Assembly (NCBI GenBank): GCA_003224695.1
Contig: QHZO01000003.1
Coordinates: 7,759 to 49,379 of the forward strand
Direction: 5' to 3'
From: Acidobacteriota bacterium
Lineage (GTDB): Bacteria > Acidobacteriota > Terriglobia > UBA7540
Length of the DNA stretch: 41,621 bases
Shown here: positions 1-41,621 of the stretch, piece after piece
How positions within the stretch are numbered: position 1 is the first letter of the stretch
Layout of the letters: each line of letters opens with the position of its first letter
The notes under the pieces: model-generated
The model's database searches: none
Told to the model about the DNA's origin: nothing
Seen by the model: only the letters and a program-made list of their open reading frames with translations
Translations under genes and position numbers: made by a program

Positions 1-179
1 GTAAAAGCCTTTGGTATAGGTAACAAGGCCGCGATATCGAGGTAAGAAATAAGATGTTGGAATGGGCCTGGCAACTCGACGCAATCCGCCGCTCCCACCG
101 CGACGACAGCCACAGGCACGGCGAGCGCCATGGACTTGAGAATCGATTTCCTCGTCGAGTGGTTCGACAGCTTCGGCAT
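1..179 (-). CDS. partial CDS running off the left edge; hydrophobic N-terminus similar to that of the CDS at 1396..2694
   Basis: Reverse strand reads MPKLSNHSTRKSILKSMALAVPVAVVAVGAADCVELPGPFQHLISYLDIAALLPIPKAFT with no stop to the window edge; resembles MSTQPAHVTKKSLLLSLALALAFLISILRIAAEFLAALQCLLPHLEAAARMPLEGWF. Confidence 0.55.
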   Translation of the reverse strand, partial: MPKLSNHSTRKSILKSMALAVPVAVVAVGAADCVELPGPFQHLISYLDIAALLPIPKAF

Positions 180-205
180 CCAAGAAACTCCGCTAGCTTT
201 CTGTC

Positions 206-1321
206 TCATCCCGTCTGAGCGAGTGAGTCATACGTGGCCTTCTCCAATTCCTCTAGCCCAGCGTCCAGCATGGCTTCCGCCCAATCAGGGCGCGGCTGCG
301 GGCGGTTATGAAGGTCGAAGCTGGCCCCGCGCAGGCAGAACGCCGCTTTGTAAAATGGCAAACGCCGCCAAATTTGCGGTTTTTCGTTGCCACTCAAGTA
401 GGTCTTGAGAAAAACTTCCGACGTGCCATCCAGAGCGCGAAGCGACCCGTATCGGCGGAGCGCCTGCCGCTCAAGGCTGACGACAAATCGGGCCGCATCC
501 CGCGCCGGGTCGGCGATGTCGTAGAGGTCCCAGTCGAAGACCGCCGTGCGCCGTTCCCCCAGGATGATTTGATAGGTTCCAAAGTCCCCATGTCCGGCGC
601 ACAGGGGGGCTTCGCCGAGTGTCAAACGAGCCTCTTCGAGCCCCTCGAAAAGCCGCTTGGCTTGGGTGGCTAACAACCCGCCTTTGCCGACAATCAAGGC
701 ACACTTGCGGCAACAGCGCGCGAGAAATTTGTCAGTCGTCAAGACTTTTCCGATCGGCGGCGCCGAAGCATGGAACCGAGCCAGCCATCGGGCGCAGAGC
801 TCGGCCGCACGGGTGCGTTGCCGTTCGTCGCCGAGTTTGAAAAAATATTTTGCGGGTATCCCCTCAACCTTCTCTTGCAACAACAAGCGCAAGGCCTGCA
901 GGTAACCGACCGGCCGTGGGATTGAGAACTCCACATCCGACCCGAACCCGACGCGCTTGATTTCATCCATGAGCTCGCAGACGTCTTGGCGGTCCTGAAA
1001 ATAAACCTTGCCGATCAGGCGGTGGATCTCTCCCCGCGAGTAAAGGATGATTTCGAACACGCGGTGGTCATCGCGAATGGCCGGGAGCAACTCGACTCGT
1101 ATTTCCTCGGGCTCTTCCCACGGCCAGAGAGAAGGAGGGAGCAGTGCGAGCTGTTTGCCCAAATGAATCGGATCGAAGACGGGCGTCCCGGAGGTCGGAG
1201 GCTTATCCAGCTCGGGTCGCCCTCCTGTCGCCAGGCGACCTGCAGGGTGTTCAGATGCCTTATTCATCTTCATCTCGGTTGTCTCGAGCCCGCCGGCAAA
1301 CGCTGAGCCGGGAGCCATCAC
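206..1321 (-). CDS. APH/ChoK-like phosphotransferase family protein
   Basis: 371 aa ORF with LCAGHGDFGTYQIILGERRTAVFDWDLYDIADPARDAARF (HGDF...FDWD kinase motifs); start codon uncertain. Confidence 0.75.
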   Translation of the reverse strand: MMAPGSAFAGGLETTEMKMNKASEHPAGRLATGGRPELDKPPTSGTPVFDPIHLGKQLALLPPSLWPWEEPEEIRVELLPAIRDDHRVFEIILYSRGEIHRLIGKVYFQDRQDVCELMDEIKRVGFGSDVEFSIPRPVGYLQALRLLLQEKVEGIPAKYFFKLGDERQRTRAAELCARWLARFHASAPPIGKVLTTDKFLARCCRKCALIVGKGGLLATQAKRLFEGLEEARLTLGEAPLCAGHGDFGTYQIILGERRTAVFDWDLYDIADPARDAARFVVSLERQALRRYGSLRALDGTSEVFLKTYLSGNEKPQIWRRLPFYKAAFCLRGASFDLHNRPQPRPDWAEAMLDAGLEELEKATYDSLAQTG

Positions 1322-1395
1322 TTCCCGGATTACCCGGAAGTCGAGCCCTCCGTCAAGCCCGGTTCAGTTTCCGCACGGGTCATAAGGGCTACTTA

Positions 1396-2694
1396 TTATT
1401 TTTGCGCCTCCAGAGCTCGCAGCCCCTGGTCGAGCATTGCTTCGGCGCGTTCCCGCCATGCGAGTTGTTCAGTTTTGACCTTCCAGCTTGCCGCCCGCAG
1501 GTATCCCGCCGCCTTGTAGAAAGGCAAGTGAACCACCACCTGCGGATGGCCGCCCGAGCCCAGGTAGGTCTTGAGAAACATTTCCGTGGCCGCGTCGAGG
1601 GCGCGAACAGAACCTGCCCCCTGCGCCACCCGCTCCAGGCTGATGATGAACCGGGCCACGTCGCGCGCCGGGTCGGCGACGTCATAGAGGTCATAGTCCA
1701 GGACAACCGTGCGCCGTTCCCCAAAGATGATTTGATAGGTGCCAAAATCTCCGTGTCCGGCGCACTGGGGCGCTTGGCCGAGTGACAAGCGAGCCTCTCT
1801 CAGCCCTTCAAACAGATGCTTGGCCTTGGTGGCCAGCGGTCCGCCCTTGCCCACCAGCAGGGCGCACTTGCGCGTGGACCGCTGGACGATTTTCTCAGCA
1901 TCCGAAACTTTTCCGTGGGCAGGCGCCGAGGCGTGAAACTGAGCCAGCCATCGTCCGCAGCGCTCGGCCCCATCGGCGCGCTTCCGCTCGTCACCGAATT
2001 TGAAAATATCTTTCGCCGGCGTTCCCTCGACCCTTTCCTGCAAAAGCAGGCGCAATTCGGGCAAATACGCGATGGGTTGAGGGATCGAAAGCTCCGCATC
2101 CTGGTTAAAGCCCGCATGCTTGAGATCCTTCATGAATTGATAGACATCCGGCCGATCGGTGGCGTAGGCCTTTCCCACAAAGCCGGAGCGGAGCGCAACC
2201 TCGAAAATGCAATGTTCATTCCCGCGGTGCTTCATCACTTTGACCGCCACGTCCTGGAGTGCGCCTATCCATTGAAAGATGGAAAGCCGGGCCAAGTGCT
2301 TGCCCAGGATTTTTGGGTCCAGCGCCTGCTCCATCGCGGGGCAATCCGCCCTGTCGGGGGGAGAGAGGGATGGCGGTTCATCATCATCCGACGGGACCTC
2401 CGGATCCGCTTGACTGGCCCTCAATCCGAGAGGCCACGAGGAAGGCAAGGCGAATAGAAACAGACTCAAGGCCGTCGAGTAGACCGCGTGATTGCCATCA
2501 ACCCAGGCTCGGCATTGAATGGCGAACCATCCCTCCAGCGGCATGCGCGCGGCCGCTTCCAGGTGGGGCAAAAGACACTGGAGGGCCGCGAGAAACTCAG
2601 CCGCAATCCGAAGGATAGAAATCAGAAAGGCCAGGGCGAGCGCGAGCGACAGGAGCAAGCTCTTCTTCGTGACGTGTGCAGGCTGCGTGGACAT
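1396..2694 (-). CDS. APH/ChoK-like phosphotransferase with N-terminal hydrophobic segment (paralog of the neighbouring CDS)
   Basis: 432 aa ORF; LCAGHGDFGTYQIIFGERRTVVLDYDLYDVADPARDVARF almost colinear with CDS 206..1321; hydrophobic N-terminus. Confidence 0.75.
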   Translation of the reverse strand: MSTQPAHVTKKSLLLSLALALAFLISILRIAAEFLAALQCLLPHLEAAARMPLEGWFAIQCRAWVDGNHAVYSTALSLFLFALPSSWPLGLRASQADPEVPSDDDEPPSLSPPDRADCPAMEQALDPKILGKHLARLSIFQWIGALQDVAVKVMKHRGNEHCIFEVALRSGFVGKAYATDRPDVYQFMKDLKHAGFNQDAELSIPQPIAYLPELRLLLQERVEGTPAKDIFKFGDERKRADGAERCGRWLAQFHASAPAHGKVSDAEKIVQRSTRKCALLVGKGGPLATKAKHLFEGLREARLSLGQAPQCAGHGDFGTYQIIFGERRTVVLDYDLYDVADPARDVARFIISLERVAQGAGSVRALDAATEMFLKTYLGSGGHPQVVVHLPFYKAAGYLRAASWKVKTEQLAWRERAEAMLDQGLRALEAQK

Positions 2695-2754
2695 TTGACT
2701 ACCTCATCTTGAAACTGTGCTGTTCCCCACTGGAGGTTGCATTCGCGGATTGTC

Positions 2755-4016
2755 CTAATTCCTCCTCCTCTGCGAGCGACCAAAGTTACCTTCTCGCAGT
2801 TTCTGAAATTCGGTCGGGGTACGCCACGGCATGTCCCCCAACGCGATTTCGAGGGCTTGGGCTAGGCCGCCACTAAGGGTGCCACCTCCAAGGGATAAGC
2901 AGTTTGGGCGCCGGAAAACTCGAGAAGTTCCGCAGCGGCTCTTCTTCCGCCAAAAAGTTCGACCGCCTGATCCGGGACCGGATAGTCCGTCCGAAGGTTC
3001 GAGCACGTCAATCAGCCCGCGGTCGTGGAAGAGTTTAGTGCGCATCATCTGCTCCGAGCTCGGCCCGGAGCGCGGAACCACGAGCGCTTTCCTGTTCAAA
3101 TGCAGAATCTCGGAAAGCGAGTTGTAGCCCGCCATCGTGATCACCAGGTCAGCCGCGTTCATATAACTCAATCCGTTCTCGACGCTGGCCTCGACGGGAA
3201 TCCCCAGTTCTGCGGCGTCGTTTCTAAGCCGCTGGCGCTGGTCAGGTTCCATCAAGGGCCCGGTAATAATCAGGGCGTCGAAGGGGCGGGCCTTCCCCAA
3301 AAGCTTGAACGCCTCGAGCGCGGCCTGCATCATGGGAAAGGCGTCGTGACCTCCCCCGGCAGTGATCAGCACGAACCGGTCTTTCTCGAATCGGAGTTCC
3401 TTCCGTACCTGATCGCGGGGCGCAGGCGCTTCGTCGGAGCAGACGTAACCGCAGTAAGTGACTTTCTCCTTTCCCAAGTGGGTATCCAGGCCGTAATGTG
3501 AAGCGGTGTCGAAAATGTCTCTGCATCCGTAGATAAACACTTTGTCGTAATAGCGCTCGACGATCTTATAGAAATTTTTCTCGGACCAAACTCTCCGAAT
3601 AACCTCCGGAGAGTCCAAGATGTCCCTGATCCCAAGGACCACCGCCGCTCCTCTTTGTTTGAGCATTCGCAGTCCACAAGAAAAATCTGCGGGGCCATGA
3701 TCGCCGCCGATTGCTTGATGATCGAAGCCCGGAGCGCTTTAGCCTGGCTCTTGTCAATATGCAGGCTACGCATGCGCCACACCTCCGTGTCCACTTTGAT
3801 GACCGAAGGGATCTTCACATAGTCAATTCCCGCCGGCAGGGGGAAGACACTTCCCGACGGGCATCCGATCAGCATCAAGGCGCTTGATCCGGGAACGTCG
3901 CGGATCACGCACCGGGCAATATCCCTGGTCCTTCTCAGATGGCCGAGACCAAAGCCGTCGTGTGAATAGGTCATCAGACGGATTGGCTCGCCGCTTTTCC
4001 CTAAAACAGAGTGCAT
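2755..4016 (-). pseudogene. MurG-like glycosyltransferase, frame-disrupted
   Basis: N-terminal frame 3366..4016 (MTYSHDGFGLGHLRRTRDIAR...APQIFLVD) and C-terminal frame 2755..3666 (MLKQRGAAVVLGIRDILDSPEVIRRVW...LITAGGGHDAFPMM...NAADLVITMAGYNSLSEIL) join at about 3670 with a missing linker; another frame slip near 2960-2990. Confidence 0.8.
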
Positions 4017-4556
4017 AAAATGAATCCTCTCCGCCCCATAAAGTGCGCCACCGCGCCCATTCTCTTGCGGCGCTTGACCGCGGTGCTTATACGTGAAAGC
4101 AAAATTTTCCGATGCACGAGCCGACGCTCCGGCGAGTCAATTAATGACCTCTGTAATGCCTCCGCGCCGTTGGCCGTTCCCCATCGACCGTCCCCGGGGT
4201 GCCAGCTCGAAAGGTTGGCTTATTGGGATGGAGAGAATTCGGGCTCTTTGTGACTTTCTGGATCCCTGAAGATTGGTGCTATCAGTCTAAATCTCACCTC
4301 CTCAACCCAAGAATCGATTGCGACGTTCAAAACACATCGCAAATGCCCAACCCTTAAGCACCTCATAGCAAAACGCATATTTAGCGGAGCGCCGACAGTG
4401 TTGCAAGTAGGTTCATGCCTGAAATTCATTGAAAAAAATCCTGAGAGCAGGGTTTTTCACAGAGGCGTAACGGGAGAATTGCACATTTATACTAAGTCAA
4501 ACGTACGACGGGAGTAGGATGTCCGGAATGTCACAGCGACCTTCGGCGAGTCAATT

Positions 4557-4690
4557 TCAGCCGGTTCCATAGCGGTCCCGCACCCCGTTCGGATCCTTGG
4601 TGCTTGCGAGATTGCCCGCCGCGTCGTACGTTTAGGTGGTCTCCCAGCCCGCCGCCCCGAACCGGAAATAATTTCCGCTAGAACTTCCGT
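4557..4690 (-). pseudogene. YD/RHS-repeat protein remnant
   Basis: Reverse strand encodes ...YFRFGAAGWETT*TYDAAGNLASTKDPNGVRDRYGTG*; TYDAAGNL-x-DPNG is a canonical YD repeat. Confidence 0.65.
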
Positions 4691-4913
4691 GCGACATTAA
4701 CACCCTCTCTGTCGTGCCCCGCAAAGCCGAGGCGGCGGCCAATTTCACGGAACTTAGGGTGTTGTGAGCGCCGTCCCGCCTGTGACGCAGGTCACTATGG
4801 GATATTACCTGCATCACTGCGCCACCAAGCCTCCACGCCTATTCTCAGGTCTTGAATATCCCGCGAGGCACGACAGGGGCGGGCGCGAAAACAAGCATGA
4901 AGCGAGGGCAAAT

Positions 4914-6143
4914 ATGAGGAAGCTGGTGATTCTCGGCGGCGGGACAGCGGGGACGATGATGGCGAACAAATTCGCCCGCGCGCTGGATCCGGACGAGTGG
5001 CAGATTACGATCATTGACAGCTCCGAAACCCATTATTATCAACCCGGCTTTCTCTTCATCCCTTTTGGAATTTATTCGCCACGCGACGTCGTGAAACCGC
5101 GCCGGCCGTTCTTCCCGCCGGGCGTGAAGGCCATCGTATCCGAGGTCGAGCGCATCGAGCCGGCTGAAAACCGCGTGGTTCTCGGCGACGGGTCGCGCGT
5201 GAACTACGACACCCTGATTATCGCCACGGGAACCAAGATTCGTCCGGACCAGACCGAAGGGCTCCTCGACGAAGAATGGGGCAAGAGCAAATTCGACTTC
5301 TACACCTTCGAAGGCGCGCGGCGCCTGGGCGAATTCTTCAAGTCGTGGGACGGCGGCAAGCTCGTGGTCAACATCGTCGAGATGCCCATCAAGTGCCCCG
5401 TGGCCCCGCTCGAATTCTTGTTTCTTGCGGACGCTTACTTCACCGAGCGCGGCATCCGCGACAAAGTGGACTTGCACCTCGTCACGCCCTTGCCCGGCGC
5501 CTTCACCAAGCCCAAGGCAACGGAGATCCTCGGCGATTTCCTCGAGCGAAGAAAGATCCGCGTGACCCCGGAGTTCGGTCTCGCGCGCGTGGACAGCGGC
5601 GGCAAGAAACTCGTTTCCTGGGAGGAAGCCGAGGTCCCCTACGACGTCCTGGTTTCCATCCCCACCAATATGGGCGATGAAAGCATCGCGCGGAGCGGCC
5701 TGGGCGATGAGCTCAACTTCGTGCCCACCGACAAGGCGACGCTCCAATCGAAGCCCTTCCCAAACATTTTCGTCATCGGCGACGCCACAAACTTGCCCAG
5801 TTCCAAGGCCGGCTCGGTGGCTCACTTTGAATCCGAGATTTTGTTCAAGAACTTCCTCGATTACGCCGGCGGCCACCCCATGCGGGCCTGCTTCGACGGC
5901 CACGCGAACTGCTTTATCGAATCCGGCGCGGGCAAGGCGCTGCTGATTGACTTCAACTATGACGTCGAGCCGTTGCCCGGGAAATTTCCCCTGCCGGGCG
6001 TCGGCCCGTTCTCTTTGCTCGAAGAAACCAGGGCGAACCATTACGGCAAGATGATGTTCCGCTGGACGTATTGGAACGTGCTGCTGCGCGGCCTCGAAAT
6101 GCCCATCGAGTCCGGAATGTCCATGGCGGGAAAGAGGGTGTGA
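4914..6143 (+). CDS. sulfide:quinone oxidoreductase-like FAD/NAD(P)-binding protein
   Basis: MRKLVILGGGTAGTMMAN (FAD fold), HYYQPGFLFIPFG, IVEMPIKCPVAPLEF, FVIGDATNLPSSKAGSVAHFE; ATG at 4914 preceded by GAGG. Confidence 0.88.
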   Translation: MRKLVILGGGTAGTMMANKFARALDPDEWQITIIDSSETHYYQPGFLFIPFGIYSPRDVVKPRRPFFPPGVKAIVSEVERIEPAENRVVLGDGSRVNYDTLIIATGTKIRPDQTEGLLDEEWGKSKFDFYTFEGARRLGEFFKSWDGGKLVVNIVEMPIKCPVAPLEFLFLADAYFTERGIRDKVDLHLVTPLPGAFTKPKATEILGDFLERRKIRVTPEFGLARVDSGGKKLVSWEEAEVPYDVLVSIPTNMGDESIARSGLGDELNFVPTDKATLQSKPFPNIFVIGDATNLPSSKAGSVAHFESEILFKNFLDYAGGHPMRACFDGHANCFIESGAGKALLIDFNYDVEPLPGKFPLPGVGPFSLLEETRANHYGKMMFRWTYWNVLLRGLEMPIESGMSMAGKRV

Positions 6144-6145
6144 CC

Positions 6146-6856
6146 ATGCCGGCAATCGGAGTGGAAGAGCAAATCTCGGAGATCAATCAGAAGCTCGACC
6201 GCATCACGCGGGAACTCGAGCGGGAGCCGCGGCGCCGGGAAGAGCCCGCCGGCCCGAAGAGCAACCTTTTAGACATCGGCCAGGAATTTTATCGAAACGC
6301 GGTCGGCGAGTTCGCGGATTTCTCCGAGCGCTTTCACCCCGGCGAGCTGGTGTTCCTTCTGAAGACGCTTGTCTCCAACGCCGAAAATATCACTCGCGCC
6401 GTCGAGCAGCTCGAAAGCATGCGCGACTTGCTGGCGGACCTCGAGCCGATCAGCCGCGAGGTCTTCAAAGACATCGTCGTTCGTATGGAAGCTCTGGAGA
6501 AGAGGGGTTATTTCCAATTCGCGGCCGGGGCGGGCGGCATCCTGGACGCCTTCGTGGTCGCTCACTCCAAACAGGATCTCGACCAGGCGCAGGCCAGCGT
6601 CCCGCATCTGGTGGGGTTCTTGCGGGAGCTGACGCGGCCTGAAGTTCTCCAGGCCCTGGAGGCCATCGTGTACGGCTTCGGCGAAGCCCAGGCGAGCGAG
6701 AAGAAGGACGTTTCCCCGCTTCAGCTTCTCAGGCAGTTGAATGCGCCCGAGGCGCGCCGCGGTCTCGCCATTATCGTCAAGTTCCTGAGTGTGGTTGGAT
6801 CGGAAAGCACGAAGCCGGGAGCCCAGGCCAGAGCGAACGAACCTCGAAAGGAGTAA
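6146..6856 (+). CDS. DUF1641 domain protein
   Basis: FHPGELVFLLKTLVSNAENITRAVEQLESMRDLLADLEPI...LARPEVLQ-like helical pattern; immediately downstream of SQR. Confidence 0.75.
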   Translation: MPAIGVEEQISEINQKLDRITRELEREPRRREEPAGPKSNLLDIGQEFYRNAVGEFADFSERFHPGELVFLLKTLVSNAENITRAVEQLESMRDLLADLEPISREVFKDIVVRMEALEKRGYFQFAAGAGGILDAFVVAHSKQDLDQAQASVPHLVGFLRELTRPEVLQALEAIVYGFGEAQASEKKDVSPLQLLRQLNAPEARRGLAIIVKFLSVVGSESTKPGAQARANEPRKE

Positions 6857-6859
6857 TCC

Positions 6860-7177
6860 ATGGAAACCCTTACGACTTCCAGCCAGCCGTTGGCATTGGA
6901 CAACGACGGCCATCTCGCGCGCCGCGCCGACTGGAACGAAGATGTGGCGCGCGCCATCGCGGCCCAGGAAGGCATTCCGGAACTGACACCGCCGCACTGG
7001 ACGGTGATTCGCTACATGCAGAAGGTCTTCGACCAGGAAGGCGACGCACCCTCCATACGCCGCCTGACCAAGCAAAGCGGCGTGGACACGAAGACCTTGT
7101 ATCAACTCTTTCCCAAAGGGCCCGCGAAAAAGGCCGCCAAGATCGCCGGGCTGCCGAAACCTAAAGGATGTATTTGA
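6860..7177 (+). CDS. DsrC/TusE-family sulfur relay protein (single C-terminal Cys)
   Basis: LDNDGHLARRADWNEDVARAIAAQEGIPELTPPHWTVIRYMQ...TLYQLFPKGPAKKAAKIAGLPKPKGCI. Confidence 0.9.
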   Translation: METLTTSSQPLALDNDGHLARRADWNEDVARAIAAQEGIPELTPPHWTVIRYMQKVFDQEGDAPSIRRLTKQSGVDTKTLYQLFPKGPAKKAAKIAGLPKPKGCI

Positions 7178-7192
7178 AAAGGAGGCATCGCC

Positions 7193-7669
7193 ATGCCGGA
7201 AACTAAAACACCGATCGAACGCGTTTCCATCGTGGTCTCGAAAGGGTCTCTGGAGGGCGTGTACCCCGCGCTCATCATGGCCAACGGGGCGAGGATGGAA
7301 GGGATTGAAGCCACGCTGTTCTTCACCTTCTTTGGCCTCGACGCCATCATTGACAAGCGACTGGACCACCTGAAAGTCGCCACGGTGGGGAATCCGGCCA
7401 TGCACATGCCAACGCTCGTGGGAGCGCTCCCCGGCATGTCCGCCTTCGCCACTTCCATGATGAAAAAGGAGATGGAGAAACTGGACATTCCGCCGGTCCG
7501 CGAGTTCCTCACCATGGTTCACGACGCGGGCTGCGAGATCTTTGCATGCAAAGCTTCGGTGGACATGTTTCACCTGAAGAGAGGCGATTTTTGTCCGGAA
7601 GTGGATGAGGTCATCTCGGTCGGCCAGTTCTACGAAAAATCCGCGGGGGCTGAAATCATTTTTACTTAG
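7193..7669 (+). CDS. DsrE/DsrF-like family protein
   Basis: VSIVVSKGSLEGVYPALIMANGARMEGIEATLFFTFFGLDAI...MVHDAGCEIFACKASVDMF. Confidence 0.85.
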   Translation: MPETKTPIERVSIVVSKGSLEGVYPALIMANGARMEGIEATLFFTFFGLDAIIDKRLDHLKVATVGNPAMHMPTLVGALPGMSAFATSMMKKEMEKLDIPPVREFLTMVHDAGCEIFACKASVDMFHLKRGDFCPEVDEVISVGQFYEKSAGAEIIFT

Positions 7670-7764
7670 CAAAGGTAAGAAACCGGAGCAACGCTCGCTG
7701 GGAATTTGCGCCAGCGGAAGGTACCGGGCAGGGTCCACATCAATGTTGAAGACAGGAGATTAAA

Positions 7765-8961
7765 ATGATGGCTAAACGTATTCGTTTTTGGCTGCTTCTG
7801 GCTGTGGTGACTGGATTCGCCGCCCAGGCTCTGGCCACGGATGGGTATCTCTCCAGTGGATACGGCGTAAAACAATTGGGACGCGGCGGCACGGGGGTGG
7901 CGCTTCCGGAGGACAGTCTGGCGGCGGCCACGAACCCCGCCGGCATGGTCTTCGTGGGAGACCGCTTCGATATCGGCGCCAGTTACTTCCGTCCCGTGCG
8001 AAGTGGGAGCATCAACGGGAATCAGTTGCCGCCCGGCTATCCGAACATCGGCTCAAATATGTCCCTGGGCATATCCATGTACGGCAACGGGGGCATGAAC
8101 ACGTCGTACTTCAAGGCCATCCCGCTGCTTGGGACTTCGGGTCCCGGCGTGGACCTCCAGCAGATGTTCATCGCGCCGACGTTTGCCGTGAAAGTGAACC
8201 GGCATAACGCCGTCGGCGTGTCGCTGAACATCGGCTATGAGATGTTCAAAGCGTACGGTTTGGAGAACTTCGCCTCCTCCGCGTTCTCGATCGATCCGGC
8301 TCACGTCACCAATCGCGGTTACGACGCGACCGAAGGGCTGGGCGTTCGAGTAGGCTGGCTGGGCGAGGTCAGGAAGAATCTCAGCCTCGGCGCCACCTAC
8401 CAATCCAGGACCTACATGGGAAAGCTCAGCCTCTATCGGGGCCTGTTCGCCGAGCAGGGCGCATTTGATATTCCGGCAAACTTCTCCGCCGGCTTCGCCT
8501 TCTCGGGGCTGCGAAAAACCACGATCGCTTTCGACGTCGAGCGCATTCTCTACAGCGATGTCAAGGCCATTGCCAACTTGGGCTCGAATCAAGCTTTGCT
8601 CGGCTCGAACAACGGACCGGGGTTCGGCTGGCACGACATCACGGCGCCCAAAGTCGGAGTCGAGTACCAGGTGAATTCAAAGCTGACGCTGCGCGGGGGA
8701 TACAACCATTCCGGTGTCCCCTTCTCGAATACGCAGACGTTCTTCAATCTCCTGGCTCCCGGCATCGTCCAGAGCCACGCCACGACCGGCGCCACTTGGA
8801 GCCTTGGCAATGGGAAGGAGCTCAGCTTCGCATACTTCCATGCTTTCCAAAAGACCATCAGCGGCGTGAATTCGATTCCGCCATCGGCCGGCGGCGGGAA
8901 CGCCAATCTTCGGATGTCTGAAGACTCCATCGGCATCAGCTTCGGCTGGCTCCGGGAATAA
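7765..8961 (+). CDS. OmpP1/FadL-family outer membrane transport protein
   Basis: Signal peptide then ATDGYLSSGYGVKQLGRGGTGVALPEDSLAAATNPAGM; C-terminal SEDSIGISFGWLRE beta-barrel end. Confidence 0.88.
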   Translation: MMAKRIRFWLLLAVVTGFAAQALATDGYLSSGYGVKQLGRGGTGVALPEDSLAAATNPAGMVFVGDRFDIGASYFRPVRSGSINGNQLPPGYPNIGSNMSLGISMYGNGGMNTSYFKAIPLLGTSGPGVDLQQMFIAPTFAVKVNRHNAVGVSLNIGYEMFKAYGLENFASSAFSIDPAHVTNRGYDATEGLGVRVGWLGEVRKNLSLGATYQSRTYMGKLSLYRGLFAEQGAFDIPANFSAGFAFSGLRKTTIAFDVERILYSDVKAIANLGSNQALLGSNNGPGFGWHDITAPKVGVEYQVNSKLTLRGGYNHSGVPFSNTQTFFNLLAPGIVQSHATTGATWSLGNGKELSFAYFHAFQKTISGVNSIPPSAGGGNANLRMSEDSIGISFGWLRE

Positions 8962-9006
8962 GCAGAGTTCGACTGGAATTGTTTAGCAAGGGTTAATGAA
9001 CATCCA

Positions 9007-9045
9007 CCCGGCCGCGCGCTAGAAAGCCACGGCCGGGATTTTTTT
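9007..9045 (+). terminator. Rho-independent terminator after the sulfur/FadL cluster
   Basis: CCCGGCCG ... CGGCCGGG perfect 8-bp stem followed by ATTTTTTT. Confidence 0.8.
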
Positions 9046-9116
9046 GGCGCCAGCCGGCTCGGCAAGCCTACCCGCGCAAACTGGCCAACCGTCCTCCCTT
9101 CGGCCCTGCCGACGGA

Positions 9117-9158
9117 CGCTGAGCGCGTCGAAGGACCGCCCTGAGCCTGTCGAAGGGT
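9117..9158. repeat. two copies of a CTGAGCNNGTCGAAGG dispersed-repeat unit, 22-nt period
   Basis: CGCTGAGCGCGTCGAAGGAC / CCCTGAGCCTGTCGAAGGGT. Confidence 0.8.
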
Positions 9159-9276
9159 CATTCGTCACTGCTTGCTCCCGCTGCGCTGGACAACCTGCTT
9201 CTCGACTCTTATGCTTGAATCGGTCCCCAAGAGCACGGGGCATTCTCGCCCATCTAAGGTAACGAGAGCTGTCGTC

Positions 9277-9906
9277 ATGCGATTGCCCGCGGTTTTTACG
9301 CTGCCTCCGCCCGCGGGACAAAGCGCGAGCGCCGATTCGCTTGGCCAGCGTGTTCAGCCCAAGCAGGGCGAACTCTGCGCGGTGTGCAATCGGCCCATGA
9401 GCGCAGCCGACGACGTTTATATCGTCAACGGCCAGCGCGTGCCCGTGCATCGGAAGGTGTGTCTCGCGAAGCTCGCATCGGATCCAGGGAAATATACCGC
9501 TCGCCTGCGGCCCGCCGGGACCTTCCTGGGTGTTGAGCCGGACGCCGAGACAGCCCTGACGGCGCGCTGGCTGTTCGTGGGGTTTTATATTCTCCTCGGC
9601 CTCGTCTTTTCCGCGCTGTCGGTGAACGCGGCGCTCAACGCCGGGATGCGGCCCGCGCCGTGGTTTTTTGCCGGGCTATTTTTCAACGTCCTGGCCTGGG
9701 CCGTTCTCCTCGCGCGGCGCCAAGGGAACGTCTCGGCCGCTCCGAAGGGATTGGCCAAGATTCCGGATACCGCGGCGCCGTTGCCGTGTCCGGCGTGCGG
9801 ACACTCGAACCACCCTGCCGCCCGCGCGTGCCTTGGATGCGGCGCCGAGCTTCGGCCCGCGACCGTTTCCGAAGCGTCCAGGGCGGGGTTCGGGTCCGCG
9901 TCCTGA
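9277..9906 (+). CDS. membrane protein with N- and C-terminal zinc-ribbon-like Cys pairs
   Basis: CAVCNRP; two hydrophobic helices; CPACGHSNHPAARACLGCGAEL. Confidence 0.65.
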   Translation: MRLPAVFTLPPPAGQSASADSLGQRVQPKQGELCAVCNRPMSAADDVYIVNGQRVPVHRKVCLAKLASDPGKYTARLRPAGTFLGVEPDAETALTARWLFVGFYILLGLVFSALSVNAALNAGMRPAPWFFAGLFFNVLAWAVLLARRQGNVSAAPKGLAKIPDTAAPLPCPACGHSNHPAARACLGCGAELRPATVSEASRAGFGSAS

Positions 9907-9917
9907 GAGGAGCTTCG

Positions 9918-12227
9918 GTGCTCGAAAACATCAAGAATCGCGTCGCCACAATTTTCACCAGCGCCAATATGCAGGAGCGCCGTCCCGCGCTCAAGGCTCA
10001 CATGGAGAAGAACGTCCCCGGCGTTTTCGTCATCGGCGACCTCGCCGGCGCGCCGGTCATCAAGCTGGCCATGGACCAGGGGTTTGAAGTCATCGAGCAC
10101 ATCGCGTCGCTCGCCGACGCCCGTACTCAGGACCCAAACATTTACGACCTGCTCATCGCCGGTGCGGGCGCCGCCGGGTTGAACGCCGCGCTCGCGGCCA
10201 AAGACCGGGGCCTCAGGACGCTGGTCCTCGAAAAATCCAAGCTCGCCAACACCATCGAAAACTTTCCGGAAGGCAAATGGGTTTACGCCGAGCCGGACCA
10301 GATTCCGCCGAAAGGCAAACTTTGGCTCGACGGCGCGCGCAAGGAAGACTTGATCGCCCGCTGGGGCCAGATCGTTCGCGATAACGCGCTCGACGTGCGG
10401 ACCGAAGAGGGATTAAAAAAGCTCGAGAAACTTCCCCAAGGCGGCTTCCGCGCGCTGAGCGAAAAATCCGAGTACCAGGCACGGCGCGTCCTCATCGCCA
10501 CCGGACAGCGCGGCAACCCACGCAAGTTGGGTGTCCCCGGAGAAGATCGCGAGAACGTTTATCACCAGCTCTACAGCCCTCGCCACTACCACCAGGAGGA
10601 TATTTTGGTGGTGGGCGGCGGCAACAGCGCCGTCGAAGCCGCGCTGGTTCTTTCCGAGCAGAACTGCGTGCGCCTTTCATATCGCGGCGACGAGTTTGCC
10701 CGCCTCTTTAAGGATAACGAACGAAAGCTTCAGGAGGCCGTGGCCGCCAAGAAGATCGAGCTCTTGCTCCATTCGAACGTCAGGGAGTTCCGCGAGAAGG
10801 AAGCGATTCTGAACGTTTCTTCGAGCGGGCGAACGGAGACGGCCACCGTCCCCTGCCATCATGCATTTGTTTTGGTGGGCGCCGAACTCCCCACGGCGTT
10901 CCTGAAATCTCTCGGCCTCCAAATGGAGAACGAATGGAACGGCAGTTGGGCGCGCGCCGCATCGCTGGTGCTCGTGACCTTGCTGGGCCTTTGGATATTT
11001 GGTGGACATGCCTCGCTCGCCGGGCGGAGCCTGACGGCCATTCCGAGGGGAGCAGGGCTCTTCGCCGCCGTGCTAGGCCTCGCCACGCTCGTGTGGGCGG
11101 GCCGGCGCGGCGACCGGTTTGCGTGGCTTGGCGTATCGTTTCTTGCCGCCTACACGACTTACGGAGCAAAGCTCGGCGCGGGCCAGGAATTCTGGCCGTA
11201 CCGCGAATGGGGCTACAAGGCGCTGTCGTTCTTCAATCGGCCCTGGTCGTTCTGGTACACGGTTCTCTACACGCTTATCGTGACCGTCTTCGGCATTCAG
11301 GCCCTCAAGCGCTGGGGCATAGATCGCAAAGACAAGTTCCAGGTGTGGCGGTACGTGAGCTTGATTGGGTTCCAGTGGACCTTCTTCTTTTTGATCCCGG
11401 AATTTCTGTTTCAGTGGGCTATCAAGTACCAATGGGTGGGCGCGCGGCTGGCCTCCGACCCCACCTTCGCCCAGCAAGCCTGGCGCGCCTACGGAATCGT
11501 TTACGCCTGGCCGCTGTTCTTCTACACATTCTTCTATAACCCTTCTCAGGTCTGGGTGGTTTGGGGCGTGCTCCTAACTTTCGTGATCATTCCGGTTTTT
11601 GTTCTCTTCCATGGCAAGCGATATTGCTCCTGGATTTGCGGCTGCGGCGGGCTGGCGGAGACGCTCGGCGACCGCTGGCGGCATCTCGCGCCGAAAGGCC
11701 GTACGAGCATTCGCTGGGAGAAGATGAACTTGGTCGTGCTCATTGCCGCGGCCGTGGTGACGGGAATAATGCTTTTGCGGGACGCGGCCGCCTGGCTCGG
11801 CCGGCCGGCGATGTTCGGTCTCGAGACGTACCACCTGATGGCCGACGTTTGGCTGGTGGGCATTCTCCCCGTGACGCTCTATCCTTTCTTAGGCGGAAAA
11901 ATTTGGTGCCGCTACTGGTGCCCGCTCGCCAAGCTGATGCACGTGATGAGTCACCTCTACACGAAGCTCGGCATCAGCCGCTACGAAATCGTCGCCAACG
12001 ACAAATGCATCGGCTGCACGGAATGTTCGCGAAATTGCCTGGTGGGAATTGACGTGATGCGCTTCGCGCTGAAGCAAGAGCCCATCAACAATGCGGATTC
12101 CTCCTGCATCGGCTGCGGCATCTGCGTCACCGTGTGCCCGATGGACGTGTTGAGCTTCGGCACGGGGGCTCGAAGCCCTCTAGTCCAAATCAGCCCCACG
12201 AATTCGATCGCGGCGGGGCCCGCGTAG
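9918..12227 (+). CDS. FAD-dependent (thioredoxin-reductase-like) oxidoreductase fused to polytopic NapH/CcoG-like 4Fe-4S membrane domain
   Basis: LLIAGAGAAGLNAALAAKDRG, ILVVGGGNSAVEAAL, RYCSWICGCGG, KIWCRYWCPLAKLMH, CIGCTECSRNC, CIGCGICVTVCPMDVL; GTG start at 9918. Confidence 0.85.
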   Translation: MLENIKNRVATIFTSANMQERRPALKAHMEKNVPGVFVIGDLAGAPVIKLAMDQGFEVIEHIASLADARTQDPNIYDLLIAGAGAAGLNAALAAKDRGLRTLVLEKSKLANTIENFPEGKWVYAEPDQIPPKGKLWLDGARKEDLIARWGQIVRDNALDVRTEEGLKKLEKLPQGGFRALSEKSEYQARRVLIATGQRGNPRKLGVPGEDRENVYHQLYSPRHYHQEDILVVGGGNSAVEAALVLSEQNCVRLSYRGDEFARLFKDNERKLQEAVAAKKIELLLHSNVREFREKEAILNVSSSGRTETATVPCHHAFVLVGAELPTAFLKSLGLQMENEWNGSWARAASLVLVTLLGLWIFGGHASLAGRSLTAIPRGAGLFAAVLGLATLVWAGRRGDRFAWLGVSFLAAYTTYGAKLGAGQEFWPYREWGYKALSFFNRPWSFWYTVLYTLIVTVFGIQALKRWGIDRKDKFQVWRYVSLIGFQWTFFFLIPEFLFQWAIKYQWVGARLASDPTFAQQAWRAYGIVYAWPLFFYTFFYNPSQVWVVWGVLLTFVIIPVFVLFHGKRYCSWICGCGGLAETLGDRWRHLAPKGRTSIRWEKMNLVVLIAAAVVTGIMLLRDAAAWLGRPAMFGLETYHLMADVWLVGILPVTLYPFLGGKIWCRYWCPLAKLMHVMSHLYTKLGISRYEIVANDKCIGCTECSRNCLVGIDVMRFALKQEPINNADSSCIGCGICVTVCPMDVLSFGTGARSPLVQISPTNSIAAGPA

Positions 12228-12282
12228 GGGCGCAAGGCCTTCCGCCCCTGCTTGATTTCGAAATTACGTTCCGCGCCCCTAC
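12224..12282. repeat. GTAGGGGCGC ... GCGCCCCTAC inverted repeat supplying the upstream stop codon
   Basis: GTAGGGGCGC at 12224 and its exact reverse complement at 12273; TAG at 12225-12227 is the stop of the upstream CDS. Confidence 0.8.
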
Positions 12283-12323
12283 CGGGTCCCATCGCTGGAA
12301 TTTCGGATAAACTGCTTGGCCGT

Positions 12324-13436
12324 ATGAGGATTGTCGAGCTCCGACTGCATTGGGTCCGAATTCCGCTCCACGAGCCTTTTCGCATTTCGAGCGGCGAAGT
12401 GTCGGCGAAAGACGCGATCCTCGTCGAATTGACTGCGGAGGACGGAACGAAGGGTTGGGGCGAGGCCTCGCCCATGACAGGATCGTTCTACTCCGCCGAG
12501 ACGCCGGAATCCACGTGGAAATTTCTGTGCGACCGCCTGGTACCAAACTTTTTGAGCCGGCCGGAGCTCGATCCACAACAGTGCTCCGACCAGCTTGCGG
12601 AATTTCCGGGCGAGCCCTTCGCCAAGGCGGGGCTCGAAGGCGCGGTATGGGACCTTCGCGCGAATAGGGAGCGGCAGCCGCTCTGGGCGATGCTGGGCGG
12701 AAGCGCGCGCCCCATCGAAACCGGGGCCGCCATCGGCCTCTTTCCAACCGTCGAGGAATTGCTCGAGCGCGTGAATAAATTTCTCGGGCAGGGTTACCGC
12801 CGCATCAAAATCAAAATTGCGCCCGGCCACGACGTGGAGCTTGTGCGCGCGGTCCGCGGACGATTTGGCGGTATTCCCCTGATGGTGGACGCGAACGCAG
12901 CCTACGGGGTTCGAGATTTTCGGGTGTTCAAGGAGCTCGACCGTTATGACCTTATGATGATCGAGCAGCCCTTGGCGCGCGAAAGTCTCGAAGAGCACGC
13001 CGAGCTTCAGCGGCAATTGCGGACACCGATTTGCCTGGATGAGTCGGCCGAGGACCTCGAAGCCGTTCAAAAGATCATTCGGCTTCAGAGCGCGCGAATT
13101 TTGAATATCAAAGTCCAGCGCATGGGCGGGCTGTGGCGCGCCAAACGCGCGCACGACGCCGCCGAGGCCGCGGGAATCCCTTGCTGGCTCGGCACCATGC
13201 CTCAGCTTGGCATCGCCTCCGCGCAGGGGCTGCACCTTCGAACGCTTCCGAATTTTCTTTTCCCGACCGATGTTGAGGCTTCTTCGCGGTGGTTCGCCGA
13301 TGATATTATCGCGCCGCCGATCGAAGTCTCGCGGGAGGGGCTCATCGAATTCCCGGAAGGGCCGGGCACGGGTTTTACCGTGCTTCCCGACAAGATCGCG
13401 AAATTCCGCATTTGCTCCGAGGTTTTCCGGTTGTGA
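12324..13436 (+). CDS. enolase-superfamily enzyme (OSBS/NSAR or dipeptide-epimerase-like)
   Basis: RIVELRLHWVRIPLHEPFRISSG, KIKI (KxK), MVDANAAY, MMIEQPL, CLDESAED, NIKVQRMGGL. Confidence 0.85.
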   Translation: MRIVELRLHWVRIPLHEPFRISSGEVSAKDAILVELTAEDGTKGWGEASPMTGSFYSAETPESTWKFLCDRLVPNFLSRPELDPQQCSDQLAEFPGEPFAKAGLEGAVWDLRANRERQPLWAMLGGSARPIETGAAIGLFPTVEELLERVNKFLGQGYRRIKIKIAPGHDVELVRAVRGRFGGIPLMVDANAAYGVRDFRVFKELDRYDLMMIEQPLARESLEEHAELQRQLRTPICLDESAEDLEAVQKIIRLQSARILNIKVQRMGGLWRAKRAHDAAEAAGIPCWLGTMPQLGIASAQGLHLRTLPNFLFPTDVEASSRWFADDIIAPPIEVSREGLIEFPEGPGTGFTVLPDKIAKFRICSEVFRL

Positions 13437-14416
13437 GCACAGTCAAGATTGAAGATTGCCGGGGTCGCCTCATCCACGGGTTAATCCCCGCCGTCCCCGT
13501 TCCGTTTAACTCGCGCGGCGAAATCGCTCGTGACGCTCAGAAGTGTTACGCGTCATTTCTGGCTCAGGAGCCAATTGCGGGCGTCGCTGTCTGGGCACAT
13601 ACGGGGCGAGGGTTGCATCTCTCGCGATTGCAGCGCCTGGAGGTGCTCGAAAGCTGGGCGCAGGCCCTCGGCGCGGGGTCGCTCATCGTTGCGGGGGTTG
13701 GCGGTTTGCGCGAAGCGAGTGCCGACTTTCCCGCCTACACGAACTCGGCCGTCGAGATGGCTCGTGACGCGCTCGGCCACGGCGCCCACGCTCTGCTCAT
13801 TCATCCTCCGCGCCTCTTTCATGGCGTCAAGGACAGCGATGAGCTCATCCTGGATTTTCACAGCCGCATCGCGGAACTCGGCGCGCCGGTCATTCTTTTC
13901 CACCTCTACGAGGCGGCCGGCGGCATCCTCTATTCGCCCCAGCTCCTGCGGCGGCTTTTATCGCTGCCCAACGTCGCCGGCATCAAGCTGGCGACGCTCG
14001 ACAGCGTCATGACATTTCAGGATGTCGCCGGACTCATCGCCGAAGAATTCCCCGAACAAATTCTCATCACCGGCGAGGACCGGTTTCTTGGCTACAGCCT
14101 GATGTGCGGCGCCCGGAGCGCGCTGGTGGGAATGGGCGCGGCCGCGACGAGCCTCCAAAGCCAATTGCTCGAAAGTTTCTTTGACGGTCGTTCGGCGGAA
14201 TTCCTCGAGCTCTCGCGCCGCGTGGACCGGCTCTCCCAGGCGCTCTTTATCGCGCCGATGGAGGGCTACATCCGGCGAGTGCTTTGGGCGCTCGTTCACG
14301 AGGGCGTCATGGGACTCGAATCCGCCTCGGACCCGTGGGGGCCGGAGCTGGCCGAGGGCGAATTTATCCGCCTCGGGAAAGTTTTGAAGGACCTTAAGGC
14401 CGAGCCGCCGCCGTGA
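13433..14416 (+). CDS. dihydrodipicolinate synthase / N-acetylneuraminate lyase-like (DapA superfamily)
   Basis: LIHGLIPAVPVPF, HLYEAAGG, VAGIKLATLDSVMTF (Schiff-base Lys); GTGA overlap with upstream stop. Confidence 0.85.
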   Translation: MSTVKIEDCRGRLIHGLIPAVPVPFNSRGEIARDAQKCYASFLAQEPIAGVAVWAHTGRGLHLSRLQRLEVLESWAQALGAGSLIVAGVGGLREASADFPAYTNSAVEMARDALGHGAHALLIHPPRLFHGVKDSDELILDFHSRIAELGAPVILFHLYEAAGGILYSPQLLRRLLSLPNVAGIKLATLDSVMTFQDVAGLIAEEFPEQILITGEDRFLGYSLMCGARSALVGMGAAATSLQSQLLESFFDGRSAEFLELSRRVDRLSQALFIAPMEGYIRRVLWALVHEGVMGLESASDPWGPELAEGEFIRLGKVLKDLKAEPPP

Positions 14417-14422
14417 ATTCGC

Positions 14423-15712
14423 ATGTTCGAATTTCTGCCACCGCGAGCCCGCCTGAGGGGTTCGCCTCATCCCGGCGAAGAGAATGCCCGCAAAATCGCC
14501 AACGATTTCGAGCGGTTTCGCGACGCCCTGCCGCGTTCCCTTGAAGATTATGTTCTTTCAACTTACGAATTCAATCTCGCGAGCCGCTATGGCGGGCTGC
14601 CCGTAAAGAATCCCTTCGGCAAAGCTTCCGGCCAGCTTTCCGTGGCTCACCACCAAATCGAAAAGGACGCCGAAGCGGGCCTCGGCTTCGCCATTCTCAA
14701 GACTTTGATCGCCCAGGACCGCGCCGGACGGCAGTCAATGCACGAGTGGGCGATTCCGGAAACGCACATGGCCGTGGAACGAATCTGCGGCCGCAGCGGC
14801 GTCGAGGGCTGGACCGTCACCTGGAAAGGCCGCGGGTGGTACGACACCTTTGAGGCCTATTGCGATTTTTTCGACCGGTCACTGGCCGCGGCTCAACAGG
14901 CGGGAATGCTCGTCGTGCCTTCAGTCAAGTACCATTTGCCGACGCCCGAAGAGAATTCCTGGAAGAAAGAAGAATACGAGTTCACCACCGCGGCGCTGCT
15001 CGACCGATGGCGGCGGCATTGCGCCGCCACGCCGATGCCCCTCGAAAAAGATTTCAGCCCGACGCTCGCCGGCTCCTCGCGCGCAAGCGCCAAGGCGACC
15101 GTGCTCGAATGGCTTGCTACGGTCCCCGGCCTCATCCACGGCGCGGCAGCGGGCCGAGTCTCGTTGGGGTTGAAGATTTTCAATGCATTATTCGAGGACG
15201 ATTTCCAGTTGGAGATGCTCCGCGCCGTCACCGCGTGCGCCGCTGAAGAGCGAGCGGGATTTCTCGTTTACGCCAATCGCCTGTTTGATCCGGCCAGGGT
15301 CTACGAAGGCCATCAAGGCGTGGCGTATGGCGGGCCGGACTTAAGCGACCGTAATCTCGCGGTGCTCGAACGGTGGCTCGATAGCCGGACGGTGAGCCCG
15401 CTTCCTTTCAGCGCCACGGGCGACATATCCTCTGGACGCCTGGCTGCGGAATACCTGCTGCGCGGCGCTTCGAGCTTCCAAATGCACACGCTCTTCCAGT
15501 TGCCCGACGGCGAATACGCGATGCGAGCGGGGGCGAAGACCGCCAAGGCGCTGCACCTGCTCCTGTTTCATCCGCAGGAGGGATTCATCGCCTGGGCGCT
15601 CGATCTCGGCCGGCGGTTCGGCTGGAAGCCCGGCATTAACGTCGAAGAAATGGCAAGCTGGTGTCGCGGCAATTGGAAAACCATTCGCGAGGCGCTCGAC
15701 ATCCGGGCCTGA
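14423..15712 (+). CDS. dihydroorotate dehydrogenase-like flavoprotein (TIM barrel)
   Basis: YGGLPVKNPFGKASGQLS, FSATGDISSGRLAAEYLLRGASSFQMHTLFQLP. Confidence 0.65.
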   Translation: MFEFLPPRARLRGSPHPGEENARKIANDFERFRDALPRSLEDYVLSTYEFNLASRYGGLPVKNPFGKASGQLSVAHHQIEKDAEAGLGFAILKTLIAQDRAGRQSMHEWAIPETHMAVERICGRSGVEGWTVTWKGRGWYDTFEAYCDFFDRSLAAAQQAGMLVVPSVKYHLPTPEENSWKKEEYEFTTAALLDRWRRHCAATPMPLEKDFSPTLAGSSRASAKATVLEWLATVPGLIHGAAAGRVSLGLKIFNALFEDDFQLEMLRAVTACAAEERAGFLVYANRLFDPARVYEGHQGVAYGGPDLSDRNLAVLERWLDSRTVSPLPFSATGDISSGRLAAEYLLRGASSFQMHTLFQLPDGEYAMRAGAKTAKALHLLLFHPQEGFIAWALDLGRRFGWKPGINVEEMASWCRGNWKTIREALDIRA

Positions 15713-15715
15713 ATC

Positions 15716-16558
15716 ATGGAAGTCCATTACCGAGGGATGACACGAGACGATATTCGCGCCGGCATGCGCCTTAAGGACCTTGCAGGCTGGAATCAGACGG
15801 CGCGCGACTGGGAGCGCTTCCTGGAGGCAAACCCGGAAGGCTGCTTTGTCGCGGAAGCGAGTGGCCGAATTGTGGGCACGTCCGCGTCGATTGTCTATGA
15901 AAGGCGATTGGCCTGGGTCGGCATGGTGCTGGTGGACCCGGAATTTCGCCGCCGGGGCATCGGCCTTCGGCTGCTCGACATCGTGCTCGAATTCCTCGAC
16001 GCGCGCCATATCCCGACCGTGAAACTCGACGCGACGCCCGAGGGCCGGCCGATTTACGAGCGGCGCGGATTTGTAGCGGAATACGCGATTGAGCGATGGT
16101 CGCTTGAGCGGCCAACGCCGCCCGCTCGCCCTGCTGAGCCCTTGCCGGCTCTCCTACCGACCATTTTGAAAATGGATTGCGAGGTTTTCGGTTCCGACCG
16201 CTCGTGGCTGCTTTCGTCGGTAGACCGCGACGCGCCGGAATTTACACTCGCCCATGAGGCGGGAGGCCATGTCGTCGCTTACGCGCTCGGCCGGCACGGG
16301 TCGCGCGCGGACCATCTGGGACCCTGGATGGCGGCCACTGAATCTGTCGCCGAAGAGATTCTTGACAATTTCCTGCGCCGCTCGGCTCGCCAGACAATTT
16401 TTGTGGACCTGGTGAAGGCTCATCCGCTTGCGGAAAAAATACTGAGGTCGCGGGGGTTTGTTTTTTCGCGGCCGCTCGCGCGGATGGTCCGAGGGCCGAA
16501 CACGCACCCGGGATGCCCTGAGCTTCTCTCGGCCGTCCTGGGGCCCGAATTCGGATGA
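15716..16558 (+). CDS. GNAT-family N-acetyltransferase
   Basis: GRIVGTSASIVYERRLAWVGMVLVDPEFRRRGIGLRLLDIVL; second GNAT-like half at the C-terminus. Confidence 0.88.
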   Translation: MEVHYRGMTRDDIRAGMRLKDLAGWNQTARDWERFLEANPEGCFVAEASGRIVGTSASIVYERRLAWVGMVLVDPEFRRRGIGLRLLDIVLEFLDARHIPTVKLDATPEGRPIYERRGFVAEYAIERWSLERPTPPARPAEPLPALLPTILKMDCEVFGSDRSWLLSSVDRDAPEFTLAHEAGGHVVAYALGRHGSRADHLGPWMAATESVAEEILDNFLRRSARQTIFVDLVKAHPLAEKILRSRGFVFSRPLARMVRGPNTHPGCPELLSAVLGPEFG

Positions 16559-17740
16559 ACGCCGCCCCCTCCAACCCGTCACGCGTCTTCTATGGTTGGG
16601 CGGTCGCCTTCGCCGCCTTTCTCAATCTTTTTTTCGCCGTGGGAATTGTTTTCTACGGGCTTCCCGTTTTTTACACGTCGTTGGTGGATTCGCTCGGCTT
16701 CCGGCGCGCGCAAGTGACCGAAGGAATCTTCTGGGGATTTGTTCTCACCGCTCCTTTCGTTTACTTCCTGGGCGCCTTAATTGACCGTTTCGGAGCGAAG
16801 CGAATCATCCTGGTGGGACTGCTGCTCGTCGGCCTGCCTCTAGTGGCGATGGGCCGGATGTTACATTCTGGCCGGCCCCATCCCCAACCAAGTCTTGATC
16901 AGCAACTGGTTCGAGCGAAAGCGCGGCCGGGCGATGGGCGTCGCCTACGTGGGGTTGGGCCTGGGCGGAGCGGTGGCGCCGAGGCTCGTCGCGTATCTCA
17001 TCGCGCAGTTTGGCTGGAGGCGGGCGTTTGAAATTACCGGCGTGCTCATCATGGCGGTGCTCTTTCCCGTCGGCTGGCTCGTAACGCGGTCGCGGCCGGA
17101 AGAGCTTGGACTTCGCCGCGAAGGCGCTCGGGAACCTAATAAACCGACGACCGAGCCTCTCAATGTTCGCCGGGCGCTGGCGGCGCGGAATTTCTGGCTG
17201 ATTCTCGTCGGGAGCACGCTGGTCATTGGAGCCATCGGCACGGTCATCCAGCAATTTGTGCTTTTCCTGCGCGACCAGGGCTACTCGACCGCCGAGGCTT
17301 CCAAGATTTCGAGCGCGCTGCTGGTCTCGGGCCTCGCGGGCCGCATCCTCGTGGGATTTCTCGCCGACCGATTTCGAAAGAAAAACGTCATGGCGCTTTT
17401 CTATTTCTTGCTCGCGGCCGCCATTCCGCTTCTCGTGGCGGCGCGTCAGGCAAAGGCCATCTGGTCGTTCGCGCTGGTTTTCGGCTTCGCCATGGGAGCC
17501 GATTACATGCTCATCCCGCTGGTCACGGCGGAATGTTTCGGGCTCGCCTCTCTCGGGCAGTTGCTCTCGCTCATCATCATGGCGGACTCGCTCGGCCAGT
17601 GGTTTGGCCCCTGGCTCGCAGGCCGGATCTTTGATGTGACGGGAAGTTACAATTCGGCGTGGGCCGTCATGACAGCGGCGGGCATCGCAGGGGCCGTGGC
17701 GATTTACGCCGTTGACCCGAAAAGAAACACTGCTTCGTAG
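16555..17740 (+). pseudogene. MFS transporter, frame-disrupted by an apparent internal deletion
   Basis: MNAAPSNPSRVFYGWAVAFAAFLNLFF...RIILVGLLLVGLPLVAMGRM in frame 1; then YILAGPIPNQVLISNWFERKRGRAMGVAYVGLGLGGAVAP in another frame from about 16862. Confidence 0.85.
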
Positions 17741-17766
17741 GGGCAATTCATGAATTGCCCCTACGA
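17735..17766. repeat. perfect 32-bp palindrome TCGTAGGGGCAATTCATGAATTGCCCCTACGA
   Basis: Sequence equals its own reverse complement; carries TAG stops of both convergent genes. Confidence 0.95.
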
Positions 17767-18000
17767 GATTGGCTTGGGCTCAGGAGGGGGCAAGTCTCGC
17801 GCCGACACTTCCGACTGAAAGTTGATCTTTTTGTGCGTGCTGTCGCAGAAGGGTTTGTTTTGCGAATGCCCGCAGCGGCAAAGGCTCAGCGAAGTGCGCC
17901 CGCCCAATCCGAAGGGCTTACCTGCCATATCGCAAATTTCAAAATCCCCTTCCACGCGCAGCGAGCCGTTGTTTCGGACGATTATTTTGGTGCCAGCCAA
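17761..18000 (-). CDS. CDGSH iron-sulfur domain protein
   Basis: MAGTKIIVRNNGSLRVEGDFEICD...LCRCGHSQNKPFCDSTHKKINF. Confidence 0.9.
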   Translation of the reverse strand: MAGTKIIVRNNGSLRVEGDFEICDMAGKPFGLGGRTSLSLCRCGHSQNKPFCDSTHKKINFQSEVSARDLPPPEPKPIS

Positions 18001-18010
18001 GGGATCCTCC

Positions 18011-18442
18011 TTAAAAAGGCTTAATCATAACCAGAATGACGATGCCAAGAAATGTCGCAGCGATGGCGCCGTGGATGGCTTTCGCAAAACGGCGCGTGAG
18101 AGGTGCCACACCCCGGTGGTATTCACGCGCGCGGAACCAGGCCATCAGGTCGAGCGCGATGAGGACCGCGACGAGGGTCAGCTTCGCGTGCAGCCAGTGC
18201 TGGTAAAGGTAGGCGGGCTGAATGGCGACGACCACGATTCCCGCGATCACGGTGATGGCGGCGCCGGGGTGCGCCACGCCCTTGAACAGCACCCGCTCCA
18301 GCCGCTCGAGCGCGCGGCGGGCTTCGGCCGAAGTCTCCACCGATTCCGCCGCCATCACTTGCGTGGCGACCATCAGCCCGCCCATCCAGAACACAAAACC
18401 TACTACGTGAAAAACCAGCGCCCAGGCCGTGGGGCTGTTCAT
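18011..18442 (-). CDS. HemJ/CopD-like four-helix membrane protein
   Basis: WALVFHVVGFVFWMGGLMVATQ...HPGAAITVIAGIVVV...HWLHAKLTLVAVLIALD. Confidence 0.7.
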   Translation of the reverse strand: MNSPTAWALVFHVVGFVFWMGGLMVATQVMAAESVETSAEARRALERLERVLFKGVAHPGAAITVIAGIVVVAIQPAYLYQHWLHAKLTLVAVLIALDLMAWFRAREYHRGVAPLTRRFAKAIHGAIAATFLGIVILVMIKPF

Positions 18443-18522
18443 TCTTCACCGCCTTCGCCCGCATCGTGAAAAAACATTTTGCTCGAAACCGAGATTGAAA
18501 GCCAGAGAAACCAGGAGCCGGC

Positions 18523-18626
18523 AGTGTCTCACTTTGCTGTAGCGGCGCACTATGAGCGCCGAAATCATTAAAAATAAAGATCGGCGGTCATAGACCGCCG
18601 CTACAGGATGATCAAATTGAGACACT
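18523..18626. repeat. 104-bp inverted-repeat (MITE-like) element
   Basis: AGTGTCTCA...CTGTAGCGGCGCACTATGAGCGCCG ... CGGCGGTCATAGACCGCCGCTACAG...TGAGACACT. Confidence 0.75.
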
Positions 18627-18745
18627 ACCGAGGAGCCGCCCCGCTCGTACGCTGTCGTCGCAACTTGTTCGGGCCACTTTCATCATGTAAGATGGCGCGT
18701 CAAAGGAGCCTTGAAGTCGCGCGGCAGACGTCTGGAGGTGCGGTT

Positions 18746-20149
18746 TTGGCTGAAATTTACGATGTGGCGATTATCGGCAGCGGCCCTGGCGGATACGTGG
18801 CGGCCATCCGCGCCGGTCAATTGGGGCTCAAGACCGTCGTCGTCGAAAAAGACAACAAACTCGGCGGGACGTGCCTCCATGTTGGCTGCATTCCCACCAA
18901 AGCCCTGCTCTTCAATGCGGAAGTCTACGACCATTTTAAGAACGCCGCCGATTTCGGGATCGAATGCAAAAGCTTTTCGGTGAACTGGCAGGCCATCCAG
19001 GACCGCAAGACCAAAGTCGTGACCAAGCTCTCGAAGGGTATCGAATTTCTGTTCAAGAAAAACAAGGTCGAATGGGTGCAGGGATTCGGCCGGCTGGCGG
19101 GCCCGGGCCGCGTCGCGGTGACGGACGCGAAGAATCTGTCGCGTGAAATCGCTGCCAAGGCGATTGTGCTCGCCACCGGTTCGGAAGCCAAAATGTTGGC
19201 GCGGCTCGAACCCGACGCCAAAGTGATTCTGACCAACAAGGAAATCCTGAGCCTCCCTGCGATTCCGAAATCCATGGTGATCATCGGCGCGGGAGCGGTG
19301 GGTGTCGAGTTCGCTTCGATCTTTCACCGCTTCGGCGCCGCGGTCACGATGCTCGAAATGCTTCCTCGCGCGGTGCCGCTCGAAGACGAAGAGGTCGCGG
19401 CGGAACTCGAGAAGTCTTTCCGCAAACAGGGGATCGCGATGCACACCGGGGCGCGCGTCGAGAAGGTGACAAAGACAGCCAAGGGCGCAGCCGTGGAATT
19501 CACGGGCTCCGACGGCAAGGCGCAAAAAATTGAGACGGAGACGGTGCTGGTGGCCGTGGGCCGCGCGGCGAACACGGCCAACATCGGAATCGAGAAGACG
19601 CGCATCCAGCTCGAGCACGGGTTCATTAAAACCAACCAGCACATGCAGACCGAAGAGCCGGGCGTTTACGCCATCGGCGACCTCGTCGCGGGAAGCCCCT
19701 TGCTAGCCCACGTCGGGCAGAGGGAAGGCATCGTGGCGGTGACCCACGCCGCCGGCAAGCCCGCCGAGCCCATCAATTATCTTCAGGTCCCGAATTGCAC
19801 CTATTCGGAGCCCGAAATTTCGAGCGTCGGCTTGAGCGAGCGCGCGGCGCGCGAGAAAGGTTACAAAGTCAAAGTCGGGAAATTTCCTTTTGCGGCCAAC
19901 AGCAAAGCGGCCATTCTCGGCGTTCGCGAAGGGTTTGTGAAAATCGTCAGCGACGAGAAGTACGGCGAAATCCTGGGCGTCCACATGATAGGGCCGCGGG
20001 TGACGGAACTGATCGCGGAAGCGGTGATGGCGATGCGCCTGGAGGCCACGGTGGACGACCTGGCGGGCGCCATCCATGCCCACCCAACGCTCACCGAGGC
20101 GGTGCTCGAGGCGGCCGAGGGCGTTCACGGGATGTCGGTTCATATTTAG
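18746..20149 (+). CDS. lpdA: dihydrolipoamide dehydrogenase (E3)
   Basis: YDVAIIGSGPGGYVAAIRAGQLG, GGTCLHVGCIPTKALL, VYAIGDLVAGSPLLAHVGQREG, HAHPTLTEAVLEAA; TTG start at 18746 preceded by GGAGG. Confidence 0.93.
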   Translation: MAEIYDVAIIGSGPGGYVAAIRAGQLGLKTVVVEKDNKLGGTCLHVGCIPTKALLFNAEVYDHFKNAADFGIECKSFSVNWQAIQDRKTKVVTKLSKGIEFLFKKNKVEWVQGFGRLAGPGRVAVTDAKNLSREIAAKAIVLATGSEAKMLARLEPDAKVILTNKEILSLPAIPKSMVIIGAGAVGVEFASIFHRFGAAVTMLEMLPRAVPLEDEEVAAELEKSFRKQGIAMHTGARVEKVTKTAKGAAVEFTGSDGKAQKIETETVLVAVGRAANTANIGIEKTRIQLEHGFIKTNQHMQTEEPGVYAIGDLVAGSPLLAHVGQREGIVAVTHAAGKPAEPINYLQVPNCTYSEPEISSVGLSERAAREKGYKVKVGKFPFAANSKAAILGVREGFVKIVSDEKYGEILGVHMIGPRVTELIAEAVMAMRLEATVDDLAGAIHAHPTLTEAVLEAAEGVHGMSVHI

Positions 20150-20229
20150 CTTTCAGCCGTCAGCCATCAGTTTTCAGCGAGAAGTTGTGTAGAGTCCTGC
20201 TGAGGACTGACGGCTGAGAGCTGAAGGCT
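20148..20229. repeat. heptamer hairpin A (lpd/lipB junction)
   Basis: AGCTTTCAGCCGTCAGCCATCAGTTTTCAG (20148-20177) vs reverse complement of 20200-20229 AGCCTTCAGCTCTCAGCCGTCAGTCCTCAG, 24/30 identical. Confidence 0.85.
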
Positions 20230-20235
20230 CCTTTC

Positions 20236-20910
20236 ATGCTTTGCTACGTTGAACAACTCGGGGTGGTCCTCTACGCCGAGGGCCTGCGCTTGCAGCGGGA
20301 GAAGGTTGCTGCGCGCAAGGCGGGCGCCATTCCGGACACGCTGCTCTTGCTCGAGCACCCGCACGTCATCACGCTCGGCCGGAATGCGCGCCGCGAGCAT
20401 TTGCTTGCATCCGCCGAAGCGCTCCGGGCGTTAGGGATCGAACTTTTCGAAACGGACCGCGGCGGGGACCTGACGTACCACGGGCCCGGGCAATTGGTCG
20501 GCTACCCGATATTGGACCTGGCCGAGCACCGCCGCGATGTCGCCTGGTACATGCGCTCGCTCGAAGAGGCGCTGATTCGCGTCGCGGCCGATTTCGGCGT
20601 CGAAGCCGCGGGGCTGGCGGGCGCGCCGGGCGTGTGGGTGGGCGAGGCGAAACTTGCCGCCATGGGCGTGCATCTTTCGCGCTGGGTCACCTCGCACGGA
20701 TTCGCGCTGAACGTCAACACGGACCTCGACTATTTTCGTTGGATCGTTCCCTGCGGCCTCGCGGACAAAGGCGTGACGTCGCTCGAAAAGCTTCTCGGCC
20801 GCCGCGTGGAGATCAAAGGCGCAGTCGAAAGTGTGGTCGAGAAGTTTGGTGAGGTGTTTGGAATGGAAATGCGGAGCCGTCAAGGGTTGACAGTCCAAAG
20901 TTCAACGTAG
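20236..20910 (+). CDS. lipB: octanoyl-[ACP]:protein N-octanoyltransferase
   Basis: LLLLEHPHVITLGRNARREHLL, GGDLTYHGPGQLVGYPI, GVWVGEAKLAAMGVHLSRWVTSHGFALNVNTDL, VPCGL. Confidence 0.95.
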   Translation: MLCYVEQLGVVLYAEGLRLQREKVAARKAGAIPDTLLLLEHPHVITLGRNARREHLLASAEALRALGIELFETDRGGDLTYHGPGQLVGYPILDLAEHRRDVAWYMRSLEEALIRVAADFGVEAAGLAGAPGVWVGEAKLAAMGVHLSRWVTSHGFALNVNTDLDYFRWIVPCGLADKGVTSLEKLLGRRVEIKGAVESVVEKFGEVFGMEMRSRQGLTVQSST

Positions 20911-20949
20911 GGCTGTTTCAACTCTCGACTGTCAACTTTCAACTGTCAA
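20887..20949. repeat. heptamer hairpin B (lipB/E1alpha junction)
   Basis: Left TTGACAG TCCAAAG TT...; right AACTCTC GACTGTC AACTTTC AACTGTC AA; arms converge and are partly complementary. Confidence 0.75.
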
Positions 20950-20955
20950 AGTCTT

Positions 20956-21915
20956 GTGAAACTATCCCGCGCACAACTCCACGACATCTACTATTTCCTG
21001 CGCCTTAACCGACGTGTGGACGAGCAGTTGACCAGCCTTTACCGGCAAGGAAAAGTGGTGGGCGGCGTTTATTCGGGCCTGGGGCAGGAGGCGATTTCGG
21101 TTGGAACGGCTTACGCGCTCGAGCGCGAGGACGTGGTCGGGCCGATGATCCGCAATGTCGGGACGCTGCTGGTGCGCGGCTACCGCCCGCGCGACCTGTT
21201 CCTGCAATACATGGCGCGCCGCGACGGCCCCACCGGCGGCCGGGACGCGAACACGCACTTCGGCGACCTCGCCCGAGGCGTCATCGCGCCCATCAGCATG
21301 CTCGGCGAGCTGGTTCCAGTGCTTGCGGGTGCGGGGCTGGCCGCGAAAATCCGCAAAGAGAAGCGCGTGGCGCTGACCTATATCGGCGACGGCGCGTCGA
21401 GCACCACGCCGTGCCACGAAGGCATGAACTTTGCGGCCGTGTTGAAATTGCCGCTCGTCGTTGTGGCGGAAAATAACGGTTGGGCCTACTCGACGCCGGT
21501 TGAGAAGCAGATGGCTATTGAGAACCTTGCTGACCGTGCCCAGGCCTACGGCATGGCTTCCGCAATCGTGGATGGCAACGATGTGCTGGCGGTCTACGAA
21601 GCCACGCGGAAGGCCGGCGAGCTTGCGCGGCGAGGCGGCGGGCCGACGCTCATCGAATGCAAGACCATGCGCATGAAAGGCCACGCCGAGCACGACGACG
21701 CGCGCTATGTCCCGCGTAAAGCGCTCGAAGCCTGGAAGAAGAAGGATCCAATTGAGCGCTTCGAAAAGTATTTGAAAACGAAAAAGCTCATGACTGCGGA
21801 TGAAAAGTCCGCCATCGAAGCGCGCGTTGAAAAGGAAATCCGCGAGGACGTCGAGTTTGCCGAATCGAGTCCGCTCCCCGCGCCTGAAGAAGCCGTGCGG
21901 CCTGCGTGGGCGTAG
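20956..21915 (+). CDS. thiamine-PP-dependent 2-oxoacid dehydrogenase E1 alpha subunit
   Basis: GKVVGGVYSGLGQEAISVGTAYAL, YIGDGASSTTPCHEGMNFAAVLKLPLVVVAENNGWAYSTPVEKQ; GTG start. Confidence 0.92.
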   Translation: MKLSRAQLHDIYYFLRLNRRVDEQLTSLYRQGKVVGGVYSGLGQEAISVGTAYALEREDVVGPMIRNVGTLLVRGYRPRDLFLQYMARRDGPTGGRDANTHFGDLARGVIAPISMLGELVPVLAGAGLAAKIRKEKRVALTYIGDGASSTTPCHEGMNFAAVLKLPLVVVAENNGWAYSTPVEKQMAIENLADRAQAYGMASAIVDGNDVLAVYEATRKAGELARRGGGPTLIECKTMRMKGHAEHDDARYVPRKALEAWKKKDPIERFEKYLKTKKLMTADEKSAIEARVEKEIREDVEFAESSPLPAPEEAVRPAWA

Positions 21916-22007
21916 CCGAGGCTTGGTTGCCAGACCTGGGCGGCTGAGATGAGTCATCTTTTGACAAAACATTTTCAGGAGTTCTACAAGCGGACTTACT
22001 GACCCAC

Positions 22008-22433
22008 TCAGAAAGGAGGGCGCGCACGCACACTTGGGAATCGCGCGAAGTCACGATCCAGAGTAATCCATTCGCACCCGTGCTCGATGGCCAAAGCGGC
22101 GAACCAAGCGTCCTGAACCAAATTTCCCGCGGCGCGGGTTCGCTGGCACAAATCGATAAAGATAGGCCAATGTCGGGGCCCCGGCTGAACCAGCTGACAG
22201 TTCGCTGGCTCAGTCAGAGCTTGGCAGAAGGCCAAGGCCTCTTCCAGGGGGGTGGGTCGGCCAAAAATGCGTGGGTGTGTGCAGATTCGAATCAGGGAGG
22301 CAAGCACCTGCGGAGAGACACCGTACGCCGATTCGCCGCGGAGCACCGATTGCAACCACTCGCGATGCCGTGCGTGGTCTGGTGCATCTCGCCGGAACGC
22401 GTAAACGAGCACGTTTACATCCGGCAGGATCAC
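22008..22433 (-). CDS. PIN-domain VapC-like toxin
   Basis: MILPDVNVLVYAFRRDAPDHARHREWL...WITLDRDFARFPSV. Confidence 0.9.
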   Translation of the reverse strand: MILPDVNVLVYAFRRDAPDHARHREWLQSVLRGESAYGVSPQVLASLIRICTHPRIFGRPTPLEEALAFCQALTEPANCQLVQPGPRHWPIFIDLCQRTRAAGNLVQDAWFAALAIEHGCEWITLDRDFARFPSVRARPPF

Positions 22434-22672
22434 TTGCGCCCTTCCATGATGTCCAGCAACGAGGCGTTATTACTAAGGTCAACGCCCGGCAGTGTCCCTC
22501 CGCCAACGCTGGACACAGGAAGCTCGATGCGTTTCCGGCGCGAGGGCTTCCGAACCGCGAGAAGGAGGCGCAACCCTTGTTCGATCATCGAGGTCAGTGT
22601 CTCTCCTCGTTTGGCCGCCTCTCGTTTGACTTGCCGGAGAAAGTTGTCGTTGAGACGTACGGTCGTCCTCAT
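22430..22672 (-). CDS. ribbon-helix-helix VapB-like antitoxin
   Basis: MRTTVRLNDNFLRQVKREAAKRGETLTSMIEQGLRLLLA; overlaps the toxin start. Confidence 0.88.
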   Translation of the reverse strand: MRTTVRLNDNFLRQVKREAAKRGETLTSMIEQGLRLLLAVRKPSRRKRIELPVSSVGGGTLPGVDLSNNASLLDIMEGRK

Positions 22673-22710
22673 ATGTCAAGACATATCATCATGATGCTTA
22701 TATGTCAAGG
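22671..22710 (-). promoter_or_regulatory. candidate vapBC operator/promoter with ATATGTC repeats
   Basis: ATATGTC-AA-GACATAT inverted repeat at 22671-22686 plus ATATGTCAAG again at 22700-22709; minus strand has TTGACA 17 nt before TATGTC. Confidence 0.55.
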
Positions 22711-22806
22711 TCCTTCGCCCGCTTCCATCGGGCGATTAAGTAGTCGGGTGACGCAAGGAATGAAGAGCGCCCGCGGTTTCGGAGTTCCTGGGCGGGGAAT
22801 ATAGTC

Positions 22807-23937
22807 TTGATCATGAGACCAGCCCGACGGAAAACGAAGGGACGATCATCGGCGGCGGGCCGTTCGCCCGATCACCCGATCACCCGATCACCCGATCATT
22901 CGTCCGCCAATTTACCCGATGCCAAGCTCTCCGAGCGGATGCTCTACTACTTGAAGCTGACGCGTGCGGCGGAGGAGCGCATCGAGCGCGTGCTCTACCG
23001 CCAGGGGAAAATTGTGGGCGGGGTTTACGTCGGGCGCGGGCAGGAGGCGATTGCCGTCGGCGCAGCCATCCAGCTTGTCGAGGGCGACGTGGTTTTGCCA
23101 AGCCACCGCGATTTCGCCGCGTTCGTCATTCGCGGCTTCACGCTCAAGGAAATTTTTTGCAATTGGATGGGGCGCGCGAACGGACCCACGCGCGGCCGCG
23201 ACAATACCCTGCACCTTGGCGATATGGGCCGCGGCGTCATCCCCATCATCTCGCATTTGGGGGACACGTGCCCGGTGGCCTGCGGCGTGGCGATGGCGCT
23301 GAAGCAGCGCGGCGAAGGGCGTGTAGCGCTGGTCCATTTCGGCGAGGGCACCACCAGCCGGGGCGACGTCCACGAAGCGATGAACTGGGCGGCGGTGATG
23401 AAGCTGCCCGTGATTTTCATCTGCAACAACAACGCCTATGCTTACTCGACGCCCACCGAGAAGCAATACGCCGTCAAGGACCTCGCCGTGCGCGGCGCGG
23501 CCTACGGCATGCCGGGCGCGAAGGTTGATGGGAATGACGTCCTGGCGGTTTACTCCGCCGTCGCCGAAGCGATCCGCCTGGCTCGGGCAGGACGCGGGCC
23601 GAGTTTCCTGGAGTGCAGAACTTTCCGCATGACGGGCCACTCCGCACACGACATGGCGGAATACGTCCCCGACAAACTCTTCGCTGAATGGCAAGAGAAA
23701 GACCCGATCGGGTTGCTCGAGAGAAAGCTCCTTTCGAGCCGCATATTGACGCGCGAGCGTATCCACGAAATTGAGAAGACCATCGAGAAAGAGATTGACG
23801 ATGCCGTGGCTTTCGCGGATTCGAGCCCGATGCCGGAGGGACCAACGGCGCTCGAGGACGCGTATTGTGGCCCGAAGTGTGGCTGGGAGAAGACTTCCCT
23901 GGTCCCTAGTCCTTCATCCGTGGTTCGAAACAATTGA
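22807..23937 (+). CDS. second thiamine-PP-dependent E1 alpha subunit
   Basis: LKLTRAAEERIERVLYRQGKIVGGVYVGRGQEAIAVGAA, HFGEGTTSRGDVHEAMNWAAVMKLPVIFICNNNAYAYSTPTEKQ; N-terminal start uncertain, passes through a tandem repeat. Confidence 0.9.
   Translation: MIMRPARRKTKGRSSAAGRSPDHPITRSPDHSSANLPDAKLSERMLYYLKLTRAAEERIERVLYRQGKIVGGVYVGRGQEAIAVGAAIQLVEGDVVLPSHRDFAAFVIRGFTLKEIFCNWMGRANGPTRGRDNTLHLGDMGRGVIPIISHLGDTCPVACGVAMALKQRGEGRVALVHFGEGTTSRGDVHEAMNWAAVMKLPVIFICNNNAYAYSTPTEKQYAVKDLAVRGAAYGMPGAKVDGNDVLAVYSAVAEAIRLARAGRGPSFLECRTFRMTGHSAHDMAEYVPDKLFAEWQEKDPIGLLERKLLSSRILTRERIHEIEKTIEKEIDDAVAFADSSPMPEGPTALEDAYCGPKCGWEKTSLVPSPSSVVRNN
22839..22902. repeat. octamer tandem repeat C (CGATCACC x3 + CGATCATT)
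   Basis: CGATCACC at 22869, 22877, 22885 and CGATCATT at 22893; short opposing arm GGACGATCATCGG. Confidence 0.85.
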
Positions 23938-23970
23938 CTACGGACAACCGACCGCGGACGACGGACAAGC
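23900..23970. repeat. heptamer hairpin D (E1alpha'/E1beta junction)
   Basis: Left TGGTCCC TAGTCCT TCATCCG TGGTTCG (23900-23927); right GACTACG GACAACC GACCGCG GACGACG GACAAGC (23936-23970). Confidence 0.8.
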
Positions 23971-23990
23971 GCAGCAGACGAGGCGAATAC

Positions 23991-24965
23991 ATGCCGGTGA
24001 TGACATATCTCGATGCTATCCGCCAGGGCATCTGGGAAGAGATGGAGCGCGACCCATCGGTTTTCCTCCTGGGCGAGGACATTGGCGCTTACGGCGGCGC
24101 GTTCAAAGTGACGGCGGGGATGCTCGAAAAGTTCGGCGCTGAGCGCGTCATAGACACGCCGATTTCGGAATCGGCGATAGTTGGCGCGGCCGTCGGAGCG
24201 GCGCTGATGGGCATGCGCCCGGTCGCCGAAATGCAGTTCATGGACTTCATCTCCTGCGGCTTCGACCAAATCGTGAATATGGCCGCGAAGATCCATTACC
24301 GCTGGGGAGCGAAGGTGCCGCTGGTGATCCGAGGGCCGGCGGGCGCGGGCGTCCACGGCGGGCCGTTCCACTCGCAGTCGAACGAAATGTGGTTTGTACA
24401 CACGCCGGGCCTCAAGGTGGTTGTCCCCGCGACGGCGTACGACGCCAAGGGGCTCATCAAGGCGGCGATCCGCGACGACAACCCGGTGCTTTACTTCGAG
24501 CACAAATTTCTATACCGCCGGATCAAAGACGATGTGCCCGAAGAGGACTATACCGTTGCCATCGGCCAGGCGCGCATCGCGCGAGAGGGGAGCGACTTAA
24601 CGCTCATCACCTATGGGGCGATGGTCTGGGCCGCGCTCGAAGCGGCCGACACGCTGGCGAAAGAGGGCGTGTCCGTCGAGGTCGTTGATTTGCGCTCGCT
24701 CCTGCCCTACGATGAGCAGACGGTGCTCGCAAGCGTGCGAAAGACCAACAAAGTTTTGCTGCTTCACGAGGACACGCGGACCGGCGGCATGGCCGGTGAA
24801 CTCGCGGCGCTGATTGCCGAAACATCTTTTGAAGATTTGGACGGCCCGATCGTCCGCGTCACCGCGCCTGACACGCCGGTGCCTTTTTCGCCGCCGCTCG
24901 AAGAGTATTTTCTCCCGAACGCCCAAAAGGTGGCGGAAGCAGCGCGGAAATTGGCAGCCTACTGA
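23991..24965 (+). CDS. 2-oxoacid dehydrogenase E1 beta subunit
   Basis: MPVMTYLDAIRQGIWEEMERDPSVFLLGEDIGAYGGAFKVTAGM, VDLRSLLPYDEQTVLASVRKT. Confidence 0.93.
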   Translation: MPVMTYLDAIRQGIWEEMERDPSVFLLGEDIGAYGGAFKVTAGMLEKFGAERVIDTPISESAIVGAAVGAALMGMRPVAEMQFMDFISCGFDQIVNMAAKIHYRWGAKVPLVIRGPAGAGVHGGPFHSQSNEMWFVHTPGLKVVVPATAYDAKGLIKAAIRDDNPVLYFEHKFLYRRIKDDVPEEDYTVAIGQARIAREGSDLTLITYGAMVWAALEAADTLAKEGVSVEVVDLRSLLPYDEQTVLASVRKTNKVLLLHEDTRTGGMAGELAALIAETSFEDLDGPIVRVTAPDTPVPFSPPLEEYFLPNAQKVAEAARKLAAY

Positions 24966-24966
24966 G

Positions 24967-25476
24967 AAGTGGCGAGTGGTTAGTGGCAAGTGGCAAGTTG
25001 TGGAAAGTTCTAAGTTTTACGGGCGGAGGGGCAGTTGGCGGAAGGGGAACGGAAAGTTGCAGAAGGACAGAGGAAGGTGAAAAGTTATAAGGATTTACTC
25101 GTCTGGCAAAAGGGCATTTCACTGGTAAAGAAAGTCTACGTTTTGACCCAAAAATATCCCGATCTTGAGAGATTTGGACTGGTTGCTCAAATGCGTCGGG
25201 CATCAGTCTCGATTCCCTCCAATATCGCGGAGGGTCAAGCGCGCCACACACGGAAGGAATTCATTCAATTTCTTTCACATTCGGAAGGCTCTGTCGCAGA
25301 ATTGGAGACTCAGATCGTGCTCAGCCTTGAGTTAGGATATTGCTCGGAGGTGGAAACACAAGGCATCACGGTACTCACGACGGAGCTGAGCAAAATGCTG
25401 GATTCGCTTCGCCGAAAGCTTGAGATGAACGGATGACAGTCTTTGCTTGCCACTGGCCACTAACCACTCGCCACTT
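24967..25476 (+). mobile_element. candidate IVS-like element: four-helix-bundle ORF bracketed by 31-nt heptameric inverted repeats
   Basis: 24967-24997 AAGTGGCGAGTGGTTAGTGGCAAGTGGCAAG; 25446-25476 CTTGCCACTGGCCACTAACCACTCGCCACTT; 30/31 complementary; encloses S23-like ORF. Confidence 0.6.
25077..25436 (+). CDS. four-helix-bundle protein, S23 / 23S rRNA intervening-sequence protein family
   Basis: VKSYKDLLVWQKGISLVKKVYVLTQKYPDLERFGLVAQMRRASVSIPSNIAEGQARHTRKEFIQFLSHSEGSVAELETQIVLSLELGY. Confidence 0.93.
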   Translation: MKSYKDLLVWQKGISLVKKVYVLTQKYPDLERFGLVAQMRRASVSIPSNIAEGQARHTRKEFIQFLSHSEGSVAELETQIVLSLELGYCSEVETQGITVLTTELSKMLDSLRRKLEMNG

Positions 25477-25512
25477 TCTAGTGCTTGCCACTTGCCACTC
25501 GCCACTTGCCAC
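25446..25512. repeat. heptamer array E' upstream of E2
   Basis: TTGCCAC TGGCCAC TAACCAC TCGCCAC TTTCTAG TGC TTGCCAC TTGCCAC TCGCCAC TTGCCAC. Confidence 0.9.
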
Positions 25513-25535
25513 TACTCTGCCGTGGAGGCAGACCC

Positions 25536-26846
25536 ATGCCCACTAACGTCATCATGCCGCAGATGGGAGAGAGCGTCGCGGAAGGCACCGTCACGAAGTG
25601 GCTGAAGAAGGTGGGCGACCGCGTGGAGCGCGATGAGCCGCTGTTTGAGATTTCGACCGACAAGGTGGACGCGGAAATTCCCTCCCCGGCTTCAGGGACA
25701 CTCGCCAAAATCCTGGTCAAAGAGAGCGAAACCGTTGAGGTGAACACCGTGGTCGCGGTGATTGACGGCGAAGGCGCGGCGGCGGCAGCGGCCCCTCCCG
25801 CGGCGCCCGCAAAGGCGGCGAAGCCTGCCGCGGGGCCTGAGGTCGCAGCCGCTGTTACGGCTCCTCCCAAGCCGGAGGCCGCGCCGCCTGTTACGCCCGC
25901 TCCGGGTGGTCGAGCGGCGGCTCCCCCTTCCGCGGGGGAGAAGGTGCGATCCTCGCCGCTCGTCCGGCGCATCGCGCGCGAACACAACGTGGACGTGGCG
26001 CAAATCCCGGGCACAGGCCAGGGCGGCCGCGTCAGCAAGAAAGATATCCTCGCCTATCTGGCGCAGGCGGGGCCCTCTCGAGCGGCCGTGCCTGTCTCAG
26101 ATGTTGAGCGGAAACGGGCCCCGGCGCCCGCCGCCCCTCGCATGGTCTTCAGCGGCCCGACGGAAACAGTCGCCATGACGCCGATGCGTCGGCAAATTGC
26201 CGAGCACATGGCCGTCAGCAAGCGCACCTCGGCGCACGTCACCACGGTTTTCGAAATCGAAATGAGCAAAGTGGTTGAGATGCGCGAGAGGAGCGCCGCG
26301 GAGTTCGAGCGCCGCAACGGATTAAAGCTCACCTACACACCGTTTTTCTTCCGCGCGGCCGTCGAAGCCATTAAGGAATTCCCGATTTTGAATTCTTCGG
26401 TCGAGGGCACGAACATCGTTTACCGGCGCGACGTGAACGTCGGCGTGGCGGTGGCGCTGGAGACCGGCCTGATCGTCCCCGTCATCAAAAACGCCGACGA
26501 AAAGAATTTCCTGGGCATCGCGCGCGCCGTCGAAGACTTGGCCGGCCGGGCCCGCACGAAGCGCCTGAGCGTGGAGGAGGTCCAGGGCGGGACATTCACC
26601 CTCACCAATCCGGGCGTCTTCGGCAGCCTGTTCGGGACGCCCATCATCCATCAGCCCCAGGTCGCGATTCTCGGCGTGGGAGCAATCGAGAAGCGCGCCG
26701 TCATCCGCCACGACGCCATTGCCATCCGGCCGATGGTCTATCTCGCCCTCACCTTCGACCATCGCATTATTGATGGCGCAGTCGCCGACCAGTTCATGGG
26801 GCGCATCAAGTCCGTGCTGGAGAATTGGGATGAGCCGGTGCTGTAG
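25536..26846 (+). CDS. 2-oxoacid dehydrogenase dihydrolipoamide acyltransferase (E2), single lipoyl domain
   Basis: VIMPQMGESVAEGTVTKWLKKVGD...EISTDKVDAEIPSP; E3-binding SSPLVRRIAREHNVDVAQIPGTGQGGRVSKKDI; FDHRIIDGAVADQFM; GGAGG upstream of ATG. Confidence 0.93.
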   Translation: MPTNVIMPQMGESVAEGTVTKWLKKVGDRVERDEPLFEISTDKVDAEIPSPASGTLAKILVKESETVEVNTVVAVIDGEGAAAAAAPPAAPAKAAKPAAGPEVAAAVTAPPKPEAAPPVTPAPGGRAAAPPSAGEKVRSSPLVRRIAREHNVDVAQIPGTGQGGRVSKKDILAYLAQAGPSRAAVPVSDVERKRAPAPAAPRMVFSGPTETVAMTPMRRQIAEHMAVSKRTSAHVTTVFEIEMSKVVEMRERSAAEFERRNGLKLTYTPFFFRAAVEAIKEFPILNSSVEGTNIVYRRDVNVGVAVALETGLIVPVIKNADEKNFLGIARAVEDLAGRARTKRLSVEEVQGGTFTLTNPGVFGSLFGTPIIHQPQVAILGVGAIEKRAVIRHDAIAIRPMVYLALTFDHRIIDGAVADQFMGRIKSVLENWDEPVL

Positions 26847-26848
26847 GG

Positions 26849-26970
26849 CAGAAGTCAGAAGCCAGAAGCCAGAAGTCAGAAGAAAGAATGACGCGGCAGG
26901 CGGCAAACGCCAATTGAATGATCGCAAGATGTGGCTATTCTGACTTCTGACTCCTGACTGCTGACTCCTG
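26849..26970. repeat. heptamer hairpin F (downstream of E2)
   Basis: AGAAGTC AGAAGCC AGAAGCC AGAAGTC AGAAGAA (26850-26884) vs TTCTGAC TTCTGAC TCCTGAC TGCTGAC TCCTG (26938-26970); 28/33 complementary. Confidence 0.88.
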
Positions 26971-27210
26971 TTTCTCTCCCTTCCGAAAAGAGTCGAGCGT
27001 CCAGCCGTCGGGGTCGGTGTGATGGCGCAGGATATAAAAGTTTCCGTCGTCGGCGCGGACTTTGAAGCATTGGTAACCGGAGCCATACCACTGGTCCACA
27101 ACCTCTCGGACTTCATAGGGGCGGCCACCGGCGCTCGCCAACACGAAGCGCCGTGGCCGCTCGTCGGCCTTATATCCTGCGTGACACTCGACGCGAATCT
27201 GGATGGCCAT
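26935..27210 (-). CDS. small conserved-looking hypothetical protein with repeat-encoded C-terminal tail
   Basis: IRVECHAGYKADERPRRFVLASAGGRPYEVREVVDQWYGSGYQCFKVRADDGNFYILRHHTDPDGWTLDSF then KGEKQESAVRSQKSE read from heptamers. Confidence 0.65.
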   Translation of the reverse strand: MAIQIRVECHAGYKADERPRRFVLASAGGRPYEVREVVDQWYGSGYQCFKVRADDGNFYILRHHTDPDGWTLDSFRKGEKQESAVRSQKSE

Positions 27211-27221
27211 CGCGCCCGCTC

Positions 27222-28040
27222 TTAAATTCCTAATTCACCGCGAATGGCTCCGGCGAGCTCATCCACTTCCGCAAGAGGTCGGACAAGGATGTTTCCGTCT
27301 TGGAGAATGCGGTGCGACACCGCCGCAGTCTTGTCTCCGCGCTCGGGAAGGCGCTCGACCACCGCCGTCAGGTCGGCGGGTTCTTTGCGCCGCACACGCT
27401 CGATCGTATAGACGAGAACCTTCGCCAGCTTCTCATCATGCTTGAGCGACAGCGCGTGGATGAAGCGAGCGTGGCCGTTCGGCTTGCCTTCGATGAAAAG
27501 GGGCCTATAGCCATAGTCCAGGCGCAGAGGGTCGCCCGGCTGCGTCCAGCGAGCGGCGGGAACGCGCTTTTCGAGCCTGTCCCAGACGTTGGCGCGCTTG
27601 AACGCGCTCGTCAGGCGCTGTTTAATCTCGAGCCGGGATTCCTCCCGCGCTTCCGTTGGTTTCAGCATGCCAACGTAGCGGGCGAAAACGTCGGCCAGCT
27701 CGCTTTGCGGGTCGCGCAGGAGGCAGGTGCGCGGTGAGCCAATCTGAATGAGGTTTGAAAAAGTTTTCTGGATATAGGTAAGGTAGTTCGAAAGTTCGTC
27801 GCCGTGCTCGTCAATCTGCTTTTCGAAATCCTCCTGAAGCTCGCGGAGCAAATCCAAATCCGCTTGCGCGTGGAATTGTTTGACGCGCCGGAAATCGCGA
27901 GTAAACAAACATCCCAGATACTCCTCATCAGGGTTGTGCAGCAGAATGCCGATATTGAGCGTCTCGCCCTTAACCGGGTCCGGGACATACTGGACCAGGA
28001 AAAGGGAACACTCCTTGAATTCATCCTCACCTGTCCCCAT
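27222..28040 (-). CDS. DUF3037 domain protein
   Basis: ECSLFLVQYVPDPVKGETLNIGILLHNPDEEYLGCLFTRDFRRVKQFH. Confidence 0.8.
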   Translation of the reverse strand: MGTGEDEFKECSLFLVQYVPDPVKGETLNIGILLHNPDEEYLGCLFTRDFRRVKQFHAQADLDLLRELQEDFEKQIDEHGDELSNYLTYIQKTFSNLIQIGSPRTCLLRDPQSELADVFARYVGMLKPTEAREESRLEIKQRLTSAFKRANVWDRLEKRVPAARWTQPGDPLRLDYGYRPLFIEGKPNGHARFIHALSLKHDEKLAKVLVYTIERVRRKEPADLTAVVERLPERGDKTAAVSHRILQDGNILVRPLAEVDELAGAIRGELGI

Positions 28041-28136
28041 GTCAACACTCGCCGTATCGGGCCGGGAAGAGGTGGCACTCCTGCACCTCCTTTGCGACGG
28101 CCTCAGACGGGCAGACGATGCCCGCCGAGCCGTAAT

Positions 28137-29240
28137 TTACTCCCAGTTCGGAAAGGGCCGCAAGTCGGAGTTTTTGGCGTCCACGATCATCTGGCGCAAC
28201 CGCCGCCGTCGCTCGACTAGCCGCTCCACGAGCCAACGTATTCTGGAGGGGTCTTCGCCGCACCAAGCTTGGGGAATATCAACGCTTGCGTCCTCGATAA
28301 CGCGCGACGCAAGGTTCTCAATGCGAGAGAGGAACGGCTCGAAGCTCTCGAGCCCGCGGACGCTTTCATAAACGAGCCGACGGGGATAGATGCTGCGAAT
28401 GGGGCTGTCGGGGAAGTCCCATTCGCCATCATTGAAGCAGTACGCGCCGCTTTCCTGGTGGGCCGGCCGCGTAAAAAGGACTTGACGGCCATTGCAGTTG
28501 CACGTCCATTTGTCGAAGATGTACGCGCCCAGGAACGTCGGGCCCAGGCGCGTCACGCGACCGAGCAGCCGGTCGGGCAGGAAGTCAATGGCCAATGTCG
28601 AGCCGGGCTCTCCGGGGAACCGTGAGCCGAAGGCCAGCCCCGCTCTCGATGGTTCGAGGCTCCTTCCCGTTTCGATGACCATCTGCGGGTTGCCACGAAC
28701 CAGCTCTTCCGGGATTTCGATAAAGGCGGGCTGCGGAACGGGAAGTTTGATGAGATTTGCAAGCCGCGCCGCGAACATTTCGTTCGCCAGAATCCTCGGG
28801 TGCTGGGGGTTATTCAGGAATTTGACGACGTAATACGCCCCATCGGCTCCGCGCAGCAGACAAGGCTGAGAAGCGCCGCGCATGCGGCGAATGAACTCGA
28901 CGGCGAGCACTTTGGGCACATCGGCCCGGGCGCCCTCCGAACGCCAGAAGACGGAAGAAGGCGGCTGCGAAGGCCGCGTCATCCCATTCCTTGCTTCGGG
29001 TTTCATTTTCTGTTTCGACCTCGCCGGGGGGACGGCCAAGAATCGTCGCGAAATCTGAGAAGCACAAATGGCGTGCTTCCCGCGCCGAGCGCGCGAGATT
29101 CCCCCTTTTCGTCTATCGGCGGGTTCGTTTGGAAACTTGATGAGGGGATTGATTGGGGAAAGTCTGAACTTGCGGCCCGTGAGAGGTTTGACGGCCAATC
29201 CGAGATCGCCGCCCGCAACGGACCTCAGCTCACGGCCCAC
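28137..29240 (-). CDS. HipA-like kinase family protein (start uncertain, probably internal)
   Basis: VLAVEFIRRMRGASQPCLLRGADGAYYVVKFLNNPQHPRILANEMFAARLANLIKLPVP...GAYIFDKWTCNCNGRQVLF. Confidence 0.75.
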   Translation of the reverse strand: MGRELRSVAGGDLGLAVKPLTGRKFRLSPINPLIKFPNEPADRRKGGISRARRGKHAICASQISRRFLAVPPARSKQKMKPEARNGMTRPSQPPSSVFWRSEGARADVPKVLAVEFIRRMRGASQPCLLRGADGAYYVVKFLNNPQHPRILANEMFAARLANLIKLPVPQPAFIEIPEELVRGNPQMVIETGRSLEPSRAGLAFGSRFPGEPGSTLAIDFLPDRLLGRVTRLGPTFLGAYIFDKWTCNCNGRQVLFTRPAHQESGAYCFNDGEWDFPDSPIRSIYPRRLVYESVRGLESFEPFLSRIENLASRVIEDASVDIPQAWCGEDPSRIRWLVERLVERRRRLRQMIVDAKNSDLRPFPNWE

Positions 29241-29311
29241 GGGAATAGCCTTTCTGGTCCTCCGGCGCCCGGCCAGGGCGCAGCAGAGGGCTCGAAGCCT
29301 GCTGTGGCCGA

Positions 29312-29671
29312 TCAGCGCCTGCCGCGGCTTTTGGCCCTCTTAGCCGGTTTCCGAGCTGCTTTCGCCCTCTTGGGTTTTTTCCGAGATTTCTTTGGAGCCG
29401 CTTTCTTCCCAGCCTTGGGGGCCGGTTTCTTGGCCCGTTTGGCCGGCCGCCTGGCGGCAGGGGCAGGAGTAGCCGTCCGTCGGCTGACGGACGCGGCAGG
29501 CGGCGCTTCGATTACCTTGGTTTCCGATTCATAGGAAACCTCCTCCTCGAGCGCCTCATCCTCCTGGTCCGAGGCCTCTTCCTCTTCTTCACGATAATCG
29601 GAAGAGACTTCCTCGCCGTAGTCTTCCGTCTCTTTCCCCGGCTCGTTTTCGTCATCGAGTAACATGGACAT
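29312..29671 (-). CDS. acidic N-terminal / Lys-Ala-Pro-rich basic C-terminal protein (histone H1-like composition)
   Basis: EETEDYGEEVSSDYREEEEEASDQEDEALEEEV then RRPAKRAKKPAPKAGKKAAPKKSRKKPKRAKAARKPAKRAKSRGRR. Confidence 0.6.
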   Translation of the reverse strand: MSMLLDDENEPGKETEDYGEEVSSDYREEEEEASDQEDEALEEEVSYESETKVIEAPPAASVSRRTATPAPAARRPAKRAKKPAPKAGKKAAPKKSRKKPKRAKAARKPAKRAKSRGRR

Positions 29672-29893
29672 GTCCTCCCAATATTATCAGTCCAACACTG
29701 TCCCGCGGAGACGAGGGTTCCTCTGGAATCCGGATGACTGACCCTCTTCCCTTACTGCCGGGCAGATGTATACCAGCAAGAATTCGATGTCAAGGGGCAT
29801 GATGAGGGGGAAAAATCGGCATTAAGAGGCTGCCCAGTTCCGCACTCCGTCTTCCCAAGGCGCCGTGCGGTGGCTGCGGCTTGCGAACTTCTA

Positions 29894-31679
29894 TTAGCGG
29901 AGTTCTGCCGCACTCGAAGAATGTTTGGCAGTTGTCGGCGAAGCGGGCGTGGCAAGCGCCGTGGACTTGGGTTTTGCCGCCTGTTTCTTTCGGGCGGAAC
30001 TGCCAGCGGGCGACGGGGCGGCACGCCCGCGGCGCCGTCGGGAGGGGCTCGCTCCACCCAAGGCATAAACCCGCAGGGTCTTTCCGGGCACAAGTCTTGA
30101 CGACTTCCGTGTCGCCTGGACGTACCTTGTAGTACTGCAGCCGGCGCACGCCGCGTTCGTGCACGCGCACCAGGGACTCTTCACTGCCCGAAGGCAAGGG
30201 CAACACGAGGCGGGAACCTTGCTCCAATTCCGAACCGCGGTCCAATTGGTTTGCCGCGGCGACGGCGCCCGCGGACAGGTGGTACTTGCTCGCCACGCTC
30301 GTCACCGTCTCTCCGCTTTCCACCGTGTGCGTTCGCCACCAGATGCGTTTCTCGGGAGGGATCGAAGCAATCGCCTTTTCGTAAGTTTGCCCCGCCCCCG
30401 GCGGCAGGTAAAGGACGAACTTCGGGTCGTTCGCCGGAGTCGTCCAACGCAGCAGGCTGGGATTGAGCTGGATCAGGTCGTCCACGGGGTGGCCAATCAG
30501 TTCCGCGACTAGCCGCAAATCCGTCGGAACGCTCACCGTCACCCGGTCGGGTCTGGGCGGGTCTTCGACCACAGGGTCAAAGCCATAAGCTTTCGGGTCC
30601 TTGGCGATGATCGCGATGGCGATGAAGATGGGCACATAGTTTTGTGTTTCGCCGGGCAGCGCGCGCAGCTCGCGCGGCTTCCAGAAGTCGGCGTAGCCCG
30701 TTCGCTCGACAGCCCGCTGGACGGTACCCGGCCCGCTATCATAGGCTGCCATCGCCAAGTACCAGTCCCCGAACGTCTGGTAAAGGTCTTTGAGGGTCCG
30801 CGCGGCGGCCTGCGTAGATTTAACCGGGTCCTCGCGCTCATCCACCCACCGGTTTTTTCGCAGCCCGTAAATTTCGCCGGTCGCCAGGCCGAATTGCCAG
30901 ATGCCCACGCACCGCTTGCGCGAGATGGCGAAAGGGTTGAAGCCGCTCTCACCCGCCGCGAGATAGATTAAATCCTGGGGCAGTCCTTGCTTTTCCATCT
31001 CCTCGGAAATCATTTTCTGATAGAGAACTTTGCGCTTCAGAACCTTGTCAATAAACCCGCGCCCGCGTCCCTGAAAGTAAGTGATGACCCCATCCACCAG
31101 GTCGTTGGTGACCAGCGGCAGGTCGGAATGGACCGACCGAATTTCTTCCTGAACGCGGGCCTTCACATTCGGGTCCACCGGAAACGTGAGGTCGGCGAAG
31201 GACTCGATCGGGGTCGGCTCGTACTTGTGCGCGCTCAGTGTGTCCCCGTGCTCGGCGGCCGCCACCTCCACGCCGTAGATGTTTTCGACCAGCCGGTCGA
31301 ACTCAGCAGCGAGGCGCGTGTCGGAGTTTATGCCGGGCTCGGACTGGAGCAGCAAGGCGACCGCCTGGTCGAACTCACCTCGGGCTTTGTCCAAATCCCC
31401 GTCGTTGTAGTCTTTCATTCCGGCGGCGTACAAAGTTTCCGCCTGGTCAATGATTTGTTCCACGGGACCTTTTGGCGCGGGGATTGGAGCCACTGGTTTG
31501 GCGCTAGTCGGCGGCGGGAGTTGCGTCACGACCGCCGGGGCCATGGCTTTGACAGGCGGCCTCGCAGGCGCCTGGGTCGTTTGCTTCGGACAGGCGGCCA
31601 GAATAAGAACCGGTAGTGGGAGTAGGATAGTGATTCCCTTGCGAGCCAACTTGGATTCCTCCTCAAGGCGTTCCTGCAA
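29894..31679 (-). pseudogene. lytic murein transglycosylase with LysM domains; C-terminal LysM frame-disrupted
   Basis: DLIYLAAGESGFNPFAISRKRCVGIWQFGLATGEIYGL, VESGETVTSVASKYHLS; YYKVRPGDT then frame switch to RLVPGKTLRVYALGG at about 30100-30122. Confidence 0.8.
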
Positions 31680-31819
31680 GCTTAGACGTAGCCAACCACC
31701 AAAAGAGCATCGGGAGCGTATAACAATTCTAAGGCTTGGGAGGCATCAAGGTCAACGTGAAAAGTGCGGTGCGTTCAGATTGTGAATTCGTTATCGAAAG
31801 TTTGCACTTTACGCGAAGA

Positions 31820-32050
31820 CTAGCAGGTTTTTAGGATGTTTAGAAAAGCTTCCCGATCTATACCAGCCGTTCGGATTAGACCTGAAATGATTTCAACACC
31901 AACTTCGTTGTAGTGAGGGATTATGAGCGGCCGGGCGGTCCCAGGCTTCTCAAGCTTGATATGGCTTCCTTTTTGGCCCGCCATTCGGTATCCAAGCTTT
32001 GAGAATACGCAAACTATTTTTTCCCAGCTAAGGGGACTTAGACGCGCCAC
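31820..32050 (-). CDS. hicA: HicA-like toxin
   Basis: LSWEKIVCVFSKLGYRMAGQKGSHIKLEKPGTARPLIIPHYNEVGVEIISGLIRTAGIDREAFLNIL. Confidence 0.9.
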   Translation of the reverse strand: MARLSPLSWEKIVCVFSKLGYRMAGQKGSHIKLEKPGTARPLIIPHYNEVGVEIISGLIRTAGIDREAFLNILKTC

Positions 32051-32302
32051 GCAAAACTCTTCTCACATCCGAATGGTACGGGGATATCAATAGGAAACGA
32101 ATTCGGGATATTTTGCGGTTTGGCTTTGAACGGAACGAAGCCCAATTCTCGCATCGCCTGTTCCAAGGTCCCCCGTTCCAGGCAGCTACGGATGAACAGT
32201 TCGGAAGCTTCAACCAGATTGGGGGCAGTGCGCAACGTACCAGTCGCCTTCGCGCTTGAATACTCCGAACAGCTTGAAGTGCGCTTGAACCACGACTTTC
32301 AT
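32038..32302 (-). pseudogene. hicB: HicB-like antitoxin, frame-disrupted
   Basis: MKVVVQAHFKLFGVFKREGDWYVAHCP (from 32302) then, in another frame from about 32221, NLVEASELFIRSCLERGTLEQAMRELGF. Confidence 0.75.
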
Positions 32303-32624
32303 CGCTTACGCCTCTCCTCGGTTGCTCTCACACCCATTAGGATGCGCCAACGGGGATTCTGACCTCATGCGATGTGTCAGCGACCGCCACGTTGGAAACG
32401 GATTAGGCACAAGTATATCGAAAAAGTCAGGCCGGTGGTGACTGGATAATCCGTGCGGGAAAAGTTTTGAGCAAGAAATCTGACGTACAAAGAGCTAGCG
32501 AGCGGAGTGACAGGTCGCATAGAGGCGCTATGATATTTTTGAGGTTAGCTCGGGGGCAGGTCAAACCCTCCAAGTGTTGCGCCAATTACTTCGTTTCGGC
32601 TCGTCGAACCCGCCTCGGGCAGGA

Positions 32625-32885
32625 TTACTTCTTGTAGTAGGCGGCGTTCTGGTCCGTAAAAGCGTTCCACTTTTCCGGCAGGTCGTCGAGCGGGAAAATA
32701 GCGGAGACCGGGCAAACGGGCACGCAGGCGCCGCAGTCAATACACTCGACGGGGTCAATATAGAGCATTGGCACGTCGGCGAAACTCGTTTCGTCTTTGC
32801 GCGGATGAATGCAGTCCACGGGGCAAACGTCCACGCAAGCGGTGTCCTTGGTTCCGATGCAAGGTTCAGCGATAATGTATGCCAT
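32625..32885 (-). CDS. ferredoxin family protein (FdxA-like)
   Basis: MAYIIAEPCIGTKDTACVDVCPVDCIHPRKDE...ECIDCGACVPVCPVSAIF. Confidence 0.93.
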   Translation of the reverse strand: MAYIIAEPCIGTKDTACVDVCPVDCIHPRKDETSFADVPMLYIDPVECIDCGACVPVCPVSAIFPLDDLPEKWNAFTDQNAAYYKK

Positions 32886-33032
32886 AGAAATGCCCTCCCT
32901 CGACGCGGCGGGAGATAATCCGACTTCCCCCAACCAAAGTCAAGCCTAGCCGATAGCCCCAAAGGCCGCGACGACTTAAGTCGGGGTGAGCCGGAGTCCA
33001 AAAGGAGGTGGACGGCCGAGCCGAGGAGTGAA

Positions 33033-34664
33033 TCACTCCACTTGCACAGACATCTCGAGGCTTGGCGCTTTGACCGGGGCGGGAATGCTTTTTTCGACTT
33101 CCCGCACGACTTCCTGGGAATAGGGAATAAAGTGGTGCCCCGAGATCATCATCGTGAACCCGAGCCATAGTTTAGGAGGGTTGAACAAGTAACGCGAAAC
33201 CAGTTGGAAGAAGAATTTCCAATAAGCTCGCCGGTAGGAAGACCTCAAGCCCTGACGCCAGAACGATCGGAGAGTAATCCGGATGATGCTTGCCAAGGCC
33301 GGCTGTTGAGCGGGCCGCTGGCAATCCTTGGTTTGCCAGCTCTGGAGCGAGCGCCACGAGCGTTCATAGAATTTCGCCGGGTCGTAAATTGCAGCCAGCG
33401 TCTTTTGGTAACCTCGGACGAGGCTTTCGAGGGGGATCATCGTGCGAAAATTGGAGGTCGTGGAATCGCTGCTGTTCACGCTGTATTCAATCAGGCGCCC
33501 CTCTTTCTTCATGCGGTCGTGGAGCGGGGTCAGGGGCACCGCGTGCAGAAAGTTCAAAATGGCCCAGGGGATCGCGGCGTCCTCAATATAGCGAATTTGC
33601 TGGTCGAAGATGTCTTCAGGGTCGGAATCGAATCCCACGATGAATCCGCCGGTAACCCACAGCCCGCCTTTATGCAGGATCTCGATGCATTCCACCGGGT
33701 CGAGCCTCAGGTTCTGGTACTTTTTTGTCTCGGTCAGGGATTCTTTTACGGGACTCTCGATCCCCACGAACACGTAGAAAAAGTTCGCCTTGACCATGGC
33801 TTCGATCAAGGCCGGGCGCTGCGCGAGGTCCATGGAAGCTTCCGTGTAGAACGCCAGCGGAAAGCCGTGGGCCCTTTGCCACTTCTCGAGCTCCACGCTC
33901 AGCCCAAGCGCCAGCTTGTGGTTGCCGATGAAATTGTCATCCACAATGAAAACCTGCTTCTTCCATCCGAGATTCAACAGGGTGTCGAGTTCGGTGAGGA
34001 CCTGTTCGGGGCGCTTGGCGCGGGGTTTGCGTCCGTAAAGGATGATGATGTCGCAGAACTCGCATTGAAACGGGCAACCGCGCGAGAATTGAATGGACAT
34101 GGAGGCGTAATAATCCAGATTCAAGAGGTCGAATCGCGGGACGGGCGTCTGCGTCACGTCCGGTTTTTCTTCGATGGTGTAGAGCCGTTTTGCCGTCCCG
34201 TTTTCAAGGTCTCGCGCAATCTCGTCAAAGACTTCGTCCGGCTCCCCGGCGACGACGTGATCGGCAAGCTCCAGCAGAACTTCGGGCTCGCCGCTCGCGT
34301 AGGGGCCGCCCACGATGGTGCGCCGGCCCAGGCGGCGCGCGCGCGCCAGAATTTCTTCGAGCCCCTTCCGCTGCACGCGCATGCCGCTGACCATCACCAG
34401 GTCCGCCCACAAAATGTCGTCATCGCTCACCTCGTCCACTTGCTGGTCAATCAAGCGAATCGTCCAATCCTTGGGGCATAAGGCCGCGACCGTGACCAGG
34501 CCGAGCGGCGGCATGACGACCTTCTCATCGAGCATTTCCATCATGCCGGCGAAGCTCCAAAACGAGCCGGGGAAATCGGGCCAGACCATAAGGGCCTTGA
34601 TCCCTTTCCCGAGCGGAGGAAAAGCCGCCGTATGATCGTCGCACGAGGAAGACTTAATAGTCAT
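33033..34664 (-). CDS. B12-binding-domain radical SAM protein
   Basis: IQFSRGCPFQCEFCDIIILYGRKPRAKRPEQVLTELD; N-terminal PPLGLVTVAAL...VMVSGM; C-terminal DUF4070-like region. Confidence 0.9.
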   Translation of the reverse strand: MTIKSSSCDDHTAAFPPLGKGIKALMVWPDFPGSFWSFAGMMEMLDEKVVMPPLGLVTVAALCPKDWTIRLIDQQVDEVSDDDILWADLVMVSGMRVQRKGLEEILARARRLGRRTIVGGPYASGEPEVLLELADHVVAGEPDEVFDEIARDLENGTAKRLYTIEEKPDVTQTPVPRFDLLNLDYYASMSIQFSRGCPFQCEFCDIIILYGRKPRAKRPEQVLTELDTLLNLGWKKQVFIVDDNFIGNHKLALGLSVELEKWQRAHGFPLAFYTEASMDLAQRPALIEAMVKANFFYVFVGIESPVKESLTETKKYQNLRLDPVECIEILHKGGLWVTGGFIVGFDSDPEDIFDQQIRYIEDAAIPWAILNFLHAVPLTPLHDRMKKEGRLIEYSVNSSDSTTSNFRTMIPLESLVRGYQKTLAAIYDPAKFYERSWRSLQSWQTKDCQRPAQQPALASIIRITLRSFWRQGLRSSYRRAYWKFFFQLVSRYLFNPPKLWLGFTMMISGHHFIPYSQEVVREVEKSIPAPVKAPSLEMSVQVE

Positions 34665-34836
34665 AGACAGCCCTTCGCGCCGGAGTTCCGATTGCATCCC
34701 GTAATCTGCCCTAAATCATAAGCGCTTGCAATAGTCGAGTCAACCAATTCGTATTGAACTCGCAAATTCGCCCTGGCGGCCTGGGCGGGCCGTTTTGCGG
34801 CCAATCCAGGCGCTGGTCGGTCCGGGCCGGGGGCGC

Positions 34837-36888
34837 CTACCGCGCCGGAGATGACCTCGGGAATGGTTGGGGGCAGAAAAGCTGGCGGCGTCCGGATTTC
34901 AGCCAGCGCGCTTCGATGCACAGGGGAGGTAAAGACCGAGAGGGCGTCCGGCCGAAATTGGCCGTCAATTCAATTTCGTCACCGAATCGTGTCCGCTGGA
35001 CCGTCCGGTCCAGCGTGAGCCAATCGAATCCCGTCAGCGGCTGGTCGCCGAGGGCGCGGTGGAGAGGTGAAAAGAAATCATAAAGAGTGCGAAAGGCATC
35101 TTCGTTTTGTCGAAGCTCGTTCAAGTCGAGGCTCCACATGGAAGGCAAGTTGTAGAGGAGCTCGAGAAGAATCCGAACCTGCGTGAGGCTGGGAAATTTC
35201 GTGATGGGCGTTTCCCAGCGGTCTAGGGAAACTACCGAACCGTGGAACGCCGCCTGGTAAAGCGGTAATCGGTAGGAAGGGTCATAGCGAGCCTTGCGGA
35301 AATCCTCGTCCGGCTTGACGGGTTTGAAAAATACCGCGGGCCTGGCCGGCGGCCACCAGCCACCGTAGTTCTGCCTGTCCCTCTCGAGGGGCCAGAGGAA
35401 TTCGTTTGAAACCGCTTCCGTCCCGTGGGCGAAGGCGATAACGGGCGCGCTCCATGCGGCTCCGGCTTCAGAACCCAGCACCAGTCCTCGGTTCTCGGCG
35501 ATCATTCGCATACGGGCAAGCCGGTTCCTGCGGTCAACCTCGGGCGTCATGGGGTGGGCTTTCGAGTAGTCGTCGAAGAGCTCGCCGAAGGCGTCGCTGT
35601 CGAGGAAGTAGCTGTTCACGCCCGAACTGGCGCGCTCCGCGGTCCGGTTCTCCAGGTTGCGCTCTCCCGGCTCGCGAAGAGCCAAAGCTTCCGAGCTCAA
35701 TTCGCATCCGCGGCCGGCGAAACCTTTTTGAATCTCGCCTCGCACAGTGACAATGCATCCCGCAGGATACAAGCCCGCACCCCAAATGGATTCGGAAGCG
35801 TCGGCGGACTTGGGGTCCTGCGCATTTTCGAAGGTGTCGTAGGGCGCAACCAGGTAACCGAGTCTCTTGGCCTCGGCGATGTAATCTCGGCCGACGAGCG
35901 AATCTTTTTGCCGGGCATCCTCGCCGTAGCCCAGCCACATCCTGTCCACATGGAGGCGTGCCAACTCTCTCAAAAAGCCGAGACTTTTTCCGTCGCCGAA
36001 AACGTAGGCGTGGGCGGCCCCGAGAAGCTTCGAGACCTCAGGGTTGTCGTGCGCTTTTTGGTCGAGCGTGACGTAGCGGCCCTTCTCGATGAGCCATTGG
36101 CGATACTCCAGACCCGGACTGACGGGCGAGTTGCCGCCGGGCCAAATTTCAATCTCATAAGGCGGGAAGCCGTCGCGTTCGCGGAAATCATGCGAGGCGC
36201 GGACGGTGAGGCGCCCGCCCGAGGCGGACAAACACACGGTCGTCTGAAGGTCGCTGACGGCGAGATAAGTCCATGTTCCACCTGCCCACCGATAGCTCCA
36301 AAAAGGCATGGAGAGCCCACCGTGAGTGTCGCGGCAGGGTTCGCGCCTGGCGATTTCTCTCCAGAACTTGTCGTCGAGGGGGATGTAAAGCCCTTCTCCG
36401 TCGGGGTAGATGAGGGCCGAAAGCGACGGGTCGCGGCCGGTTATGGGCCACGGGAGCTTGGTGTCCTTGTCGGCCTGAAAACGAATGTGCAGCCGGTGCT
36501 TCTCGGCTTTGAATTCCACAATCAGACCGAGGTCCGGAATCTTCCAGCGCGCGTGGTCAGGACCGGTTTCCAGGTCTTCGACTCCTGACCTCTGTGCGGC
36601 GCCCTGCGCAAGAACAGTGTCTTTTTCCGCTGTCTCGTTCGCAGGCGATTTCATCCTGCCGGTGACTGCCAGCGATTCCGGATAGATTCTGGCCTCCCAA
36701 TCGTCAAGCCGAAGGGTCAAGGCCCGCGGAGAAGTTGCAGCCGAGGCGAGGCCGCGATCTCCTGAAAGAAAAACCTGGGCACTCAGCAGCCCTAAAACCC
36801 AAAGCGAGGCTCCGCACTTCAGCCGTCTTCGGGCAAACTCGAAGCGGCGGGCACGGCGCTCCGGATTGGCCGCAGGGGAGCACATCAA
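34837..36888 (-). CDS. putative glycoside hydrolase, GH101-like, secreted
   Basis: LARLHVDRMWLGYGEDARQKDSLVGRDYIAEAKRLGYLVAPYDTFENAQDP...SYFLDSDAFGELFDDYSKAHPMTPEVDRRNRLARMRMIAENRGLVLGSEAGAAWSAPVIAFAHG; N-terminal hydrophobic signal. Confidence 0.6.
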   Translation of the reverse strand: MMCSPAANPERRARRFEFARRRLKCGASLWVLGLLSAQVFLSGDRGLASAATSPRALTLRLDDWEARIYPESLAVTGRMKSPANETAEKDTVLAQGAAQRSGVEDLETGPDHARWKIPDLGLIVEFKAEKHRLHIRFQADKDTKLPWPITGRDPSLSALIYPDGEGLYIPLDDKFWREIARREPCRDTHGGLSMPFWSYRWAGGTWTYLAVSDLQTTVCLSASGGRLTVRASHDFRERDGFPPYEIEIWPGGNSPVSPGLEYRQWLIEKGRYVTLDQKAHDNPEVSKLLGAAHAYVFGDGKSLGFLRELARLHVDRMWLGYGEDARQKDSLVGRDYIAEAKRLGYLVAPYDTFENAQDPKSADASESIWGAGLYPAGCIVTVRGEIQKGFAGRGCELSSEALALREPGERNLENRTAERASSGVNSYFLDSDAFGELFDDYSKAHPMTPEVDRRNRLARMRMIAENRGLVLGSEAGAAWSAPVIAFAHGTEAVSNEFLWPLERDRQNYGGWWPPARPAVFFKPVKPDEDFRKARYDPSYRLPLYQAAFHGSVVSLDRWETPITKFPSLTQVRILLELLYNLPSMWSLDLNELRQNEDAFRTLYDFFSPLHRALGDQPLTGFDWLTLDRTVQRTRFGDEIELTANFGRTPSRSLPPLCIEARWLKSGRRQLFCPQPFPRSSPAR

Positions 36889-36981
36889 AGCAACTTAATC
36901 TTCTTTCACAAATGGGGCAAGGCGCGAATCGAGGGCAACAAGGGCCTCGACACGTAGATACGCCACGTATATACTTTTGGC

Positions 36982-37212
36982 ATGGCGATTACCAAGGTCT
37001 TTCGCAGCGGGAATTCGCAGGCCGTGCGGATACCCCGGGCATTCCGTCTGAAAGCGGGCGAAGTCGAGATTCTCCGCCGGGGCGAAGAAATCGTCTTGCG
37101 CGAGCGGCCTCGGACTCTCTCGCGCGCCTTCGAGCTGCTTACGGGGCTTTCGCAAGATTTCTTCAGGGCAGGCCGTAGGCAGCCAAAGCTTGACCGGCGT
37201 TCCGGCCTCTGA
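36982..37212 (+). CDS. AbrB/SpoVT-fold VapB-like antitoxin
   Basis: MAITKVFRSGNSQAVRIPRAFRLKAGEVEILRRGEEIVLRE. Confidence 0.88.
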   Translation: MAITKVFRSGNSQAVRIPRAFRLKAGEVEILRRGEEIVLRERPRTLSRAFELLTGLSQDFFRAGRRQPKLDRRSGL

Positions 37213-37237
37213 CTTGATGATAAAAAAGGTTGTTACG

Positions 37238-37334
37238 CTGTCATTCTGAGCGAAGCGAAGAATCTCTGCATTTAAGAAGTAAGCGCTTCCCAGATTCTTC
37301 GTGGTCGCGCAAGGCGGGACTCCTCAGAATGACA
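37238..37334. repeat. 97-bp inverted-repeat element between vapB and vapC
   Basis: TGTCATTCTGAG...AGAATCTCTG ... CAGATTCTT...CTCAGAATGACA; perfect 12-bp termini. Confidence 0.85.
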
Positions 37335-37351
37335 TTTTTCATCAGCCTCTG

Positions 37352-37753
37352 ATGCGCTATCTGCTCGATACCGACATCTGTATTTACATTGCCAAGCGGC
37401 AGCCCGCTCCGGTGTTCGAGCGTCTTCGCCGCTTGCGCCCGGGCGATGTGGGCATGTCCGCGGTCACTTACCTCGAGCTGAGCTGCGGCGCGTGGAAGAG
37501 CCAGCGCCGGGAAGAGAACCTTCGCCGCATCAAGGGGCTGGAACAACTGATTCCCGCCCTTCCGGTTGAGGCGCAGGTGGCCGTGGCTTACGGCCAGCTC
37601 CGAACCGAACTCGAACGAGCCGGCACACCGATCGGCGCCTATGACCTGATTATCGCGGCCCAGGCGCTGAGCCTCGGGCTGATTCTCGTTACCAACAATG
37701 TTCGCGAGTTTAAGCGCGTGCCCGACCTGCTGCTTGAAAACTGGGCCGTCTGA
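37352..37753 (+). CDS. PIN-domain VapC-like toxin
   Basis: MRYLLDTDICIYIAKRQPAPVFERLRRL...MSAVTYLELSCGAW...IGAYDLIIAAQALSLGLILVTNNVREFKRVPDLLLENW. Confidence 0.93.
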   Translation: MRYLLDTDICIYIAKRQPAPVFERLRRLRPGDVGMSAVTYLELSCGAWKSQRREENLRRIKGLEQLIPALPVEAQVAVAYGQLRTELERAGTPIGAYDLIIAAQALSLGLILVTNNVREFKRVPDLLLENWAV

Positions 37754-37872
37754 TTCTCCGTGGCCCCCTTCCCGTCCTGGCTGCCTAATGCTTCAAGGCT
37801 CTGCGCGCAGCCCTTCCAACCAAATTCCCCTCCGTTCGTGGCATAATCGCCCGTCACGAGAGGATAAAACCC

Positions 37873-39187
37873 ATGCGCCTTTTCCTTCGCGCGTTCTTGT
37901 TGGCCATTCTGGCTCCTGCGACCGCCGGGCTTGCTCAAGGCCAATTGCCGGCGGAGACCTCCGCAAAGATTGATTCCGATGTCGCGAAGGCGCTTGCCGA
38001 CACCGGCACGCCCAGCGCCTCAATCGCCGTGGTGAAAGACAACCAGATTGTTTATGTCAAGGCTTACGGCAACGCTCGCCTGGAGCCGCCTTCCCCTGCG
38101 CGGCCCGAAATGCGCTACTCGATCGGCTCAGTGAGTAAACAGTTTTTGGCCCTTTCGATTCTCCTTCTCGCCGAGGAGGGCAAGCTCCGGCTCGACGATC
38201 CGGTCGGGCGCTACCTACCTTCGCTCACGCGCGCCAACGACATCACGATCCGCGAGCTGCTCTCGCACACGTCCGGCTACGAGGACTATTACCCGCTCGA
38301 CTACGTCGCGCCGTTCATGCTCGCGCCGGTGACGGCGGACGAGATTCTCGTTCGCTGGGCGAAGAAGCCGCTGGACTTCGAGCCCGGCACCCAGTGGCAG
38401 TACAGCAACACGAACTACGTGGTGGCGGGACGAATTCTCGAAAAAGTGACGGGCCGGCCGCTGTGGTCGTTTCTCGAGGACCGCATCTTTCGCCCACTCG
38501 GCATGGCCACCCCTATCAATCTCGATGCTCAGCCGCTCAGCGACTCCGACGCCGCCGGCACCACGCGCTTTGGACTCGGGCCGCTTCACCCGGCCACGCC
38601 GGAGGCGCCGGGCTGGCTTTTTGCGGCCGGTGAGCTCGCCATGACGCCGCGCGACCTGGCGATTTGGGACCAGGCGCTGCTTGAGGGAAAAATTTTGAAG
38701 CCCGCTTCTATGAAGGAATTCATCACCACCGCCCGGCGGCGCGGTCTCGGGCTTCGTCAGCCAGAATTCGGTTTGGCTCGAGCAGGGCGCCGCGGTGGTG
38801 GTCTTGACCAACCTCGACGGCTCGTCCGCGGCTCGGCTCATTACGGACCAAGTCGCGCCGCTAATTCTTGCCGAGAAGGAAGACCCTGAAGCGGCACAGC
38901 GGCTCGAGCAAGCGCGCCGGATCTTCGGCGATTTGCAAGAGGGGAAGATTGATCGCTCGATCCTAAGCTCCGATGCGGCCTCCTATTTCACGCCGCAGGT
39001 GCTCGCCGACGCCAAGTCGAGCCTCCAACCGCTCGGTGCGCCGGCAACCTTCGAGCAAATGGCGTTCGGCCAGCGCGGCGGCATGACCTATCGCTACTTC
39101 CGCATCGTGTTGGCCTCGGGGAAGACGTTAACGCTCTCGACGTTCTCCCTGCCAAACGGAAAACTCTCACAATACTTGATTCAGTAG
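37873..39187 (+). pseudogene. class C beta-lactamase-like serine hydrolase, frame-disrupted
   Basis: SIAVVKDNQIVYVKAYG, RYSIGSVSKQFLALSILLL (SxxK), YSNTNYVVAGRILEKVTG; after ITTAR the frame switches to GGAVSGFVSQNSVWLEQGAAVVVLTNLDGSSAARL at about 38735. Confidence 0.85.
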
Positions 39188-39244
39188 GGCCGATGCTTGC
39201 GTCGGCCTCGTATACTCACTGGCCGACCCAAGGGTCGGCCCTAC
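39184..39244. repeat. GTAGGGCCGA...TCGGCCCTAC inverted repeat supplying the upstream stop codon
   Basis: GTAGGGCCGATGCTTGCGTCGGCC (39184-39207) vs reverse complement of 39221-39244, 21/24. Confidence 0.85.
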
Positions 39245-39251
39245 GTCAACC

Positions 39252-39890
39252 ATGCCAAAGCCGTTTGTCGTGGGCATTGCCGGAGGGACGGGTTCGGGCA
39301 AGACGACGCTCGCGCGTGGGCTCGTCGAGAGCTACGCGCCAGACGGCGCGGTGCTCGTTGACCAGGATTCGTATTATCGCGACCGCAGCCACCTTACTCT
39401 TGAGGAGCGCGCCCGAGTCAACTACGACGAGCCCCGAGCCGTGGATTTCGCCCGACTCGCCCAAGATCTCAAGCGCCTGACGCGGGGCGAGGCCATCGCC
39501 AAGCCCCGCTACTCGTTTGTCGAGCACGCGCCGACGGGCCAATTCGACCGCGTCGAACCCGCGCCGCTCGTCATCGTCGAGGGACTGTTCGTGTACTGGG
39601 ACGAGTGCGTGCGCGGGCAAATGGGCCTGATGGTTTTTCTCGACGCGGCCGAAGACGTGCGCTTCGCGCGGCGACTCGGCCGCGACCTCCGCGAGCGCGG
39701 CCGCGCGGAAGCCTCGGTCCGCGAGCAGTTTGAAAACACCGTCCGACCGATGCACCGCCTCCACATCGAGCCCATGAAAGCCTTTGCCTCTCTCGTTCTG
39801 GATACGAGCATGACTCCTGCGGAGGCATCCCTCCAGGAAATCCTCGGCGCGCTCGGCAAAGCTTTCCCCGAGCTCAAGAGCTTCGGCTGA
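39252..39890 (+). CDS. udk: uridine kinase
   Basis: VVGIAGGTGSGKTTLARGLVE, LVDQDSYYRDRSHLTLEERARVNYDEPRAVDF, IVEGLFVYWDECVR. Confidence 0.92.
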   Translation: MPKPFVVGIAGGTGSGKTTLARGLVESYAPDGAVLVDQDSYYRDRSHLTLEERARVNYDEPRAVDFARLAQDLKRLTRGEAIAKPRYSFVEHAPTGQFDRVEPAPLVIVEGLFVYWDECVRGQMGLMVFLDAAEDVRFARRLGRDLRERGRAEASVREQFENTVRPMHRLHIEPMKAFASLVLDTSMTPAEASLQEILGALGKAFPELKSFG

Positions 39891-40092
39891 CCCGAAAGAG
39901 CCTTTGGTTTCGAAGGAGTCAGGTATATGCAATTGACAAATTAGTTCTGTTGAGCCGCCAACGCGCCGGGAGAACTTGTGGCTTGAGGCGGCAACACGTA
40001 TATTAGTGGCGGGCTGGGAACTTAAATCCGACAGTGGCCCTGCGAGCAAACGTGCGCGTCAAGGTTTCGACGAGAGGCCAACCACCAAGGGA

Positions 40093-41621
40093 ATGAAGAT
40101 GCCATCCTGGAGGGCCGTCCTCGCATTGTTATTGTCACTCGCGTGGCGGGTCGGCATCTCGGGCTCGGCCCCTCCAAGGGACCCTTCGGAGAACGATGTC
40201 CTCCTTTCCGTGATGCAGCAGGAACTGACGCGTGCCCAGAGCGAGTTGGGAAAGCACGATCCATCGCCTTACTTCATGAGCTATGGGGTCCGCGATCAGA
40301 CGACTGCGGTGGTGGTAGGAAGCCAGGGGAGCTTGATGGCTTCCAATCGCCCCACCATCCGTCTTGCCAGCGTGACTGTGCGCGTGGGCGGACCGGCGCT
40401 GGATAACACCAACGGAGATAACCGCCCTTCGGCAATTAATTCCGGGTGGATTGCACTCAACGGCGACAACGGCGCGATTGCCCGTGAGCTTTGGGAACTA
40501 ACCTTCAACGAATACCGCCGAGCTTCAGAGTCCTATTTGAACGTGAAAACTACCACACAAGTTAATGCCAAGGAGGGGGACACTTCCGCCGACTTCTCGC
40601 TCGAAGCCCCGCAGGTTCATACGGACTATTCCGAGCCCCCTCGGATCCCGGATCAGCCAGCTCTCGAAGCCATGGTGCGCCGTTATTCGTCCTGGTTTTC
40701 CCGATACCCCCTCGTCTATCGCTCCGGAGTCGTCTTGATGGTCGAGGAGAGTCGCCGCACTCTGGTCTCCACGGAGGGCACTCGTATTGTCGTCCCCGAT
40801 TCAGCCGTTCGGTTGTTGATTCAAGCGCAAACCCAGGCTGATGACGGCATGGATCTGATGCGGGTGGAATCTTTTCAGGCCGGGACGGTGGAGGGGTTGC
40901 CGGCGGAGAGTGCAATCGCAGCCCGCGTGGAGAAAATGGCCGCGGACCTTAAAGCTTTGCGCGCGGCGCCGGTCGCGGAGCCCTACGCCGGCCCCGCATT
41001 GCTTTCCGGCCGGGCCGCCGCAGTGTTTTTTCACGAGGTTCTCGGCCACCGGTTGGAAGGCCACCGTCAGCGCGGCGAGCGGGAAGGACAAACCTTCACC
41101 AAGAAGCTGAACCAGCAAGTGCTGCCGGATTTCTTGACGGTCGCTGATGACCCCACGGCGAGCACTTTAAGCGGGGTGGAACTGAGCGGCCGTTACTCGT
41201 ACGACGACGAGGGCGTGCCGGCCAGCCGCGTCGAACTCATTCAAAATGGCGTGCTGAAGAATTTCCTGATGTCGCGCCTGCCCATCAAAGGTTTTGAGAA
41301 ATCCAACGGGCATGGGCGCGCGCAAGCGAACTTCATGCCCGCCGGGCGGCAGGGCAACTTGATGGTTTTTTCTTCGCGGACGGTCAAGGATCAGGATCTG
41401 CGCCAGAAACTGATCGACGAGATCAAGAAACAAGGCAAACCATATGGCCTCTATTTCGAGGACATCCAGGGAGGATTTACCTTGACCCAGGGCGGGCTGC
41501 CGCAGTCCTTTATGGTATTGCCAGTCCTGGTGTGGAAGGTCTATCCCGATGGCCGGCCGGACCAATTGGTGCGAGGCGTGGACATCGTGGGCACTCCTCT
41601 GGCTGCCTTGGGCCGCATCTT
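40093..41621 (+). CDS. TldD/PmbA-like metallopeptidase with signal peptide, truncated by window end
   Basis: Frame open from ATG 40093 to the end; MKMPSWRAVLALLLSLAWRVG...AAAVFFHEVLGHRLEGHRQ (HExxGH-type motif)...YFEDIQGGFTLTQGGLPQSF. Confidence 0.85.
   Translation, partial: MKMPSWRAVLALLLSLAWRVGISGSAPPRDPSENDVLLSVMQQELTRAQSELGKHDPSPYFMSYGVRDQTTAVVVGSQGSLMASNRPTIRLASVTVRVGGPALDNTNGDNRPSAINSGWIALNGDNGAIARELWELTFNEYRRASESYLNVKTTTQVNAKEGDTSADFSLEAPQVHTDYSEPPRIPDQPALEAMVRRYSSWFSRYPLVYRSGVVLMVEESRRTLVSTEGTRIVVPDSAVRLLIQAQTQADDGMDLMRVESFQAGTVEGLPAESAIAARVEKMAADLKALRAAPVAEPYAGPALLSGRAAAVFFHEVLGHRLEGHRQRGEREGQTFTKKLNQQVLPDFLTVADDPTASTLSGVELSGRYSYDDEGVPASRVELIQNGVLKNFLMSRLPIKGFEKSNGHGRAQANFMPAGRQGNLMVFSSRTVKDQDLRQKLIDEIKKQGKPYGLYFEDIQGGFTLTQGGLPQSFMVLPVLVWKVYPDGRPDQLVRGVDIVGTPLAALGRI

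Follow-up and report, generated by a model that had tools for sequence, protein, structure and literature searches.

The window considered here, a stretch of 41,621 nucleotides from an Acidobacteriota bacterium, carries between two genes of a pyruvate/2-oxoacid dehydrogenase operon a small open reading frame (ORF) enclosed by inverted arrays of 7-nt repeats, and elsewhere two heptad hairpins without an ORF. The features, in window coordinates, are as follows:

20151..20230, no strand: ORF-less heptad hairpin with TCAGCNN arms, in the intergenic gap preceding a gene at 20236 that looks lipB-like by eye
23934..24965, + strand: E1 beta of pyruvate/2-oxoacid dehydrogenase, upstream operon gene (Pfam Transket_pyr / Transketolase_C)
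24967..24997, + strand: left (5') heptad arm, unit AGTGGCR, 4.4 copies; 31/31 identical in the sister genome G001
25077..25436, + strand: ORF of the IVP/S23 four-helix-bundle protein (PF05635, E 2.2e-36; TIGR02436, E 5.8e-34)
25446..25476, - strand: inner right heptad arm, 30/31 against the left arm; absent as such in G001
25482..25513, - strand: outer right heptad arm; core matching the G001 orthologue's right arm at 30/30
25536..26846, + strand: E2 acyltransferase, downstream operon gene (Pfam 2-oxoacid_dh, Biotin_lipoyl, E3_binding)
26838..26978, no strand: ORF-less heptad hairpin with AGAAGTC / GACTTCT arms and a 56-nt loop, 3' of E2

The left arm begins 1 nt past the E1beta stop, as the TGA occupies 24963-24965. 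It is complementary at 30 of 31 positions to the inner right arm, which is of equal length and lies 448 nt away, and both arms show 7-nt periodicity. A third array (25482-25513) repeats the right arm in direct orientation (28/32), and the GGAGG ribosome site of E2 (25524-25528; ATG at 25536-25538) lies outside the element. The enclosed ORF runs in the direction of the operon and matches both PF05635 (E 2e-36; 124.7 bits, cutoff 33.8) and TIGR02436 (116.6 bits, cutoff 24), confirming the original observation of 31-nt heptameric inverted arms around an S23/IVP ORF. The RNA strand of the element folds with the arms paired in the minimum free energy structure (-211.7 kcal/mol, z = -4.8). A search of Rfam with the window and 20 further loci of the same genome gave no match; profile searches identified no transposase in the element, and a target-site duplication could not be resolved at the available divergence.

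The ORF is open from a TTG at 25035, and the GTG at 25077 is the more likely start, judged by eye from the position of an SD-like stretch and the N-termini of the family. A structural homologue, 2GSC (E 5e-25), comprises five chains, as does a second IVP homologue, 2RLD, and 2GSC has been described as a homopentameric toroid (PMC4990558). It may be inferred that arrays of about 4-6 units would fit a ring of this kind that reads units in tandem. In comparison with the G001 orthologue the element protein shows a dN of 0.128 and a dS of about 2, and Xanthomonas IVP orthologues of one type have dN/dS ratios of about 0.06-0.13; these low values therefore indicate that the protein is maintained under purifying selection. 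The bAvd and DivGenRetAVD profiles match the element protein below cutoff, and no IVP homologue was found in phage records.

The E1beta-E2 junction varies considerably among relatives, all members of one family. In the genome of the window (G000) and in G001, G011, and G024 it holds orthologous IVPs (69-75% identity) whose arms are of the AGTGGC type, whereas G020 has a different IVP (38% identity), with arms of the GTCGACA/GTTGAGA type. An ORF-less hairpin in G009 is built of the G020 unit, G017, G016, and G021 contain other ORF-less heptad hairpins, and G004 an octad ORF-less hairpin; in G010, G023, G012, and G015 the junction is short and array-free. A picture in which all relatives bear the ORF at this site without repeats, which would have refuted the original prediction, is thus not what was found. 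Between G000 and G001 the region is 76% identical, with a fully conserved left arm (31/31) and a match of 30/30 between the outer right arm of G000 and the right arm of G001. The inner right arm of G000, which carries the left arm's variant unit, has no G001 counterpart, and by inference may derive from a copy of that left arm. Since the outer array is common to the sister species, the inner, better-pairing arm appears to be the additional one, and the outer array is probably the ancestral end; the earlier suggestion that the outer copy is a leftover or duplicated end is therefore reversed. No recent jump is documented, as changes of occupancy were seen only between genera, at about 70-80% identity.

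Inverted arms are near-universal among PF05635 ORFs. The genome of the window (4.6 Mb, 87% complete) contains 23 PF05635 matches, and within 300-bp flanks an inverted match score of at least 14 was reached at 19 of these 23 loci (28 for the element between E1beta and E2), against just 8 of 506 mismatched left and right flanks of the same genome. For 29 relatives, the same score was reached at 26 of 29 IVP loci and in 47 of 812 mismatched pairs. With refined ORF positions, arms of period 7 or 8 were present at 82 of 92 PF05635 loci, drawn from the genome of the window and from relatives of the same family and class. A broad survey, restricted to one genome per species and comprising 80 named loci, covered Acidobacteriota, Proteobacteria, Planctomycetes, Bacteroidota, Clostridia, Chloroflexi, Elusimicrobia, candidate phyla, and one archaeon; 61 of the 80 loci scored at least 14 (mismatched pairs, 1%), and the single archaeal locus lacked arms. 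The survey pattern is biased to the canonical subfamily, and some failures represent contig ends or decayed arms. Arms were also present at all 12 plasmid IVP loci examined, 11 of them cyanobacterial. The expected enrichment of heptad inverted repeats around homologous ORFs was therefore borne out. The mismatched-pair controls (1-6%) exclude random inverted repeats as an explanation. The possibility that arrays surround any gene was likewise rejected: 7 of 274 ordinary ORFs in the same genome were bracketed, 4 of which proved to be IVPs missed by the filter, leaving about 3 of 270 (about 1%), and the etfB-, nuoI-, and glcF-like cases (by eye) reflect neighbouring arrays. No literature joining PF05635 to heptad arrays was found beyond Coxiella, with preprints and most subscription journals outside the coverage of the search. 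Individual loci show some unusual features. A Planctomycetota locus (L243) has giant ends, with arms of 198 nt (176 matching) and the unit GTGGACG; the flank of one IVP locus (L174, G017:C144) has a 10-nt unit (AGTCAAGACC) rather than one of 7 or 8; and on a Nostoc edaphicum plasmid (L348, 343-3348) a TAGGGAG-armed IVP lies between the genes for ribonucleotide reductase beta and alpha and is antisense to each of them.

The heptamer unit differs locus by locus, and it follows the protein. Across 125 IVP loci, protein identity correlates with heptamer similarity (Mantel r 0.29, not equalled in 2000 permutations, 0/2000), and the result is the same (0/2000) when only pairs below 50% protein identity are considered; the base after AG changes 35 times on the protein tree, the minimum in shuffles being 51. 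Among 195 pairs with at least 60% protein identity, 165 have no common neighbouring gene, and 136 of these 165 (82%) share an identical heptamer, against a baseline of 16%. ORF and unit therefore co-occur at unrelated sites, which supports the earlier proposal of element-like behaviour outside rRNA. For instance, proteins related to one another are accompanied by AGGATTC-type units in Acidobacteriota, Chitinophaga, and Betaproteobacteria. A single register, (C/T)-A-G-N-N-N-N, fits all units, with G at 98% and an information content of 3.24 bits, where column-shuffled units give 2.13 +- 0.06 (maximum 2.30). Judged by eye, the units published for Coxiella (GACAGAT) and Beggiatoaceae (TAACTGA, as reverse complement) also fit, as does that of Xanthomonas with G replacing A. 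The order of units in the left and right arms matches slightly above shuffled units at 7 of 41 loci, and strict unit-by-unit copying of arms is not claimed as a general rule because this signal is weak. The idea that period 7 versus 8 tracks the protein tree was unconvincing (14 changes; null mean 17.3, minimum 14).

The closest known counterparts are the intervening sequences (IVSs) of 23S rRNA with an S23p ORF in Coxiella and Leptospira, which resemble the present elements in protein family, size (~430 nt), and a terminal inverted repeat of ~28-31 bp. In Coxiella, the IVS has tandem GACAGAT heptamers and a 28-bp terminal stem, is excised by RNase III, and its protein is probably not made (PMC4990558). 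The long terminal stem that characterizes such IVSs is present here (30/31 arms, paired in the predicted fold), whereas location in an rRNA gene is not, since the element lies between E1beta and E2 in a protein operon. The present elements further differ in occurring in many copies per genome, in having a unit matched to the protein, and in being accompanied by dispersed ORF-less arrays. The paired arms and the Coxiella precedent (PMC4990558) might suggest that the hairpin is merely an RNase III substrate splitting the operon mRNA, with arms kept for cleavage and an incidental protein. Such a purely RNA-processed IVS seems very improbable to us, as the protein is maintained (dN/dS about 0.06-0.13) and the unit follows it, which cleavage alone would not require.

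Arrays without an ORF are widespread. In a 424-kb sample of the genome, under a criterion of at least 21 of 28 matches, 65 arrays of period 7, 7 of period 8, and 1 of period 9 were counted, and none of periods 5, 6, or 10-13. When IVP flanks were excluded, 48 arrays remained, of which 39 were intergenic in a sample covered to 83% by genes. They thereby qualify as dispersed heptamer repeats of the STRR-like kind, that is, tandem 7-nt units at mainly intergenic sites, and they outnumber the IVP elements. Their units resemble the IVP arms of the same genome (similarity 0.713 vs 0.643; 0/200 random sets of other phyla) and are closer to them than to 199 of 200 sets from relatives. In 25 genomes, array density correlates with IVP copies per Mb (Spearman 0.68; within the family 0.80, or 0.76 with the genome of the window left out), and five family genomes with 0-2 IVPs have zero arrays in 29-40 kb apiece. 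G001, however, is IVP-rich and yet has few arrays in a 35-kb sample, and G032 behaves likewise. Because samples are small and the species related, the correlation is supporting rather than decisive. Dispersed heptamer repeats have been recognized in several bacteria, including the cyanobacterial STRR. Published examples include GGGAATC in Xanthomonas and GGGGA(C/T)T in Nostoc (PMC4692102), as well as TAACTGA in Beggiatoaceae, cyanobacteria, and Bacteroidetes (PMC4679880). They share with the present arrays tandem 7-nt units, intergenic sites, and partly inverted pairs; neither paper proposes an agent, whereas a PF05635 gene is put forward here.

If PF05635 is the agent, then a resident Xanthomonas gene should bear GGGAATC-type arms. 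Rehm et al. described dispersed GGGAATC arrays in Xanthomonas, with 70 inverted pairs in X. campestris, and no general association with mobile elements (PMC4692102). The prediction held: inverted arms of GGGAAT/GGGATT type with a score of at least 12 flank the IVP gene in 22 of 28 loci, the others comprising 1 short 13-nt version, 4 with GGGACC arms, and 1 without arms. Genomes with the gene contain 43-449 occurrences of a three-unit pattern (overlapping counts), versus 0, 14, 21, 41, and 83 where the gene is missing or degenerate (the 83 in G068, which has no IVP gene, speak against the proposal) and 35 where just the GGGACC type was found; the reversed pattern is absent throughout these genomes (0). 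The difference between genomes with and without the gene (Mann-Whitney p 1e-4) is uncorrected for phylogeny, and the relatedness of the species weakens both this and the density correlation. By gene names assigned by eye, the GGGAAT/GGGATT type lies between accB and accC and the GGGACC type between carA and carB, so that both types are inserted within an operon. Two divergent IVP alleles occur between accB and accC (L289-L299 vs L301-L314, dN about 0.4), with GGGAAT and GGGATT arms, and this junction appears to hold either allele, as the flanks of L289, L301, and L307 align at 87-91%. A clean empty site between carA and carB was sought without success, the species without IVP carrying other sequence of 467-627 nt.

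These data also bear on whether the protein is a mere passenger, with IVP ORFs simply surviving in hairpins while the arrays are made and spread by an unrelated host process such as slippage, template switching, or another transposase. The excess of ORF-less arrays over IVP elements and the lack of a catalytic domain in IVP would be compatible with this. However, such a process does not readily account for protein-heptamer matching at unrelated sites, array density that tracks IVP number, the exclusive period of 7 or 8, the rarity of bracketed ordinary genes, and the absence of arrays around the genome's two Y1 transposases. The specificity test has already weakened this explanation, which appears improbable.

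Within operons, placement is strongly oriented. Both neighbours run in the same direction as the IVP ORF in 68 cases and in the opposite direction in 10 (p 1e-11); of 103 left neighbours, 85 are co-directional with it, and the array starts at a median of 5 nt past the upstream stop. By inference, the protein probably depends on read-through transcription. Sense orientation and a site between a stop codon and the next ribosome site would also suit a regulon rather than a transposon, in which IVP is a TRAP-like ring-shaped RNA-binding regulator and the arrays are its sites in operon mRNAs, born by slippage and kept by selection; the arms conserved between G000 and G001 in a region of 76% identity, the purifying selection, and the pentameric homologue 2GSC point the same way. 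Nevertheless, up to 23 copies per genome with differing units, cross-phylum horizontal spread, and replacement or loss at a single site look selfish, and the array-bearing host operons have no evident common function. We therefore regard a regulon as unlikely, though it cannot be dismissed.

A mobile-element reading invites comparison with two other systems. In RAYT-REP/REPIN systems, a single protein gene is flanked by a hairpin repeat that is also dispersed elsewhere without the gene. The present elements are alike in combining one gene with many repeats that lack it, but their product is a PF05635 four-helix bundle instead of a Y1 HUH transposase, and their ends are tandem heptads instead of a single palindrome; the defining RAYT feature, a Y1 gene flanked by repeats, is therefore not met, and the two Y1_Tnp genes of the genome lie elsewhere without flanking arrays. 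Avd of diversity-generating retroelements has a homologous four-helix-bundle fold, and its homology to IVP has been noted (PMC10053308), whereas the element contains no reverse transcriptase or template/variable repeats. As an RVT_1 search of the 87% complete genome found none and the Y1 genes lack flanking arrays, reverse transcriptase and Y1 transposase were rejected as the obvious motor.

We lean, with moderate confidence, toward a minimal IVS-like selfish element that has locus-specific inverted heptamer arrays as ends, carries one PF05635 gene, and resides between operon genes. The computed evidence for this consists of the architecture, the protein-heptamer matching, the unit at unrelated sites, the array correlation, and purifying selection; against it stand the lack of a transposase or reverse transcriptase in the element and of an identifiable target-site duplication. 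The four-helix-bundle protein probably recognizes its cognate array, an inference for which there are no binding data. According to the proposed mechanism, an element lying in sense after a stop codon and before the ribosome site of the next gene would be expressed by read-through, and IVP, pentameric in solved homologues, would recognize arrays of its cognate unit on the arm hairpin, possibly with one unit per subunit. Such recognition could drive the spread or maintenance of ORF-less arrays in trans, comparable to RAYT protein acting on REPs. In RNA, the arms would form a ~30-bp duplex, for which RNase III cutting as in 23S IVSs may be expected, and copying or insertion, for which the element itself encodes no enzyme, probably relies on a host function. 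A wider hypothesis, to which we give even chances, is that PF05635 proteins are specificity factors of bacteria-wide minimal mobile elements, in which each clade reads its own (C/T)AGNNNN array and borrows host machinery, thereby having created the dispersed heptamers, with 23S IVSs as members that landed in rRNA. Overall, the evidence points to the PF05635 element as a minimal mobile element that has been overlooked and from which the scattered, unexplained 7-letter repeats of many bacterial genomes likely stem. This joins two open puzzles, the role of S23/IVP proteins and the origin of heptamer arrays across bacterial genomes, and because protein clade and heptamer match in a code-like way, both can be tested together. 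If the protein drives the spread, a mobile element would exist whose sole product is a small four-helix bundle.

Genes annotated as 23S_rRNA_IVP have been reported in cas loci (PMC3936711). Three such loci were re-examined (cas10-IVP-Cmr3 and two cas6-IVP-cas4), and arms with 7/8-nt units bracket the IVP in each; these IVPs hence look like element insertions and not Cas parts. The IVP elements within these CRISPR-Cas operons lie at 1456-1885 in L355 and around 1500-1900 in L353 and L357. The presence of IVP genes inside CRISPR-Cas, acc, car, and pyruvate dehydrogenase operons thereby finds a simple explanation, as insertions rather than pathway components.

Several minor observations concern the rest of the window. 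A probable PIN-domain toxin/antitoxin pair, so judged from the look of its sequence (DVNVLVYAF...), occupies 22008-22672 on the - strand, and its upstream 80-aa ORF has no Pfam match. An octamer array (CCCGATCA x4) at 22849-22911 falls at the start of the listed E1alpha ORF (TTG 22807); translation probably begins further downstream, which would make the array intergenic. A heptad array of TCAACTN units (20913-20953) separates the lipB-like gene (20236-20910) from a second E1alpha-like gene at 20956. Outside the window, clustered heptad arrays at 8500-8760 of L065 lie inside an open frame, so that the 7-nt units there encode a 7-residue repeat.
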